DNA of 64,000 nucleotides from an uncultured Bacteroidales bacterium (GTDB lineage Bacteria > Bacteroidota > Bacteroidia > Bacteroidales > Paludibacteraceae). Below, piece after piece: positions 1 to 64,000 of this stretch (positions are counted from its first letter, which is position 1; every line of letters starts with the position of its first letter). Below the pieces are notes generated by a model. That model was not told the origin of the DNA. It saw only the letters and a list, made by a program, of their open reading frames with translations, and did no database searches. The DNA lies in contig ONJT01000003.1 in assembly GCA_900318245.1 (NCBI GenBank), positions 1 through 64,000 of the forward strand, written 5' to 3'. A program made the translations under genes and the position numbers.

Positions 1-419
1 TAAACAGCCGTGCGCAGTTCGTCGTAAGTAGCAAAACCACGACGGACGACCTCTTGCTCCACCTTGCCTATAAGGGCTTGCTCTTTAGGGTTACGCGGCG
101 TGTCTGTGCGCAGCGTATAAATCAGCCGGTGCGCGTGGTGAGCCGTAGCCGTATCGTATTCGCGTTCGGTAGGCGAGATACCTTCTTCGTCCTCGTAGCC
201 ATATTGGGTGCCGAGAATGCCGAGGTAGATATGACATTCCGCCGCTTGGGTGAGATAGGCTTTCTGCGCAGAGACCTCCGATGCCGGCATGTCTTCAAAA
301 ATAAACGGCACAAAGAACCGACCGAGCAAGCTGTCTGTGCGGATGTAATCGTACAAGAGCCGCCGCTCGCTAGCGAATTCCTTTTGGACGCTACTTATGA
401 AAACTTTGATATCTGCCAT
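1..419 (-). CDS. DUF4062 domain protein, N-terminal part (cut by window edge)
   Basis: This open frame runs off the left edge and shows 139 residues from ATG at 419. It begins MADIKVFISSVQKEFASER and continues with RTDSLLGRFFVPFIFED, HIYLGILGTQYGYED and SPTEREYD, the signature of DUF4062. That domain is usually followed by an AlbA_2/AAA_4 (Schlafen-like) domain and a C-terminal winged helix in proteins often named RecG-like or putative transcriptional regulators. Those later domains lie outside the window. The start is supported by a consensus promoter 19 bases upstream. Function is unknown; in the family DUF4062 is thought to be a nucleotide-related or TIR-like fold found in defence and regulatory proteins. 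Family assignment is fairly sure, role is not. Confidence 0.8.
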   Translation of the reverse strand, partial: MADIKVFISSVQKEFASERRLLYDYIRTDSLLGRFFVPFIFEDMPASEVSAQKAYLTQAAECHIYLGILGTQYGYEDEEGISPTEREYDTATAHHAHRLIYTLRTDTPRNPKEQALIGKVEQEVVRRGFATYDELRTAV

Positions 420-437
420 AGTTTATAATTTCGGGTG

Positions 438-468
438 CAAAGGTACAACTTTTTTTTGATATATGCAA
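438..468 (-). promoter_or_regulatory. Bacteroidetes-type promoter for the DUF4062 gene
   Basis: Read on the minus strand, the -33 box TTGC starts at 468 and the -7 box TACCTTTG ends at 438. The 31-nt span equals that of the other promoters in this window. Transcription would start about 13 bases before the ATG at 419, so the leader is very short. Confidence 0.75.
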
Positions 469-677
469 GATTTTTGTAAGAAATACAAAAATAATCGTTT
501 GAGCGTAGCGAAATAAGAAATTTATTTGCATTTAGGGATGGGATTTTCGGTTCGCAGGCTGGGTGTTTTGGAAAAAAGACGCAGGCTATATGTTCTTCAA
601 TGGGTGGACTTCAGAGTGGAGATGATGAAGCCGCGGAAAGTGGAACAGTTGTTTTTCGTCATACGTACGTCATATTT

Positions 678-710
678 GACTGTCGGTTGACTGTCGGTTG
701 ACCGTCGGAA
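678..710. repeat. 11-bp tandem array, unit GACYGTCGGTT (3 copies)
   Basis: Three consecutive 11-mers are GACTGTCGGTT, GACTGTCGGTT and GACCGTCGGAA. The same unit is tandemly repeated 59 kb away, inside the start of the surface-protein gene at 59837-59869. Confidence 0.85.
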
Positions 711-728
711 TTAGACCGAAGTACGATG

Positions 729-759
729 CAAAGGGGAAACAAATTTTTGACATACGCAA
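729..759 (-). promoter_or_regulatory. Damaged promoter relic
   Basis: On the minus strand the extended -33 box TTGCGTATGTCA is intact and the spacing is the usual 31 nt. The -7 box reads CCCCTTTG and has lost the TA. No gene follows it, so it is probably the remains of a deleted transcription unit. Confidence 0.45.
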
Positions 760-1082
760 GAGAAAGATGGACATTTTGGCACAGAGGTGGACAAAATGGC
801 ACGGAAATGGACAAAATGGCAGGGATGGAGGGGTTGGCACGGAGATTGCAATATTCAGAGTGAAATCGCGATCGGCAAGGAACTTGCGACAAGCGATACC
901 GCTCTGCTAAATCGCAAAAGCAACTCCTGCCTCCGCTCTCCCCACTGCGAACACTTCGTTCGGTTCACATCGGGGACCCCAAGGCAGCAACTCCTACAGA
1001 CCGCAAACAACGCAAGATTGTTTAACCTGGGTTTTCGAAATCAAACAAGATGACGAAGCCCGCAAATTTAGGAGATTGAATT

Positions 1083-1402
1083 ATGACACCTGCAATGTAT
1101 CGTAGAAACAGTTGGTTCCCAACAGTATTTGATGAGTTTCTGAACTCGGATACTGCCGCGTTCATATCGACGAAGACCACAACCTCTGCGTCGCCATCGA
1201 GAACAAGTTCGAGCACAAAGAGGAAGACAAACACTCGCACTATCTGCGCCGCGAGTTCTCGTACACCAACTACGAGCAGAAATAGGATGATGTGAACGAA
1301 GAAGAAATCAACGCCAAGGTAGAAGACGGTATTCTGACTATCGAACTGCCGAAACTTCAGAAAGTAGTCGGCAAGACGACGAAACAGATTGAGATCAAGT
1401 AG
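1083..1402 (+). pseudogene. Hsp20/alpha-crystallin small heat-shock protein, broken
   Basis: The N-terminus MTPAMYRRNSWFPTVFDEF and the later segments HIDEDHNLCVAIENK, YLRREFSYTNY and EEEINAKVEDGILTIELPK match a Bacteroidales Hsp20 chaperone. The two parts are in different frames. About 35-40 codons expected between FLNSD and the HIDED segment are missing, and an in-frame TAG follows NYEQK where a few codons (the region around LILP) are also lost. At least two deletions have therefore destroyed the gene. Intact Hsp20 proteins are about 140-150 residues and bind unfolded proteins without ATP. The reading frame ends at the TAG at 1400-1402 and is followed by a heptamer array and a terminator. 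Sequencing or assembly error is an alternative, but two separate lesions make decay likelier. Confidence 0.8.
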
Positions 1403-1403
1403 A

Positions 1404-1445
1404 GTTGAGAGTTTAGAGTTTAGAGAAGTTTAAAGTTCTAAAGTT
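1404..1445. repeat. Heptamer array (GTTGAGA/GTTTAGA family)
   Basis: Six imperfect 7-mers follow the Hsp20 relic: GTTGAGA, GTTTAGA, GTTTAGA and then degenerate units. The first units are identical to those inside queA at 20358. Confidence 0.75.
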
Positions 1446-1464
1446 TCAAAGTCGAAAGCATCAG

Positions 1465-1495
1465 AAACGGCAACCGGAAGGCTGCCGTTTTTATT
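1465..1495 (+). terminator. Rho-independent terminator after the Hsp20 relic
   Basis: AAACGGCA at 1465-1472 pairs with TGCCGTTT at 1483-1490 around a 10-nt loop, followed by TTATT. It would end the plus-strand unit. It may also serve the convergent gene that stops at 1568. Confidence 0.7.
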
Positions 1496-1567
1496 GCATA
1501 CTGTTCGCTGTTTGCGAACGGCGAACACTTGGACTTACGCCAAGATGTCTTTGTATTCGTCCGTGTG

Positions 1568-3013
1568 TTATCGTACTTCCATGCCGGTGAGGGTGTAGGT
1601 CTTGTCGCCGCGGAGGATGAGGATCTGGCCATCACGGATGACCTTATTGGTGATTGGTGATTGCTCATTGGTAATTTGTTCCAGGTCCTGCAGTTCCTTC
1701 GCGGGGCGTTCGTACTGCGCGTCCGTCCGTACGTCCCGTACACCGGGTTTGCCCAAGTAATACGGGTTCGCATTGTTGTTGAGCAACAGTCCCTGTACCT
1801 TAATCTGTTGGCCGATCAGTTCGGGATTGTCCTTCACATTGAGCGCTGCGCGCGCATTGCCGCTTATCTGCACGGTGACATACTTCGCATCGTTCGTCTC
1901 GTCAGACGTAGCCGCCAGAACGAGGGATAGCGTGTCGGTATAGGAGATGCCATCGTAGTTGCCGTTCTCTTTGTTGTCATATCGCTTGACACCTCCAAGG
2001 ACATAGCCGGTCACCCAATAATAGGTTCCCGTCCAGACCGTTCCTTCGTTGGCCGCCAAGAGGATGACATCCGCACAGGTATATGGATCGGGTTTGGTTC
2101 CGGCTCCCTGCAGATTAAGCGTACTCACTTCGAGTTGCAGAGTGATACGTTTCTCGACCTGCTGTTGGGTCTTGTTGTCCTTTCCGCGGAGGTAGAGATA
2201 GCAGCCATGCATGTCGCCTGCCGAGGCTCCGGGCAGACAAGTGATCGTCAGTTCTCCTCCTATGGCCGGTAAGGAAGCGGTACTGAGTTGGAACAAATCG
2301 GGTTCTCCTTCCGCGAGCGTAGCGGAGATAGTTCCGGTGAGGTTCGCTCCCTCGACATGCAGCACGCGTTGCATAGCCCGGTAGTTCTTGCCCACGTAGC
2401 CGAAATCGACGGAAGAGCCTTCGAGGGTACGGATAGCCCCATCCGTGGGATCCGCCGGACGCACACAGACGTCATCCAAGAAGAAACGGTGTTTGTAGAG
2501 CGAAGAGAACATGATTTGAATGCCGCTTGTGATATCAGCGATACGGATAGTGACCGTTCTCCATTGATGTTGTTTGAGTTCGAAGGCACACGAATCGTTG
2601 GTCTGTCCGCCCCGGATAGCGACATAGAAGAGCGAATCGCCTTCCCACGGGGCGACGCGGAAAGAGAGGACCGCTTCTCCTTCGCAGGCGATGAAGGGCG
2701 TTTGGGCAGCACCTTGCTTGGTCGATGTGCCGACTTTGAGGCATTGGAAACCGGCATTGCAATATGTGAAAGTCCACTCGGGTGCGTCCTGATAGATGAC
2801 GATGGCTTTGGCGATGTCTCCTCCCCATTGGTTGTCGTTACCGCCGGTATAGCCGTAGTTCTCGTCTTCTTCGTCAAAACAGCGGCTGAAGCCCTCATAA
2901 TAGATCGGCGCCATTTCCGCCTTCACGTTCACCACTCCGGTCATCAGCGCCGTTATACAGAGAATAAACAGGTTTTTTTTAGCCGCAAGGGCACGAATAA
3001 CTAAGTTTCTCAT
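1568..3013 (-). CDS. Secreted protein with OB-like domain and C-terminal sorting tail
   Basis: From ATG at 3013 the product has 481 residues; upstream in-frame codons are ignored because they overlap the promoter. Residues 1-26 form a signal peptide (RALAAKKNLFILCITALMTG) ahead of KAEMAP. A carbohydrate-binding-like beta region follows. Around residues 330-450 is a segment (GTVWTGTYYWVTGYVLGG ... GQQIKVQGLL) resembling the DUF6359-type OB-fold seen in Bacteroidales surface proteins. The last 25 residues (IRDGQILILRGDKTYTLTG) match the tail of three other secreted proteins here and are probably a type IX secretion-like sorting signal. A heptamer array (1646-1680) encodes the linker EQITNEQSPIT just before the tail. 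Specific function unknown. Confidence 0.7.
   Translation of the reverse strand: MRNLVIRALAAKKNLFILCITALMTGVVNVKAEMAPIYYEGFSRCFDEEDENYGYTGGNDNQWGGDIAKAIVIYQDAPEWTFTYCNAGFQCLKVGTSTKQGAAQTPFIACEGEAVLSFRVAPWEGDSLFYVAIRGGQTNDSCAFELKQHQWRTVTIRIADITSGIQIMFSSLYKHRFFLDDVCVRPADPTDGAIRTLEGSSVDFGYVGKNYRAMQRVLHVEGANLTGTISATLAEGEPDLFQLSTASLPAIGGELTITCLPGASAGDMHGCYLYLRGKDNKTQQQVEKRITLQLEVSTLNLQGAGTKPDPYTCADVILLAANEGTVWTGTYYWVTGYVLGGVKRYDNKENGNYDGISYTDTLSLVLAATSDETNDAKYVTVQISGNARAALNVKDNPELIGQQIKVQGLLLNNNANPYYLGKPGVRDVRTDAQYERPAKELQDLEQITNEQSPITNKVIRDGQILILRGDKTYTLTGMEVR
1646..1680. repeat. In-frame heptamer array (ATTGGTG)
   Basis: Five 7-mers are ATTGGTG, ATTGGTG, ATTGCTC, ATTGGTA and ATTTGTT. They lie in the coding sequence of the secreted protein, between its last domain and the sorting tail. 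Confidence 0.8.
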
Positions 3014-3066
3014 ATCTTTACTATAATATTTGCGATTTTTCTTTTTCTCTTGCGCGAAAAGTTGTG

Positions 3067-3097
3067 CAAAAGTACACAAAAAAAATGACATATGCAA
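3067..3097 (-). promoter_or_regulatory. Promoter of the secreted protein gene
   Basis: On the minus strand it has TTGCATATGTCA and TACTTTTG in a 31-nt span. It is divergent from, and nearly identical to, the hypB promoter 30 bases away. Confidence 0.8.
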
Positions 3098-3126
3098 GGA
3101 CGCAGGTCTTTTTTTGTGTCTATCTC

Positions 3127-3157
3127 TTGCATATGTCAAAAAAATGTAGTACTTTTG
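3127..3157 (+). promoter_or_regulatory. Promoter of the hypB operon
   Basis: TTGCATATGTCA (-33) and TACTTTTG (-7) span 31 nt. The expected transcript starts near 3163, giving a leader of about 40 bases to the ATG at 3202. Confidence 0.8.
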
Positions 3158-3201
3158 CAGCGGAAATTGAACAAAACCGAATCATATCGGTGAAAAACAA
3201 C

Positions 3202-3870
3202 ATGAATTCTGTCAAAATCATTGAAATAAAGAAGAGTGTCTTCGAGGATAATGACCGTGCGGCAGATGCCTTGCGCGGAGAGTTGAAGAAAAAAGGTGTG
3301 TACCTGCTCAACCTTATGTCTGCGCCGGGAAGCGGAAAGACGACGACGCTCATTCAGACCATCAACCTGCTTAAAGACAAGATCCGTATTGCCGTCATGG
3401 AGGCCGATATAGACAGCGATGTCGATGCCATCAAGATCAAAGAGGGCACGGGCGTGGAGTCTATCCAGTTGCATACCGGCGGCATGTGCCATCTGGATGC
3501 GGAAATGACGCAGCAGGGTATTGACGGACTCGAAGATAAATACGACCTCATCATTCTGGAGAATGTGGGGAATCTGGTGTGTCCGGCGGAGTTTGATACG
3601 GGTGCGGTGAAGAACGCGATGATACTCTCTGTGCCGGAAGGGCACGACAAACCCCTCAAATACCCGCTGATGTTCAGCATATGCGACGTGGTCGTGATCA
3701 ATAAGATCGACGTCATGCCGTATTTCGACTTCGACCTCGAGAAATGCAAAGAGTATATCCACATGCGCAATCCCAAGGCGCAAGTGATCCCTATCTGCGC
3801 CAAGACGGGAGAAGGAGTGGAGGCGTTTGCCGATTGGCTCTTGACCGAAGTCAAGAATTGGAAGAAATAA
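3202..3870 (+). CDS. hypB: Nickel-incorporation GTPase HypB
   Basis: The 222-residue product is a SIMIBI GTPase that, with HypA, delivers nickel to [NiFe]-hydrogenase or other nickel enzymes. Visible motifs are the P-loop SAPGSGKTT (about residues 40-48), the metal-site motif HTGGMCHLDA with its conserved Cys-His pair, ENVGNLVCPAEFDTG, and NKID near 170. It lacks the N-terminal His-rich nickel store and the CxxCGC site of some HypBs. The start at 3202 is chosen because the open frame upstream (from 3064) overlaps the promoter. It is the first gene of an operon with the oxidoreductase and hypA. No hydrogenase subunits and no hypC, D, E or F are in the window, so the nickel client is not evident. 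Confidence 0.93.
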   Translation: MNSVKIIEIKKSVFEDNDRAADALRGELKKKGVYLLNLMSAPGSGKTTTLIQTINLLKDKIRIAVMEADIDSDVDAIKIKEGTGVESIQLHTGGMCHLDAEMTQQGIDGLEDKYDLIILENVGNLVCPAEFDTGAVKNAMILSVPEGHDKPLKYPLMFSICDVVVINKIDVMPYFDFDLEKCKEYIHMRNPKAQVIPICAKTGEGVEAFADWLLTEVKNWKK

Positions 3871-3930
3871 CTAAAATTGAAAGTTTTAAAGTGTAAAAGT
3901 ATTCAAAGAACATAAACCTAAAAAAGTCTT
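3871..3930. repeat. Short heptamer-like array in hypB-oxidoreductase spacer
   Basis: AATTGAA, AGTTTTA, AAGTGTA and AAAGTAT follow at a 7-base period directly after the hypB stop. This is a degenerate member of the heptamer family. Confidence 0.5.
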
Positions 3931-6780
3931 ATGCCTGAAATGTCGAAGAAATTTGTGCCGAAGCACAAGGGGGACAAGAATCCCAACCCAAAACTGCTGA
4001 AGTTCGTTCGGCACGTGACAGACCGCGTACCCGGAAAGATCAAGATGGACACCGATGCCCCGGAATACTGGGGATTGGCGTGTATCTTCGAGGACGAGAT
4101 GGATGCGGTGACGCGTGAGGCATCGCTGGATCTGCTGCTGGACATGCTGCCCGGTAATTTCTTCAAGGTTCGCAAGCATCACACGTACGCGCAACTGCAC
4201 GCGATGAATGCCGAGAAACATTATACGCCGGACGACAAGAGTCTGGACGACCTGCTCGACAAACTGTCGTATTTCGGTATGCTCGAGTATGACTACGGCG
4301 ATAAGTATCCGGTAAAAGAGAATGGCGAATGGAAAGACGTAGAGCGTGCGAACTTCAAGCGCGAAGAGCGTGTCTATTGGGTGCCGATGTTTGTGCCGGG
4401 AAGTGCCGAATACACGAACATGAACACGGAGCTGATGGACAAGCACCCGGAGTTGGCGATGTTCTTCGAGCGCATGACGTTCCTGCCGCTGGAGAAGATC
4501 ACGCCGATGGTGCCGATGGGTGGTTCGGGTATCGGTATGCACGTCATCCCCGTGGAGAAAGCCATCTCGATGGAGAACCAGAGTGTGGACATCGAGCATA
4601 TCTCCTATTGGCTCAAGAAATACGAAGGCCATATCGGCGTCGGTATCTGTAGTTGCCGCTACGGCCGCGAGAAACTCGAAGAAGGTTGTGCGGACGACTA
4701 TCGGGACTGGTGTATAGGCGTAGGCGACATGGCGGACTACCTGCGCGAGACGGGTCGCGGACATGATATCACCTATGACGAGGCGATGGCCATTTTGAAG
4801 AAAGCCGAAGACCACGGTTTTGTGCACCAGGTGACGAACATCGACGGCGAAGGAAAGATCTTCGCAATCTGCAACTGCAACGTCAAGATTTGCAATGCCC
4901 TCCGTACTTCCCAACTGTTCAACACCCCGAACCTGAGCCGCAGTGCGTATGTGGCAAAGGTCGATCCGAAGAACTGCGTAGCTTGCGGTCGGTGCGTAGA
5001 GTACTGTCCTGCCGGTGCAGTCAAACTCGGTCAGAAACTATGCACGAAACACGGTCCGCAGACCTACCCGAAGCAAGAGTTGCCGGACGCTTCCAAGTGG
5101 GGCGAGCACAAGTGGGACGAAGACTACCGTGATAAGAATAGGATTAACTGCTACCCGACGGGAACGGCGCCTTGTAAGACCGCTTGTCCGGCGCATATCG
5201 CCGTGCAGGGCTATCTGAAGAAAGCCGCGGAAGGCAAGTATACGGAAGCGCTCGAACTCATCAAGCGTGAGAACCCCTTCCCGGCAGTTTGCGGACGTAT
5301 CTGTAACCGCCGTTGTGAGGACGCTTGTACGCGCGGAACGATTGACCGCGCAGTCGCGATTGATGCCGTGAAGAAATTCATTGCGGAGAAAGACTTGCAT
5401 GCCGAGACACGTTTTGTTCCCGAAGTCAATATATGCTCCAATGTGCAAGAACGTTGGGACGAGAAGATCGCCATCATCGGTGGTGGTCCTTCCGGTCTGA
5501 GTTGCGCCTATTACCTCGCTACGATGGGTTACAAGCCCACCGTCTTCGAGCGCAATGAGCAACCGGGCGGTATGTTGCGGTATGGTATCCCGTCGTATAA
5601 ACTCGATAAGAAAGTCATTGACGCGGAGATCGATATCATGCGTGAGATAGGCGTGGAGATACGCTGCGGCGTGGAGGTCGGCAAGGACATCACGATTGCC
5701 CAACTGCGCGAGCAAGGCTACAAAGGATTCTATGTCGCTATCGGTTGCCAGGGCGGTCGCCTGCCGGGTATCGAAGGCCAAGACCTGCAGGGATGTACCA
5801 CTGCGATTGATTTCCTCCATGATGCCAACTGCGGACAGAAGAAGGTTACCGGCAAAGTGGTTGTTGTGGGCGGCGGAAACGTAGCCATCGACGCGGCGCG
5901 CGTAGCGAAACGCAGCGGCGCTTCGGAAGTGACGATGCTCTCGCTGGAGACCGAAGACATCATGCCCGCATCGCTCGAAGAGCGCATGGAAGCCCGCGAG
6001 GACGGTGTGGTACTCAACCCGGGATGGGGACCGGTGAAAGTGAAAGGCGGAAAGTCGAAAGTAGAAAGTATCACCTTCAAGAAATGCGTGTCGGTCTTCG
6101 ATAAGGATCATAAGTTTGCGCCGACGTTCGATGAGTCTCAAACCATCACTCTGGAGGCCGATATGGTGATTTTCGCTATCGGTCAGACGGTGGTACTCAA
6201 GGACCTGCTGAAAGATACGAAAGTGGAGTTCTTCCGCGGCGTCTATCCTGTAGCGGACAAGCTGACGCTGCAGACCGCCGAACCCGATATCTTCGTGGGT
6301 GGAGACGTGTTCACCGGTCCGAAGTTCGCCATCGATGCGATTGCCACGGGTAAAGAGGCGGCTGAGAGTCTGCATCGCTTCGTACAACACGGCCATATGA
6401 CGATTGGCCGTAACCGCCGGGACTTCATTGAGTTGAACAAACAGGACATCCTCGTAGAGCAATACGATAACGGCAGTCGCCAAGACCCCGGTGTGGTGCC
6501 GACGAACTCGAATTTCGAGGAATATCATGGTACGCTGACCGAAGAGCAGGTGAAGAAAGAGACGGCGCGATGCCTCAGTTGCGGCGCGTCGGTAGTGGAT
6601 GAGAACCGCTGTATTGGTTGCGGTATATGCACCACCAAGTGCGCCTTCGACGCTATCCACCTGCACCGCGAGCACCCCGAGGCAAGTATTATGCGGACGT
6701 CCGAGAATAAGTTCGACGGCATCCTGCCGTACATGATCAAGCGCGCCGGAAAGATCATTGTTAAAGGGTTAAAGGGTTAG
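3931..6780 (+). CDS. Multi-domain NAD(P)/FAD iron-sulfur oxidoreductase
   Basis: The 949-residue cytoplasmic protein has three parts. Residues 1-370 are a domain with Cys motifs GICSCRYGREKLEEGC (about 239), AICNCNVKIC (about 312-320) and a ferredoxin motif CVACGRCVEYCPAG (about 348). Residues 405-860 resemble the glutamate synthase small subunit: a Cys-rich Fer4_20 segment (TACPAHIAVQGYL, CGRICNRRCEDACTRG), an FAD site IIGGGPSGLSCAYYL (about 514) and an NAD(P) site VVGGGNVAIDAARVAKRSG (about 645). The C-terminus adds CLSCGASV and CIGCGICTTKC. It should move electrons between a pyridine nucleotide and Fe-S clusters or a partner. The spacer to hypB is 60 bases, and the stop lies 11 bases before hypA. 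A five-unit NNGAAAG array (6034-6068) encodes KGGKSKVES in frame. The substrate is unknown; glutamate synthase is unlikely because no large subunit is present. Confidence 0.8.
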   Translation: MPEMSKKFVPKHKGDKNPNPKLLKFVRHVTDRVPGKIKMDTDAPEYWGLACIFEDEMDAVTREASLDLLLDMLPGNFFKVRKHHTYAQLHAMNAEKHYTPDDKSLDDLLDKLSYFGMLEYDYGDKYPVKENGEWKDVERANFKREERVYWVPMFVPGSAEYTNMNTELMDKHPELAMFFERMTFLPLEKITPMVPMGGSGIGMHVIPVEKAISMENQSVDIEHISYWLKKYEGHIGVGICSCRYGREKLEEGCADDYRDWCIGVGDMADYLRETGRGHDITYDEAMAILKKAEDHGFVHQVTNIDGEGKIFAICNCNVKICNALRTSQLFNTPNLSRSAYVAKVDPKNCVACGRCVEYCPAGAVKLGQKLCTKHGPQTYPKQELPDASKWGEHKWDEDYRDKNRINCYPTGTAPCKTACPAHIAVQGYLKKAAEGKYTEALELIKRENPFPAVCGRICNRRCEDACTRGTIDRAVAIDAVKKFIAEKDLHAETRFVPEVNICSNVQERWDEKIAIIGGGPSGLSCAYYLATMGYKPTVFERNEQPGGMLRYGIPSYKLDKKVIDAEIDIMREIGVEIRCGVEVGKDITIAQLREQGYKGFYVAIGCQGGRLPGIEGQDLQGCTTAIDFLHDANCGQKKVTGKVVVVGGGNVAIDAARVAKRSGASEVTMLSLETEDIMPASLEERMEAREDGVVLNPGWGPVKVKGGKSKVESITFKKCVSVFDKDHKFAPTFDESQTITLEADMVIFAIGQTVVLKDLLKDTKVEFFRGVYPVADKLTLQTAEPDIFVGGDVFTGPKFAIDAIATGKEAAESLHRFVQHGHMTIGRNRRDFIELNKQDILVEQYDNGSRQDPGVVPTNSNFEEYHGTLTEEQVKKETARCLSCGASVVDENRCIGCGICTTKCAFDAIHLHREHPEASIMRTSENKFDGILPYMIKRAGKIIVKGLKG
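6034..6068. repeat. In-frame heptamer array (NNGAAAG)
   Basis: Five 7-mers are GTGAAAG, TGAAAGG, CGGAAAG, TCGAAAG and TAGAAAG. They sit within the oxidoreductase gene, between its NAD(P) and C-terminal parts. Confidence 0.75.
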
Positions 6781-6792
6781 AGGATTAGAGGA
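6761..6792. repeat. Octamer array spanning stop and start codons
   Basis: TTAAAGGG twice and TTAGAGGA twice form four 8-mers. They contain the stop codon of the oxidoreductase (6778-6780) and abut the hypA ATG at 6792, so they also form its translation-initiation region. Confidence 0.8.
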
Positions 6793-7133
6793 TGCACGAA
6801 CTGGGTATCGTCTTTTATATCATCCGCGACGTCAAGAAGGCGGCAGAAGAGCACGGCGTGAAGCATGTCTCAGCCGTAGTGATGAGTATCGGCAAGGTAT
6901 CGACCATCATCCCCGACTACCTGCAAGACTGCTGGCGCTGGGCGGCGGATAAAGAGGAGATGCTCAAGGGCTGCGAACTGAAGATCGAACCCATACCGGC
7001 GGTGACGCATTGCGACGGTTGCGGACAGGATTACCCCACCGTCGCACATGGAAAGATTTGTCCTCATTGCGGCAGCGAACAGACCTGGCTGCTACGGGGC
7101 AACGAAGTAGAAATCAAACAAATAGAAGTATAA
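6792..7133 (+). CDS. hypA: Nickel metallochaperone HypA
   Basis: The 113-residue protein starts MHEL, the invariant HypA N-terminus whose His2 binds nickel. It carries a zinc ribbon CDGCGQ ... CPHCGS at about residues 73-95. HypA works with HypB to insert nickel. It lies 11 bases after the oxidoreductase and one base before the next gene, so it is firmly in this operon. Placing hypA and hypB on either side of an iron-sulfur flavoprotein instead of next to hydrogenase genes is unusual. Confidence 0.93.
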   Translation: MHELGIVFYIIRDVKKAAEEHGVKHVSAVVMSIGKVSTIIPDYLQDCWRWAADKEEMLKGCELKIEPIPAVTHCDGCGQDYPTVAHGKICPHCGSEQTWLLRGNEVEIKQIEV

Positions 7134-7134
7134 T

Positions 7135-7461
7135 ATGGCTTGTTTTATTGTACCCTTAACGCAGGCGGTAGCGACGACCATTTACCGCAAAACCACCAAA
7201 CATTCTAACTCTTTTGTCGGACGTAACCTCAAGACCCTTGAACTCATGCTCTGGGGCGGTTCGCTGATGCTGATTGTGGATCATATCATCAACGGCGAGG
7301 TGACGTATCTCTATCCTTTCTTCACGGCCCTCGAGACGGAAGGAGGCGCACTCGTCATGCTCCGCGAGATGCTGACGGTCGGAGTGCCGATGTCGGTGTT
7401 AGTGACGGCTGTTTGGGCTATCTGGTGCTATGCTAAAGAACGCAAAACTGCGTCAATATAA
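7135..7461 (+). CDS. Small membrane protein of the hyp-oxidoreductase operon
   Basis: The 108-residue protein is of unknown family. It has two hydrophobic segments, around residues 36-52 (ELMLWGGSLMLIVDHII) and 82-100 (VGVPMSVLVTAVWAIWCYA), with a basic C-terminus. It begins one base after the hypA stop and is followed 33 bases later by a large membrane protein, so the two probably form a membrane complex that partners the oxidoreductase. Confidence 0.7.
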   Translation: MACFIVPLTQAVATTIYRKTTKHSNSFVGRNLKTLELMLWGGSLMLIVDHIINGEVTYLYPFFTALETEGGALVMLREMLTVGVPMSVLVTAVWAIWCYAKERKTASI

Positions 7462-7494
7462 ATCAATTCATTTAATCTTTAAATCATTACAAGT

Positions 7495-8601
7495 ATGTTT
7501 TTTGAAGTTTATGGAGAGCATGCTCTCATCCAATGGGTGATGCTATTCGCTGTGCTCGCCGGTCTGATTCTGTGGAATGAGTTCGCACGCCGTACCAAAC
7601 TCGGCGGTGCCATCACATTCTTCGCTATCCCGCTGGCGCTGACCGTGTATTTCATCGCCATCGCTGTCGGTGCCCGTATGGGGGCTGAATGGGCAGTCAC
7701 GAACCAAACGCACGTGTACATGAACGGTTGGTTCCACTATGCGAAACTGTATGCTGCCCTCACCGGCTGCATCGGTTTCATGATGATCAAGTACGAGTGG
7801 GGTATCGGTGCAAAACGCTGGTTCAAACCCTTCCCGTTCATCATCGTAGCCATTAACATTCTGATTGCTGTCTGCTCAGATTTCGAGTCGGCTATCTGCG
7901 GTTGGAACAAGTGGTGGTTGTCGAGCGAAGGTGTGTGGTTGTATGGCGGTTGGCACAACGTATTCAACGGTGTTGCCGGTCTGTTCAACATCTTCTGTAT
8001 GACCGCTTGGTGGAACGTTTATCCGAGCAAAGACAAGAAGGATATGATCTGGGCGGATATGACGTGGGTGTTCATCGTAGTGTATGATATCTGGAACTTC
8101 GCTTACACCTACAACTGCTTGCCGACGCACAGCTGGTACTGCGGTATCGCGCTGCTCGTTGCTCCGACGATTGCAGCTCTCTGCTGGAACCGTGGCGGTT
8201 GGATCCAGAATCGCGCTAACACCCTCGCTATCTGGTGTATGTTCGCGCAGGTATTCCCGCTCTTCCAAGAGACGTTCTTCAACGGAAAGCAGTTCTTCCC
8301 GTGGGCTGTTCTGCCGGTACAGTACGTCAATGGTATCGAGACCGTTAACGCTATCTATGCCGCTTCCGGTCTGGGCGAGGAAGTAGTGGCTCACACGACG
8401 GTTGTGGCTGAAGGTGCAACGGCAGCTAACCCGAATGCAATGCTCGTCATCAGTGCACTCGCACTCATCACGAACATCATCGCCTTCGGTTACATCATGC
8501 ACCAGGCACGTGTACGCAAGATCAATCCGTATAAGGAGGATGTCTTCGTTAACCAGAAGTACTACAAAGACTCGATGGCTCGCGCCGTGGTCAACAGCTA
8601 A
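7495..8601 (+). CDS. Polytopic membrane protein, DUF5692-like
   Basis: The 368-residue protein has about eight hydrophobic stretches (for example WVMLFAVLAGLILW, FPFIIVAINILIAV, MTWVFIVVYDIWNF and NTLAIWCMFAQVFPLF) and many Trp, Tyr and Asn residues in loops. It matches my memory of DUF5692, a family of unknown function; this cannot be checked here. It is the last gene of the hypB operon and is followed by a strong terminator. A role as membrane partner or transporter for the oxidoreductase is inference. Confidence 0.7.
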   Translation: MFFEVYGEHALIQWVMLFAVLAGLILWNEFARRTKLGGAITFFAIPLALTVYFIAIAVGARMGAEWAVTNQTHVYMNGWFHYAKLYAALTGCIGFMMIKYEWGIGAKRWFKPFPFIIVAINILIAVCSDFESAICGWNKWWLSSEGVWLYGGWHNVFNGVAGLFNIFCMTAWWNVYPSKDKKDMIWADMTWVFIVVYDIWNFAYTYNCLPTHSWYCGIALLVAPTIAALCWNRGGWIQNRANTLAIWCMFAQVFPLFQETFFNGKQFFPWAVLPVQYVNGIETVNAIYAASGLGEEVVAHTTVVAEGATAANPNAMLVISALALITNIIAFGYIMHQARVRKINPYKEDVFVNQKYYKDSMARAVVNS

Positions 8602-8621
8602 TAGCCTGCAATCCTTTTAAC

Positions 8622-8656
8622 AATTACGCGCCCCGTATGAGGCGCGTAATTTGTTT
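8622..8656 (+). terminator. Strong terminator of the hypB operon
   Basis: AATTACGCGCC (8622-8632) pairs perfectly with GGCGCGTAATT (8641-8651) around an 8-nt loop, followed by TGTTTT. It lies just before the end of the convergent aminotransferase gene and may work both ways. Confidence 0.9.
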
Positions 8657-8662
8657 TATATG

Positions 8663-9829
8663 CTATATGAAGTCTTTGAGACGGTTTAGAGCTTCGGCGA
8701 GGACCTCGCGGGAAGTGGCCAGGTTGATGCGGACGTAGTGCTCGGCGCCGTACATCTCGGAGGGGTTGAAGAGGACGTGCTCGTCTTTGGCCAGGGCCTG
8801 GCAGAAGGCTTCAGCAGACATGCCCAGTGCTTCGATGTTGACCCACGCGAGGTAGGTGCCTTCCGTCTCATGCAGGATGAGTTGCGGAAGGTGGGTATGC
8901 AGGAAATCGCGCAGGTAGCAGAAATTGCCGTAGATCGTTTCGTTCAGTTCATCCAGCCATTGTTCCGACTCATTGTATGCCGCCACTTGGGCCACCAGGC
9001 CGAAGGGATTGAGTCCGTTGACCTCGTGGATCTCCAGCGCGTGGTTGATCTGGGCATGGAGTTCTTTATTGGGCACGAAGATATTCGCGCAGAGCAGTCC
9101 GGCGATGTTAAACGCCTTGCTGGCGGAAGTGCATACACAGAAATCCGTATCGTTGATGACGATGGACGCAAAGGGCGTATAGGTCTGTCCGGGGAAGGTG
9201 AACTCGCAATGGATCTCGTCGCTGAGTACGAACAGGTGCTCGCGGCGCATGATGTCCGCCAAGCGCTCTAACTCCTCGCGGCTCCATACGCGGCCGGTGG
9301 GGTTATGCGGGTTACAGAGTAGGAAGACATCCGCCGTTTGGGCTTTCGTCTCTACGTCCTGCCAATCAATCTCGAAGCGGTTGTTGCGCAGTACTAAGGG
9401 CGAGGGCACGAGTTCGCAGCCCATATTCTCGATACATGAGAAGAAACAGTTATAGGCCGGGGTGAAGGTGAGTACACGCAGGCGTGTACATTTGTCATTG
9501 GTGATTGCTGATTGCTGATTTCTAATTTCCAGGGCCTTGAAGACGGCGGAGATGGCGGGTACGACGGCCGTGGTGTAGAGGAGGTTATCGCGATTGATAC
9601 CTTTCCATCCATGGCGTCGCTCGAACCACGAAGCCACCGCGTCGTAATTGGCTTGCGGCACGATCGAATAACCGAAGACGCCGTGGTCCAACCGGCGTTG
9701 CATCGCCTCGCGAATAGGCTTGGCAGCCTTGAAATCCATATCCGCCACCCAGAGGGGCAGACATCCTTGTGCGCTTTCCGAGTCCCATTTATAACAATCG
9801 GAACCCTTACGATCTACATATTCCAACAT
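8663..9829 (-). CDS. PatB/MalY-type PLP aminotransferase (cystathionine beta-lyase family)
   Basis: The 388-residue fold-type I PLP enzyme has the family pattern PLWVADMDF near the N-terminus, NPHNPTGRVW, LSDEIHCEF and the PLP-lysine segment SASKAFNIAGL, ending with a C-terminal small domain containing VRINLATSR. The family cleaves cystathionine or cysteine C-S bonds or transaminates. A heptamer array at 9497-9530 inserts EIRNQQSAITND between the helix after VVPAISAVFKAL and the strand VLTFTPAYN. Relatives normally have a short turn there, so the insertion probably forms a surface loop. Substrate not determinable. Confidence 0.85.
   Translation of the reverse strand: MLEYVDRKGSDCYKWDSESAQGCLPLWVADMDFKAAKPIREAMQRRLDHGVFGYSIVPQANYDAVASWFERRHGWKGINRDNLLYTTAVVPAISAVFKALEIRNQQSAITNDKCTRLRVLTFTPAYNCFFSCIENMGCELVPSPLVLRNNRFEIDWQDVETKAQTADVFLLCNPHNPTGRVWSREELERLADIMRREHLFVLSDEIHCEFTFPGQTYTPFASIVINDTDFCVCTSASKAFNIAGLLCANIFVPNKELHAQINHALEIHEVNGLNPFGLVAQVAAYNESEQWLDELNETIYGNFCYLRDFLHTHLPQLILHETEGTYLAWVNIEALGMSAEAFCQALAKDEHVLFNPSEMYGAEHYVRINLATSREVLAEALNRLKDFI
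9497..9530. repeat. In-frame heptamer array (ATTGCTG)
   Basis: Five 7-mers are ATTGGTG, ATTGCTG, ATTGCTG, ATTTCTA and ATTTCC. They lie inside the aminotransferase gene. Confidence 0.8.
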
Positions 9830-9845
9830 AATATAGTGATAAGTG

Positions 9846-12800
9846 TTATCTTGTTAATTGTCCTGTTGCGGTGTATTGTTTGTCGCCGACGGTGATATAC
9901 AGCCGGCCGTCTTGGATGCGTTTATCGGTGATGGGTTGGTCATCGGTGATTTGGTCGATGGCTTCGTACGCGTCTTGCGGGCACGTCCATTGACCGGCCG
10001 TATAGGTGAAGGTCGTTCCGGCTTTGGTGCCTTGGGTAGGGGTGAACGTGCCGTCGGCATTCAAGAGTCGGGCGGGCGTGAGTGCTGCCGGGGAATAGAC
10101 AAAGTCAAAACCGCTACCCGTAACCTGATAGATATAGTCTTCCGGTTGCGGTTGGTTCGCCAGAAGGATTTGGCCTTCCGCCTCTTCGATACCGCGTATC
10201 TCTGCGCCGTGCTCCGTGGTGTATAGCGATCCTTCGATACGCATCTCCCCGCCGATGATCATCCGCGCAGAGGGTTGGATGGTGTCGCGCGGACAATCCG
10301 TCCAACCGGGTGAATAGTTGACAGTGAACTGCGACCGGTCGCACCATGTTCCCCAATCGTCGATATCGTACACGTAGAGTTTAGTGCCTTGCGGGATAAG
10401 GACATGTGCGCCGGGTGCTACCTCCACGCGTGCTCCGGGCAGCAGGGACACATCGTGCTCCACGGTGAGCGTGCCGCTCTCGGCGCGAATAGTCATGTAG
10501 GTGCCCACAGGCAGGATATAGTGAGAGGAGGGCATCGAAAAGTCGAAACCGCCCATACGCATGATCAGACTCAGTTCGCTAAGCGCAGTCTGACCTCTTG
10601 TCGTCCATGTGACGCGGTCGGTAAGCGGGTCATAGACTTTGTGCACGGAAGCGTCGGCATCCCCCTCGCGCATGACGAAGAGTGCACCTTCATCCGCTAT
10701 GAGCCGTATATCATCGCACGCGACACTGCCGGCCGAGACGGCGATATAGGTGGAGCCAAAGGCTTTTGCTCCGGCTTGATAGGTGATGGGCGCTTCGATA
10801 TTCTGGTAAAAGAAATGCGTGAAGGGGAAGACGTGCTTGGGATTGTTGATGAGGTTATACGTGACCGTTCCGCCTTTCCATTCGCCGATCTGCAGCTGCT
10901 CGTAAACAGCCGCTCCGGCTTGCGCCGTGATCGAACCTTGTCCGGTGATATACCCCCACGCGCACAACTTGGCGTTCTTGCCGAGGGTGATAGATGAACC
11001 GGGTTCCATGTGGATACGTCCGTAGCCGTAGTCGCCGGATACGCAGCCTTCGATGTTATACGTGCGTTTCTGCACGGCACTCACTTCGATGATGCCATCA
11101 ACCTTCATTCGTACGCCGTCTTTCATCGTCAGCCGAACGTATTCGAACGGTTTGGCGTTCGTGCCGTCTTCCCGCAAGGGTTTGGTTCCCATCGCCGCTT
11201 TCTGTCCTTCCCGATAGGCAACGACCAGCGTCACGTTCGCAGGGATATAATAGTCCGATTCGTTCAGACGGCAGTCGGCGGTCACCACGACGGTGTAGTT
11301 CTTGGTGTCGTCATAGATGGTATACAAGAGGGCGGAGGCCAGGGAGTTAAAGTCTTTGAGCAAAGTCGTCTTGCCGGTCTCATATACCTGCGCCACAGGT
11401 GTGCCCGGATTGCCGGTGTCGCGGATGACATAGCGATAGCCGGCGCTGTACTCGACGCCGCTTTTGATACGATAGACGGCGCAGGTGTCGGAAGGCAGGT
11501 AGGCCTTCAGGTTGGTGTCATCCGTATAGAAACCGCCCTGGATAGTAAACAGGCCGAAGGCCTTCTTATTGAGGTTAACGACGCCGGATTTGTTCAAGGT
11601 GTTGATCTTGAGGTAACAGTCCCGTACATCCACCGTGTCGCAGGTGGAGCCGGTATAGACTGCATAGGAGGCCGAATCGGCTTGGACGTTCATCTTGCAA
11701 TTGGTGATTTGCCCTTTGCCGGACAGTTGTACACCATAGATTTTATACTTACCTTTGCCGGAGAAGAAACAATCGCGGGCGGTCATGTGTCCGCGGTAAA
11801 GATAGGCGCCGTAGGCAGAGTTATAGCCTGCTTCCACTGTAAAAGCACAGCGGTCCAAGGCAAAATGCGCGGAGTCATTCTGCGCATAGAAGCCCGTACA
11901 GTTATCGCGTTCTGTTTGACCATAGACGGTATCTTGCAAAAGGACAATCGGCGCTTTGGTGTAGATACCGTAAGCGCGGTTAGCCGCTTTGGCCCGGATC
12001 ACGACATGCGTGATGGTCGCTTCGGCATCCTGCAGGGTAATCGTATCCTTGAAATTGTTGACTTGTACGCCATAAGCGTACGTATCCGAGTCGGCAAGTA
12101 CCTCAATGGCGCAATCCTCAATAGACGATGTGCCGTAGCATGAGATACCGAAGCTGTTTTTCCGGCCGCGGGCGACGATGTTGCACCGGCGGATATCTGC
12201 TATGGCGGACGATTTCTTATCGCCTGACATATAGATACTTTTTGTTCCATCGCTTCCTTTGGCTATGAGATCGCAGTCGTGGATGGTAACATGTGCAGTA
12301 TTGCCTGCCGACACGCCGTAGACGTTCCCCTCTATCGCCTCTGCGCGTAAAGAGTCATGCGCTAAGAATAGATGTCCTTTAGCCTGTATGCCATATGCTC
12401 CTTTGGTACTGAAGACTTTGATGCTTGTGTGTGTCACACGAGTGGTGTCCGAACGCGACAAGTCGCGATGAAAAGGCGTGATGTTAATGCCATAGGCATT
12501 GAGTCCGGTTTGCGCGTCTATCTCGCAACTGTCCATCGTCAGCGCCGGTAAGCAGTACACGGCAGAAGAAGATTTATCGGCACGAATGGTCAGTTGGCAG
12601 TTTTGTACATCTATGGTAGGTGCTGAAGTGGCATTCCCCGCTGCATGGAGCGCATTTGCTGTGCCGCTTCCGATAACAGAAACTTTGGTGTGGTTCATCG
12701 TGAGCGTACCCTGAGCGCCGACGTACACGCCTCGTACGCTTGCTTTGGGGTATGCCTCTATATCGTCTGCGACGTTCGAGCCTTCGATCGTGATGCCGTC

Positions 12801-13205
12801 AATATTCAAGGTCCCTTTGGAGCAATAGATAGCGTAGATAGTGCCATCATGCGTGCGCGCAACGTGTATTCGACCGCCCGGGCGGGAAGAAAAGATACGC
12901 AAGGTCAAGGAATCAACCGCCAAGGAGAGCAAACGGTCGGAAGACAGACTATCGCCCAGACTGTATCCGTTCAAGTCCAGCGTCAGGTTTGTCTTTATGG
13001 TTTGCGTAGCAGCTGCCCCATCGAAGGACGCATCGTCCAGCAGCTTCATATGCGCTTGTGGTTGTTTGTTAGCCACCTTGAGCGCGTCCGGGAAAGTCTC
13101 GTAATATGTGGTGTCCGCATCGCTTACCAACATGATTGATTCCGCTCCGAATATCGGAGCGCACACGGCTAGTAAGCCTATCCATAGTACCAGACGATTA
13201 AGCAT
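9846..13205 (-). CDS. Large secreted beta-helix protein with sorting tail
   Basis: From ATG at 13205 it encodes 1119 residues: a signal peptide (MLNRLVLWIGLLAVCAPIFG), then many irregular 20-25-residue turns with the pattern of right-handed parallel beta-helices (such as LTMDSCEIDA, IEDCAIEVLA and VTIHDCDLIAKG). Later beta-sandwich segments with MEPGSSITLGK-like turns follow, and the C-terminal tail is IQDGRLYITVGDKQYTATG. A degenerate 7-mer array (about 9924-9960) encodes the linker DQITDDQPIT just before the tail, as in the gene at 1568. Surface-exposed or secreted; ligand unknown. The -7 box ends only seven bases before the ATG, so the transcript would be leaderless or nearly so. Confidence 0.75.
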   Translation of the reverse strand: MLNRLVLWIGLLAVCAPIFGAESIMLVSDADTTYYETFPDALKVANKQPQAHMKLLDDASFDGAAATQTIKTNLTLDLNGYSLGDSLSSDRLLSLAVDSLTLRIFSSRPGGRIHVARTHDGTIYAIYCSKGTLNIDGITIEGSNVADDIEAYPKASVRGVYVGAQGTLTMNHTKVSVIGSGTANALHAAGNATSAPTIDVQNCQLTIRADKSSSAVYCLPALTMDSCEIDAQTGLNAYGINITPFHRDLSRSDTTRVTHTSIKVFSTKGAYGIQAKGHLFLAHDSLRAEAIEGNVYGVSAGNTAHVTIHDCDLIAKGSDGTKSIYMSGDKKSSAIADIRRCNIVARGRKNSFGISCYGTSSIEDCAIEVLADSDTYAYGVQVNNFKDTITLQDAEATITHVVIRAKAANRAYGIYTKAPIVLLQDTVYGQTERDNCTGFYAQNDSAHFALDRCAFTVEAGYNSAYGAYLYRGHMTARDCFFSGKGKYKIYGVQLSGKGQITNCKMNVQADSASYAVYTGSTCDTVDVRDCYLKINTLNKSGVVNLNKKAFGLFTIQGGFYTDDTNLKAYLPSDTCAVYRIKSGVEYSAGYRYVIRDTGNPGTPVAQVYETGKTTLLKDFNSLASALLYTIYDDTKNYTVVVTADCRLNESDYYIPANVTLVVAYREGQKAAMGTKPLREDGTNAKPFEYVRLTMKDGVRMKVDGIIEVSAVQKRTYNIEGCVSGDYGYGRIHMEPGSSITLGKNAKLCAWGYITGQGSITAQAGAAVYEQLQIGEWKGGTVTYNLINNPKHVFPFTHFFYQNIEAPITYQAGAKAFGSTYIAVSAGSVACDDIRLIADEGALFVMREGDADASVHKVYDPLTDRVTWTTRGQTALSELSLIMRMGGFDFSMPSSHYILPVGTYMTIRAESGTLTVEHDVSLLPGARVEVAPGAHVLIPQGTKLYVYDIDDWGTWCDRSQFTVNYSPGWTDCPRDTIQPSARMIIGGEMRIEGSLYTTEHGAEIRGIEEAEGQILLANQPQPEDYIYQVTGSGFDFVYSPAALTPARLLNADGTFTPTQGTKAGTTFTYTAGQWTCPQDAYEAIDQITDDQPITDKRIQDGRLYITVGDKQYTATGQLTR

Positions 13206-13211
13206 CGGGTG

Positions 13212-13242
13212 CAAAGGTACGGAAAATTTACAACATACGCAA
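13212..13242 (-). promoter_or_regulatory. Promoter of the beta-helix gene
   Basis: On the minus strand it has TTGCGTATGTTG and TACCTTTG in a 31-nt span. It ends seven bases before the start codon. Confidence 0.75.
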
Positions 13243-13324
13243 AAAAAAACGTAAAATTCTTGCAAATATCGAAAAAAAACAGTACTTTCGACCTCCTCCC
13301 CCAACGGGGTCCCCTTCGAAAGTA

Positions 13325-13409
13325 CGTTCGCACTTCCGTGCAAACAACAATCTTTATAGCAAACAAAATCCTGCTTAAGCAAGCTTAGACAATTTTTTTG
13401 CTAAAAATC
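13325..13409 (+). repeat. 85-bp structured intergenic element, copy A
   Basis: It is homologous over its whole 85-bp length to 18644-18728. Both copies keep GCAC-TTYC-GTGC and GCTT-NNGC-AAGC small stems, and TTTATAGC followed later by GCTAWAAA. Loop bases differ while stems are kept. In both cases the element sits directly upstream of a plus-strand promoter. Confidence 0.65.
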
Positions 13410-13440
13410 TTGTGTATTTCATTTTTTTGTAGTACTTTTG
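13410..13440 (+). promoter_or_regulatory. Promoter of the Nudix gene
   Basis: TTGTGTATTTCA and TACTTTTG span 31 nt. The start codon is at 13468. Confidence 0.8.
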
Positions 13441-13467
13441 CGCTAAAATTGACGCAAAGCAAAACAG

Positions 13468-14037
13468 ATGGCTTATCCGAAATTAGTCAACCGCCCGTGG
13501 AAGGTGGTGAAAAGTGAGAATATCCTGCATATCGGACCGTGGTTGTCCGTGCGGCAGGAGTGCGTAGAGTTGCCGTCCGGCAAACAGATCCCGACGTGGT
13601 TCGTGCTGGAGTTTCCCGACTGGATCAACGTCATCGCCATCACGAAAGACGGCAAGATGGTGATGGAAGACCAGTACCGTCATGCGCTCGGCGAGACGCA
13701 TTACGAACTCGTGGCCGGTGTGATAGATCCGGGCGAGACACCGCTGCAGGCAGCCCAACGCGAGTTGAGCGAAGAGACAGGGTATGAAGGTGGCGAGTGG
13801 CAGTTGTTCATGACGCTGTCGCCGAACCCTACGAACCATAACAACCGCTCTTACACCTTCCTCGCTACGGGTGTGGAGAAAGTAAGGGAACAGCACTTGG
13901 AACCGACCGAAGATATCCATGTCGATGTGCTGGAACCGGAGCAGGTGCTGGAGATGCTCCGCGACGGCGAGATCATCCAGGCGCTGCATGCCGCGCCCCT
14001 CTGGCGCTATTTCTATACCAAGAAAAACACCAAATAA
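13468..14037 (+). CDS. Nudix hydrolase, ADP-ribose pyrophosphatase-like
   Basis: The 189-residue protein has a perfect Nudix box (GVIDPGE, then RELSEETGY: G-x5-E-x7-RE-U-x-EE-x-G-U) at about residues 90-112. The N-terminal beta domain with WFVLEFPDWINVIA resembles ADP-ribose or NDP-sugar pyrophosphatases. It hydrolyses a nucleoside diphosphate linked to another moiety, needing Mg2+ bound by the box glutamates. It is monocistronic behind its own promoter. Exact substrate unknown. Confidence 0.88.
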   Translation: MAYPKLVNRPWKVVKSENILHIGPWLSVRQECVELPSGKQIPTWFVLEFPDWINVIAITKDGKMVMEDQYRHALGETHYELVAGVIDPGETPLQAAQRELSEETGYEGGEWQLFMTLSPNPTNHNNRSYTFLATGVEKVREQHLEPTEDIHVDVLEPEQVLEMLRDGEIIQALHAAPLWRYFYTKKNTK

Positions 14038-14040
14038 TAT

Positions 14041-14180
14041 ACCACTCGTCGATGATTGCGGCACGAGTGCGCGTCCGCTGGAGTTCGTGTTCATCGATAA
14101 CAAGCGAAAAAAAGCGGGGCATGTTCACAATGTGAGCAAGCCCCAGCTGAAGGAATCGATTGAGGTCAACCGCCGGATGA
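14041..14180 (+). other. Unrecognised coding-like remnant and hairpin
   Basis: After the Nudix stop, a frame shifted relative to it reads through residues such as RPLEFVFIDNKRKK and HNVSKPQLKESIEVNRR, which has protein-like composition but no start of its own. A hairpin lies at 14116-14144 (GGGGC paired with GCCCC, and GTTCAC with GTGAGC) without a following T-run. It could be a gene fragment or the 3' end of the Nudix transcript. Confidence 0.35.
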
Positions 14181-15041
14181 TTAATTTTTTGACCCGTTAC
14201 GGTAGTGCTTCGCCGTCTGACCGGTGACGCGCTTGTAATAGCGGCAGAAAGTTGCCGGTTCGTTAAAGCCCAGCATGTATGATACCTCCTGAACGGTCAT
14301 GTTCGGGTGATTCAGCAGCAGTTGCTGCGCTTGCGCGGCGATATATTGCTCAATCCAATCGGCCGGCGAGAGTCCGTCGGTCACCTCACGGATGATTTTC
14401 GAGAAGTATTTCGGCGTCAGGTTCAGTTTCTTCGCATAGAACTGCACCTCGCGTGACTCGCGATAATGCGCTACGACCAGGTCGCAGAACTGGTTGAAGA
14501 AGTTGTTGTGACGACTCACTTTCCAGCGTTTGTCCACATCGCGGCGGAAGAGGTTGAGGTACTCATAAACTATAGCGAGCAGGGCAATGATCATTTGCTT
14601 GCGATGCGGCAGTTCGGTCGGAGAATAGGACAAGATAGCTTCCAGCTGCTCTACGAGCGTACGGAGAATCTCCCGTTGTTCATCGGTGAGAGCATATACC
14701 GGCGAGTGGTGGAACTTATCATAGTCGTGCGTGAAGAGCGCGAAACGCAGGTCCTCGAAGATCGTCGGCGAGATGAATACGCGCGTGAACGTATAGTCCT
14801 CCGAGTGCTCGAGCGGGCGCATCACATGTCCGGGCATGATGACGAATAGTTCATTCGGCTTCTCTGTCTTTACCTCTACCATATCATATAACGCGCGCGC
14901 CTTACCGCGAAGGGTCATCGAGAGAACGACGTACGGCAATACGACATCTTTACCTAACTTCGACCAGCCCTTCACCTCGTGCTCAATAGCTATACCGTCC
15001 CGGTCTGCCTGTCTAAGAAATTCTTCAAAGCTTTTTGCCAT
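14181..15041 (-). CDS. AraC-family transcriptional regulator
   Basis: From ATG at 15041 (MAKSFEEFLRQADRDG) it encodes 286 residues. An N-terminal cupin-like sensor region is followed from about residue 185 by a double HTH domain (AKKLNLTPKYFSKIIREVTG-like first helix pair; VQEVSYMLGFNEPATFCRYYKR second). The longer open frame upstream overlaps the promoter and is rejected. It is a single-gene unit. Ligand and targets unknown. Confidence 0.88.
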   Translation of the reverse strand: MAKSFEEFLRQADRDGIAIEHEVKGWSKLGKDVVLPYVVLSMTLRGKARALYDMVEVKTEKPNELFVIMPGHVMRPLEHSEDYTFTRVFISPTIFEDLRFALFTHDYDKFHHSPVYALTDEQREILRTLVEQLEAILSYSPTELPHRKQMIIALLAIVYEYLNLFRRDVDKRWKVSRHNNFFNQFCDLVVAHYRESREVQFYAKKLNLTPKYFSKIIREVTDGLSPADWIEQYIAAQAQQLLLNHPNMTVQEVSYMLGFNEPATFCRYYKRVTGQTAKHYRNGSKN

Positions 15042-15088
15042 TTTGCTAAGACTTATTATTTTTGTACCTTTTGTAACTAATCCGGGTG

Positions 15089-15119
15089 CAAAAGTAGTAT
15101 ATTTTAAGGAAATACGCAA
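15089..15119 (-). promoter_or_regulatory. Promoter of the AraC-type regulator
   Basis: On the minus strand it has TTGCGTATTTCC and TACTTTTG in a 31-nt span. The leader is about 40 bases. Confidence 0.75.
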
Positions 15120-15162
15120 GAAATGCGACTTATCGTTAATAGATTTGCGAAAGCGGTATATG

Positions 15163-15200
15163 CAAAAAAGGAAATCCGACCCCAAAAGTCGGATTTCCTT
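15163..15200 (-). terminator. Terminator of efp
   Basis: AAGGAAATCCGAC (15168-15180) pairs with GTCGGATTTCCTT (15188-15200), a 13-bp perfect stem. On the minus strand it is followed by TTTTTT. It separates efp from the downstream regulator gene. Confidence 0.9.
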
Positions 15201-15205
15201 AAGTT

Positions 15206-15226
15206 GTTAGCCGTTAGCCGTTAGCT
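15206..15226. repeat. Heptamer array GTTAGCC at the efp stop
   Basis: GTTAGCC, GTTAGCC and GTTAGCT lie between the efp terminator and stop codon. The stop codon overlaps the end of the array. Confidence 0.8.
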
Positions 15227-15789
15227 TAACGAACGCGCTCGCAGTAGGAACCGTCGCGGGTGTCGATACGGATCACTTCGCCCTCGTTGATGAAGAGCGG
15301 CACGCGCACTTCAGCACCGGTCTCTACAGTAGCCGGTTTGAGCGTGTTGGTAGCGGTATCACCCTTCAGACCCGGCTCGGTATAGGTAACGGTCAGTTCA
15401 ACCTTGGTCGGCAGTTCGGCAAAGAGCACGGTGTCGGTCGAAGCGTCGGAAACGACGTCTACGTTCATGCCCTCTTTGAGGAAGTCTACACCGGTGATGA
15501 GGTCGTGCGCGATGGGCACTTGCTCGAAAGTCTCGTTATTCATGAAGATGTAATCTTCACCCTCTTTGTACAAGAACTGATACGGACGGCGCTCAACGCG
15601 TACATCCTCGAGTTTCTCACCGATATTGAAACGGCGCTCGAGTACACGGCCATCCACTACATCTTTGAATTTCACGCGCATGATGGTGTTACCTTTACCA
15701 GGCTTCACGTGGAGAAACTCAATTACGAAATACAAACGGCCGTCCATGCGGATACATACACCGTTCTTAATGTCTTGGCTGTTAATCAT
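15226..15789 (-). CDS. efp: Translation elongation factor P
   Basis: The 187-residue protein matches full-length EF-P: an N-terminal KOW-like domain with the loop KPGKGNT, whose lysine enters the peptidyl-transferase centre, then two OB domains ending in [16 protein letters not shown] relieves ribosome stalling at polyproline stretches. It is a single-gene unit with its own promoter and terminator. Its promoter overlaps the divergent marC promoter. Confidence 0.95.
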
Positions 15790-15829
15790 AAAACTGTATC
15801 TATTTAATCAATTTTTCAGAAAATCGCTG

Positions 15830-15860
15830 CAAAATTACAACTTTTCTTGCACATATGCAA
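15830..15860 (-). promoter_or_regulatory. efp promoter, sharing its -33 box with marC
   Basis: On the minus strand it has TTGCATATGTGC and TAATTTTG in a 31-nt span. The palindrome TTGCACATATGCAA at 15847-15860 supplies the -33 TTGC on both strands. Confidence 0.75.
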
Positions 15861-15877
15861 ATTTTTCACTAATTTTG
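15847..15877 (+). promoter_or_regulatory. marC promoter, overlapping the efp promoter
   Basis: TTGCACATATGC and TAATTTTG span 31 nt on the plus strand. It overlaps the efp promoter by 14 bases, so the two polymerases should compete. Confidence 0.75.
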
Positions 15878-15906
15878 TGGCCGATTTTGAAGAAAAAGGA
15901 TATACT

Positions 15907-16518
15907 ATGGAGGCATTACGTACTTTTTTCGGGCCGATTGATATATGGCAGATCGTGTCATCGTTTATCTTTCTGATAGCGATCATCGACCCATTCGGAA
16001 ACATCCCCATTACGATAGCGATGGAGAAGCGCGGCATTAAGATTCATGCCGGTCGTGTGTGTATTGCGAGTCTGGTGATCTTGATGTCGTTCCTGTTCTT
16101 GGGCGAATGGATCTTGAAACTCTTCGGCGTGCAAATCGAGTACTTCGCTATCGCCGGAGGATTTGTGATCTTCCTGATGGCGCTGGAGATGATCTTGGAC
16201 ATCACGATTTTCCAGAACGATAAGTTAGAGGGACAAGTGGATTCCGGCAGTTCGATCGTGCCGTTGGCATTCCCGATGTACGCCGGTCCGGGTGCGTTTA
16301 CCGCCCTGCTCGCTATCACGGCGGAGTACAGCATCGGCAGTCTCTGTATCTCATTGCTGCTTTGTATGGTAGTGCTGTACTTGGTGCTGATCGGCACGCA
16401 TTGGCTGACCAAGTATCTGGGTGCAACGGCGCTCTATATCATCCGTAAGTTCTTCGGCATCATCGTGCTCGCGATTGCTTGTAAGTTGATGTTCGGTAAC
16501 TTGGCGGCGATTTTTTAA
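15907..16518 (+). CDS. MarC/UPF0056 family membrane protein
   Basis: The 203-residue protein has six hydrophobic segments and the family landmarks IDPFGNIPI near the start, FAIAGGFVIFLMALEMI in the middle and PLAFPMYAGPGAFTA. The role of MarC is unknown; it was once linked to antibiotic resistance without firm support. The start at 15907 is chosen because the upstream open frame lies within the promoter. rpiB follows after 23 bases. Confidence 0.88.
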   Translation: MEALRTFFGPIDIWQIVSSFIFLIAIIDPFGNIPITIAMEKRGIKIHAGRVCIASLVILMSFLFLGEWILKLFGVQIEYFAIAGGFVIFLMALEMILDITIFQNDKLEGQVDSGSSIVPLAFPMYAGPGAFTALLAITAEYSIGSLCISLLLCMVVLYLVLIGTHWLTKYLGATALYIIRKFFGIIVLAIACKLMFGNLAAIF

Positions 16519-16541
16519 CAGACAATCTAAATACTATTGAT

Positions 16542-16991
16542 ATGAAAAGTTTCAGTGAAATGACCATCGCGATGGCTTCTGACCACGCTGGTTTTCCGCT
16601 TAAGCAACAAGTGCAGTTGTTCTTGGAGGACAACGGTGCTAAAGTGAAAGATTTCGGTTGCTACAGCACCGAGAGTTGTGACTATCCCGATTTCGCGCAC
16701 CCGCTGGCTGAGGCCGTAGAGAAAGGTGAGTTTGAGTTCGGTATCGTGATCTGCTCGACGGGTAACGGTATCTGCATGACGGCGAACAAACACCAGGGTA
16801 TCCGTGCGGCGCTGTGCTGGGACACGAAGTTGGCGGAGTTGGCACGCGCGCATAACAACGCGAACGTACTGGGTCTGCCGGCGAACTTCATCTCGGCGGT
16901 GAAGGCACTCGATATCGTACGTACGTTCTTCCAGACGGATTTCGAAGGCGAGCGTCATGAGCGCCGTGTTAACAAAATCCCGTGTAAGTAA
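16542..16991 (+). CDS. rpiB: Ribose-5-phosphate isomerase B
   Basis: The 149-residue RpiB/LacA/LacB fold protein begins with IAMASDHAGFPLK, has the catalytic-cysteine region VICSTGNGICMTANK near residue 70, and ends with a substrate-phosphate-binding region. It interconverts ribulose 5-phosphate and ribose 5-phosphate in the pentose phosphate pathway. The 3' end overlaps the radical SAM gene by 35 bases in another frame, so the two are probably coupled in translation. Confidence 0.92.
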   Translation: MKSFSEMTIAMASDHAGFPLKQQVQLFLEDNGAKVKDFGCYSTESCDYPDFAHPLAEAVEKGEFEFGIVICSTGNGICMTANKHQGIRAALCWDTKLAELARAHNNANVLGLPANFISAVKALDIVRTFFQTDFEGERHERRVNKIPCK

Positions 16992-17931
16992 CGCGATTCG
17001 TTGCTATTGGAATTACGCACTGAGCCGGATGGGTTTGGTGCGTATTTCTCATGCGCCGCTGTTCGTGAGCGTCGAACCCGCCGCGGTGTGTCAGTTGCGG
17101 TGTCCGGAATGCCCTGTCGGGCGGCGGGATAACGGTATCTCGACATCCCGGAATACCGACAAGTTGTTGTCTCTTGACTTGTTTCGCAAGGTGCTCGGGG
17201 AAGTGAAGGAGTATGCGCACACGATGCAGTTTTATTTTCAGGGCGAACCGCTCCTGAACAAAGACTTGACCACAATGATTGCAGAGGCACACGAGGCGGG
17301 ACTCTATACGATCGTCAGCACGAATGCGCAGGCGATGACCGAAGAGATGGCGGAAGCGCTGGTGCAGGCCGGTCTGAGTCGTATCATTGTGTCGATGGAC
17401 GGACTGACGCAAGCGACCTACGGCGCCTACCGTATAGGCGGAAATATCGAGAAGGCGAAGGCGGCACTGCGGTATCTTCGCAAAGCGAAGGAGCAATGCG
17501 GGGGAAAGACGGTGATTGAACTGCAATGCCTGCGACTGAAGACGAACGAGCGCGAGTGGAAAGAGCTAAAGCGGCAGTATAAGGCTTTAGGGGCCGATTG
17601 CTTGAGTCTGAAGACGGCCCAACTGTATGACTACGAGAACGGGCATGATTTGATGCCTTCGGACGCGCGCTACAGCCGGTACGAGCAAGGTGCGGACGGG
17701 TCATATCATCGAAAGAAACGTTCCCGCGGATGTCTGCGCGTATGGAGCGGGGTAGTGGTGACGACGATCGGCGAAGTGCTGCCGTGTTGCTACGACAAGA
17801 GTCATGCCTATTCGTACGGAAACATCCAAGACGCACCGATAGCAGAGCTATTCAAAAACGAGAAAGCGATGGCTTTTCGCCGTGCGGCTATGAGCGAACA
17901 CCCCAAAATCTGTCAAGAATGCTGGAGATAA
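16957..17931 (+). CDS. Radical SAM/SPASM-type protein
   Basis: The 324-residue protein has the CxxxCxxC cluster motif at Cys45, 49 and 52 (VCQLRCPEC), a radical SAM core with the NAQAMTEEMAEAL and VSMDG strands, and C-terminal cysteines (CLRVW, PCCYDK, CQECW) typical of SPASM auxiliary clusters. It may modify a peptide or another substrate, but no precursor peptide is seen nearby. The start overlaps rpiB by 35 bases, and the stop overlaps the next gene's start by 13 bases. Confidence 0.85.
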   Translation: MSAVLTKSRVSNAIRCYWNYALSRMGLVRISHAPLFVSVEPAAVCQLRCPECPVGRRDNGISTSRNTDKLLSLDLFRKVLGEVKEYAHTMQFYFQGEPLLNKDLTTMIAEAHEAGLYTIVSTNAQAMTEEMAEALVQAGLSRIIVSMDGLTQATYGAYRIGGNIEKAKAALRYLRKAKEQCGGKTVIELQCLRLKTNEREWKELKRQYKALGADCLSLKTAQLYDYENGHDLMPSDARYSRYEQGADGSYHRKKRSRGCLRVWSGVVVTTIGEVLPCCYDKSHAYSYGNIQDAPIAELFKNEKAMAFRRAAMSEHPKICQECWR

Positions 17932-18536
17932 AGCAATTTGAGTTCGGTCCCTTTGGCACCAATACCTACGTGGTCAATGATGGTCGGCAGGTGCTGCTGG
18001 TTGATCCGGCATGCTATGTGACATACGAGCAACAGCAGTTGTACCGGTACATCGAAGATTTAAGATTGAAGCTTGGAGATTTTCAGTTGACGATTCTCGC
18101 GACGCACGGGCATCTGGATCATCTCTGGGGTGCACCTTGGGCTTGCGAACAATGGCATACATCGGTCTTGATGCATGAGGCGGATATTCCTTTTGCGAAG
18201 GCGATGCAAGCGCAGTATGACCTGTTCGGCGTGCGGGCGGAAGCGAAGCCTTTTCCGATGGATCCAATTACCAATGAGCAATCACCAATCGCCAATATGT
18301 CGATTCTTCATACTCCCGGTCATACGCCGGGAAGTATCTGCTTGTACTGGCCGGAAGAGAAGGTTTTGTTATCCGGCGATACACTCTTCTGCATGGGGTA
18401 TGGTCGCACGGACTTACCCGGGGGAAACATGGGACAGTTGATTCAATCGCTCGAGCAGTTATTCGCTTTGCCGGGCGATGTGCGCGTCTATCCGGGACAC
18501 GGAGAAGACACGACTATTGGGGCTGAAAGACGATAG
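17919..18536 (+). CDS. Metallo-beta-lactamase fold hydrolase (glyoxalase II-like)
   Basis: From ATG at 17919 it encodes 205 residues. The metal-binding motif THGHLDH (about residue 59), the later His in HTPGHTPGS, the Asp in LLSGDTLF and PGHGEDT near the end complete the dinuclear site. Relatives hydrolyse glutathione-type thioesters or related esters. Two heptamer arrays lie in frame: 18056-18083 (EDLRLKLGDF) and 18266-18300 (PITNEQSPIANM), the latter just before the strand with HTPGH. Translation is coupled to the radical SAM gene by the overlap. Confidence 0.85.
   Translation: MLEIKQFEFGPFGTNTYVVNDGRQVLLVDPACYVTYEQQQLYRYIEDLRLKLGDFQLTILATHGHLDHLWGAPWACEQWHTSVLMHEADIPFAKAMQAQYDLFGVRAEAKPFPMDPITNEQSPIANMSILHTPGHTPGSICLYWPEEKVLLSGDTLFCMGYGRTDLPGGNMGQLIQSLEQLFALPGDVRVYPGHGEDTTIGAERR
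18056..18083. repeat. In-frame heptamer array (AGATTGA)
   Basis: Four 7-mers, AGATTTA, AGATTGA, AGCTTGG and AGATTTT, lie in the metallo-hydrolase gene ahead of the strand leading to THGHLDH. Confidence 0.65.
18266..18300. repeat. In-frame heptamer array (CAATCAC)
   Basis: Five 7-mers, CAATTAC, CAATGAG, CAATCAC, CAATCGC and CAATATG, lie in the metallo-hydrolase gene. The unit is the reverse complement of the ATTGGTG units at 1646 and 9497. Confidence 0.85.
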
Positions 18537-18604
18537 GTCCGTATTTCGGCACGCCCCTCTGGATTTCTCGGTCGGCCAAAGCTCCCCGCTGTCCTTCCCT
18601 TTTC

Positions 18605-18627
18605 GAAGCCAAAAGTCAATTGGCTTC
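18605..18627 (+). terminator. Hairpin after the metallo-hydrolase gene
   Basis: GAAGCCAA (18605-18612) pairs with TTGGCTTC (18620-18627). There is no T-run, so terminator function is uncertain. Confidence 0.4.
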
Positions 18628-18643
18628 TCCATCTCCGAAATTT

Positions 18644-18728
18644 CGTTCGCACTTTCGTGCCAACGGCAATCTTTATAGCCAAAAAACACGCTTGTGCAAG
18701 CACAGACTAATTTTTTTTGCTATAAATC
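18644..18728 (+). repeat. 85-bp structured intergenic element, copy B
   Basis: This is the second copy of the element at 13325-13409. Here the outer pair TTTATAGC/GCTATAAA is perfect and encloses GCTTGTGCAAGC. It sits directly upstream of the tRNA-Ser promoter. Confidence 0.65.
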
Positions 18729-18759
18729 TTGCACATTCCAAAAATTTGTAGTAATTTTG
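18729..18759 (+). promoter_or_regulatory. Promoter of tRNA-Ser and the RNA methyltransferase
   Basis: TTGCACATTCCA and TAATTTTG span 31 nt and lie 12 bases before the tRNA. Confidence 0.8.
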
Positions 18760-18770
18760 CACCCGCTTTT

Positions 18771-18855
18771 GGAAAGATGGCAGAGTGGTCTATTGCGTCG
18801 GTCTTGAAAACCGAAGTACGGAAACGTACCGGGGGTTCGAATCCCTCTCTTTCCG
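18771..18855 (+). tRNA. tRNA-Ser (anticodon TGA)
   Basis: The acceptor stem GGAAAGA (18771-18777) pairs with TCTTTCC (18848-18854), with discriminator G at 18855. The anticodon loop is CTTGAAA, giving TGA. A long variable arm (GTACGG with CGTAC) marks a serine tRNA, and the T-loop GGTTCGAATCC is canonical. CCA is not encoded. The next gene's ATG is at 18857, one base after the discriminator. Confidence 0.95.
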
Positions 18856-18856
18856 C

Positions 18857-20035
18857 ATGAAACAGTTTCCTATGCTCGCGAAGACTTTTAAGGGTCTGGA
18901 GCAAGTACTCGCACAAGAACTGATTGAACTTGGTGCCAATGACGTGCTCATCGAAAGACGAGCCGTTTCTTTTAAGGGAGATAAGGCACTGCTATACCGC
19001 GCAAACCTATGTCTGCGCACCGCTATTCGTGTGCTGGTGCCGATAAAGGAAGAGCGGTTGAGGCTGCAGAAAGGTGTCAAACCTGAAGATCAGGTGTATG
19101 AAATCGCGAAGTCAATTGATTGGTCGAGATTCATGACGGCTGACACGAGTTTTGCCATTGATGCCACGGTGTATAGCGAACTCTTCCGCAACAGTCTTTT
19201 TGTGACCTATCGCGTGAAGGATGCGATCGTCGATTACTGGAAAGGAATAACAGGCAAGCGGCCGAACGTGAATACGGAAAACCCCGACCTGCGGGTGAAC
19301 TTGCATGTGGGTAATGACCACGTGACGATCTCCTTGGATTCGTCGGGCGAGAGTCTGCATAAGCGTGGTTATCGCGTAGCGAATACCGAAGCGCCGATCA
19401 ACGAAGCGCTGGCGGCCGGAATGTTGCTGCTGGCGGGTTGGAAAGGTCAGTCGGATTTCTACGACCCCATGTGCGGTTCCGGCACACTGCCCATCGAAGC
19501 GGCACTCATCGCGCGCAACATCGCGCCGGGAGTGTTTAGGAAATCGTTCGCTTTCGAGAAATGGCCGGATTTCGATGCGGACCTTTGGTCCGATATCTAT
19601 AACGATGACTCGCAAGAACGGGAGTTTGAACATAAGATCTACGGTTCCGATGCCTCTTTCTTCGCCATCCAACAGGCTACGAAGAACGTCAAAGCCGCGG
19701 GTGTAGGACGCGATATCGAGCTGAAGCAAGTGCGGATGGAAGAGATATCGGCCATCACCAGTGCATCACCTTTGGTGATGATCAACCCGCCGTATGGCGA
19801 GCGCTTGGCGAGCAATAAGGACATGGAGGACTTGTACGGCAAGATCGGTTCGGCGCTCAAGCACCATTTCACGGGTGCGACAGCTTGGATCATCTCGTCC
19901 AATGAAGCGGCGATGAAGTGCATCGGACTCAAGCCGAGTAAGAAATCGCGCTTGCTGAACGGCGAACTCGACTGCCAGTTTAATCGATATGATTTATTTG
20001 CAGGAAAAAGAAATGAAGCCAATTTACATAGCTGA
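18857..20035 (+). CDS. THUMP-domain RNA (guanine-N2) methyltransferase, RlmL/Trm14-like
   Basis: From ATG at 18857 ([16 protein letters not shown]) it encodes 392 residues: an N-terminal ferredoxin-like and THUMP RNA-binding region, then a class I SAM methyltransferase with the motif [10 protein letters not shown] and the cofactor loop [15 protein letters not shown]. It methylates guanine N2 of 23S rRNA or tRNA. The open frame extends upstream through the tRNA, but family members start at this point. The start lies one base beyond the mature tRNA 3' end, so tRNA processing would leave a leaderless mRNA. It overlaps queA by 23 bases. Confidence 0.88.
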
Positions 20036-21191
20036 TTATAACTACCCCTTGCCGGATGAGCGGATTGCGAAATACCCGCTGGCGGAGCGCGATCACAGTA
20101 AGTTGCTGGTGTACCGCGACGGAAAGGTGAGTGAAGACCGGTTCTATCATATCGGCGATCATATCGCCCCGCATTCGCTGCTGGTGTACAACAACACGCG
20201 GGTCATTCAGGCGCGTCTGGAGTTCCACAAGTCGAGCGGCGCCCGTATCGAGGTGTTCTGTCTGGAACCCATCGCTCCGCACGACTACCAGTTGTCGCTG
20301 GGCTCAACGACCGGTTGTACCTGGAAATGTATGGTGGGCAATGCCAAAAAGTTTAATGTTGAGAGTTTAGAGTTGAGGGTTGAGAGGTTAGGGGTAACTC
20401 TTCGAGTTAGCAAAGGCGAGCAGCGCGGAAATACTTATGAGGTGCATTTCAGTTGGGACAACGAGAAAGTGAGTTTTGCGGAGATCTTGGATGCAGTAGG
20501 TGAATTGCCTATTCCGCCGTACTTGAACCGCAAGACCGAAGAGAGCGATAAGCGTACGTACCAAACCGTCTATTCGCGAATCAAGGGTTCGGTAGCCGCT
20601 CCTACGGCCGGTTTGCATTTCACGGAGCGGGTATTGGATGACATCCGTTCACGGGGTATCGAGACCGAAGAACTGACGTTGCACGTGGGTGCCGGTACGT
20701 TCTTGCCGGTGAAGACGGCCGATGCGAATGAGCACACGATGCACACGGAGATCATCGCCGTACCGAAAAAGGCCATTGAGCATATCATCTCCAAACTGGG
20801 TCATATCGTCGCGGTTGGCACGACCAGTATGCGTACCCTCGAGAGTCTCTATTTCATAGGCTGCCACCCCGACCAACCGACGGTGGGCCAGTTCGAACCA
20901 TATGAAAACGAGTTCACGTTGAGCGTAAAGGACAGTCTGCAGACGATTGTCGATTACCTGGAGGCGACGGGGCAGGAGACGCTGCATGCAGAGACGCAGA
21001 TCATGATCAAACCCGGTTATGAATTCCGCGTGGTGGACCAGTTGATTACGAATTTCCACCAACCGCAATCAACCCTTTTGTTACTCGTCAGTGCGTTCGT
21101 CAAAGGCGATTGGAAGACCATCTACGACTACGCGCTAAGCCATGATTTTCGATTCCTCTCCTACGGAGACTCCAGTATTTTGACAAGATGA
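20013..21191 (+). CDS. queA: tRNA preQ1(34) S-adenosylmethionine ribosyltransferase-isomerase
   Basis: The 392-residue protein uses SAM to build epoxyqueuosine at tRNA position 34. Landmarks are YPLAERDHSKLLV, LLVYNNTRVIQARL, SVAAPTAGLHFTE, HVGAGTFLPV, TTSMRTLES and LITNFHQPQSTLLLLVSA. The start at 20013 is chosen over 19989 because [19 protein letters not shown] matches relatives. A six-unit heptamer array (20358-20399) inserts VESLELRVERLGVTL between conserved beta strands, an extra loop of about 14 residues. It overlaps tatD by 4 bases (ATGA). Confidence 0.93.
   Translation: MKPIYIADYNYPLPDERIAKYPLAERDHSKLLVYRDGKVSEDRFYHIGDHIAPHSLLVYNNTRVIQARLEFHKSSGARIEVFCLEPIAPHDYQLSLGSTTGCTWKCMVGNAKKFNVESLELRVERLGVTLRVSKGEQRGNTYEVHFSWDNEKVSFAEILDAVGELPIPPYLNRKTEESDKRTYQTVYSRIKGSVAAPTAGLHFTERVLDDIRSRGIETEELTLHVGAGTFLPVKTADANEHTMHTEIIAVPKKAIEHIISKLGHIVAVGTTSMRTLESLYFIGCHPDQPTVGQFEPYENEFTLSVKDSLQTIVDYLEATGQETLHAETQIMIKPGYEFRVVDQLITNFHQPQSTLLLLVSAFVKGDWKTIYDYALSHDFRFLSYGDSSILTR
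20358..20399. repeat. In-frame heptamer array in queA (GTTGAGA/GTTTAGA)
   Basis: Six 7-mers are GTTGAGA, GTTTAGA, GTTGAGG, GTTGAGA, GGTTAGG and GGTAACT. The 42-base total keeps the frame. Units are identical to those at 1404. Confidence 0.9.
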
Positions 21192-21952
21192 TAGATACCC
21201 ATATTCATATAGATGAAGAAGCCTACGCGGCGGATCGCGAGGAAGTGATTGCGCGTCAGCGCGAAGCCGGCGTAGAGGCGATGATAGTGCCCGGCGTGAA
21301 TGCCAAATCGATAGAAGGTATTCTGGATGTATGCCATAGGCATAAAGGCTATTGTTTTCCGGCCTTGGGTTTCCATCCGCAGGATGTTTTTCCGGAGGAT
21401 TATAAACAGCAGTGGGCCATTATTGAACATGCCATCCGCGCGCACCGCGACGAGATTGTAGCGATTGGTGAGATTGGTTTGGATTACCACTATGACACGA
21501 CCTATAAAGAGGGGCAGCAGGAGATATTCCAACTTCAGTTGGACCTTGCGAAAGAGTTAGACCTGCCGATCATGATTCACAACCGCGATGCGACAGAAGA
21601 CACCTTGCGCATTTTGAAGGCCAATACTCCTCTGCGAGGAGTCGTGCATTGCTTCAACGGCAGCAAAGAAGTCGCGAAGCAGATCTTGGATTTGGGTATG
21701 TATTTGGGTATTGGCGGTGTGTTGACGTTCAAGAACTGCAAACTCTTCGAGACCCTAGAAGTGGTGCCGCTGGACCGCATCGTGCTGGAGACCGACGGAC
21801 CGTATCTGGCGCCGACCCCGCACCGCGGCGAACGCAATGAGAGCAGGTTGATGATCTTCGTAGTGCAACGCCTTGCGGAGATCTATCAGACGACGCCCGA
21901 AGAGGTGATAAAGGTCACTTCCGAGAACGCAAAAAAACTCTTTTTTTCATAA
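21188..21952 (+). CDS. tatD: TatD-family metal-dependent DNase/hydrolase
   Basis: The 254-residue TIM-barrel hydrolase has the N-terminal metal motif DTHIHID, GEIGLDYHYD, MIHNRD, VHCFNG and ETDGPYLAPTPHRG. TatD proteins are 3'-5' DNases, possibly used in repair, or D-aminoacyl-tRNA-type hydrolases. Coupled to queA by a 4-base overlap. Confidence 0.92.
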   Translation: MIDTHIHIDEEAYAADREEVIARQREAGVEAMIVPGVNAKSIEGILDVCHRHKGYCFPALGFHPQDVFPEDYKQQWAIIEHAIRAHRDEIVAIGEIGLDYHYDTTYKEGQQEIFQLQLDLAKELDLPIMIHNRDATEDTLRILKANTPLRGVVHCFNGSKEVAKQILDLGMYLGIGGVLTFKNCKLFETLEVVPLDRIVLETDGPYLAPTPHRGERNESRLMIFVVQRLAEIYQTTPEEVIKVTSENAKKLFFS

Positions 21953-21966
21953 AAATGCATACACAC

Positions 21967-21997
21967 TTGTGTATGTCATTTTTTTTTACTACCTTTG
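21967..21997 (+). promoter_or_regulatory. Promoter of rsfS-ftsH operon
   Basis: TTGTGTATGTCA and TACCTTTG span 31 nt, with a leader of about 27 bases to the ATG at 22030. Confidence 0.8.
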
Positions 21998-22029
21998 CCG
22001 CCGAATTTGAACATTAGTTAATCCATTAT

Positions 22030-22395
22030 ATGAAAGAAGTAAGTACAAAGAAGCTTTTAGAGACGATTATTGAAGGTATCCGCAACCGTAAGGGACAACG
22101 TATCGTGACGATTGATTTGCGGAAAATCAAAGAGGCACCGGTGGAGATGATGCTGATCTGCGAAGGTCAGAGTAACACGCAGGTGGCTGCTATTGCCGAC
22201 GAGATTGATGACTTCGTTCGCACCCAGACCCATGTGCACCCGCTGAGTGTGTCGGGCCAGGAGAATGCCGAATGGATCGCGATGGACTACGGCACGATCT
22301 TTGTTCATGTGATGCAGCGTGAGCCCCGTGCGTTCTATGATATTGAGCACCTGTGGGCAGACGGGAAGGTAACAGAGCTCCCCGAAGTCTTATAA
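22030..22395 (+). CDS. rsfS: Ribosome silencing factor RsfS
   Basis: The 121-residue Iojap-family protein binds ribosomal protein L14 and blocks subunit joining in starved cells. Landmarks are DLRKIKEAPVEMMLICEG, NAEWIAMDYGTIFVHVM and FYDIEHLW. The next gene, ftsH, follows after 19 bases that contain two CGATTAG heptamers. Confidence 0.92.
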   Translation: MKEVSTKKLLETIIEGIRNRKGQRIVTIDLRKIKEAPVEMMLICEGQSNTQVAAIADEIDDFVRTQTHVHPLSVSGQENAEWIAMDYGTIFVHVMQREPRAFYDIEHLWADGKVTELPEVL

Positions 22396-22409
22396 CGATT
22401 AGCGATTAG
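22396..22409. repeat. CGATTAG heptamer pair in rsfS-ftsH spacer
   Basis: CGATTAG twice, directly after the rsfS stop and just before the ftsH start. Confidence 0.7.
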
Positions 22410-22414
22410 AGAAT

Positions 22415-24448
22415 ATGGCAGATAATAGAAAAAAACAACCGCAGCCGAGTGGTCCGCGTAGATGGATCAGTTTGCTGATGTATGTGGCGGCTTTTATGGT
22501 GCTGGGTTACTGGATCTATGGTGACCGGACAGAGCAAGGGGCTACGAAGGACTTGAGTTATACGAAGTTCACCGCTTATGTGGAGGCTGACGCGATTGAT
22601 AAGATCGTGGTGTTCGACGACTTAAGCCTCAAGGCCAATGTCAAGCCGGCTAAGTACACCGTAGTCTTCGGCGGACAAGCGGACGGCGAGCGGGCGAAAG
22701 GACAACTATTGGTGCAGGTTCCTTCCGTGGAGGAGTTCTCCAAATATATCGACTCCGTGAATGCCGACCGCAAGGGCCAAGGGCTGGCCGTTATTGACGT
22801 CAAATACGAGAAGTCGCATAACTACTGGTATCTGATTTTAGTCAATGTCCTGCCGTTTGCCTTCATCATCTTCTTCCTGTATTACATGAGTCGCGGCATC
22901 GCCGGCGGCGCCGGAGGTGGTGGTATCTTCGGTGTTGGCCGTGCCCGTGCCCAGGTGTTCGATAAGGACAAGAAAGACAAGGTGACGTTCAAAGATGTAG
23001 CCGGTCTGTACGGTGCTAAGCAGGAAGTGCAAGAGATTGTGGAGTTCCTCAAGAACCCTAAGAAATATACGGAGATAGGAGCGAAAATCCCCAAAGGTGC
23101 GTTGCTCGTAGGTCCTCCGGGAACCGGTAAGACCCTCTTGGCGAAAGCTGTTGCCGGCGAAGCCGGTGTGCCGTTCTTCTCGATGAGCGGTTCCGACTTT
23201 GTGGAGATGTTCGTTGGTGTCGGTGCGAGCCGTGTACGCGACCTCTTCCGTCAGGCGAAAGAGAAAGCGCCGGCAATCATCTTTATCGATGAGATAGACG
23301 CGATCGGTCGGGCGCGCGGCAAGGGCGTGATGACCGGTGGTAACGACGAGCGCGAGAGTACACTCAACCAATTGCTTACGGAGATGGACGGATTCGGAAC
23401 CAACTCCGGCGTGATCATCATGGCGGCTACCAACCGCGCCGATGTGCTTGATGCTGCACTGCTACGAGCCGGTCGCTTTGACCGACAGATACACGTCGAG
23501 TTGCCGGACCTGCAGGAGCGTAAGGAGATCTTCATCGTGCACCTTCGTCCGTTGAAGTTAGACGAGACGGTGGACATCGATTTCCTCAGCAAGCAGACCC
23601 CGGGTTTCTCGGGTGCTGATATAGCGAACGTGTGCAACGAGGCGGCGTTGATTGCAGCCCGCGGCGGACGCAAGAAAGTAGGCAAACAGGATTTTATGGA
23701 TGCCGTCGATCGTATCGTAGGTGGTCTGGAGCGCAAGAACAAGATCATGACCGAAGAGGAAAAGAAGTCCATCGCCTTCCACGAGGCGGGACATGCGACC
23801 ATCTCTTGGATGTTGCGTTGGGCGAACCCGCTGGTGAAGGTGACGATCGTGCCGCGCGGCATGGCTTTAGGCGCCGCATGGTACTTGCCCGAAGAGCGCC
23901 AGTTGACCAACGAAGAGCATATCCTCGACGAGTTGTGCTCGTTACTCGGCGGCCGTGCGGCCGAACAGCTCTTCCTCGAGCAGACTTCGACGGGCGCGCT
24001 GAACGATTTAGAGCGCGCTACGAAGCAGGCATATGCGATGGTGGCGTACTACGGCATGAGCGATAAACTGAAGGACGTATCGTTCTATGACTCCACCGGT
24101 CGGTATGACTACGGATTTGTCAAACCTTATTCGGAGGATACCGCCAAGACGATTGACGAAGAGACCCAGCGCATCATTGCCGATCAGATGACGCGTGCAA
24201 AGCAGATCCTGACCGAGCACGCCGAAGGTCATCATCAGATAGCGCAGTTGCTCATTGACCGCGAGGTGATCACCGCCGAGGACGTAGAGCGTATCTTAGG
24301 TCCGCGCCCGTGGAAGAGCCGCGGCGACGAACTGCTGGAAGCCAATGCGCAGTTGGCTAAAGAGGAAGCGCCAAAGAAAAAACGCGCTCCGCGAAAGAAG
24401 AAAACAGAAACAGCAAACACTGATAACAATGAAACGAATCTTGCTTAA
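22415..24448 (+). CDS. ftsH: ATP-dependent membrane zinc protease FtsH
   Basis: The 677-residue protein has two N-terminal transmembrane segments (about residues 17-38 and 130-152), an AAA+ domain with Walker A GPPGTGKT (about 233) and the second region of homology ([21 protein letters not shown]), and an M41 protease domain with HEAGH (about 455). The C-terminus is lysine-rich. It degrades damaged membrane proteins and regulatory targets. The last 20 bases overlap the start of the next gene. Confidence 0.95.
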
Positions 24449-27233
24449 CATCGCGCTGCTGTGTGCAGCAATGACGATGTCGGCGCAACAGGCGCCTGAG
24501 AAACTGGCAGTGGACCCCGAGGTTCGCTACGGTAAGTTAGACAATGGATTGACGTACTACATTCGTCACAACGAGCAGCCCAAACAGCGCTGCGAGTTCC
24601 ACATCGCGCAAGCGGTAGGTGCTATCCTCGAAGAGGATCATCAGAACGGTTTGGCGCACTTCCTGGAGCACATGGCATTCAACGGTACGCAGCATTTCCC
24701 CGGCAAGGGCATCATCAACTACTTCGAGTCGGTAGGTGTGAACTTCGGCGGGAACATCAATGCCTATACCTCGATTGACGAGACGGTATATCGTCTGTCG
24801 GACGTGCCTACCTATCGCGAAGGCATCGTGGACAGTGCGCTGCTCGTGATGCATGACTGGAGCTGCGGTCTGTTGCTCCTTCCGGAAGAGATCGATGCCG
24901 AGCGCGGCGTCATCCTCGAGGAGTGGCGCACCGGTCGTACGGCACAACGTCGTATTTGGAAAGAACTGAATGCGAAGATGTACCCGGGCACGCAGTATGC
25001 GAAGCGTGACGTGATCGGTGATACGGCTGTCATCAATAACTTCGACTACCAAGCCCTGCGCGACTATTACCATAAATGGTACGGTCCGGATAACCAGGCA
25101 ATCATCGTAGTAGGTGACATCGACGTAGATGCTATCGAGGCAAAGATCAAAGAACTCTGGAAAGACGTACCGCGTCGTGAGAACTTCGGCGAGCGTCCTA
25201 TCTACACGGTGAACCATAACGACAAGCCGCTGGTGGCTATCGTGACCGATCCCGAGGCGCAGCAGAGCCGTATTACGTTGGAGTATAAGTTCGATCAACT
25301 GCCCGAAGCCCTGCAAGGCACGGCGCAGGAATACGTGATCAAGATGGTTCGCGACCTGGCATGCGACATGCTCAATAACCGTTTCTCGGAGTTGGCATTG
25401 GACCCGAAGGCATCCTTTGCCGGCGCATATGCGTACTACGGCGAGATAGCTAAGAAGATGGACGCTTTCACCGCGATATACGTACCGAAAGACGGGCATG
25501 AGACCGAGGCATACAACGACCTCGTTTACCAACTGGAGAAGATGCACCGCTATGGTTTCACTTCGGCAGAGTTGGAGCGCGTAAAGAGCGAGAAACTGAA
25601 TGCGATGGAGCAGTATTACAAAGAGCGCGACACCCGCAAGAACATCACCTTGGCCCGCGAGTGCATCCGTCATTTCGAGGACGGTGAGTCGATGCCTGGC
25701 GCACAATGGGAGTACGATATGGTACAGGCTACCCTGCCGCTTGTTAGTCTGGAGGCAGTGAATAGCATGGCGCAAGCGCTGATCCATCCGAATCCGACGG
25801 TAGCTATCTCCGGTCCGGAGAAAGAAGGCGTGAATATCCCGTCGGAAGCAGAGGTATTGGCTACGCTCGCCGGTCAGGCTGAGTTGGCTATCGAGGCGCC
25901 GGTAGAGGAGAAGATCGACACCGAGTTGGTGAAGAAAGCGCCGCGCAAGGGTAAGATCAAAGCGATCAAGAATAACGAGGAGCTCGGCTTCACCGAGTTC
26001 ACGCTCAGCAACGGTATCAAAGTAGTGATCCGTCCGACGGAGTTCAAGGCGGACGAGATCTTGATGCAGGCCTTCTCGAAAGGTGGTCTGAGTCAAGTGA
26101 AGACTGAGGACCTGCCGACGGCAGAACTGACGACCACCCTCATTCAAATGTCTGGTATCGGTCGTTTCAACGCGACGCAGTTGGAGAAAGCGCTGGCGGG
26201 TAAGACTGTTTCCGTTCGTCCGGAGATCTCCGAGTGCGTAGAGCGTCTGAGCGGTTCGTCGAGTGTGAAAGACCTTGAGTCGATGTTGCAGTTGACGTAT
26301 CTGCATTTCACCGCGCCGCGTCGTGACGAAGAGGCTTATCAGACCGCAATCGCTCTGTTGCGTACCCAACTCGCTAACCGCGATAAGAACCCCAAAGCAG
26401 CCTTCCAGGATTCGATCCAGATGATGGCGACGAACCACTCGCCGCGTACCGTCATCATGAACCTTGACGTTCTGGAGCGCCTGTCGCTGGATAAGGCGAT
26501 GGAGATTTACCGCGAGCGTTTTGCGAACCCGGCAGACTTCACCTTTGTCTTCGTAGGAAACATCAACCCGGATGATCCGAAGGTGCGCGACATGATCTGC
26601 CTATGGCTCGGTGGTCTCAAAACGAAGAAATGTCACGAGGAGATTATTGACCACCACGAGACGGTAGCGCTGGGAATCCAGAAAAACTATTTCAGCCGTA
26701 AGATGGAGACCACGACGGCTTCCAACCGCATCCAGTACACCTCGTACGATATGCCGTATACCATGGCGAACGACCTGAATATGGAGATGATCGGTCGTAT
26801 CCTCTCGACGCGTTACTTGGAGTCCATCCGTGAGCGCGAGGGCGGTTCGTACGGTGTAGGAACCTACGGTTATATGGTATTGCTGCCGACGCCGCGTGCC
26901 GGTCTGATCATGCAGTTCGATACCGATCCGAAGAAACAGGAGCGCCTGATGGAGATCATCCACGAAGAGGTGAACACCATCATCAAGGACGGTCCGTTGG
27001 CATCCGACCTGCAGAAAGAGAAAGAGTCGATGCTCAAGGATTATCAGGAAGACATGGAGAAAAACGGCTACTGGCGTAACATCCTCTACCAGTACTACAT
27101 GTACGGTCTGAACTACGTACGCGACTATAAGCCGGCGGTAGAAGCTATCACGGGCGATAGCGTTCAGCAGACCTTACGCAAACTGTCCGAAGCCGGAAAT
27201 ATCTTCGAGGTAGTAATGTTCCCGGAGAACTAA
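24429..27233 (+). CDS. M16-family zinc metalloprotease (pitrilysin/processing peptidase type)
   Basis: From ATG at 24429 it encodes 934 residues: a signal peptide [20 protein letters not shown], then two homologous M16 halves. The inverted zinc motif HFLEH with downstream Glu lies near residue 77, and the second, inactive half carries GGSYGVGTYGY. Secreted or periplasmic M16 proteases are common in Bacteroidetes and degrade peptides. The start overlaps ftsH by 20 bases. Confidence 0.9.
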   Translation: MKRILLNIALLCAAMTMSAQQAPEKLAVDPEVRYGKLDNGLTYYIRHNEQPKQRCEFHIAQAVGAILEEDHQNGLAHFLEHMAFNGTQHFPGKGIINYFESVGVNFGGNINAYTSIDETVYRLSDVPTYREGIVDSALLVMHDWSCGLLLLPEEIDAERGVILEEWRTGRTAQRRIWKELNAKMYPGTQYAKRDVIGDTAVINNFDYQALRDYYHKWYGPDNQAIIVVGDIDVDAIEAKIKELWKDVPRRENFGERPIYTVNHNDKPLVAIVTDPEAQQSRITLEYKFDQLPEALQGTAQEYVIKMVRDLACDMLNNRFSELALDPKASFAGAYAYYGEIAKKMDAFTAIYVPKDGHETEAYNDLVYQLEKMHRYGFTSAELERVKSEKLNAMEQYYKERDTRKNITLARECIRHFEDGESMPGAQWEYDMVQATLPLVSLEAVNSMAQALIHPNPTVAISGPEKEGVNIPSEAEVLATLAGQAELAIEAPVEEKIDTELVKKAPRKGKIKAIKNNEELGFTEFTLSNGIKVVIRPTEFKADEILMQAFSKGGLSQVKTEDLPTAELTTTLIQMSGIGRFNATQLEKALAGKTVSVRPEISECVERLSGSSSVKDLESMLQLTYLHFTAPRRDEEAYQTAIALLRTQLANRDKNPKAAFQDSIQMMATNHSPRTVIMNLDVLERLSLDKAMEIYRERFANPADFTFVFVGNINPDDPKVRDMICLWLGGLKTKKCHEEIIDHHETVALGIQKNYFSRKMETTTASNRIQYTSYDMPYTMANDLNMEMIGRILSTRYLESIREREGGSYGVGTYGYMVLLPTPRAGLIMQFDTDPKKQERLMEIIHEEVNTIIKDGPLASDLQKEKESMLKDYQEDMEKNGYWRNILYQYYMYGLNYVRDYKPAVEAITGDSVQQTLRKLSEAGNIFEVVMFPEN

Positions 27234-27237
27234 GCGG

Positions 27238-28338
27238 ATGGCAAAATATTTCCTGATAGCAGGAGAAGCGTCGGGGGATAAGCACGCAGCGGCGCTGATG
27301 GCGCAAATCAAGCAGCGTGATTCCCAAGCGCAATTCGTAGGACTCGGTGGTAGCCATATGGCTACTGCCGAGTGCCTTCTCTATCAGGACATCCGCCATA
27401 TGGCCTTTATGGGTTTTGCGGCGGTACTGGCGAACGCAGGGCAGATACGGCGTAATTTCCGCATTGCGGAAGAGGCATTGTTGCAGGAAAAGCCCGATGT
27501 GCTGATTTTGGTGGACTATCCGTCCTTTAACCTGCGCATCGCGGCGTTCTGCAAGAAGCACCTGCCGGCGACGAAGATATTCTACTATATCCCGCCGAAA
27601 GTATGGGCGTGGAAGAAACGCCGTATTCACCGAATCGCGCAGTTATGCGACGAGGTGTTGGGTATCTTCCCCTTCGAGCCGGACTTCTACGCGCAGTACG
27701 GCTACCGCTGTACCTACGTCGGTAACCCGACAGCGGAGCAGATAACTAGTATTCCTAAGACTCCTAGGGATCCTAGGACCCTAGTTTTGTTGCCCGGTAG
27801 CCGCGAGAGCGAGATTCGGCATTGCTTGCCGCGGATGCTGGAGGCGGCGCGGCGATTTGCGGACTACCGCATCGTCGTATGTGCCGCGCCGGGTATCGAC
27901 GAGGCGTTCTATGCGCCGTACCTGCGTGAGGGCGAGACACTGACGCGCGAGACCTATGAGGCGGTGCTGCAAGCGAAAGCGGCGATTGTCAATTCCGGCA
28001 CAGCCACCCTCGAGACGGCGCTACTCGGTACGCCGCAAATGGCGGTATATCATCTGGCGTGCTCCGGCATCGTGCGACTGATTCGCCCATGGGTACAACC
28101 GCTGCTATTCTCCATTCCTTATTTCACGCTCGTCAATATCATCAGCGGCAAAGAAGTCATACGAGAGCTGCTCGGCGATGAGTTTACGATCGAGAGAGTC
28201 GCAACCGAGTTACAGCGGCTGCTGACAGACGAAGCATATACAAAAGAGATGCTCGCTAATTACGAACACCTCTCTAAACTCTTGGGCACTCAGCCCGCTG
28301 CGGCTACGGCCGCTCAGATCATCACATCGAAACGATAA
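27238..28338 (+). CDS. lpxB: Lipid-A-disaccharide synthase
   Basis: The 366-residue GT19 glycosyltransferase joins two acylated glucosamine units in lipid A synthesis at the inner membrane. Landmarks are FLIAGEASGDKH, GLGGSHM, DYPSFNLRIAAF, YIPPKVWAWKKRRI, LLPGSRESEI and NSGTATLETALLGTPQM. A 9-bp array (27751-27786) encodes SIPKTPRDPRTL just before LLPGS. It ends 17 bases into the convergent gene on the other strand. Confidence 0.95.
   Translation: MAKYFLIAGEASGDKHAAALMAQIKQRDSQAQFVGLGGSHMATAECLLYQDIRHMAFMGFAAVLANAGQIRRNFRIAEEALLQEKPDVLILVDYPSFNLRIAAFCKKHLPATKIFYYIPPKVWAWKKRRIHRIAQLCDEVLGIFPFEPDFYAQYGYRCTYVGNPTAEQITSIPKTPRDPRTLVLLPGSRESEIRHCLPRMLEAARRFADYRIVVCAAPGIDEAFYAPYLREGETLTRETYEAVLQAKAAIVNSGTATLETALLGTPQMAVYHLACSGIVRLIRPWVQPLLFSIPYFTLVNIISGKEVIRELLGDEFTIERVATELQRLLTDEAYTKEMLANYEHLSKLLGTQPAAATAAQIITSKR
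27751..27786. repeat. In-frame 9-bp array in lpxB
   Basis: Four 9-mers are ATTCCTAAG, ACTCCTAGG, GATCCTAGG and ACCCTAGTT, located in the linker between the two Rossmann domains. Confidence 0.8.
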
Positions 28339-28600
28339 GGGATGCCAAGATATACGGCATCGCTCCGCATAGCACGCCTTTCGCCAGGCGCCATGTATCC
28401 GTTGTATAGAAGACGAAGATCAGCGCCAGGTCCGGAAAGACGCTGACTAACAGCAGTTTGCTCAGCACGCCGCCGGCTTGAAACTGCAGCGTCTGCAGCG
28501 GATACCAGAGGTTCATCACCTCGATATACGTCAGTCCGAAAGCCGCCGGAATAAGAAATCCGACGAGGATGCCGATCCAGTATCTATCAAAGCGATCCAT
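28322..28600 (-). CDS. Small membrane protein downstream of surE
   Basis: The 92-residue protein has three hydrophobic segments (YWIGILVGFLIPAAFGLTY, LLLVSVFPDLALIFVFY and AMPYILASLIVSM). The family is not recognised. It overlaps surE by 14 bases and lpxB (opposite strand) by 17. Small membrane proteins in this position between surE and lpxB occur in other Bacteroidetes, as far as I recall, which suggests a link to envelope synthesis. Confidence 0.75.
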   Translation of the reverse strand: MDRFDRYWIGILVGFLIPAAFGLTYIEVMNLWYPLQTLQFQAGGVLSKLLLVSVFPDLALIFVFYTTDTWRLAKGVLCGAMPYILASLIVSM

Positions 28601-29333
28601 AATCCGTCAAGTCGATGGAAATCGGCGTGATGGCCAGTAACTGATGGTCCATAGCCCAAATATCCGTGTCTTGCGACAGAGGTTCATCATTGATGAACTC
28701 ACCTGCCAGCCGCCATGCACTCACGATGCCTTCGCGAAGCGGTTCATCCGTCGCTTCTACCAACTCATTGGCCCAGTGTCCGCGGCACTGACGTGTCCAG
28801 CGGATGCCTTCAATCTCGCCCAGCGGCGCGTTGATGTTATAGCATGTGCCGGGAGCAATACCCTCTTCGAGTAAATGTCGCGTGATGTCCGCTAAGAAGG
28901 GTTGCAACCAGTGCAGGTCGGCGTCTAAGAGATGACTATTGATCGACCATCCAATCGCCGGAATACCTTTCTCGGCCGCGACGAGGCACGCGCCCATCGT
29001 GCCGGAATAGATGACGTTGATGGCGGCATTACTGCCGTGGTTGATACCGGATACCACCAGGTCGATTGGCTGATCTTTGAGTACCACTTCTTTGGCTAAT
29101 TTGATACAATCGGCCGGCGTACCATTGGTGACAAACACTTCGGCGCCGTTGAGATCATGCTCTTCGACGCGCTTCAGATAGATGGGGTTCGTCACACTGA
29201 TGCACGCCCCGAAACCGCTTCGCGGACCATCGGGTGCCACGACGAACACCTTACCGAGTTTCGTCATCTCTTTGGCCAGTAAGCGGATACCTGCTGTTCC
29301 CCATCCGTCATCGTTTACAACAACTATATTCAT
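28587..29333 (-). CDS. surE: 5'/3'-nucleotidase SurE
   Basis: The 248-residue metal-dependent phosphatase acts on nucleoside monophosphates and polyphosphate. The N-terminal VVNDDGWGTAGI carries the metal-binding Asp pair; APDGPRSGFG, NGTPADCI, SGINHGSNAA and YSGTMGACLV are further family landmarks. It overlaps the glmM stop by 4 bases. Confidence 0.94.
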   Translation of the reverse strand: MNIVVVNDDGWGTAGIRLLAKEMTKLGKVFVVAPDGPRSGFGACISVTNPIYLKRVEEHDLNGAEVFVTNGTPADCIKLAKEVVLKDQPIDLVVSGINHGSNAAINVIYSGTMGACLVAAEKGIPAIGWSINSHLLDADLHWLQPFLADITRHLLEEGIAPGTCYNINAPLGEIEGIRWTRQCRGHWANELVEATDEPLREGIVSAWRLAGEFINDEPLSQDTDIWAMDHQLLAITPISIDLTDYGSL

Positions 29334-30697
29334 ATCACTGCCATCACTTTTTGCGCCAGCGCGTTCGCTTCTTCCATCGTCGCCGCTTCCGAATAGACGC
29401 GGATGATGGGTTCGGTATTGGACTTTCGCAAGTGTACCCAGCCGTCCGCGAAGTCAATCTTCACGCCGTCTCGGTCGTTCACGCGCTCGTTCTTATAGAG
29501 TTCTTTCACACGCACGAGGATCGCATCTACGTTGGTGTCGGGCGTGAGGTCGATACGGTTCTTGCTGATGCAGTAGTCGGGTAGGGTGCGGCGTAACTCG
29601 CTTACTTTCATGTCGAGGTGCGCCAGGTGACTGAGGAAGAGGGCAATGCCTACCAACGCATCACGGCCGTAATGACACTCCGGATAGATCACGCCGCCGT
29701 TGCCTTCTCCGCCGATGACGGCATGCACGCGCTTCATCTCTGCTACCACATTCACTTCACCTACGGCGCTTGCGCTATATTCACCGCCGTGTGCACGTGT
29801 CACGTCGCTCAGGGCACGCGTCGAACTCATGTTGCTCACCGTATTGCCCGGCGTATGGCGCAAGATATAATCGGCTACGCTGACGAGCGTATATTCTTCA
29901 CCGAACATCTCTCCGTTCTCGCAGATGATGGCCAAGCGGTCTACGTCGGGATCGACTACAAAACCTACATCGGCTTTGCCGCTCTTGAGCAACTCGCTTA
30001 TCTCCGTAAGGTGTTGCGGCAGGGGTTCGGGGTTATGCGGGAAACGACCGTTCGGCGTGCAGTTCAATTCGATGATGTTTTTAACGCCTACCGCCTTCAG
30101 AATCGCCGGAATAGCGAGTCCGCCTACGGAGTTGACGCAATCGATGGCTACGGTGAAATTCCGCTTGCGAATGGCCTCTACGTCCACCAGCTTCAGTTTC
30201 AGCACTTGCTCTACGTGGTAGGGCAGGTAGTCTTTCGACGTCATATGACCTAAGTCATCCACTTCGGCGAAGCTGAAATCTTCGCGCTCGGCGATCGCCA
30301 GCACTTCTTTGCCTTCCGCATCGTTGAGAAACTCCCCTTGCTCGTTGAGAAGCTTCAGCGCGTTCCACTGTTTGGGGTTATGACTGGCGGTGAGGATGAT
30401 ACCTCCGGCGGCTTTCTCTCCCGTCACAGCCAATTCGGTCGTCGGCGTAGTGGCCAAGCCGATGTTGACGACGTCGTAGCCCATACCCATGAGGGTTCCG
30501 CATACGATTTGCTCTACCATCTGTCCGCTCAGTCGGGCATCGCGGCCCACGACGATGGTGTTATTGTTCGGCAGTGCCGCACGGCGTTGTGTCGCGTAAG
30601 CCGCCGTAAAACGAACGATATCCACGGGGTTGAGACCTTCGCCCACACGGCCGCCTATCGTGCCGCGGATACCGGAAATAGATTTAACTAAACTCAT
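29330..30697 (-). CDS. glmM: Phosphoglucosamine mutase
   Basis: The 455-residue alpha-phosphohexomutase has the phosphoserine loop TASHNPKQWN (about residue 103), metal loop DPDVDRLA, sugar-binding GGEGNGG and phosphate-binding RKSNTEPIIR. It turns glucosamine 6-phosphate into the 1-phosphate for peptidoglycan and lipopolysaccharide. The GlmM assignment rests on the Bacteroidetes form of the sugar loop; a phosphomannomutase activity is possible. Confidence 0.87.
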   Translation of the reverse strand: MSLVKSISGIRGTIGGRVGEGLNPVDIVRFTAAYATQRRAALPNNNTIVVGRDARLSGQMVEQIVCGTLMGMGYDVVNIGLATTPTTELAVTGEKAAGGIILTASHNPKQWNALKLLNEQGEFLNDAEGKEVLAIAEREDFSFAEVDDLGHMTSKDYLPYHVEQVLKLKLVDVEAIRKRNFTVAIDCVNSVGGLAIPAILKAVGVKNIIELNCTPNGRFPHNPEPLPQHLTEISELLKSGKADVGFVVDPDVDRLAIICENGEMFGEEYTLVSVADYILRHTPGNTVSNMSSTRALSDVTRAHGGEYSASAVGEVNVVAEMKRVHAVIGGEGNGGVIYPECHYGRDALVGIALFLSHLAHLDMKVSELRRTLPDYCISKNRIDLTPDTNVDAILVRVKELYKNERVNDRDGVKIDFADGWVHLRKSNTEPIIRVYSEAATMEEANALAQKVMAVI

Positions 30698-30698
30698 A

Positions 30699-31295
30699 TC
30701 AGTTTTTTACTTGAATCTTCATTAAGTAGATGTACGGTGTGACGGATGTCTGATCGGCTTCGAACCCTTGTTTACTGGGTACGAGCACCTGGCATTGCGA
30801 GTCGGGGTACTTCATCAGTCGCACAGCTTCGTGCCATCCGATCGCCTCGCAAATCTGCGTATAACCGGAAGCGATGCCGCTGGTTTTACCGTAGAAGAAC
30901 TCGTACGGATGCGCCTGGTCGAGCGTCGTCCAATAGCTCAGCGTGTCGGTGTACTCGGTCAGTCCGAATTTCTTATAACGCGTGACGATCACGTCGTTGA
31001 GAAGAATCGTCATGTCGATAGTGTCCGTAGGATCGGCGGGATCAATGCGAATAGAGTCGCCGCGCTTGATGAGGTGGAAATAGAGGTTGTCGTACCCCTG
31101 CACCTTATAGTAGTCCTTCTCGCCCCATATGTAATCCACGTCGGGTTCTTCGGTCAGCACGTTGATGTTGTTCCGACTCAGGTAGTTAGCGATCAGTCGG
31201 TCCTCTTCCTGGCGCAGCGCCGAATAGGTGTTTCCTGCGCAACTGATGAAGAGAATCGGCAATCCGATCAATAGTCCGATAATAACTCGTTTCAT
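30699..31295 (-). CDS. DUF4827-like lipoprotein
   Basis: The 198-residue protein starts MKRVIIGLLIGLPILFISCAG, a lipoprotein signal with the lipobox Cys at 19. The rest resembles DUF4827, an FKBP-like fold protein of Bacteroidales with unknown function (NINVLTEEPD, GDSIRIDPADPTD, GWHEAVRLMKYP). It lies one base upstream of glmM and downstream of another FKBP-like lipoprotein. Confidence 0.78.
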   Translation of the reverse strand: MKRVIIGLLIGLPILFISCAGNTYSALRQEEDRLIANYLSRNNINVLTEEPDVDYIWGEKDYYKVQGYDNLYFHLIKRGDSIRIDPADPTDTIDMTILLNDVIVTRYKKFGLTEYTDTLSYWTTLDQAHPYEFFYGKTSGIASGYTQICEAIGWHEAVRLMKYPDSQCQVLVPSKQGFEADQTSVTPYIYLMKIQVKN

Positions 31296-31817
31296 TTATT
31301 TCAGTTCGATTTCAATAATTACATTTTCGTAGGGCGGAATAGCGTCCGTTCCTTTGATGCCGTAGGCGGCGTACCAAGGTGCGAGCAGTTTGGCTTTCGT
31401 GCCGTGGTTCCACTCGCCGATATTGGCGTCCACCGCGGCGGGAAACTCATATTTGCCGGCGTGTGCCGTCTGCTCGATGTCGCTGTATAAGTGTCCGTCG
31501 AGGCTGAAGATGCGCATGTGTACCGTACATTCTTCGCCTTCGCGTGGCGCACCTTTTGCTGCATCGCCGGTGTTGGTCAAGTGAGCCCACGTGCCGTTTT
31601 CGTATAGTGCGTAGGGCTCTTCCTGCGCTTGCGCCAGGCGATAGAGCGTCTCGTCGGCCGTCTGTGTCAGTTGTTGGTTGAACGTGAGCAGCGCCAATTG
31701 GGCACTGTCCACTTGCGGCGCCTGACCCATCCGTTGACTTGGACGCTGCGGCGCTTGCGGACCACAACCCGCCAGCACAAAAGCCACTACTCCTATAAAC
31801 AACCATTCAACTTTCAT
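31296..31817 (-). CDS. FKBP-type peptidyl-prolyl isomerase-like lipoprotein
   Basis: The 173-residue protein has a lipoprotein signal (IGVVAFVLAGCG) and a C-terminal FKBP-like half with REGEECTVHMRIFSLDG, GEWNHGTKAKLLAPWYAAYG and PPYENVIIEIEL. It resembles the gliding-associated GldI/FKBP lipoproteins. The C-terminal strands are typical, but some active-site aromatics of true FKBPs are not clear. It forms the head of a unit with DUF4827, glmM, surE and the membrane protein. Confidence 0.78.
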   Translation of the reverse strand: MKVEWLFIGVVAFVLAGCGPQAPQRPSQRMGQAPQVDSAQLALLTFNQQLTQTADETLYRLAQAQEEPYALYENGTWAHLTNTGDAAKGAPREGEECTVHMRIFSLDGHLYSDIEQTAHAGKYEFPAAVDANIGEWNHGTKAKLLAPWYAAYGIKGTDAIPPYENVIIEIELK

Positions 31818-31821
31818 TCTT

Positions 31822-34800
31822 TCACTCTTTCACTCCCAACCTTTGCTTCCTGTATTCACTCGGCGTGACGCCGTAGGTGTTCTTGAAGCACTTCGAGAAA
31901 TAGCGGCTGTCGTTCATGCCGACCATGTACGTCACTTCGGTGATGTTATACTTGCGGTCCTCGAGCAGTTGCGCTGCGCGCTTGATACGCATCTCGCGGA
32001 TGAACTCCACCGGACTAAGGCCCGTCAGGTTCTTCAGCTTGTTGAAGAAGACGGTGCGGCCCATGTTCATCTCTTCTACCAACTCGTCCACGGTCAGGGT
32101 GTTGTTGTCCATCTCCTTGTCCATGATATCCAGCAGTTTGGCGAGGAACGAGTCGCCGGGCACCGGTTCATCGGTTTGTTGCGATTCCAGACGCATCAGA
32201 CGCTGGCGGTAACTCTGCTCCAGGTGCGTGCGTTGCGCGAGTATATTTTGAACGCGCGCGCGCAAGTACTCCGGTTCGAAGGGTTTAGTTACGTAGTCGT
32301 CTGCGCCATACTGCAGCGCCTGCAAGCGACTCTCGATAGCCGTCTTGGCGGTCAATAAGATAACCGGTATATGGTCCGTGTCCGGGTTTTTCTTGATAAA
32401 CTGCGTCAGCTCCAATCCGTCTACATTCGGCATCATCAGGTCCGTCACGACGATGTCGATATGCTTCGAGCGGATGATGGATTCGGCTTCTGCGCCGTCG
32501 GATGCCGCCTCAACGTTATAGTCGCGGTTGAAGATGCCGACGAGGAATTGCTGCATATCCTGACTGTCATCGACGACGAGTATCGTGCGGCGATTGTCCT
32601 GCGTCTCTTTCTCCAACTGCTCCATCTTGTTTTCGAACGACGACTCCGTCGGGCGATCGATGATCGGCATTTCACCTTCCTCGAGGAACTCGACGTCTTG
32701 GTCGAAATGCTCCTTGCCGGTATGCAGCAGGATGGTCACCGTCGTGCCTTTGCCCACTTCGCTATCGACCTCGATATGTCCGTGATGCAGGTCCACTAAC
32801 TCTTTAGTGAGGTTGAGACCGATACCTGTGCCCGTAGTGTTGGAGTTGTTCAACTCGTTATTGCTGGAGAAGCGCTCAAAGAGCACGCTGCGTTTCTCCG
32901 GGGCGATGCCGATACCTTCATCTTGTACGGAGAGCGTCACAAAGCCCGGTTTGGAGTCGATCACTACGCGGATGTTCTTGCCGGCCGGCGTGAACTTAAA
33001 CGCGTTGCTCAGCAGGTTCCAAAGGATGGTATCCATTCGTCCGCGGTCCACCCAAACGGTTGAGTCGACGGCTTTGTTCTCGATGGAGAAATTGATATGC
33101 TTGTCGTACGCCTCTTTCTGGAAGTTTGCGCAGGTCTCGTTGACTAACTCGCTCAGCAGCGTCTTGCTCACTTTGAGTTTCATCTTCTGGTTTTGCACCT
33201 TGCGGAACTCGAGCAGCTGGTTCACCATACGCAGCATTCGCTGGCTGTTGCTCTGAACGATCTCCAGTTGGCTGCGTACGCTCGGGCTGATGCGCTCCGT
33301 CTGCAGGATGTTCTCTACCGGCGCGACGATGAGCGTGAGCGGGGTGCGGAGCTCATGGCTGATGTTGGTGAAGAAACGCAACTTGATATCCGTCACTTGT
33401 TGCTCCACTTTCACTTTCTGGCGCAGCCCGTTATAGGCATGGATGATATAGCTGATCAGGGCTATCAGAATGATGATGGCAATCACGTAGAGCAGAAAGG
33501 CCCACCATGTTAACCACCACGGGCGCTCGACGATAATCACTAAGGTCTTCTCGTTGTCCACCTCGCCGCACTCGCGGTTGGTAGAGCGCACATGGAAGGC
33601 ATATGTGCCGTAGCGCAGGTTGTTGTAGGTCACACGGCGAACATCCTTTGCGTGCGTCCAATCGGCATCGATGCCGTCCATCTTATAGGTATAGACGATC
33701 TTGTCGATGCCGATATATTCCATCGCTGCGTACTCGATGGTGATGTTGCTGCCGTTAGCGACGGTGATCGTGTCGCCCGTCAGTTCTTTGTCTTGTGCCT
33801 CGATGCGGGTGAAGCGTAGCGGCGGCACGGAGGTAGAGCGATGAATGAGGGACGGGTCAAACTCGCAATAACCGTTGGAGTAGCCGAAGAGCAACTTGCC
33901 GGTAGGCGTACGCAGGGCTTCCGCTTCCGTGAAGTAGGTATTGTCTTCGCCGTCCAAGGCGTCGTAGTAAAAGAGATCGCCGGTCTTGAGGTTCAACTGC
34001 GCGATATCGCTCTCCGAGCAGAACCAGAGGTTCTCGCCGTCGCCAGTCATGCTGAGGATGATGTCGTGGAAGGTCTCCACGTGTCCGATCTCTGGGCGTG
34101 CCTGTTTGGGATTCAAGTACAGCAAACCACCGCCGAATGAACCTAACCATAGTTTATCATGGCTATAGTATATCGCGCGGATGTCGTAACTCGGGATGAC
34201 TTGACTCTCGCGTGTCTCCAGTTGAATTTTCAGAATACCGGTCGTCGTGCCGCACCAAAGCGTGTTGTCCACTATCTCGATGTCGCGCACCTTCATTCCG
34301 GGTCCTACGACGATGGGTTCGTCCCATTTTTTCTTCTCTTCGTTCCAGGTGATGATGTTCACGCCGCCGCCGTAGGTGGCGATGTATAGCGTCCCGTCGC
34401 GCCCTTCTTCGATATCATAAATATCGGGGTTGCTGGTTGGGATCTTTTCTCCCTTTAAGTCTTTAATTCTTTCGCTTTTTATCAGTCCCGAACCTTTCGT
34501 TCCGTAGAGCATGCCGTGGGAGGTCTCTAAGGCGCAATAGACATTGGTCTCGGATTTGACGAGTGTCAGCACTTCGCCGTTTTTCTTTCGCGCGAAAGCA
34601 CGCACCTCGCCGTTGTCCCGTTCGGACTTACGCAGGTCGTGCAGCAGGTAGGGCGTAGGATCCATGTTCACGCAATCCACACCGCCGTCATAACTCGAGA
34701 TCCACATCTGGCCGTCGCGGTCCACATACGCCGTGTGAATCATGTTCGTCAGACCCTGAATCGGATAGACCAACTCGTCTTTGTCGAAGTCATAATAACT

Positions 34801-35400
34801 CCATCCGCCGCCGGTCGGGTTGACCCACGTGCGCCCTTGCGCGTCTTCGAGCGTAAAGAAATGTTCGCGCAGGCGACCCGCGTAACGGCTGTCCAGAGGC
34901 GGCGTGAAGCGCTTCCATTGGCCGAAACGGTAGCGCTGGATACCATAGGTGTCATCGGCTTGCCAGATCACGCCGTGCGAGTCCACTTTCGTCTGCTTGT
35001 CGCGCTCGCTCATCTTGAGCATCATGCCTTCCGGCAGGCTGTCGAACGGAAACTCGGTCGTCACGAGTCGCGCCGCATCCAGACGGTAGAAATGGCCGTC
35101 GTAGGTGGCCCACCAGATCTGCTCGAGTTCATCTTCGTAGATCAGGTCCACACGGTTGTTCACGCGGGCCTCCACGTTGTCCTTCTTGGCTTTGAACACC
35201 TCAAACGTGTAGCCGTCGAAGCGGTTCAGGCCGTCCCAGGTACCGAACCACATAAAGCCCTGCTTGTCCTGCAGGATAGCCATCACGGTATTCTGACTCA
35301 ACCCGTCCTTGATGGAGTAGTGCTGAATCACATAGTGCTCATGCGCCGTCAAAACGCATACTTGCGCCATCAGGCAGAGAACGAAAAGAAAACGTTTCAT
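31822..35400 (-). CDS. Hybrid two-component system sensor/regulator (HTCS)
   Basis: The 1192-residue one-protein two-component system typically senses glycans in Bacteroidales. Order: signal peptide; periplasmic beta-propeller of Reg_prop repeats (QDKQGFMWFGTWDGLNRFDG); Y_Y_Y domain; transmembrane segment at about 625-655; histidine kinase with ISHELRTPLTLIV (His about 680); ATPase with NLLSNAFKFTP and GTGIGLNLTKEL; receiver with ILVVDD and phospho-Asp in VVTDLMMP (about 985); AraC-type HTH at about 1090-1183. No susC/susD pair is nearby, so its target is unclear. Four 11-mers lie immediately upstream. Confidence 0.93.
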   Translation of the reverse strand: MKRFLFVLCLMAQVCVLTAHEHYVIQHYSIKDGLSQNTVMAILQDKQGFMWFGTWDGLNRFDGYTFEVFKAKKDNVEARVNNRVDLIYEDELEQIWWATYDGHFYRLDAARLVTTEFPFDSLPEGMMLKMSERDKQTKVDSHGVIWQADDTYGIQRYRFGQWKRFTPPLDSRYAGRLREHFFTLEDAQGRTWVNPTGGGWSYYDFDKDELVYPIQGLTNMIHTAYVDRDGQMWISSYDGGVDCVNMDPTPYLLHDLRKSERDNGEVRAFARKKNGEVLTLVKSETNVYCALETSHGMLYGTKGSGLIKSERIKDLKGEKIPTSNPDIYDIEEGRDGTLYIATYGGGVNIITWNEEKKKWDEPIVVGPGMKVRDIEIVDNTLWCGTTTGILKIQLETRESQVIPSYDIRAIYYSHDKLWLGSFGGGLLYLNPKQARPEIGHVETFHDIILSMTGDGENLWFCSESDIAQLNLKTGDLFYYDALDGEDNTYFTEAEALRTPTGKLLFGYSNGYCEFDPSLIHRSTSVPPLRFTRIEAQDKELTGDTITVANGSNITIEYAAMEYIGIDKIVYTYKMDGIDADWTHAKDVRRVTYNNLRYGTYAFHVRSTNRECGEVDNEKTLVIIVERPWWLTWWAFLLYVIAIIILIALISYIIHAYNGLRQKVKVEQQVTDIKLRFFTNISHELRTPLTLIVAPVENILQTERISPSVRSQLEIVQSNSQRMLRMVNQLLEFRKVQNQKMKLKVSKTLLSELVNETCANFQKEAYDKHINFSIENKAVDSTVWVDRGRMDTILWNLLSNAFKFTPAGKNIRVVIDSKPGFVTLSVQDEGIGIAPEKRSVLFERFSSNNELNNSNTTGTGIGLNLTKELVDLHHGHIEVDSEVGKGTTVTILLHTGKEHFDQDVEFLEEGEMPIIDRPTESSFENKMEQLEKETQDNRRTILVVDDSQDMQQFLVGIFNRDYNVEAASDGAEAESIIRSKHIDIVVTDLMMPNVDGLELTQFIKKNPDTDHIPVILLTAKTAIESRLQALQYGADDYVTKPFEPEYLRARVQNILAQRTHLEQSYRQRLMRLESQQTDEPVPGDSFLAKLLDIMDKEMDNNTLTVDELVEEMNMGRTVFFNKLKNLTGLSPVEFIREMRIKRAAQLLEDRKYNITEVTYMVGMNDSRYFSKCFKNTYGVTPSEYRKQRLGVKE

Positions 35401-35406
35401 TATCGG

Positions 35407-35450
35407 GGTTAAATGCTGGTTAAATGCTGGTCAAGTGCTTATTAAGTGCT
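35407..35450. repeat. 11-bp tandem array upstream of HTCS
   Basis: GGTTAAATGCT twice, then GGTCAAGTGCT and TATTAAGTGCT. The array fills the 58-base space between rfbA and the HTCS gene. Confidence 0.85.
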
Positions 35451-35458
35451 GTTCAGAA

Positions 35459-36334
35459 TTATTTCCCTCTTGCAGCGAGGCGCTCGAGGTAACGGCCGTA
35501 ATTGGTCTTCATCTCTTTGCCTAACTCAGCCAGTTTCTCCGTACTGATCCAGCCGTTGCGCCAAGCGATCTCTTCGATGCAACTTACGTAGAAGCCCTGG
35601 CGGTTCTGGATAGTAGCGATGAAGTTACCGGCATCGAGCAGGCTGTCGCAGTTACCGGTGTCGAGCCAAGCGAATCCGCGGCTGAACAGTTTGACTTTCA
35701 GCGTACCTTCGTTGAGGTAGAGTTTGTTGAGGTCGGTGATCTCATACTCGCCGCGCGCACTCGGCTTCAGGTTGGCTGCTTTCTCGCAAACCGTTTCGTC
35801 GTAGAAATACAGACCGGGCACGGCATAGTTGCTCTTCGGCTCCGCCGGTTTCTCCTCGAGACTCAACACTTTGCCTTCCGCGTTGAACTCCACGACACCG
35901 TACGCGCGCGGATCGGCTACTTCGTATCCAAAGATCACCGCGCCGCCTTGCTGCGCGCTCTCCACGGCTTCGCGAAGCATCGAAGCGAAATGCTGGCCGT
36001 AGAACATGTTATCGCCTAAGATCAGACATCCCGGCTCGCCGTTCAGAAACTCGCGACCGAGCACAAACGCTTGCGCCAAACCGTTAGGCACCAGCTGCAC
36101 TTTATAGTTCAGTTGCATGCCGAGACGGCTTCCATCGCCTAGCAACTCTTCGAACATCGGCAAGTCGCGCGGCGTGCTGATGATCAACACTTCGCGGATA
36201 CCCGCTAACATAAGAGCCGACAACGGATAATAGATCATAGGTTTGTCGTAAACGGGCATGATCTGTTTGCTGATTGCTTTACTTAAGGGGTACAGACGCG
36301 TCGCGCTTCCCCCGGCTAAAATAATTCCTTTCAT
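35459..36334 (-). CDS. rfbA: Glucose-1-phosphate thymidylyltransferase
   Basis: The 291-residue nucleotidyltransferase makes dTDP-glucose, the first step to dTDP-rhamnose. Landmarks are GIILAGGSATRLYPLS, KPMIYYPLSALMLAGI, LILGDNMFYG, EEKPAEPKSNYAVPGLYFYD and AWLDTGNCDSLLDAGNF. The partner genes rfbB, C and D are not in the window. It starts 12 bases after the stop of the upstream surface-protein gene, so it may be read from that transcript. Confidence 0.94.
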   Translation of the reverse strand: MKGIILAGGSATRLYPLSKAISKQIMPVYDKPMIYYPLSALMLAGIREVLIISTPRDLPMFEELLGDGSRLGMQLNYKVQLVPNGLAQAFVLGREFLNGEPGCLILGDNMFYGQHFASMLREAVESAQQGGAVIFGYEVADPRAYGVVEFNAEGKVLSLEEKPAEPKSNYAVPGLYFYDETVCEKAANLKPSARGEYEITDLNKLYLNEGTLKVKLFSRGFAWLDTGNCDSLLDAGNFIATIQNRQGFYVSCIEEIAWRNGWISTEKLAELGKEMKTNYGRYLERLAARGK

Positions 36335-36346
36335 AGTCTATAAGTC

Positions 36347-38920
36347 TTAGAGTCGTTTCCCTTCGATGGTATAGGTAAGGCCGTTGCGGAGAATGAGAAT
36401 CTGTCCTTCGCGCAATATCTTCTGTGCCGGTGTACTCTCTTCGATATCTTCGATACCTTGGCCCGGATCAACGTATTTGCGGACATATACATACACATAT
36501 ACCGCGCCGGCCGTGTTTATCTTGTATGGCTTGACGGCCGCGTTGCCTGCCTGGTATTTGAACATCGCATTCGTGTTGCCCAGGTTGCGGATGAACACAC
36601 CTTTGCCGTCATCCTCCACGAACTCCCACATCTTGCAGTTCGTCGTGTTCGCATCCACGATGTCGTTACCGGTACTCGTCACGGCTATCGGCTTGCTGGC
36701 GCCTACTATCGTCAGCGTGAAACCTTCTTTGTTCTTCTCCGTACCTAATACCATACGGCATGCGTTTTCTGCGAATGCCTCGCTATCCGTTACGGTTACA
36801 TCTTCCAACAGCACGCTCAGTTTCTTGTTGTCGCGCGGACCGGCAATCACCGGCACACTCTGCAACGCCAGAATAATCGTGTCTTTGGCAGCTAACTCAG
36901 AAGCTGCATTCACCTTTGCAAAGGTCTTGGCGGCTGTCACATGAATAGTAATCTGTGCGCTCTTGTCGGAGATGGTGGCTGTGATGACTGCATCGCCTTC
37001 GGCTACGGACGTTACCTTGCCGTGGGCATCTACCGTCGCTACGCTCTCGTTATCCGAGCTGTAGGTGATCGTGTATTGCGCTGCGGCTTCGGCTGGGGTA
37101 ATGACAGGACTCAGTTGCAGCGTCGATCCGAGTGTCAGATTGGCCTCTGTCGCTTCGAATGTAATGCCGGTGACACTTACCGGAACGACATGAACTGCGC
37201 AGGTCTTGACTACCTTGCCGATAGTGGCGGTTATCTCTGCCTCGCCAAGATTCTTGGCGGTAATCACTCCTTTCTTGTTTACGGTGGCTACGTCTGTGTT
37301 GCTGCTGGCGTAGGTCGGACTGGCCGTTGCATAATCGGGCACGTAGGTGGCTACGGACAGTGTGTGCGTTCCTCCCGGGCTCAGTGTTATTTCGCTCTCT
37401 GACAGCGTAAAATCGGTTACTTCCGGAACGGTGATGGCCAGGATGCAGGTCGCGCTCACATCGGGCATGCGCACCGAGGTCGCGGTCACGGCCACATTGC
37501 CGGTCACGTGCTTGGCGGTCAGTACACCGTTCTCGTCAACGGTGCCCTGATAGTCGTGGTCTGTCATCCATACCAGCGATTTGTCTTCAGCGTCGCCGGG
37601 GGTGAAGACGAGATACTGGCTCATATCTATTGATGCACCCTGGTCAATGCTCTCAGGGGCTCCGACAAACTCTATCTTCGTCAGTTTGACGGTCGCGGCA
37701 ATCAGGTTGATGTCAATATTCGCAGAACCCTCCACTACATCCAGTTTGGCGTCCAGTGTCAGATAGCTCAGCCGTGCGTCTGCCTTGCCCGTTTTCTTGC
37801 CTTTGCCCTTGTAGAGGATAGTTATTGTACCACCGTTACGGTCGCCGTTGATTTTCGTGCCGAACAGACTGGCATCGCTGCCTTCCAGAAGCCAGATAAT
37901 ATCTTCTGTCAGATTCTCGCCGGTGTAGTTGACCGTCACGGATTTGTTCTCGTCCAACTCAACATCGCCGAACGAAATAGGTTCTATCTCCAGTTTGCTC
38001 TGTATCTCCTGTGCTTCGCCTGCTTTCTTGTAGAGTTGTATGGTGGAGCCAAGTGGGGATTTGTAGGGCCTGAACCGATTGTCATTGAATTCTACGGGGA
38101 ATGTCTCGTCGGGTCTGGAGACATAGGCTGTACCGTTGCTGATAGAGATGCCCCATCCTGCCAGAATCTGGTTCGCCACGGGAGTGGCATAGGTGAATGC
38201 ACCCTTTCCCGTTACGTCCAGTGACAGTCTGTTGTCTGTTCCTGTTGCGGTCAACTGCCAGTTCCCGCCGTATTGGCTGAGCACAAAGGATTGGGCCGTT
38301 TCCGGCACGTCCGCTTTGCCGTTGGCTATCTTCACCCCTTCGGTCACCGACTGAAGGTAGGTGGCGTATAGCGGACCGCTTACTGCTCCCTCACTCTCGC
38401 TTACAAACACAATCGTATCGCCGCTCTTCAGCTCGCTTGTGCTGTTGATGCGCTCGTATGGGGTAGTCTTTGCCACGATAGCCTCATCGGTTACAACTAC
38501 TTTCATCGTCAGGTAAACGCTCTCGCTCTCTACCTCCCAGTTGGCGTCCTCGTAGGTGTAGAAACGCATTTTGCCGGTGTACGTTCCTGCCTGGTCTGCG
38601 TAGTAATGAAGCGTCAGACCTTCTCCTTCGGCAGGGGTGGAGGTATCGCCGCCGTAAATCCAGCCGGCCGTCTTGGTGCCGTCAAGCCAGAAGGAGGCTC
38701 CATCTTCCGGCATTTCGGAACTTACATCCTCAAAAGCAACGCCGCAGTACGGCTGTAAACCGGAGAAACTCACGTGGATGGTTGCGGTGCCTTCAACGCT
38801 GGGCTTGCCTTTGATACTCACTTCACCGAAATCGACTGTCGTCGGATTGACGGTGATACTTGCCGCCCAACTCATCGCACTGATAATCGCCAGAGCCGCT
38901 AATGTGAAGATTTTTCTCAT
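36347..38920 (-). CDS. Secreted protein with Big_2 Ig-like domains and sorting tail
   Basis: From ATG at 38920 (MRKIFTLAALAIISAMSWAA, signal peptide) it encodes 857 residues. An N-terminal Ig-like DUF4960-type or choice-of-anchor region is followed by at least three bacterial Ig-like group 2 domains (patterns SSNTDVATVNKKGVITAK and YSSDNESVATVDAHGKVTSV, about residues 480-700). The C-terminus ends ILREGQILILRNGLTYTIEG, the shared sorting tail. It is probably exported and held at the outer surface; ligand unknown. Confidence 0.78.
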   Translation of the reverse strand: MRKIFTLAALAIISAMSWAASITVNPTTVDFGEVSIKGKPSVEGTATIHVSFSGLQPYCGVAFEDVSSEMPEDGASFWLDGTKTAGWIYGGDTSTPAEGEGLTLHYYADQAGTYTGKMRFYTYEDANWEVESESVYLTMKVVVTDEAIVAKTTPYERINSTSELKSGDTIVFVSESEGAVSGPLYATYLQSVTEGVKIANGKADVPETAQSFVLSQYGGNWQLTATGTDNRLSLDVTGKGAFTYATPVANQILAGWGISISNGTAYVSRPDETFPVEFNDNRFRPYKSPLGSTIQLYKKAGEAQEIQSKLEIEPISFGDVELDENKSVTVNYTGENLTEDIIWLLEGSDASLFGTKINGDRNGGTITILYKGKGKKTGKADARLSYLTLDAKLDVVEGSANIDINLIAATVKLTKIEFVGAPESIDQGASIDMSQYLVFTPGDAEDKSLVWMTDHDYQGTVDENGVLTAKHVTGNVAVTATSVRMPDVSATCILAITVPEVTDFTLSESEITLSPGGTHTLSVATYVPDYATASPTYASSNTDVATVNKKGVITAKNLGEAEITATIGKVVKTCAVHVVPVSVTGITFEATEANLTLGSTLQLSPVITPAEAAAQYTITYSSDNESVATVDAHGKVTSVAEGDAVITATISDKSAQITIHVTAAKTFAKVNAASELAAKDTIILALQSVPVIAGPRDNKKLSVLLEDVTVTDSEAFAENACRMVLGTEKNKEGFTLTIVGASKPIAVTSTGNDIVDANTTNCKMWEFVEDDGKGVFIRNLGNTNAMFKYQAGNAAVKPYKINTAGAVYVYVYVRKYVDPGQGIEDIEESTPAQKILREGQILILRNGLTYTIEGKRL

Positions 38921-38973
38921 GATAATATGTGTTAAATGGTAGTTTTGTTTGTTTCGTTTCATCTTTGCGGCTG

Positions 38974-39004
38974 CAAAGATACACAAAAAAAATGACACAT
39001 GCAA
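38974..39004 (-). promoter_or_regulatory. Promoter of the Big_2 protein gene
   Basis: On the minus strand it has TTGCATGTGTCA and TATCTTTG in a 31-nt span. The leader is about 48 bases. Confidence 0.78.
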
Positions 39005-39089
39005 ATATTGTGTCATTTTTTCCACATTCTTGTGTATTTTTTGCCGTCCAATCCCCAATCGTTCTCCACACGCGCATGCGCGCTCCTTA

Positions 39090-39240
39090 ATCTATACACC
39101 GTACACTGTACACCCTAAACGCCGCAGGCATCTAAACAGCCGTCAGGCTATACACTGCGCTTACGCCCTAAACGCCGTTAGGCATCTACACGCCGCAGGC
39201 TATACACTGCGCTCGCGCTTATACACGCGAAGCAAAGCAT
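39090..39240. repeat. Imperfect repeats built on CGCCGCAGGC and TACACTGCGCT
   Basis: Units such as CTAAACGCCGCAGGCATCTA, CTAAACGCCGTTAGGCATCTA and AGGCTATACACTGCGCT recur two or three times across the spacer. They run into the 3' end of the gene at 39200, so they also encode its basic tail. Confidence 0.65.
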
Positions 39241-39571
39241 ACGCCAGCGCGAGCAGCGCCAGCAGCCATGCCGCGTCGCCAAGCGGCGTAGCCCACGGAT
39301 CACCGGTATCGCCCCATCCATCATCTTCCCAATCGTCATCTCCTTTTTTCGCACGATGAGGACCACTTGCGTTTGCTGGACTATACGTCCCGATAGTCGT
39401 GCCTGTCACATACGTTCCATGCACTGCTGCAGATGGCAACTGTGAACCCGAACCCGCCATGATAGAGGTGGATTGCATTTGTGCTTGCGGCTCTTGGGCG
39501 AGCGTCTGAGCACTAATGCTCAGCACGCTCATCAAACCCATTACGATCAATAAATATCTCAATGTCTTCAT
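39200..39571 (-). CDS. Small secreted protein with C-terminal membrane anchor
   Basis: The 123-residue protein has a signal peptide (MKTLRYLLIVMGLMSVLSISA), a low-complexity middle ending in an acidic stretch DDDWEDDGWGDTGDP, then PLGDAAWLLALLALAYALL and basic RVYKRERS. The tail is a motif, a hydrophobic helix and basic residues, in the style of sortase or exosortase sorting signals. Similar PLGDA-type tails are known to me from small Bacteroidales proteins without a named function. It follows the 3149-residue protein by 35 bases. Confidence 0.6.
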   Translation of the reverse strand: MKTLRYLLIVMGLMSVLSISAQTLAQEPQAQMQSTSIMAGSGSQLPSAAVHGTYVTGTTIGTYSPANASGPHRAKKGDDDWEDDGWGDTGDPWATPLGDAAWLLALLALAYALLRVYKRERSV

Positions 39572-39606
39572 AACTTTAATCTCCTTTAAACATTACACAT
39601 TAAACA

Positions 39607-42600
39607 TTACTTATTGATCTCACGTACTTGTTTGCCCGTCGCGTCGTAGATCTTACCGCCGCGGAGGATATACATCTTGTCGCGGTAGATAAACTTGTAC
39701 GGTCGTTCCGGATCTCCGCTCACATCGCCTATGCCTGTTGCCGAGTTATCTTTCTCTTTGATCCGCAAGCCTATCGAGAAGCGGTTCTCAATCAATCCTG
39801 TCTCTTCCAAATCCACCATGTAATCATTGGTTAACAGGTTGGTATTCAGACCCAGTACGGCGTCATACAGGATTACATATTCCAGACGGTCGATATCGGA
39901 ATTGTCATCCAGACTGAAGATATACTCGCCGGCATTCGGAGCATAGAACTCTACAGGAATCAGTTCTTCCGTTTCAGCCGGTGTCAGCGTGTTACCTACC
40001 AGATAATGTCCGTCCGCAACGGTGTACATCTTCAGATAAGTCAATGCCTCACGGCTCTCGAAGATGTTCTGGTCCTCACCAAACTTATAGCCGGCTGTCG
40101 CATTCTCGTCCACGGTCAGTCCTGCTTGAGCAAATGCCTCTCCGTGCGTCAGGTTGATGTCTGCATAGATCGGCTGTGCTTTTTCTACTTGAGCCAGCAG
40201 GTGACGCGGAGCGGATGCACGCTTCGACTTGTCGAATGTTACTGAACCGTCTGCAGTTGCTTGGATGAAGAAGTTCTTGAAAGGCTCAAATACCGCTTGT
40301 GCAGAGTTTGCACGATATTGCGGGAACTCGGTGTACCATTCATTAGGCATCGTCACATAGGCATTAGTCGTACTCGTCCATTCGTATTTGCCATCCCATG
40401 GATCGGTGTCTGTTTTCACGAGTGATCCGACAGTGAAGTCTGCTGCCCAACCTTCGTCTGCACCGTTATACGAAAGCGTTGCCATGTACGGGTTGGCAAT
40501 TAAGTTCCAGCCCTTGTCGTTGTCCGGGGTCTTGTCTCCGCCTTCATGAGCTGAGATACTGATTGCCGACTTGGTTACTTCACCTTCTCCGGTTGCCCAG
40601 CCGCTTATGCTGCTGAATGGGAAGCGGATGACTGCGAACGGCTGGCCTTTCGGGCGCTTACCTTGCAGCACATATCCTTCGCCGGCGTGCAGTACACGTT
40701 CCGTGGACGTAATATGTTTCCAACCCTTTCCGGTAGAGGCACGTTGCGCGCCGTCATATTCCATGATCATGAACTGTGCATCCAGTGTACCGTTGATCGG
40801 TTCGCTCGTCGTGGTATTCAGCGAGTTTGCGAAGTTCACTGTGGATAGTGTCACATCAAACGGCACGCTCAGCGCATACGAGTGAGCGGTGTTTACATAC
40901 ATATCGAGGTTCGCGCCGGCAGTACTACTGAAGTTCTTGTCTAACTTCAGGTGAGGTACGCCCTGTGCCAAATCGCTCTTGTGGTCAATACCCTTGATAC
41001 CGCCGCGCAACTCTAAATAACGGACACTTAGATTATTGTTGGCCGCGTTCACAAGGGTTGCACCCGGATAGATATACAAGTTCTGGAACTTGCATGCTCC
41101 GCTGGCGATAGCATCCGTGGTCAGCGTCTTGCCGTCCAGTACCACTACATCATAATCTTTTGTGGCGGCACCCAAGGTCGCAAACGGTTCATTCGTCTTC
41201 GTGCTTGCATTTGCATTAACGATGATAGGAATGGTCGTTGTCGCGTAGGTAGGCGTGCCGCTGATGGTCAACTTCAGTGTCAGCAGTTTGCCGTACTGAC
41301 TGGTCAGGTCAGGCAGCACAACTTCGTACAGACCGTAACCGCCGGTGGAATGACGGGTATAGGTCGTGCTTGTCTCACTACCGGTTCCGATCTTGTAACT
41401 TACAGCCGTAATCTGGTTATCTGCCGCAACAGAGAATACCAGTCCGTTCGCTTTCCACTCACGCGGGATAATAGTGATCACCTCACGCTCGGTCAGCGGG
41501 AAGAAATGAATCTCGTTCGTCTCGTAAGTGCTGTTGCTTGCCCAAACCAATTTGCCGGCATGAGCGCCGCTTGACGGACGGTACAGATCCAGATAGTTGG
41601 TGCTATACATCGATTTCAACGTATAAGCCTCACGATCTTCGGTCTCTATGATCCACTCGTATGATGCCGGTGTCTCAGCAGTACTTCCGATAGCGGTGAT
41701 AGTCGCCCAGTTACGGATGTGGTTATTGGAGTTGGATGCCCATAAACCGGCGTTACTATTGCCGGCAAAACGAACTTTGTCTCCATTCGCCGCATACTCG
41801 TCCGTACCGCCGTTAACCGTTTGTACCGGCCACATCTTGTATCCTACTGTCGCAGGTCCGTAAGCAATCTTAGCGCTCTCGTCCACATCAATCAGCACCG
41901 GTTCAAATACTCCTTCTGCAGCCATATTTGCCGGTAGCGCGTACCAATTGTCACCCACCTTGGATGCAATCACGAAGTTCTCCTTCACGGTGCGCAACTC
42001 AGCTGTTACTTCGGCATCCTCGGCACCTGTGTAACTTGCCGTAATAGTTGCAGATGTCCATGCATCTACATTGCTGCTTGGCTTGTAGTGAACATATACC
42101 GGTGTAGGAGTTACTATTCCGCTTCCGTTCGCCGTTATGGTAACACTCGGCTTCGGCTGATCAGCTACACCTTTGGCAAAGTTCTTGTCAGTACTGAGCG
42201 AGAAATAAACATCGCTGTTGTTTGAAGTGATGGTAATCTCTCCTGTGCTCGGTGTCAGGTTGTGTCCTGAAACAGTCAGTACATTGGTATTACGTACTGC
42301 TCCGTTCTGCGAAGCCGTCACTACTACCGTTCCCTTCAAATCAATCTCCGGTATAGTCATAGGATTGGATGAGAATACACGGTTCGTACAACTACCTAGA
42401 TATACACGGTGGTACGATGCGGGATCTTTTGTCACATTGGTACGACGGTAGTTCATAATTGTAGCGCTTGTTCCGCCTCCTTGGGCTATCAATTGACCAT
42501 AACTGGTTCCTACATGGAAGGCATCAAACTGATTCCCGTTTAGTGTAAGCGTCCATTCAGCGCCTATAGCACTCGCCTGTTGTTTCAAGTCATCATTTTC

Positions 42601-45600
42601 AATACCGTATAGATACATATGGGTTGTATTATCGTATATTGTCCAGTTCCCGTTCTCCAGTTTGGTAAACGTAAAGGTTGTGGCTGCAGAACATAAAGCG
42701 GTACTGTTATAACGTTTTTTATCGGCATACGTACCCGCATATACGCGTTGTGCAGCACCATATCCATCATCGCTGCCTTCATCCAAGAAGTAGATGTAGT
42801 AGTCGCCACCGTTAATCTGGTCGAACGGCTGGTTGTCCTCAAAGCGTGTGAATACGGGGTACAAATCAATGTTTGCAGAAGTTACTGTAATCGTGTTACC
42901 ACTGATGCCGTCAGTGCCGCCATAAACACTCGCACTTGCCGGAGCATCTGTGCTCTCCTCATAATCAGCAGTGCGCCAACCGAGGAACGTCCAGCCGTCA
43001 AAGGTTGCCGTCGGGAACGTGCTGATGATTGTTGCATTAGCCAAGTCTTTGTAGGTCGCTTCCGGATATCCTGTAGCCCAGTTAATCGTTGTTCCGTTCT
43101 CGTGGAAGATAATATCGAAATCATCTTCACAGCTCATCGTACGATAGTAGTACTGACCGTCTGCGGCTACAAAGGCAATATTTATACCATTCGTGTATCC
43201 CTTGAAACCGGTAGAACCATTCGGGTCAAACTGCAGATAGTGTGTGTTTGCATCAGTACTTGTCGTGGCTTGCACTGCCCATAACGAACCGCTTGCGTTT
43301 ATACGCCAGAAATACTCGGTTGCACTTAATGCCAAGTCGGTATGAGCACCGCTAGTTGCAGATTTACCCTGATACTTGATATACTGACCGTCACTTTGTT
43401 GAATGGTGTATTTGCCACCGTCTGCCGCTACATACTTGATATAATATGTTTGTGCGGCACCCGGAGTTGCAGAATAACGCAGTTTGGCACCATTATAATC
43501 TGTTGCATACTGGTCTGTGGCATTATAGGTGGCTTTAATCTTATACGCGCCACTCATACCTGCCACGAACGCAGACGATGTGCTGGTCTTGCGGTAGATA
43601 GCATAGAGTGTTACATCTTCATCCGGTGTATAGGTGCTTGTCCCGGCTGTAATCTCTAATTCCGGTAACAACGACATCGGTGCGATAGCTGTTTTGCTCC
43701 AACCGGCAAAGGTCCATTCTGCACTACACGGAGTGGTTGCAGCAGGTACGTCTATTGCTGCACCAGCAGAAGCCTGCGTCACAGGAGTCGGTGTGCCTTG
43801 ATTATTGAACGTCACCGTGTGTACGCGCTCGTAGCGTGCGTATAATGTAATAGGTGTCTCGCCTACGCAGGTTATCACTTCACCCGGATTGTAATGCGTT
43901 CCGCTTCCGTTGGCGTTCGTTGCCCAGTAGCTAAACTTGTATCCGTCGCATGTCGGAACGGTAGAACAGATGGTATATTCATCGTCATGCTCCGACCACT
44001 TATAACCGGTTACACCCGTACAAGGAGTTATCGTCGAACCCGCGAAGTTTGCAGTATTCGCATCGTAGGTCAAATCAAACTCAGTAACAACACAACCGCA
44101 GTCATCCAATGTGTAACCATAAATTGCCGGAGGACCATAGGAGATACTCATGGATAGGATTTGCATATTTTGAGCAGCTACAAGGTATCCTGTTGTCAAC
44201 TCCGTTTCGCCGAAGGTACAAATGTTTGACGATATTGTACCGGTAGCCTCATTAGAGCCTGTCGGACTTGTACGCAAATATACACTACCTGTAGCCAATG
44301 CATTGCCACTTGCATTTCTGCAGTCAATTGTCATGGAGCTAATCGGTCCCGGTAAAGTTGGTAACTTTAACCATGTGGTGTTTGCTGTATTAAATTGTAG
44401 ATAGGTACTATGCTGATTAGTTGAGTTAATCCACATTTGACGTGTAGTTGTCGTCCACGTATAACCATTGGAAGTATATGACCGTTCATTGCCGTATGCA
44501 ATCGCGCCACTTACTGCTTCGCTTAGTTTCGCTTGGTACAAACCGTCTATAACGGCGGTTGTCAGTTCAACCGTTCCGCTCGCGCCCGCTCCTGTTTTGG
44601 AATAAACCGCATAATAGGTCTTGTCGCTTGTGATAGCACTTGAAGTGGCGCCACCTGCTATATAGCTTGGCGTAACATCCCATCTACCACTTCCGTTCGG
44701 AGCTGTCTCTGTCCAACCCAAGAAGGTCCAACACCATTTAGAATCCGACTTGCCGGTAATTGTTGGCATCGTGAACGATTGACCGTCACGCACATGATTG
44801 CCGGACGGAACACCGCTCGCTGAGCCACCGCCTGCCGGAACATTAAAGGTCAAGTTGCGCCAATTATCTGTCCACTGAGCATATAGAGTTACATCTGAAG
44901 AGGGCATTGTGAACGTGCCACCGGCATTATAACGGGTGCCTGTACCGCCTTCTTCTGTATCCCAACCTGCAAAGATATAACCACTTCTGGTCGGTTCGGT
45001 TGTACAAATGGTAAATGTCTGACCTGCAACACCGATCTCGGAACCTCCACAGACTATCGTTCCTCCCTTTCTATTATAAGTTACCGTAAAATTCTGTGCC
45101 CAATGAGCCCAAATAGTAGTGTTCCCGGTTACAGTATAGCTGTCTCCTGCGTCACCTCTCTTATCACCACCGCTGGATGCAGACCACCAACCTAAGAATG
45201 TGTAACCATCGCGGGCATCAGGTGTAGGCAGAGTAGTTGACGTGCCGTCGCAAGAAGTCGTGAACGAAGCCGGGGTTCCGGATCCACCATTATAGTTAAA
45301 ATTAACCGTTCTGGCATCTCCAAACGGCCGGAATTCAATAGCAGAAGAAGTTACCGTACACGTACTACTATACGAAACGACCTTATAGTGGTATGTGTTA
45401 CATTTTGTTAATCCGCTGATACTTCCTGAATTGGTAGCACTGGTGCTGATATTATCCTTTACTACCGCATTACCATTATCCACATCAATTACTTGGAACT
45501 TGGTAATACCGGCTGTAGAGGCAGGTAAAGTCCAGCCCAATGTCACGGAAGTATTGGTCATCGAGTTAACCACCACATCCGTTACCGGTTGCAGCGAGCA

Positions 45601-48600
45601 GCATTCGGTTGTATAATCGATATAATGAGCATCTGGAACATATAGTTTCATGGCGGTGTAGGCATTGGATTTCAATCCGCTATTATATGTATATAACTTC
45701 CATGAGGGTGTTCCGCTTCCGTGCAGTTCCAGACCGCAATTGACATTTCCGGAAGCGTGGATGTAATATGTGCCAGATGTATTATGGTTTGTAATCTTGA
45801 AAGTGGTATTCGAGGCATTGAATTGCACGGAATTACTACTGTTGTTTCCCGGAATACTGGCTGCGCCTAACGTATAGGGAGCCCCGTTGGCTTTCACGGT
45901 ATTGCTCATCGTAAACGTATAGCCGTCGCTGGCGTTTCCGCCCACCAGCCAACGCATCGCTGCTGTCGGAGTTATCTTGCTGCTCGTCTCGCTTACTGTA
46001 CTTGAGTTACTTATTTGGTTACTGCTGCAAATCATCGCATAGCCATGATTGTTGCTGACTATCACAATACTGTCGCCGGCTACGATATCGCTTAAAGAGG
46101 TTACACGTTTGTATTTCCCGAATTCACCGGTGCCATTCGCAAACACCGCATAGTAGTTCACATCGCTCGTGCTCATCGTTCCGCCCGGAGACATCGTTGT
46201 TATCATGCCTGCCGGAGCGTCCGTCGCGTGCGAATAACCCGATGTCGTTGTCCACCCTACGAAATGCTCTCTGTTGCCGCAATATGCCTCTATTGCGGAT
46301 GCCGTCTCGGTTGTCTGGTCAGGGATAGCTGCGCCTTCCTGTACGTCACTCTCCTGAATCTTCGTGCCTGTTGCCCAATAAGTCACCTTGTGCGTAGGAA
46401 TAGCCTCGAAATTGATTGTAACTGCACAGTTGCTTGTCGGAGTGATTGTAAACGTGCCATCTCCGTTATTGACAACCGTTGCTGTTCCGGAAGTTACAGT
46501 ATAGCCGCCGGTAGTTGGAACACGATAATTGGCGTTCGGCGTGGCGGTAACATCTATACTGGTACGGGTCGTTCCCGATGTAGGAGACACACTTCCGTAA
46601 GAGCCGTTGTTGGCGCTGATGCTTACGGAATATTTGACTTCGCCTTCCAGAGCCGCATTTCTCTCTGTCGCACCGGTGCTGGTTACACGCAAGCCAGAAG
46701 CCGCCGCATAGTCGTATGCATTTGCGCTCAGTCCGGCTTTAAGACGGATATACACGGTCTGACTGCTTACTGTTTCCGTCGAAGGAGTATAGGAAACACT
46801 ACTTCCCCAATCACTACTACCGTTCTTGCTCACTTCATAAATATTAGAAGGAACCGATACGACAAGATCGTTGCTTAAGTTCTTACCACTAACGGTAAAT
46901 GTCTGTGCCGGCGAACTCGGACCGGAACCGTAAACGTATTCAAATTTGCTTAGACTTGCTGTCAGAGAAATAGAGGGATCGGAAGACGGTTGATAATAGG
47001 CATAAATGGCATATGTATTATAACCGCCCGTAATAGTCGATTCTGAATACGACCTAAATTTCTGCCCTGATGCACCACCATTATAACCAAGGCAATTAGT
47101 AGATTTAATGTTAACATAATTATCTTCCGGGAACATACTGATTGTCCACTGATAGCCGCTCGTAACGGGGCTCGGCAAGGCTCCTGTTTTATGAGTATTA
47201 CCCGAAGAATAATATATGTATTGATTGCCAAGTGTTTTCAACAAGTATGTCCCGTCATCTGATGCAACCAAGGTTAAAACTTCTACCTCATTAGTTTCCT
47301 CAAGTGCAATAATTGTATTACTCTCTAAAAACTCGAATCCGGTATTAACCTGTTCATGTCCATTAGTTCCGGAAGTGGTATTCATTACATATCCACGAGT
47401 TCTCTCGACTAAAACCAATTTGGCTCCATCACTGAGGTCGGAAATGTTAGATGATGTCAGTAACGTAAATTTCTCTCTCGGGTCATCCTGTACTAATAGA
47501 GTAATCGGTACATCTACCGTAGTGGCGTCTGTGGATGTCAAACGGATATTCCCGTTTCGTGTTGCTGCCGATGCATATGCTGCTGCTTTTACGCTGATGG
47601 TGATAGTACCGCTGGCGGAACCGCTTGTCTGCTCAAAACTACTCTTGTCTATGGAGAAATAATCGCTACCGCTTGTCAGGGATACTGATATATCTGCTTT
47701 CAGGTTCACACCGGTCACGTCTATAGTCTGTGTCGCCGGACTCGGAGCACTGCCTGTCACGGCATTCCATCCCGTCACACTTGCCGGAGTTGCTATAATC
47801 GTTGGCTGGTACACCGTTCCGCTAAGTGCTACTTGGACGGCCGACTCCAATCCACAACCGCTGATAGATACATTGCCGGAATACTCGCCTGCACTCTTTC
47901 CAGAAGCCAAACGTACATATACGGTAGTCGCTGCTAATGTGCCGCTTACATCGGTAAACGTAATACTACTTGCCCAACCGGAACCGCTTGCCTTACTTAC
48001 TTGGAAGTTTGTAGGAGCAGTAACAGTCAGCGTACCGCTTTCCAGATTGCTTCCACTCATGCTGAAACTCTTTGCAGCACTCGGACCTGCGCCCACTATA
48101 TAATCCAACTCTGTCAAACTTGCCGGACTTACCGACAAACTCGGATCAGTCGTCGAACACAATGTACGATAGTTGCTATAAGTCTTTGCGCTACGCGTAA
48201 AGTTTGCTGTCACGGTAACATTCTTGGTTACGGATGTTAAATTATCCGTAACTGTCCAGTTATTAAATGCATAGTTATAAGTAGCATCTTGTGAATGAGG
48301 AGTTGCCGTAACTGTTGTTCCTCCAATCGTTACAGTATTACCGCTCTTTGTAATAGCCGTACCGCTAGCCACACCTGTCAATTGTGATGATGGAGACACT
48401 GTTCCATAACCGGCAGGGCTAACTGCAAAATCAACCGTATAACCGGATGCGGCTTTTTTGAATATATATATAGATGCCTGACTTGCACTAGAATAACAAG
48501 CAAAAATGTGAGAACTATTATTATACTGCATCACTTTACGGGTATTAGTTCCCTGTGCCACAAAGGACCCTTCTCCTGTAGTGGTATTTATGGTAACATC

Positions 48601-49056
48601 CCATATTCCATTGTTATCATTACTCGATTGTGTTCTCAAATAGTTACCACTACTAGATGCCGCGTACAAGTATCCTGGACATCCTGTTCCAGAACCATTG
48701 TTAGAATAAAATGTCCAGTAGTCACCTGATTTCCCCACTGTAAGGACATCAACTGTATTTTCCGGATTGGTAATCTTATCATTGGAAATGGTTACAGATA
48801 CAGCCGTTCTATTGTTGTTGTTTTGCTTGGTTCCAAGAGCATATGAGTTGTCGATATTCACTAATAACACCTCGTCTCCTACGGATAAGTTGCTTATATT
48901 TTTAACCAATACATAATCTGCTCCCCACACCTGCAAACTACCTATCATTAGGGCGCAAAGGAGGAGTCCTATGCTTTGTAACTTTCTTAATGCACCTAAT
49001 GCACTGATAGAACGAGAGTTACGAACATTTTTTGCTATATTAAAATTTGCTTTCAT
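39607..49056 (-). CDS. Giant secreted repeat protein with sorting tail (3149 aa)
   Basis: From ATG at 49056 (MKANFNIAKNVRNSRSISAL) it has a long N-region signal peptide ending LMIGSLQVWGADY. The body alternates Ig-like sandwich domains with the strand pattern TVYVRLASGKSAGEYSG, lipocalin- or DUF-like segments with YYIKYVAADGGKYTIQQ, and many InlB B-type repeats (such as YTFLGWWSASSGGDK and ITLYARY). The C-terminal 500 residues include LNLIANPYMA-like segments and the sorting tail YRDKMYILRGGKIYDATG. It must be a cell-surface or secreted adhesin-like protein. A longer start at 49095 is open but lacks a better signal. No repeat frame break was seen. Confidence 0.82.
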   Translation of the reverse strand: MKANFNIAKNVRNSRSISALGALRKLQSIGLLLCALMIGSLQVWGADYVLVKNISNLSVGDEVLLVNIDNSYALGTKQNNNNRTAVSVTISNDKITNPENTVDVLTVGKSGDYWTFYSNNGSGTGCPGYLYAASSSGNYLRTQSSNDNNGIWDVTINTTTGEGSFVAQGTNTRKVMQYNNSSHIFACYSSASQASIYIFKKAASGYTVDFAVSPAGYGTVSPSSQLTGVASGTAITKSGNTVTIGGTTVTATPHSQDATYNYAFNNWTVTDNLTSVTKNVTVTANFTRSAKTYSNYRTLCSTTDPSLSVSPASLTELDYIVGAGPSAAKSFSMSGSNLESGTLTVTAPTNFQVSKASGSGWASSITFTDVSGTLAATTVYVRLASGKSAGEYSGNVSISGCGLESAVQVALSGTVYQPTIIATPASVTGWNAVTGSAPSPATQTIDVTGVNLKADISVSLTSGSDYFSIDKSSFEQTSGSASGTITISVKAAAYASAATRNGNIRLTSTDATTVDVPITLLVQDDPREKFTLLTSSNISDLSDGAKLVLVERTRGYVMNTTSGTNGHEQVNTGFEFLESNTIIALEETNEVEVLTLVASDDGTYLLKTLGNQYIYYSSGNTHKTGALPSPVTSGYQWTISMFPEDNYVNIKSTNCLGYNGGASGQKFRSYSESTITGGYNTYAIYAYYQPSSDPSISLTASLSKFEYVYGSGPSSPAQTFTVSGKNLSNDLVVSVPSNIYEVSKNGSSDWGSSVSYTPSTETVSSQTVYIRLKAGLSANAYDYAAASGLRVTSTGATERNAALEGEVKYSVSISANNGSYGSVSPTSGTTRTSIDVTATPNANYRVPTTGGYTVTSGTATVVNNGDGTFTITPTSNCAVTINFEAIPTHKVTYWATGTKIQESDVQEGAAIPDQTTETASAIEAYCGNREHFVGWTTTSGYSHATDAPAGMITTMSPGGTMSTSDVNYYAVFANGTGEFGKYKRVTSLSDIVAGDSIVIVSNNHGYAMICSSNQISNSSTVSETSSKITPTAAMRWLVGGNASDGYTFTMSNTVKANGAPYTLGAASIPGNNSSNSVQFNASNTTFKITNHNTSGTYYIHASGNVNCGLELHGSGTPSWKLYTYNSGLKSNAYTAMKLYVPDAHYIDYTTECCSLQPVTDVVVNSMTNTSVTLGWTLPASTAGITKFQVIDVDNGNAVVKDNISTSATNSGSISGLTKCNTYHYKVVSYSSTCTVTSSAIEFRPFGDARTVNFNYNGGSGTPASFTTSCDGTSTTLPTPDARDGYTFLGWWSASSGGDKRGDAGDSYTVTGNTTIWAHWAQNFTVTYNRKGGTIVCGGSEIGVAGQTFTICTTEPTRSGYIFAGWDTEEGGTGTRYNAGGTFTMPSSDVTLYAQWTDNWRNLTFNVPAGGGSASGVPSGNHVRDGQSFTMPTITGKSDSKWCWTFLGWTETAPNGSGRWDVTPSYIAGGATSSAITSDKTYYAVYSKTGAGASGTVELTTAVIDGLYQAKLSEAVSGAIAYGNERSYTSNGYTWTTTTRQMWINSTNQHSTYLQFNTANTTWLKLPTLPGPISSMTIDCRNASGNALATGSVYLRTSPTGSNEATGTISSNICTFGETELTTGYLVAAQNMQILSMSISYGPPAIYGYTLDDCGCVVTEFDLTYDANTANFAGSTITPCTGVTGYKWSEHDDEYTICSTVPTCDGYKFSYWATNANGSGTHYNPGEVITCVGETPITLYARYERVHTVTFNNQGTPTPVTQASAGAAIDVPAATTPCSAEWTFAGWSKTAIAPMSLLPELEITAGTSTYTPDEDVTLYAIYRKTSTSSAFVAGMSGAYKIKATYNATDQYATDYNGAKLRYSATPGAAQTYYIKYVAADGGKYTIQQSDGQYIKYQGKSATSGAHTDLALSATEYFWRINASGSLWAVQATTSTDANTHYLQFDPNGSTGFKGYTNGINIAFVAADGQYYYRTMSCEDDFDIIFHENGTTINWATGYPEATYKDLANATIISTFPTATFDGWTFLGWRTADYEESTDAPASASVYGGTDGISGNTITVTSANIDLYPVFTRFEDNQPFDQINGGDYYIYFLDEGSDDGYGAAQRVYAGTYADKKRYNSTALCSAATTFTFTKLENGNWTIYDNTTHMYLYGIENDDLKQQASAIGAEWTLTLNGNQFDAFHVGTSYGQLIAQGGGTSATIMNYRRTNVTKDPASYHRVYLGSCTNRVFSSNPMTIPEIDLKGTVVVTASQNGAVRNTNVLTVSGHNLTPSTGEITITSNNSDVYFSLSTDKNFAKGVADQPKPSVTITANGSGIVTPTPVYVHYKPSSNVDAWTSATITASYTGAEDAEVTAELRTVKENFVIASKVGDNWYALPANMAAEGVFEPVLIDVDESAKIAYGPATVGYKMWPVQTVNGGTDEYAANGDKVRFAGNSNAGLWASNSNNHIRNWATITAIGSTAETPASYEWIIETEDREAYTLKSMYSTNYLDLYRPSSGAHAGKLVWASNSTYETNEIHFFPLTEREVITIIPREWKANGLVFSVAADNQITAVSYKIGTGSETSTTYTRHSTGGYGLYEVVLPDLTSQYGKLLTLKLTISGTPTYATTTIPIIVNANASTKTNEPFATLGAATKDYDVVVLDGKTLTTDAIASGACKFQNLYIYPGATLVNAANNNLSVRYLELRGGIKGIDHKSDLAQGVPHLKLDKNFSSTAGANLDMYVNTAHSYALSVPFDVTLSTVNFANSLNTTTSEPINGTLDAQFMIMEYDGAQRASTGKGWKHITSTERVLHAGEGYVLQGKRPKGQPFAVIRFPFSSISGWATGEGEVTKSAISISAHEGGDKTPDNDKGWNLIANPYMATLSYNGADEGWAADFTVGSLVKTDTDPWDGKYEWTSTTNAYVTMPNEWYTEFPQYRANSAQAVFEPFKNFFIQATADGSVTFDKSKRASAPRHLLAQVEKAQPIYADINLTHGEAFAQAGLTVDENATAGYKFGEDQNIFESREALTYLKMYTVADGHYLVGNTLTPAETEELIPVEFYAPNAGEYIFSLDDNSDIDRLEYVILYDAVLGLNTNLLTNDYMVDLEETGLIENRFSIGLRIKEKDNSATGIGDVSGDPERPYKFIYRDKMYILRGGKIYDATGKQVREINK

Positions 49057-49098
49057 AATCGTTTCAATTTTAATTGTTAAACATCCTTCTCTCATTCA

Positions 49099-50790
49099 TC
49101 ATTTCTCATCCGCAAATACTGCGTAGAATGTTATATTTCCCGTAATAGTTGGTGAAGTGCCATTGAACAAATCTCCCGGCGCACTATCACTTGCCCAACC
49201 GGAGTTTGATGTCCATCCCATGAAAGTACTTCCCGTACACTCACCCGGCACACTCGGATTCGCCGGAGTAGAAGTCGTCGTGTTGTACGACACATTAGAA
49301 GTCGTCTGATATGTAGAACCATTCACACTCCAAGTTACGGTACATGGTTTGTAAAACTCCGCAATAACAGTAACTGCTGCTGATGGTGTCCCAGTTAGCG
49401 AGGTGCTTGCGCTTGTCGCAGATGCAATGCTCGTTCCAGAAGCCGTTCCATATTTCCATGTCTTGAATACATAATGTGTACTACCTGCACTGGCAGTTAA
49501 TGTACGTCCGGAAGCAGAAGCAGTAACTCCTGCATCAGCTATGGTCGTTCCGTCCTCGTCTTTCTTTTGAACAGTTACAGAATAGGCAGTGACTGTACTA
49601 GTAGCAGTTTTGGTTATTCCGCCTTCCGTATAGGATGCCGTGATGGTATTACTACCAGCGACCAAAACTGTTGTTGGTGTCCATGAGGTAGAAGCAGAGA
49701 CATTAGCTGTCGTCGCATCAGAATAGGTAGCTGTTACAACCGCCCCCGTCTTGCTGAATGTTTCACCAACAAGATATTTTGTCGTTGTAGGTTGCATTGT
49801 AATTGCAATCGAAGACAAGGTCTTCGCTGCCGCACAAGATGGATTGGTTAGATAATAATACGAACCACTTGTTTGCCTAAAAACTGCATACAATGTGCCT
49901 CCATCACTAGGCATGGCTCCTGCTGTGGAACTATTATAAGTTGTGCCAGGAGAAGCTGCGGGTGTCTCTAGTGCACCAACACGCCATCCCGAATATGTAC
50001 CGTCCAAATCGCCGGGACAACTGTGTCCGCTGACTGCCATATCCTCCGTCAGATCAGCTTTTACTTTATTACTATATGTGACATATCCTCCTTCTCCGTC
50101 AGGCACTTTTAAGGTATACTTTGGCTCAGCAACAGTGTAGGTTATTATAATATCATCTATGATACGATTAGCCGTAGAACTTCCTCCTCTACTTATTCTA
50201 ACATATACATTAACATTATTGTTTGTTAAATTCTGCGAAACCTCGGTAAAAGTTCCTTTTGTGGTAGAAGCGATATTGAACGTATTTACTGTTGTCCAAT
50301 TAGAGCCATCTGTTGACGTTTGAATATAGACATTAGTGCTTGTTGTATTTGTACTTGCTTTAGTAGCATAATATTTAATATTTGTTATGGTTCCTGCAAT
50401 TTTTTCATTGGTCTTAATATAAAAACCTGTTGCGCTAAATTGGCATGACTTTGAACCGGATGCTGTGTGATTGTAGGTTGTATTCTGCGAACCAGAGTTA
50501 ACAGTCCATGCAGAATTATTTGGAAACGTTCCACTTCCTTCAAAAGTAAGTTCCATCGTTTCTCCCCACACATTTCCGCTGCCGAGAGTTAAAAGCATTA
50601 CGAGCATTGCGGCACATCTCACTACCGAATGCAGTTTTCCACTTGGTTGCCAGCAGGTCCCAAAGGGTGCTGAATAGGTGCTGAATGGGTGCTCAATGGT
50701 TGCTTCACCCGAGATCACTCCAACCTCCTTTCTCTGTGAGTCCGCTACCCGACTCCACAGAGTTTTCAAATAAGTAATTAAGTTTTTCAT
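49099..50790 (-). CDS. Surface protein with InlB repeats, no sorting tail
   Basis: The 563-residue protein begins MKNLITYLKTLW and has an unusually long N-terminal region (about 75 residues) before the hydrophobic helix AAMLVMLLTLGSGNVWG. It has a C-type beta-sandwich, Ig-like domains with the YSDATTANVSASTSW pattern, and ends right after an InlB B-repeat (GNITFYAVFADEK) without the sorting tail of its neighbours. It may be truncated, or it may rely on the giant protein 42 bases downstream. An 11-mer array (50665-50708) lies in the extended N-region. Its first codons and leader form an inverted repeat with the gene at 59762. Confidence 0.7.
   Translation of the reverse strand: MKNLITYLKTLWSRVADSQRKEVGVISGEATIEHPFSTYSAPFGTCWQPSGKLHSVVRCAAMLVMLLTLGSGNVWGETMELTFEGSGTFPNNSAWTVNSGSQNTTYNHTASGSKSCQFSATGFYIKTNEKIAGTITNIKYYATKASTNTTSTNVYIQTSTDGSNWTTVNTFNIASTTKGTFTEVSQNLTNNNVNVYVRISRGGSSTANRIIDDIIITYTVAEPKYTLKVPDGEGGYVTYSNKVKADLTEDMAVSGHSCPGDLDGTYSGWRVGALETPAASPGTTYNSSTAGAMPSDGGTLYAVFRQTSGSYYYLTNPSCAAAKTLSSIAITMQPTTTKYLVGETFSKTGAVVTATYSDATTANVSASTSWTPTTVLVAGSNTITASYTEGGITKTATSTVTAYSVTVQKKDEDGTTIADAGVTASASGRTLTASAGSTHYVFKTWKYGTASGTSIASATSASTSLTGTPSAAVTVIAEFYKPCTVTWSVNGSTYQTTSNVSYNTTTSTPANPSVPGECTGSTFMGWTSNSGWASDSAPGDLFNGTSPTITGNITFYAVFADEK
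50665..50708. repeat. In-frame 11-bp array (GGTGCTGAATG)
   Basis: GGGTGCTGAAT, AGGTGCTGAAT, GGGTGCTCAAT and a degenerate fourth copy lie within the N-terminal extension of the surface-protein gene. Confidence 0.8.
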
Positions 50791-50864
50791 AATGTATTTG
50801 GTTTTTTTATATTATTCCTTATTTATATCTACACACGCGTGTGCGTGTGGTTATATTTTGTGAG
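50755..50864 (-). repeat. Left copy of the long inverted leader repeat
   Basis: This stretch holds the first codons (MKNL-TYLKTLW), about 30 bases of leader, the box AGATATAAATAAGGAATA and the alternating purine-pyrimidine palindrome around ACACACGCGTGTG. It matches the reverse complement of 59693-59797. Homology stops sharply after TTATATTTTGTGAG at 50864. Confidence 0.8.
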
Positions 50865-51132
50865 TACAGGGCAACCCAATAGCCTATACCCGTTTTTTTA
50901 TGTTGACATAATGAAATAACTAAATATTGAAATGACAAACTTGGCAAAGTTGACAAACTTTACTTGGTCCTTTTTCCAGTCCAGCTTGTTCCTTTTTTTC
51001 TCAGCTTGTTCCTTTTTTCAACTACTTTTTTAGTTTATTTCAGTATGTCAAAGATCAATCTGTAATTTGTTTCAAGTGTCTTACAGTAACACTATTCCTT
51101 ATTTATCTTGCGCGTATGCGTATACGCGATAA
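50865..51132. other. Spacer with 20-bp repeats and a hairpin element
   Basis: No gene. It contains two copies of AGCTTGTTCCTTTTTT at 50984 and 51004, 20 bp apart (plus a degenerate one near 50963). At 51091-51130 it holds ATTCCTTATTTAT followed by the hairpin CGCGTATGCGTATACGCG just after the RES-like gene's stop. TATGTCAAAGATC here also occurs near 54936. Confidence 0.65.
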
Positions 51133-52221
51133 CTATTCTTTGATTCTTCGATACAAATTGGGATTTTCGAATCGTTTTTCCATCGCCCAAAATATTGTAT
51201 TTTCGTAATCTCCATCAGGAAATGGCAGATAACCTCTCAACGAGTCCTTATTATCTTCGTACTCTGTTGTTGTAGGTTCTGTTAGTTCGAACATGCCACA
51301 TAGTTTCGAACAATACCCTTCATCCTTAACATCATAGACAGGAATAGCAATGTTTTCAATCCTTCTGTAATTATTTCCGGTAATTTCCTTAAAATCATCT
51401 TCTTGTTGCGTGGTGTCATAAATCACCCCATCCAACTTTCTGTTACAAACATTATCCTTAACTATAAGGTGCATAACTAATTGCGGAAACACATATTCCG
51501 GGATATATACACCAGCCTTACTCGTTGTTTTAAATGAACAAGCAATAATTAATGGAAGTATTTGTAAATATTTCTTCAAACTATCTTCATTTTCAAATTC
51601 TCTTTTCAAGCGTAGATCTAACAGATTCAATGTATGCCCGTCGCATAATTTAAAGGCCGATATCATCAAGTTGTTTATACTTGCTCTTCTCATTTCTTCC
51701 CAACATACGTATATGGAACATCCCAAATACAAGCAAGGCATACCTATCATACTATATCTGTATGGTTTTATCAAGTCGCGTCGGTTGAATGGAATATGAA
51801 ACAACTCCTCCCTTGTAAATGTCTTATGCGTATCATTGCCTTCTACCCGTGAGCGCATGCGGTAGTATACATTATTTATCCCACTTGCTGTCTCAGAATG
51901 TGTTGACCAATTCTCTTTGTATTGATCCCACCAGTTATTTTCGATGCATTTAGCTATTGTCCCATTATTGTAGTCATTATACGTATTAAGAATATTATTA
52001 CAAAGATTACTAATTTCAGCAATAAAAGTACTATCAATACTGACGTTAAGAGGACGTTCTAACAAAAGGTCATTGTTTTTGCCCGTGCCATCATATGAAA
52101 TTCCATTAGAGATATATTCCTGATATTTTTCAAATGCAGTATGCAGACGCGTAGCAAAGGGCTTACTTTCAACCTTTGTCCACTCCTCAATTTGTGATAT
52201 TAAATCTTTATAATTACGCAT
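51133..52221 (-). CDS. RES-domain-like protein (possible NAD-acting toxin)
   Basis: The 362-residue protein has a helical N-terminal half. From about residue 119 the pattern VYYRMRSR ... FHIPFNRRDLIKPYRYSMIG, then PCLYLGCSIYVCWEE, resembles the RES fold, whose Arg, Tyr and Glu residues bind and degrade NAD+. Classic RES toxins are near 150-200 residues with an Xre-type antitoxin, so this is a longer form and no antitoxin is adjacent. It is the last gene of the minus-strand cargo block. Similarity is from pattern only. Confidence 0.5.
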   Translation of the reverse strand: MRNYKDLISQIEEWTKVESKPFATRLHTAFEKYQEYISNGISYDGTGKNNDLLLERPLNVSIDSTFIAEISNLCNNILNTYNDYNNGTIAKCIENNWWDQYKENWSTHSETASGINNVYYRMRSRVEGNDTHKTFTREELFHIPFNRRDLIKPYRYSMIGMPCLYLGCSIYVCWEEMRRASINNLMISAFKLCDGHTLNLLDLRLKREFENEDSLKKYLQILPLIIACSFKTTSKAGVYIPEYVFPQLVMHLIVKDNVCNRKLDGVIYDTTQQEDDFKEITGNNYRRIENIAIPVYDVKDEGYCSKLCGMFELTEPTTTEYEDNKDSLRGYLPFPDGDYENTIFWAMEKRFENPNLYRRIKE

Positions 52222-52345
52222 TCCTACTAATTATTCTGTTGTAGTGTTACTATTAGGGTAGAATACTAAAAAAACTGTTTGTGTATTTAGTTTATTTTAA
52301 TTGGTGATTAAAGGATAATTTAATGTCCTTTAACCGTGAATAGCC

Positions 52346-52978
52346 CTACATAATATGCACAGGCCATAATTTTTCTACAAATCTATAATTATCCATAATT
52401 ATGAACTTTTCTACACCAATAGCGTTGATTAGATTTTGAGGGAAACGCGCAACGTCATTATACTCCTTTACTACAACAAATTCCACATCATCTAATAAGA
52501 ATGGATAATCATGAGGGACGCGCCATTCTCGCTCATGACTAAAATCAACAGTCGGGAAATATTGCCCTTTCATGTGATTCGGACGATATTGCGGAGAGAA
52601 CGGAGTTATAAAAGGCCATACATGCTTATCAAATTGTCTTTTAGACATTTGTTTTTTTAGATGGTCTGGACGCACATAGTATGCAGGTCCACCATGCTTA
52701 ACAAAAACAGATTTTTTAGAGAAACCTACACCATATGGAGAGTATTGCTGTGTGTGCGCCAATAAACTAGACCATGGACATTCTGTCATACACACAGCAT
52801 GTGCACCGGTCCATGGCATGGTAGACGCATTAATAATTTGGTTATTCAAGATTGATACCAAACGGTCAAAAGCACTCATCTGAGCAAAAGGTCTGGCAGG
52901 ATTATCCTCTGCTGCAGAACATAATGCTCCGTCTTTAGTAAAATGCGCTAAATAATTCGAAAAATCCGGTCTGTTCAT
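52346..52978 (-). CDS. AbiGi/DUF2971-like protein
   Basis: The 210-residue protein has the pattern YLAHFTKDG, NNQIINASTMPW, AVCMTECPWSSLLAHTQQYS, YGVGFSK and HEREWRVP. This matches what I know of the DUF2971/AbiGi group tied to abortive-infection systems and other defence islands. The exact role in defence is not established here. Upstream it carries a leader with ACACGATAAAAGGACGAAAAG, close to those of other cargo genes. Confidence 0.6.
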   Translation of the reverse strand: MNRPDFSNYLAHFTKDGALCSAAEDNPARPFAQMSAFDRLVSILNNQIINASTMPWTGAHAVCMTECPWSSLLAHTQQYSPYGVGFSKKSVFVKHGGPAYYVRPDHLKKQMSKRQFDKHVWPFITPFSPQYRPNHMKGQYFPTVDFSHEREWRVPHDYPFLLDDVEFVVVKEYNDVARFPQNLINAIGVEKFIIMDNYRFVEKLWPVHIM

Positions 52979-53044
52979 AATCTTTTCGTCCTTTTATCGT
53001 GTTGACTTCACGTTTAAAGTGTTAATTATGATATTATATTTGAG

Positions 53045-53584
53045 TTAACAATTTTCTTTGATATCTATGAATACTTCAATTGCTATTCGTTGTGCATCTT
53101 CAACTCGTTCGTCTGCACTTGGTTTCCAGTTCTTACAATACCAACGGTAAGTGTGCATCCGATAGTTGTCAAGAATATATTTGCGTACACCGCCGGGCGT
53201 TCGGTTGTATCTGGAGCAACAAATAACATGGTCTACTTCGTTAAGTTCCGCCCAGTGCATATTGTTCTTGAATGTAATAAAGTCATCTTCGTTAAATGGG
53301 TTTTCTTCGTCAATATCACAGCCCAAAGCGTCTCCTGCACTAAAAATAGCTATCTTCTTCCCTTTATATTCAAATAGTGCTCGGAAATCTGAAAATAACA
53401 TCATTGCCGATGTCGCATGACTTGTTCTAATCTGTTCCAATACTTCAGAGAATGTGGGTCTATTTATTAATGACTTCGGCACAAAATCAATCTCTCGTCC
53501 CGCATTCTTCAGTAGGTTATACACCAACCAAGCGGTATGTGTCTTCCCGCAATTCTGTACTCCATATATTACAAATAATGCCAT
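53045..53584 (-). CDS. Small P-loop NTPase of unknown family
   Basis: From ATG at 53584 it encodes 179 residues with Walker A GVQNCGKTHT at about residues 8-17 and a likely acidic Walker B near AIFSAGD. A GTG start upstream at 53614 is possible but would translate the shared leader. It resembles small kinase-like or GTPase-like proteins; the family is not recognised. The leader GTTGTGCCCGACACGGATGAG lies directly upstream. Confidence 0.65.
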   Translation of the reverse strand: MALFVIYGVQNCGKTHTAWLVYNLLKNAGREIDFVPKSLINRPTFSEVLEQIRTSHATSAMMLFSDFRALFEYKGKKIAIFSAGDALGCDIDEENPFNEDDFITFKNNMHWAELNEVDHVICCSRYNRTPGGVRKYILDNYRMHTYRWYCKNWKPSADERVEDAQRIAIEVFIDIKENC

Positions 53585-54064
53585 ACTCTTTTCCCCCTCA
53601 TCCGTGTCGGGCACAACTATTATTTGTTTTCGTTACAATTAATATACTTCCGTTTTTATTTCGTTTTCGGTCCATTTAAGGACCAATGTAGGACAATTAT
53701 AGGACCTATCGCGTATCCTGCACCACCTTATATATAATATGTATATATCCCGTGATTTTCACTCTTTCATCCTTTCAATCCTTCATCCTGATATTCCTTT
53801 ACTTGTTCCTTTTTTACTAAGCTTGTTCCTTTTTTACTCAGCCTGTTCCTTTTTTCAACTCTTTCCCCACACTTTCACTCTCCCCGCATAGCCTGTTCCT
53901 TTTTTCATTTCATCCCCCCTCATTCTCTAACTCACTCATTCACTAACTCCCTTGTATAGCCTGTTCCTTTTTTGACCCGCTCACTCTGCCCAACATTCCC
54001 TCACCCCGCACAGCCTGTTCCTTTTTTCATTTCATCTCCCCTCATTCTCTAACTCACTCATTCA
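53585..54064. repeat. Repeat-rich spacer: 11-bp GGACC array and CCTGTTCCTTTTTT array
   Basis: At 53669-53712, GGTCC and three GGAC(C/A) motifs recur exactly every 11 bp, upstream of the P-loop gene. From 53802 on, CTTGTTCC/CCTGTTCC plus a T-run recurs at 53802, 53822, 53842, 53892, 53960 and 54014. The stretch 53882-54003 is a 122-bp unit repeated at 54004-54125 with few changes. No gene is seen. Confidence 0.75.
53590..53613 (-). promoter_or_regulatory. Shared cargo leader, copy at the P-loop gene
   Basis: On the minus strand, GTGCCCGACACGGATGAGG is followed by GGAAAAGAGT and the ATG. Matching copies stand before the genes at 56607, 57528 and 58229. Confidence 0.7.
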
Positions 54065-54355
54065 TTAACTCCCTTGTATAGCCTGTTCCTTTTTTGAAAG
54101 TTCCTCCAAATACTCTAAACCATCTGCCGTCAATCGGTACGTCTGTTCCGGTATACTTGGGTGCCCGGGGCATTGCATGGTTACCAATCCTCTCGCTCTG
54201 GCCGGCTTCATGTAGTTGTCATAGAAGTTTCTCCGCGATTCTTGTCTCAATCCCAAAGCCGCCATCAACTCACGTCTCGGATGTACTCTTTTCCCCATTA
54301 CCATCACCAATCTCTGCACCCTCTCCTCTATTTTAACTTTCGTATTCATTCTCAA
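54065..54355 (-). CDS. Orphan winged-helix domain protein
   Basis: The 96-residue protein has a winged-helix pattern: RRELMAALGLRQESRRNFYDNYMKP (two helices), then GLVTMQCPGHPS and QTYRLTADGLEYL (wing and last helix). It matches the C-terminal domain of DUF4062/AlbA_2 (Schlafen-like, RecG-annotated) proteins, the family of the gene at window start. It stands alone here, so it is a remnant or a stand-alone regulator. The C-terminus SKKEQAIQGS is encoded by one unit of the AAAAAAGGAACAGGCT repeat. Confidence 0.6.
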   Translation of the reverse strand: MRMNTKVKIEERVQRLVMVMGKRVHPRRELMAALGLRQESRRNFYDNYMKPARARGLVTMQCPGHPSIPEQTYRLTADGLEYLEELSKKEQAIQGS

Positions 54356-55007
54356 GCCTGTTCCTTTTTTTGCTTTAGCTTGTTCCTTTTCGGACTAAGC
54401 TTGTGTCTGTTTCCAACTCAACTTCGAGGTTCTTTCCTTCCAATCGTTAGTTATTAGTTATATCTTCGTTCGTTATTCGTTAGATATTCAGCTACCCACA
54501 GACTACTGTCACCTGCCCCATTCAACGCAAAAATTGGCTTTGCACTTTTTGCACTTTCTGCATTTTTTTGCGAAAAATGTCGTGTCGCTTTGTCGCTTTG
54601 TCGCTTTCTTTTTTTTTGTGCGTGAGACTGTTGAAACTTTGAGACTTTCGCACATATCTCTCTCATTTACAAGCCCTTACAAAGTCTCATCAAAGTTTCA
54701 AAGTTTCAAAGTTCCATCTTTTTTCTTCTTTTCAATAGCGACATAGCGACATTATTTATGTTCGTTTCTCGGTCTTGTGTCGGTCTTCTCCCGCTCTTCG
54801 GTCGGTGGCACCTTGTTCCTTTTTTGACATCATGAATCCATAAATAAAAAAGCGACAATTCACTTTCGGAATAATCGCTTTCACAATCAGCCAGTTGGTA
54901 AATCGCATTTTTCGATTATTCCTTATGGAATCACTATGTCAAAGATCTCTTGCTTATTGGCTATTACGGATGATAGTATTTGCATTTGCGGAAATAATGC
55001 CCAAAAT
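54356..55007. other. Low-complexity spacer left of the invertible segment
   Basis: No firm gene apart from the small frame noted at 54923-55057. It contains three more units of the TTGTTCCTTTT repeat (54357, 54379, 54812), three TCAAAGTT octamers at 54690-54713, and a hairpin pairing AAAGCGA with TCGCTTT near 54850-54883. Confidence 0.6.
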
Positions 55008-55057
55008 AAACGGTCTTTTAATTTGAGCCTATCTCTCATCCTTTCGCTCTTGCCCAT
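54923..55057 (-). CDS. Small ORF crossing the invertible-segment border (44 aa)
   Basis: Translation from ATG at 55057 gives MGKSERMRDRLKLKDR, then LFWALFPQMQILSS and a stop at 54923. The first 13 codons or so lie inside the invertible segment and the rest outside. In the opposite orientation the same start would join codons FVYTSNWV and stop near 55287. Whether it is translated is unknown. It lies about 57 bases downstream of the invertible promoter. Confidence 0.4.
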   Translation of the reverse strand: MGKSERMRDRLKLKDRLFWALFPQMQILSSVIANKQEIFDIVIP

Positions 55058-55262
55058 AAATTATCTTTTTTTCGCGTATATATGTGCGATTGCGAGATTA
55101 CAAAACAGCCCATTCGACTGCAAAATTACACAAAAGTTTCGATATATACAAATATATTTTGTATATTTCTATCAAAAAAGTGATTTTCATCAATTATTCC
55201 ACAAAATACACCATATTCGTCAATTTTTCCACATTTGCATGGCTCAAATTAAAGGACCGTTT
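55008..55262. promoter_or_regulatory. Candidate invertible promoter segment with 22-bp inverted repeats
   Basis: The right arm GGCTCAAATTAAAGGACCGT plus TT at 55241-55262 matches the reverse complement of the left arm at 55008-55029 in 21 of 22 positions. The 211 bp between them hold a promoter pointing left. Inversion would point it right, into the serine recombinase gene at 55431. The layout resembles Mpi-type invertible promoters of Bacteroides. Confidence 0.7.
55121..55151 (-). promoter_or_regulatory. Consensus promoter inside the invertible segment
   Basis: On the minus strand it has TTGTATATATCG and TAATTTTG in a 31-nt span, identical in layout to the housekeeping promoters of this window. 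As drawn, it fires leftward. Confidence 0.75.
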
Positions 55263-55412
55263 TGTTTATACCAGCAATTGGGTATAAATCCGTAGATTAA
55301 CGTGGGAGGAAGGTAGCCAGCCGACGGTCGTGCATACCAAGGAAAACACAAAAAATGAACGTTAAAGGAGACGAAACGATCTTTGAAGTATAGATATATG
55401 CGAAATTAGCAG

Positions 55413-55420
55413 TACCTTTG
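55413..55420 (+). promoter_or_regulatory. -7 box of the recombinase gene, weak -33
   Basis: TACCTTTG ends 10 bases before the recombinase ATG. At the usual -33 position (55390) the bases are ATA instead of TTG. This would be a poor promoter on its own, which fits extra drive from the invertible segment. Transcription from it would leave almost no leader. Confidence 0.5.
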
Positions 55421-55430
55421 CGGAAAAAAT

Positions 55431-56039
55431 ATGAGGAGGTATGGTTATATTCGCGTGAGTAGCGACAAACAAACAGTTGAGAACCAGCGGTTTGAGATCA
55501 ATCAGTTTTGCCAACAGGAAGGATTGACTATTGACGGATGGATTGAAGAGACGGTTTCCGGCACCAGGACTTACACCCAGCGCCGGCTTGGAGAGTTGAT
55601 ACAACAGACAGGCGAAGGAGATATCATCATCTGCAGCGAGTTAAGCCGGCTGGGGCGCAACCTGTATATGATTATGGAGATTCTCAGCAAGTGCATGAGT
55701 CGCGGCTGTCACGTATGGACCATCAAAGACGGCTATCGCCTGGGAGATGACATCCAGTCGAAAGTGCTGGCTTTTGCCTTTGGTCTCTCGGCAGAGATAG
55801 AGCGTAACCTCATCAGTCAACGAACCAAAGAGGCGTTAGCCCGCATGAAGGCGGAAGGCAAGCATCTCGGTCGTCCGGAAGGCAGAAAGACTTGCAAGAA
55901 AGCGCTCGCGCTCTATCCGCACGAAGCGTTTATTCTGCAAGAACTGGAACAGGGCACGCCTATACGGGAGATAGCCCGGAAGCTGCATTGCAGCCGCAAC
56001 ACGGTGAGTAACTACATTCAAGCGTATCTGAAAGAGTGA
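55431..56039 (+). CDS. Serine site-specific recombinase (invertase/resolvase family)
   Basis: The 202-residue protein is a small serine recombinase. Residues 4-10 (YGYIRVS) carry the catalytic Ser10, with Arg residues in SELSRLGRN (about 66-73). The long E-helix region follows (GLSAEIERNLISQRTKEALA), then a C-terminal helix-turn-helix (REIARKLHCSRNTVSNYIQ, about 177-198). Length and order match DNA invertases such as Pin, Hin and Bacteroides Mpi. It should cut and flip DNA between inverted sites by a 2-bp staggered break. The adjacent inverted-repeat promoter segment is the obvious substrate. Confidence 0.93.
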   Translation: MRRYGYIRVSSDKQTVENQRFEINQFCQQEGLTIDGWIEETVSGTRTYTQRRLGELIQQTGEGDIIICSELSRLGRNLYMIMEILSKCMSRGCHVWTIKDGYRLGDDIQSKVLAFAFGLSAEIERNLISQRTKEALARMKAEGKHLGRPEGRKTCKKALALYPHEAFILQELEQGTPIREIARKLHCSRNTVSNYIQAYLKE

Positions 56040-56075
56040 AAGGTGAAAGGGCGAAGGGTGAAAGAGTGAAAGAGC
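56034..56075. repeat. Heptamer array (GGTGAAA) at the recombinase stop
   Basis: AGTGAAA, GGTGAAA, GGGCGAA, GGGTGAA and further degenerate units run across the recombinase stop codon into the spacer. Confidence 0.75.
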
Positions 56076-56606
56076 TCACACAATGATGTGCGAGAAGAGA
56101 AAGACGGGAAAAGAGAAGCGAATTGGCAAGGCATTGCCTCTAACTTGCCTCTGAATTGCCTCCGATATCTATTTTGTAAAGAGCATGTATTGAACAAGTT
56201 ACAAATCATTGGAATTGGGGACATTTGATGGTAAGCAAAAATATTAAAAAGTATAGTTATCTCTCGAGAATGGACCGAGAATAGATCGGAAAAACATATA
56301 ACCGTGATGCCGACACGATAAAAAAGGGCGAAAGTGCCAAGTAAAAAAATAGTCAAATATATAATAAGTAAAAGTGCGCACGGAAGAGTGCAAAAAAAAG
56401 ATGGCAGAAGAAAAGAAAAATGATGATTGCTTAGTGTACTGCGTATAGAGATGGTGGTCCAATAGAGACATTTATAAATAAATTTAACATGACTCATCGA
56501 ACCAACCATCGACTCAAAAGAGTCCAATCAATCATCTCAAAATGAACAAAAATACCAAAAATATATAATAGTTGTGCCCTACACAGATGAGGGGGAAAGA
56601 TAGAAG
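56040..56606. other. Spacer with two decayed copies of the cargo leader
   Basis: No complete gene. Near 56311-56340, GCCGACACGATAAAAAAGGG matches the cargo leader. Near 56372-56421, GTGCGCACGGAAGAGTG precedes ATGGCAGAAGAAAAGAAAAAT, which repeats the first codons of the gene at 57528, and then stops soon after. The stretch looks like remains of earlier cargo genes. At 56570-56606 stands the intact leader of the next gene. Confidence 0.6.
56570..56606 (+). promoter_or_regulatory. Shared cargo leader, copy at the RhuM gene
   Basis: GTTGTGCCCTACACAGATGA followed by GGGGGAAAGA stands immediately before ATG 56607. Confidence 0.65.
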
Positions 56607-57476
56607 ATGGCAGAAGAGATGCAAACATATGGTCAAACAAACGAATCTGTAGTTATATACCAAAGCGCGGATAACGCGGTTCGTTTGGATGTGCAACTCG
56701 CCGAAGAAACGGTTTGGTTGAGCCAAAAGCAGATGGCACAATTGTTCGACACTACTCCACAGAACATCACTCTGCATATAGGTAATGTTTATAAAGAGCA
56801 GGAACTAACTCAATCAGCAACATGTAAGGATTTCTTACAAGTTCAAATCGAGGGAGGAAAAGAGAAACGTCGTTTAACCAAGTTCTATAACTTGGATGTG
56901 ATTATCTCTGTAGGCTACCGAGTAAAGAGTAAAAGAGGTACCCAATTCCGCCAATGGGCGACAAAGGTGCTTAATCAATATATACGCCAGGGCTATGCGG
57001 TAAGCAATCGATTCGAGAAATTGGAGCAACGGATGACAAACGTAGAGAATCAAATCGAATCTTTTGTGCATGCTGCACTTCCTCCCAAAGAGGGAATCTT
57101 TGCGGACGGACAAATATATGATGCATATGAGTTTATTGAGCGTTTGATTAAGTCCGCAAAGAAATCGATTTTGCTGATAGACAATTACGTAGATGAGTCG
57201 GTATTGACAATGCTGAGCGGAAAAAACAAAGGAGTACAAGTGGATATTTATACCAAAGAGTTGTCGAATGCGCTGTTACTGGCACAAGACAAGTTTAACA
57301 GCCAATACGGAAACTTATCTCTCCATCAAACGAACCGCGTGCATGATCGGTTTATGATTATTGACAACCAAACGATTTATCTCATCGGAGCATCATTAAA
57401 AGATGCGGGCAAACGGCTCTTTGCCTTCACCAAGATGAGCGCCACGCATATTGAGGAGCTAAAGAAACTATTGTAA
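56607..57476 (+). CDS. RhuM-family protein with C-terminal PLD-like domain
   Basis: The 289-residue protein has an N-terminal RhuM region (EETVWLSQKQMAQLFDTTPQNI, a DNA-binding-like fold, then TKFYNLDVIISVGYRVKSKR). The C-terminal third (KSAKKSILLIDNYVD ... VHDRFMIIDNQTIYLIGASL) resembles a phospholipase D-like nuclease with a variant HxD motif. RhuM proteins are frequent in mobile and defence islands, and their function is unproven. A degenerate coiled region lies between them. Confidence 0.8.
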   Translation: MAEEMQTYGQTNESVVIYQSADNAVRLDVQLAEETVWLSQKQMAQLFDTTPQNITLHIGNVYKEQELTQSATCKDFLQVQIEGGKEKRRLTKFYNLDVIISVGYRVKSKRGTQFRQWATKVLNQYIRQGYAVSNRFEKLEQRMTNVENQIESFVHAALPPKEGIFADGQIYDAYEFIERLIKSAKKSILLIDNYVDESVLTMLSGKNKGVQVDIYTKELSNALLLAQDKFNSQYGNLSLHQTNRVHDRFMIIDNQTIYLIGASLKDAGKRLFAFTKMSATHIEELKKLL

Positions 57477-57489
57477 AAACTAATATCAA

Positions 57490-57527
57490 AAAAGTTGCGC
57501 CCGACACGAATGAGGGTAAAAAAGATT
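57490..57527 (+). promoter_or_regulatory. Shared cargo leader, copy at the membrane-protein gene
   Basis: GTTGCGCCCGACACGAATGA, GGGTAAAAAAGATT, then ATGG. The match to the other leaders begins sharply at GTTGCGCCC. Confidence 0.65.
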
Positions 57528-58181
57528 ATGGCAGAAGAAAAGAAAAATATAAATAATATGGAAAACGAAATGACATTTGAAGAGCGGCAGTATCAACGGT
57601 TGATCAATGCTAGGAACTTCCACTATGAGAACTTTAATAAGTGGTCGTTGTATTTCTATGCCATTATAGCGGCATTGTTCGCAGGTTATTATAGCTTGCG
57701 CGGACAAAATCAGCCCATTGATGAAATTATAAAATGGAGCATCCTTATTCTTGGCTATATAGTTAGCATGTGTTGCTATTTGTCTGGAAAAGGATACTAC
57801 TACTGGGAAATTAATTGGATTAAGCTCATTATGCATTATGAGAAACAAGTTTTGCCTCTAAAGAAAGAGGAAAGTGTATATTCGATTTTTGCTAACGAGA
57901 AAGGGTTGAGTAACTATTGGCGCATTATAAAAGGAGCTAATATCTCATCCTCAAAATTATCATTAATCGTGTCATTCTCTATTACATGCGCGTGGGCAAT
58001 TATGATTGCTCTGCAATTTGTACCAGAAAAATGTTGTTGCTGCTGTCGTGCTCTCGCTATAATAGGAGTACTTGTAGCAACTTGGCTTTTATCAGCATTA
58101 GTCGGAAAGTGGCTTCATAGTGATTTGAAAAATCATGATGATTTGGAGCTTCCTTTAAAGGAAGAAAGAAAAAATATTTAA
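57528..58181 (+). CDS. Four-helix membrane protein of a candidate effector pair
   Basis: From ATG at 57528 it encodes 217 residues. Hydrophobic segments lie at about 41-60 (WSLYFYAIIAALFAGYYSL), 70-92 (WSILILGYIVSMCCYLSG), 150-172 and 180-200, with a cysteine run CCCCC between the last two. The N-terminus and the 120-145 stretch (KKEESVYSIFANEKGL) are soluble. The family is not recognised with confidence; it resembles small multi-span proteins found beside toxin or defence effectors. The PIN-like gene follows after 47 bases. Confidence 0.6.
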   Translation: MAEEKKNINNMENEMTFEERQYQRLINARNFHYENFNKWSLYFYAIIAALFAGYYSLRGQNQPIDEIIKWSILILGYIVSMCCYLSGKGYYYWEINWIKLIMHYEKQVLPLKKEESVYSIFANEKGLSNYWRIIKGANISSSKLSLIVSFSITCAWAIMIALQFVPEKCCCCCRALAIIGVLVATWLLSALVGKWLHSDLKNHDDLELPLKEERKNI

Positions 58182-58187
58182 TTTAAC

Positions 58188-58228
58188 CTTAAAAGTGAGG
58201 CCTGACACGAATACAGGCGGGATGTGCT
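58188..58228 (+). promoter_or_regulatory. Diverged cargo leader before the PIN-like gene
   Basis: GTGAGGCCTGACACGAATAC followed by AGGCGGG shares GCCYGACACGAAT with the other leaders. Confidence 0.55.
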
Positions 58229-59188
58229 ATGATTGCAACAATTTTTGACACTAATGCTTACCTGAATATGGTAAGCCAAAAAGATTTTGAAGATGTGCGG
58301 GTTTTCGTACAACAACTTAAAGATGCTGAGTCAGCGCAGGGATACATGGCATATATATATCCTACTGTAGCGCAAGAATTACTCTCTCATCTTCTTGATA
58401 GACAACCTATTTGTAAACCCCAGTATAGCTATACGAAAGCATGTATGGCAATATATGCTCATTGTTCCGACAAAAAACAAAACAACTTTCGCATGGCACC
58501 TTTACATGAACTACATATTGCTCATGCTTATTGGGGAATAGATGTTAAACCATACATAGAGACTCAAACATCATTTTGTAATTTGTTGTTTGAAATAGAA
58601 CAACAACCGAATTGTAGAACAGTTGCTAAATACAAAAAACAACTAAAGCAAATTAAGGATTTTACACATGAAGCTGAAAGGGAATATGTTGCTAAAATTG
58701 AAGAAATTAAAGAAACAATATTAACGCAACACCCTCAATATAAAGATTGGGCATCTTTCTTGGCTGATCCAAAGAATCGGAATAAAGTCACAGGTTATGT
58801 CAGTAGCCCACAGTTAAAAAAACTTCTGGCCTCTGCTATGATTTATGCCGTGGCATTAGATTTACATAAAAAAGGTTACCCATTACCGAATGAACAGCAA
58901 ATAGAGCAAGCCGTAAACATATATTTACAGGATTGCGCAGCGTCGCTAGAATTACAGCAGATGCTATTTAGTCACTGGGATGATCCGAATTTTGATTTTG
59001 GGCGTCCAGATCGAGTAAACACAATTTGGGACTTAAAGATTTTGAGTAGCGTTGGGCATAAGTTAAATAATCAGGATGAGATATTATTAGTCACGAGTGA
59101 TAAAAAGATGATTGAAGCAGCTCAACGTACAATGCCTACAGGTAAAATTTGTACATATACGGATTATTTATCAAAGTTAGGACTTTAA
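58229..59188 (+). CDS. PIN-domain-like protein, 319 aa
   Basis: The N-terminus MIATIFDTNAYLNMV has the Asp (residue 7) and Asn of a PIN nuclease, with Glu in TVAQELLSHL (about 49). The matching acidic residues near the C-terminus lie in NTIWDLKILSS and LLVTSDKKMIEAA. The middle 200 residues are helical and include a charged coiled stretch (TVAKYKKQLKQIKDF). The split arrangement and length differ from VapC toxins (about 130 residues). It is probably an RNase effector or DNA/RNA-processing enzyme. Confidence 0.6.
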   Translation: MIATIFDTNAYLNMVSQKDFEDVRVFVQQLKDAESAQGYMAYIYPTVAQELLSHLLDRQPICKPQYSYTKACMAIYAHCSDKKQNNFRMAPLHELHIAHAYWGIDVKPYIETQTSFCNLLFEIEQQPNCRTVAKYKKQLKQIKDFTHEAEREYVAKIEEIKETILTQHPQYKDWASFLADPKNRNKVTGYVSSPQLKKLLASAMIYAVALDLHKKGYPLPNEQQIEQAVNIYLQDCAASLELQQMLFSHWDDPNFDFGRPDRVNTIWDLKILSSVGHKLNNQDEILLVTSDKKMIEAAQRTMPTGKICTYTDYLSKLGL

Positions 59189-59761
59189 TAACATCCTTTT
59201 CGATCAAGGGATATTGGTTTATCCCTTGGTCACAAAATACAATATCGCGCATACACGTGCGTACATTATAAATAGTATATAATACAAAATACAATGAAAA
59301 CGAAAACTTAGCACTGTTTCGACCTTGTGGAAAAACGCTAAATGTATTGGGAAGTTGTGCTATCCTCTAATAAAAAGGGTAATGATTTTAATTATGATGA
59401 TTATGATAGCAATATACAACATAAATTCTAATCTGAATATGATTAGTGGCAAGATGATAGAAATTACGCAAGTGATTAACAAGGGTATTTCAGAGATGAA
59501 ACCAATATTAACGGAGAATTGGCGTGGCGTGCGTATGGGGAATAACGGCACATTTCGACAATCCAATTTAGCGAATACCACTCGGCAAGGTGATATGCAC
59601 GCTCCCTACAAGGGATGCCAATTCTCCACCATATAGTGCAAGGCGAAACACTATAAAAATCGTCAGGGTAGAGCGCGGTGAAACGCCATCTGCTCACAAA
59701 ATATAACAACACACACGCGTGTGTAGATATAAATAAGGAATAATATAAAAATCAAAATAAC
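59189..59761. other. Spacer with hairpin elements and the right leader repeat
   Basis: It holds the alternating purine-pyrimidine hairpin near 59246-59262 (CGCGCATACACGTGCG) followed by TATAAATAGTATATAATAC. A 103-codon frame at 59325-59636 is not convincing. At 59693-59761 is the right copy of the long leader repeat, ending at the surface-protein start. Confidence 0.6.
59205..59228 (+). terminator. Hairpin after the PIN-like gene
   Basis: CAAGGGAT (59205-59212) pairs with ATCCCTTG (59221-59228). There is no clear T-run, so it is a possible terminator only. Confidence 0.5.
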
Positions 59762-59797
59762 ATGAAAAATTTATTTACTTATTTGAAGACTTTGTGG
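59693..59797 (+). repeat. Right copy of the long inverted leader repeat
   Basis: CTCACAAAATATAAC, then CACACACGCGTGTGTAG, ATATAAATAAGGAATAATAT and codons MKNL-TYLKTLW. It is the inverted counterpart of 50755-50864. Confidence 0.8.
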
Positions 59798-62700
59798 GGG
59801 GCGTGGGGAAACCTACAGAGTAAGGACGTAAGACATGACCGTCGGTTGACCGTCGGCTCACCGTCGGGATTGGACGCAAAATGGAAGCAAAATCCATTCA
59901 TGCGTTTTGCAGTAGTGTTAACCTTAATCTTCACCATCGGCATCGGAAATGTGTGGGGAGCAGCGGATTACATTATTCCAAAATTATATTTGTCCTCAAA
60001 AAACACAGTATCTGGTGGTACGGGATGGAATTTTACAAGTGCGGCGGCAAATAATGCCAAGACTGATTATTGGAAAATGGTCAGTAGTAGTTCTGTAGTC
60101 ACATCTCCGGCTTTTGATATTTCTGGTTACACTAGTGTTACCATATCAATCAAATGGGGAAGTTATAACACATTTAATGCAACAAAATGTAATGCAACAG
60201 TTAAAATTTCAACCGCAGCGGGTACGTGGACTACCTTAGGGACAACCGGCTTAACGGGTGCTAATACGAGCGGCAAAGTATGTACTTTCGAAAATGTAGA
60301 AGAGTCATCCTCCTATTCAAGTGCTCAAATCCAGATTTCCACTCCAAGTGCAGGTGATGATGTCGGAGGTCGGTTGTATTATGTAGAAATCAAAGGAGAA
60401 GCCGCCGGTTCTTGTGATGCTTCGCCTACGGTTGGTAATGCTGCCTACAATGGCGCACTTGTATATTCCACGACGCCTATGACAGTTCCTATTACTTGTC
60501 CATCCATAGGTGCCGGATCAAGTTGCGAAATTAAAGATTACGGTTTTGTGTGGAAAGCAGGTGGTAATCCTACTATCTCGAACAACAAGACACAAATAGG
60601 TACAGATAACCACTCAACAGCATTTAACGGCAATATTTCCGGTACGTTTGCCGCAGGAACGACTTATTATGTCAAAGCATATGCGATAAACAACGGAGAC
60701 AACACCATACTAAGTTCAAGTGCCTATAGTTTTACACCTCGCAGCATAACTTTTAACTCCAACGGAGGAAGTTCCGTAAGCACCATTTTGGTTATTAGTG
60801 GCAAAGCAGCCAGTCAACCGGCAGATCCGACAAAGGATGGTTACATCTTTGGCGGTTGGTACACAGATTCCGGGCTTGGTACTGCAGTTAATTGGTCTTC
60901 TACTATAACCTCAAACAAAACATATTATGCTAAATGGATAGCTGAACCAACGATTACAATCAGCGAAACTTCGCGTGCTTTCGGTGACCGAAAAGTGAAT
61001 GGTGGACCTTACACAATGACCTTTAATGTCAGCGGTGCTAATTTAACAAATAATATAAGTTTGTCGATAAGTGGTACAAATGCAGGAATGTTTTCTGTAA
61101 CACCAAGTTCGCTTACTCAATCGGCAGGTTCTGTTTCTTCGACCGAGATAACTGTTTCCTACTCGCCGACAAGTGCAGGTTCACATAGTGCCACAATCAA
61201 TATAACCAGTAGCGGTGCAACGAGCAAGACGGTTGCTTTGAGCGGTACCGGTAAATGGGAAGTAACCTGGAGCAATAACGGTGCAACGTCAACCACGTTG
61301 GTGGAGAATAGTACAAAACCGACATTCCCGAGCACGCCGAGCAGTTGCGACGCCACCAGTACAACATTCATTGGTTGGGCGACGGCTGAATGGGATGGCA
61401 AGATTGCGAGCCTCGCGGGCAAAACGGTTCATACCTCCAACAGTACAATGTCCAACATCACTGCCAACGGAACTACATTCTATGCAGTGTTTGCAAAACA
61501 AAGTGGAAGCGGGGATCCGACTTGGGTTCAAACTACAAGTGTAGCAGTGGATGATGTGGTTGTGATAGCTGAGATTGATCATGTTGCAGATGGTAAAACC
61601 GGAAAAGAATTAGCTGGATGGGGAGGTTCAACTTATGGAACAGGAGCTGATTATAAGACCAATCCTGCTGGTACTATAACATGGACTGTTGTGACTGGTT
61701 ATAACAGTACTGGTGTTGCTTTCAAAAATAGTAGTAATAAATATTTGTATTGGAGCAGTAGTAATAGTTTGGATGTCAATAGCACACTTTCCGCAAATAG
61801 TTCTTGGAGTGTATCAACAGAAAGTTCCAGAGCTAAAATTCAAAATAATTCTACAACTACTCGCGTTATATGTTGGAATGAAGCGAATCCCCGATTTGCT
61901 GCATATGATAGCAAGAGCCATGGAGATGCAACGTCTTCAGGTGCGTCTACTAAATTCTACTATCCAGTATTTTATAAGCAGACACCAGGTTATACCTATT
62001 CCGATTATTTGACTACTTGCTGCACCGCACTTGGTTCAATTAATGGGTCGATTACGTTGACCAATGACGGTTGCGGGGCTGGAGAGTTGAAAGCTACGTG
62101 GAAGATGACCGCCACAACGGGTATCGCTTCGCAGACCTTAAAGGTTTATGACGAAAATCTGGATGAGGTAATAGCAAAACGAATTACCGATATTACTGCT
62201 TCAACCTCTAACCAGACAAAGACCATTTCCGGTTTAAATCCCTGTAAAGAATACTATGTTACTATAGAAAATGTTAGTAGCGGTGGCGAGTATTGTGCAC
62301 CTGGTGACCCGTGGGAATCTGATGTTGTAACAACTCTTGGCTATACGTTAAGTGTTACAAAATCTAATTGTTCGATAACTTCGGGTTCAGAACCTGCACG
62401 AATCTGCAATAATGTGTCAGTAACTTATGCGGCAGCGACAGGTTATGCGTTGCCGACTTCCATAACTGTTACTAACGCTGGAGCACAGAATACCGGTTGG
62501 ACATGGAATAGCGGTACAGGCGTATTGACGATTAACAAAGCCAATGTGACCGGTAATGTGGAAGTTACAATTACCCCGACTAGTGTACCACCTGTCATTG
62601 GCACAAATCCGGCAGATGCGAGTTACTATGTAGGAGACGCTCCTACGGCTTTGTCGGTAACCGCTACATTAGCCTCGGGAACGCTGACTTATCTATGGAA

Positions 62701-64000
62701 AGTTAGTACGAATGGTGGTAGTACTTGGAGCGATGCAACGGGAACAAATAATACTTTTTCGTATTCTGGTGCAAGCCTCAGTACAGCTTCTGCCGGAACG
62801 CTGAAATTCAAATGTATTGTTGGAAATAGTGAAGGTGGTTGCTCTGTTGAGTCTGGAGTGGCTACAATCACTGTTTCCAATGCTTCCTACTTCCCGAACG
62901 GAAAGACCATCTTCATCCAAGCGCATAGCACAAGTGCCTGGAGCGATGCTAACTACGATTGTGTAAAAGCATGGTTCCATACAACCGGAGGTAGCGAAAC
63001 AGCTCAAACGACCTACTGGCTGTTTGATGCAACAGGTGGGGATTCCGGAAAGAAACTATTTGCAGCAATTGTTCCTGCTACAGGTGATTTACCCTATTTA
63101 GATATTCAGCGTTTTACTCATGATTGTAGCTTATGGAGAAACAAAAACGGTGGTTGTTCCTATTCCGATGCAAATGGTAGCAATACAATCCGTTCAACCG
63201 GAAATACAGACACCTATGACGCCAAAGATGATTATATTCGTTGGAATGCTATGGGTGTAACAATGAATCTGATGAGTAGTGATGCATGGCTAACTCCTGT
63301 AGCAAGTATGACCGACCAAGGTTCAGGTATCTGGAGTGGTTCGTATGAATATACACCGAGCAACACTTCCACAGAATATGTTATTGCAACAAATTATAAT
63401 GGTAATATAGGAAATACGGGCAGCAACAATAATGCCACATTAAGCGGCATGGTTGTTGGTTCGACCTATGATGTGACGGCTACCTTGGACATCAAGGATC
63501 ACTCGCTTGAGATGAGCAAGACGTTTGTTAAGGGAACGGTTCATTTCAATTTGCAAGGTCATGGTCTTGCTATCTCAGATTTGACGAATGTAACAGCTGG
63601 CAGTAAGATTAGTGCACCGAGTCCGGCTCCGAGTGCTACGGGTTATACCTTCGGAGGATGGTTCACCGATGCCGAATGTACAGACGAATGGACTTTCGCG
63701 AGCGATGAGGTTAACGAGACGATGACGTTGTACGCTAAATGGACGGCAAATGTTTACACGATAACCAAGACACTGACCAACGTTTCCAACACCGGTCTGC
63801 CTGCATCGTTCACGTACACAGGTGCCACCACTACAGCGCTGAACAGTACGTTTACGGTAGATGCGACGAACTTCTTCCTGCCGAGCAGTATTGCTGTGAT
63901 GATGGGCGGTACGCCGCTGACAGCCGGAACGGATTATACCTATAATAATAGTACGGGTGCGTTTACGTTCAGCGCAGTCATCACCGGAAACATCGTGATT
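59762..64000 (+). CDS. Giant surface protein with InlB repeats (cut by window edge)
   Basis: The frame is open from ATG 59762 to the edge, 1413 residues so far. It starts MKNLFTYLKTLW, has an N-terminal extension with an 11-mer-encoded stretch (HDRRLTVGSPSG), then the helix FAVVLTLIFTIGIGNVWGAA. It continues with a beta-sandwich (YTSVTISIKWGSY), Ig-like domains, choice-of-anchor SSGATSKTVALSGTG, and several InlB B-repeats (ITFNSNGGSSVS, YIFGGWYTDSG, YTFGGWFTDAE). It is a divergent partner of the gene at 50790 and must be a large surface protein; the sorting tail is expected beyond the window. Confidence 0.8.
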   Translation, partial: MKNLFTYLKTLWGAWGNLQSKDVRHDRRLTVGSPSGLDAKWKQNPFMRFAVVLTLIFTIGIGNVWGAADYIIPKLYLSSKNTVSGGTGWNFTSAAANNAKTDYWKMVSSSSVVTSPAFDISGYTSVTISIKWGSYNTFNATKCNATVKISTAAGTWTTLGTTGLTGANTSGKVCTFENVEESSSYSSAQIQISTPSAGDDVGGRLYYVEIKGEAAGSCDASPTVGNAAYNGALVYSTTPMTVPITCPSIGAGSSCEIKDYGFVWKAGGNPTISNNKTQIGTDNHSTAFNGNISGTFAAGTTYYVKAYAINNGDNTILSSSAYSFTPRSITFNSNGGSSVSTILVISGKAASQPADPTKDGYIFGGWYTDSGLGTAVNWSSTITSNKTYYAKWIAEPTITISETSRAFGDRKVNGGPYTMTFNVSGANLTNNISLSISGTNAGMFSVTPSSLTQSAGSVSSTEITVSYSPTSAGSHSATINITSSGATSKTVALSGTGKWEVTWSNNGATSTTLVENSTKPTFPSTPSSCDATSTTFIGWATAEWDGKIASLAGKTVHTSNSTMSNITANGTTFYAVFAKQSGSGDPTWVQTTSVAVDDVVVIAEIDHVADGKTGKELAGWGGSTYGTGADYKTNPAGTITWTVVTGYNSTGVAFKNSSNKYLYWSSSNSLDVNSTLSANSSWSVSTESSRAKIQNNSTTTRVICWNEANPRFAAYDSKSHGDATSSGASTKFYYPVFYKQTPGYTYSDYLTTCCTALGSINGSITLTNDGCGAGELKATWKMTATTGIASQTLKVYDENLDEVIAKRITDITASTSNQTKTISGLNPCKEYYVTIENVSSGGEYCAPGDPWESDVVTTLGYTLSVTKSNCSITSGSEPARICNNVSVTYAAATGYALPTSITVTNAGAQNTGWTWNSGTGVLTINKANVTGNVEVTITPTSVPPVIGTNPADASYYVGDAPTALSVTATLASGTLTYLWKVSTNGGSTWSDATGTNNTFSYSGASLSTASAGTLKFKCIVGNSEGGCSVESGVATITVSNASYFPNGKTIFIQAHSTSAWSDANYDCVKAWFHTTGGSETAQTTYWLFDATGGDSGKKLFAAIVPATGDLPYLDIQRFTHDCSLWRNKNGGCSYSDANGSNTIRSTGNTDTYDAKDDYIRWNAMGVTMNLMSSDAWLTPVASMTDQGSGIWSGSYEYTPSNTSTEYVIATNYNGNIGNTGSNNNATLSGMVVGSTYDVTATLDIKDHSLEMSKTFVKGTVHFNLQGHGLAISDLTNVTAGSKISAPSPAPSATGYTFGGWFTDAECTDEWTFASDEVNETMTLYAKWTANVYTITKTLTNVSNTGLPASFTYTGATTTALNSTFTVDATNFFLPSSIAVMMGGTPLTAGTDYTYNNSTGAFTFSAVITGNIVI
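59837..59869. repeat. In-frame 11-bp array GACCGTCGGTT (3 copies)
   Basis: GACCGTCGGTT, GACCGTCGGCT and CACCGTCGGGA lie in the N-terminal extension of the surface-protein gene. The unit matches that at 678-710. Confidence 0.85.

Follow-up and report, generated by a model that had tools for sequence, protein, structure and literature searches.

In the fim system of Escherichia coli, a tyrosine recombinase acts on a segment with a clear outside target operon, and the expression of the recombinase gene fimE depends on the orientation of the segment that it flips. Hin, of the Salmonella flagellar switch, lies within its own invertible segment (PMC5903667). Mpi of Bacteroides fragilis, encoded head-to-head with a tyrosine recombinase gene, inverts 13 regions (PMC4747536) and is described as a global enzyme (PMC4747536, PMC5903667). 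A survey of gut invertons reported that the invertases near invertons are generally non-regulatable, and are thus unlikely to be under the control of inverton promoters; a tyrosine-type group, 145, was its only potential exception (PMC11892184). Among the titles and abstract openings searched, mostly outside subscription journals, no Mpi-family invertase was reported under its own invertible promoter.

We analyzed a locus in a 64-kb window (the whole stretch of DNA under study) from a Bacteroidales assembly of 2.26 Mb in 56 contigs, 91.9% complete. As in fim, the expression of the recombinase would be tied to the orientation of the segment, but the recombinase is of the serine type and no outside target is conserved. 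The locus also resembles the Hin switch in coupling an invertase to a promoter segment, whereas its invertase gene lies outside the segment and no conserved gene was found within it. With B. fragilis Mpi it shares the NCBIfam invertase family and a promoter that has a TAnnTTTG -7 box and is flanked by inverted repeats, but the window has one local pair of sites, and the flipped promoter points at the invertase. Finally, the locus has a promoter-bearing invertible segment beside an invertase, like the surveyed gut invertons, yet here and in a set of relatives a serine invertase occupies a regulatable position, and these recurrent loci, with the invertase where it could be driven, contrast with the general conclusion of the survey (PMC11892184). 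We regard it as probable that the locus is an invertible promoter flipped by the adjacent Mpi-family invertase, which is the sole constant neighbour across the group. The element consists of the following features, in window coordinates:

55003-55029, plus strand: left recombination site (arm), with the 22-bp repeat at 55008-55029, from the repeat search; its inner half moves with the segment in the related locus L032
55030-55240, no strand: invertible segment, 95.3% identical to L032 2601-2808 inverted and 51.3% identical direct
55121-55152, minus strand: promoter TTTG-20-TAATTTTG, directed leftward in the assembly, away from the invertase
55189-55203, minus strand: second, weaker motif copy TGTGGAATAATTGAT; L032 also has a second copy
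55219-55233, minus strand: conserved motif TGTGGAAAAATTGAC, a putative activator site that begins 105 nt ahead of the -7 box
55241-55267, minus strand: right recombination site (arm), with the 22-bp repeat at 55241-55262, from the repeat search; C/T difference from the left arm
55413-55420, plus strand: intact -7 box TACCTTTG in the promoter of the invertase gene itself; TTTG absent at the usual -33 distance
55431-56039, plus strand: Mpi-family serine invertase, 202 aa, the sole PF00239 match in the assembly

An earlier, sequence-only reading had proposed a 22-bp inverted repeat with one mismatch that encloses a promoter, next to a small serine recombinase of the invertase type with a poor -33 box of its own, and all of these points were borne out. 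The two arms matched at 21 of 22 positions, differing where the left arm has T and the right has C, and the repeat search extended them to 55003-55029 and 55241-55267, with an 89% match over 27 positions. The pair was unique in the window at a score of at least 17 and a spacing of 60-700 bp, while under the same repeat criteria 19 of 20 Markov-resampled windows lacked any pair and one contained a single pair. An imperfect dyad is visible by eye in the recombination sites, with its centre within AAACGGTC. The enclosed promoter is a single TTTG-20-TAATTTTG on the minus strand (55152-55121), and TTTG is the -33 element of Bacteroides-type promoters. The Bacteroides -7 consensus is TAnnTTTG (PMC4747536).

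The repeat lies 168 bp upstream of the invertase gene, whose product combines the PF00239 catalytic (resolvase/invertase) domain, matched at 116 bits, with a C-terminal HTH_23 domain. The protein scored 304.1 bits against the NCBIfam model NF009949, "master DNA invertase Mpi family" (cutoff 272), and thus belongs to this family; its PDB matches include Tn3 resolvase, DNA invertases and gamma-delta resolvase. The invertase's own -7 box is good, without TTTG at the usual distance. The flipped promoter reads toward the recombinase with nothing between them, and would give a leader of about 270 nt. Indeed, no terminator was predicted between the arm and the invertase in the ten loci scanned, and in the loci screened 83-169 bp separate the arm from the start of the invertase. 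The assembly also holds six tyrosine-recombinase matches, and these enzymes could in principle perform the flip. A simple sigma-70/terminator scan gave fewer promoter-like sites in the real DNA than in shuffles, and an Rfam search of 51000-60000 gave four matches, none near the gathering score.

The closest named records are Bacteroidales metagenome-assembled genomes, several from the rumen or other ruminant guts and some assigned to Paludibacteraceae, and the host is a gut bacterium, probably of a ruminant. The invertase of L032 (RUG14494) was listed as 100% identical to that of the window, and was 99.5% identical in a direct comparison of the same locus (L117). Window 55008-55262 aligned to the opposite strand of L032 2831-2578, with a collinear right flank; in the same orientation, the right flanks were 97.2% and the near left flanks 82.1% identical, and the left flank of L032 diverged from the window beyond about 54955. 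As had been predicted, the segment is inverted between the two genomes and its promoter faces the invertase in L032. The segment was thus found in both orientations between inverted repeats, as in an inverton, in a direct view of the flip that comes from this one pair of close genomes. Since the arms have traded the variant C/T base in L032 and the outer flanks have kept their place, the strand exchange falls within the shared 8-bp core AAACGGTC. Serine invertases cut at a two-base centre, and the observed exchange is what such cutting would leave. We infer that the adjacent invertase performs the flip, with strand exchange at the midpoint of the dyad sites.

The recurrence of the element was assessed in a sample of relatives comprising the best 80 loci of one search and 80 more, which were most, but not all, of the matches of two others. 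The sample collapsed to 153 distinct loci, 149 of them with at least 400 bp upstream. As a result, 8 of the 149 loci passed a strict upstream repeat screen, compared with none of 447 resampled upstream regions. Five of these bear the window's element (L117, which is L032, and L039, L044, L052 and L065); L048 and L049 carry a comparable repeat that lacks the motif. The remaining locus, L091, was rejected as a copy because its arms are unlike, the motif is absent and there is no promoter match inside. L033 and L034, which did not pass the strict screen, carry a homologous element; since the two arms of each differ at 3-4 positions, these copies may no longer flip. With the window, itself outside the screen, there are eight element loci, in agreement with the earlier claim that the arrangement recurs beside related invertases. 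The promoter points toward the invertase in L032, L039, L044, L052 and L065, and away from it in the window, L033 and L034 (5 versus 3).

When the 153 loci, some with partial flanks, were screened more widely, strong repeats were found upstream of the gene in 12, downstream in 12 and spanning it in 11, so that the family shows several geometries, of which the upstream position is one; most of these repeats were unlike the window's element. On a quick tree of 151 rows, the eleven rows marked for an upstream repeat, which include L091, L048 and L049, were clustered (4 changes versus a shuffled mean of 10.8, with 0 of 500 shuffles as low), and all five members of the window's clade have an upstream repeat. 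We conclude that the window's element is a genuine invertible promoter, with its own invertase as the recurrent target.

The distance from the start of TGTGNAAAAATTGAC to the -7 box was exactly 105 nt in all eight loci (the window, L032, L033, L034, L039, L044, L052 and L065). Their segments are widely diverged, yet TGTGNAAAAATTGAC is kept in all of them, and this pattern of conservation argues that the promoter in the segment is under constraint. Among the window and loci L003-L210, TGTGNAAAAATTGAC was confined to these eight loci and to further copies of them. The window's own genome (G000) contains 11 TGTGKAAAAATTGAC-type motif sites at up to one mismatch, including those at window 55219-55233 (minus strand) and about 39011-39026 (minus strand), with the others on contigs C9, C15, C20, C22, C24, C29 and C54. 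The genes behind these sites include those for a polyprenyl synthetase, an FMN reductase, PorP/SprF (type IX secretion), DapB and a DUF3078 protein. An exact match to the extended motif was present in 91 of 178 genus genomes, and the reversed pattern in none among the rows listed.

The distances from the motif to the -7 box clustered in steps of about 10 bp over 14 gene groups, with 0 of 20000 random sets as good, a significance that is optimistic because one -7 box was picked by hand for each gene group. No -7 box was present at 15-130 nt from the motif in 17 of the 40 motif loci tested. Since the motif also precedes other promoters, in steps of about 10 bp, it resembles an activator site, and in the simplest reading it looks like the site of a transcription activator. 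The motif sites would then form a candidate regulon, many of them preceding the promoters of genes for the envelope and type IX secretion, and the exactly spaced motif would tie the switching to this candidate regulon in the genus.

The invertase would be expressed more highly when the promoter faces it, and would thus control itself, probably from a weak promoter of its own and a stronger, activator-dependent promoter in the segment. In the "toward" state, the segment promoter would add to the weak one and raise the level of the invertase, which would soon flip the segment back to "away"; in the "away" state, the weak promoter would act alone and the state would last. Such a circuit would be an asymmetric, self-limiting switch, in contrast to a symmetric coin toss, and such feedback from the switch to its enzyme would change the expected dynamics to asymmetric and pulse-like ones. 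We propose only tentatively that the switch is closed and self-referring, with the invertase's own expression as its chief heritable output, under a putative activator that serves envelope and type IX secretion genes. It would then act as a signal-gated pulse generator or recorder, where cells in the "toward" state would respond to an active activator with a burst of invertase and flip out, as opposed to a simple on/off phase switch.

The exact spaced pattern of motif and promoter was present in 12 of 178 genus genomes, and eight of the 12 are the element loci. The other four are G003, G170, G153 and G040; at one mismatch, five more genomes matched, and G000 had two further such matches. In G170, the module lies between perfect 29-bp inverted repeats (L335 5248-5276 and 5521-5549); the 11 kb examined contain no invertase gene, and the single listed invertase match is on another contig. 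G003 has a form of the module with arms matched by eye only, where the screen gave none, and an invertase 58 kb away on the same contig. These two forms indicate that the module can exist apart from the invertase, without self-control. In G153, the promoter stands without repeats before a short accessory-type frame (read by eye), and the match in G040 falls inside a reading frame.

Alternatively, the segment might be a plug-in phase switch for whatever accessory gene sits to its left, with the reading into the invertase incidental, which we consider rather unlikely. The left side of the element contains the following:

54065-54355, minus strand: small gene of 96 aa, PF21247 (Fic-like C-terminal domain), beyond the predicted terminator; unlikely target
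54846-54885 (about), minus strand: predicted intrinsic terminator, a hairpin followed by a T run (-14.3 kcal/mol, z -2.85, by folding)
54923-55057, minus strand: 44-codon frame crossing the left arm, changed or lost in relatives; probably no gene

The promoter fires left as assembled, as the sequence-only reading had stated, but the targets named there, the 44-codon frame and the 96-aa gene with the Fic-like domain, termed "winged-helix" in that reading, were not supported in view of the predicted terminator, the unconserved frame and the lack of a shared leftward family. Likewise, the small frame does exist, but the frames differ between relatives and a conserved peptide was ruled out. The Fic-like gene is an unlikely target because the predicted terminator stands between it and the promoter. 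The hairpin has an internal loop and was absent from the stricter sigma-70/terminator scan, and no comparable hairpin near the arm was found in most relatives.

In the relatives, the case for a leftward target comes from genes that start no more than about 450 bp from the arm in L032 (a 319-aa protein with no family over cutoff), L033 (a Bro-N gene), L034 (a 105-aa protein without a family) and L052 (a small gene and a PIN-domain gene). In addition, the leftward gene of L048, about 35 bp from the similar, motif-less repeat, encodes chitobiase-type repeats, taken to be those of a surface protein, and the repeat-free promoter of G153 precedes its short accessory-type frame. The leftward genes of L032, L033, L034, L052 and L048 could be real targets. 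However, a terminator is predicted ahead of the leftward gene in the window, the AAA/DUF4143 gene on the left of both L044 and L065 faces the wrong way, and no Pfam family is common to the leftward-facing neighbours of the element loci; for L039, the sequence covered on this side spans only 408 bp.

The earlier likening of the locus to the Bacteroides Mpi switches held for the protein family, by the NCBIfam model, but not for the many targets, since no further promoters with the same repeats were found in the assembly. Only the two arms themselves matched the 21-bp arm pattern at up to three mismatches, and a 17-bp pattern gave four further matches, all single sites, against six for the reversed-pattern control. 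Furthermore, none of nine other motif sites tested in the window's own genome (ten exist; L246 was excepted) lay within inverted repeats at a score of at least 16. The arms were thus ruled out as a genome-wide family within the assembly, with one pair found; as this assembly is 91.9% complete, the absence of further sites falls short of full exclusion. It is therefore improbable that the locus is a remnant or an incomplete view of a global Mpi-type system, with further promoters absent from the assembly or unrecognised in it and the local element as one target among many, although the passing of the Mpi-family model, the 56-contig, incomplete assembly and the G170 module away from an invertase would suit such a system. 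That the repeat is static, with L032 an old rearrangement or an assembly error and no working switch, is hardly credible given the breakpoints within the arms, the swapped variant base and the varying orientation among more distant relatives, even though the comparison rests on consensus assemblies and L032 departs from the window in its left flank past about 54955.

Viral relatives were sampled at 47 loci, of which 40 had 400 bp or more of upstream sequence, and each was judged by its single best repeat. In one of the 40, L255 (an IMG/VR contig), this repeat lies upstream of an Mpi-like invertase, with very similar arms (ACGGTCGTTTAATTTGCACC). The arms, at 529-548 and 1054-1073, enclose a 139-aa frame, with no promoter match; the frame appears repressor-like by eye. 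No viral contig contained an exact arm match, and a widened arm pattern matched two, L255 and, at a single site, L337.

Several further observations concern the surroundings of the element. A 41-bp stretch left of the element (54908-54948) recurs, reversed, to the right of the invertase in L032 (3950-3990), a hint that the locus has been rearranged on a larger scale. Repeated AGCCTGTTCCTTTTTT units lie left of the element at 53810-54412, and similar strings occur in islands of other genomes. A shared leader, GTTGTGCCCGACACGGATGAGGG, at 53595-53614 (minus strand), 56574-56593 (plus strand) and 57497-57516 (plus strand), runs into the start codons of accessory genes, which often begin with MAEE or MAEQ (by eye). 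Its three copies in the window's own genome (up to two mismatches) are all around the invertase, and it is present in 37 of 178 genus genomes at up to one mismatch. The RhuM/PLD protein encoded at 56607-57476 is near the PADLOC candidate family PDC-S05 (366 bits), and shares its starting residues with a frame at 5773 in L052.
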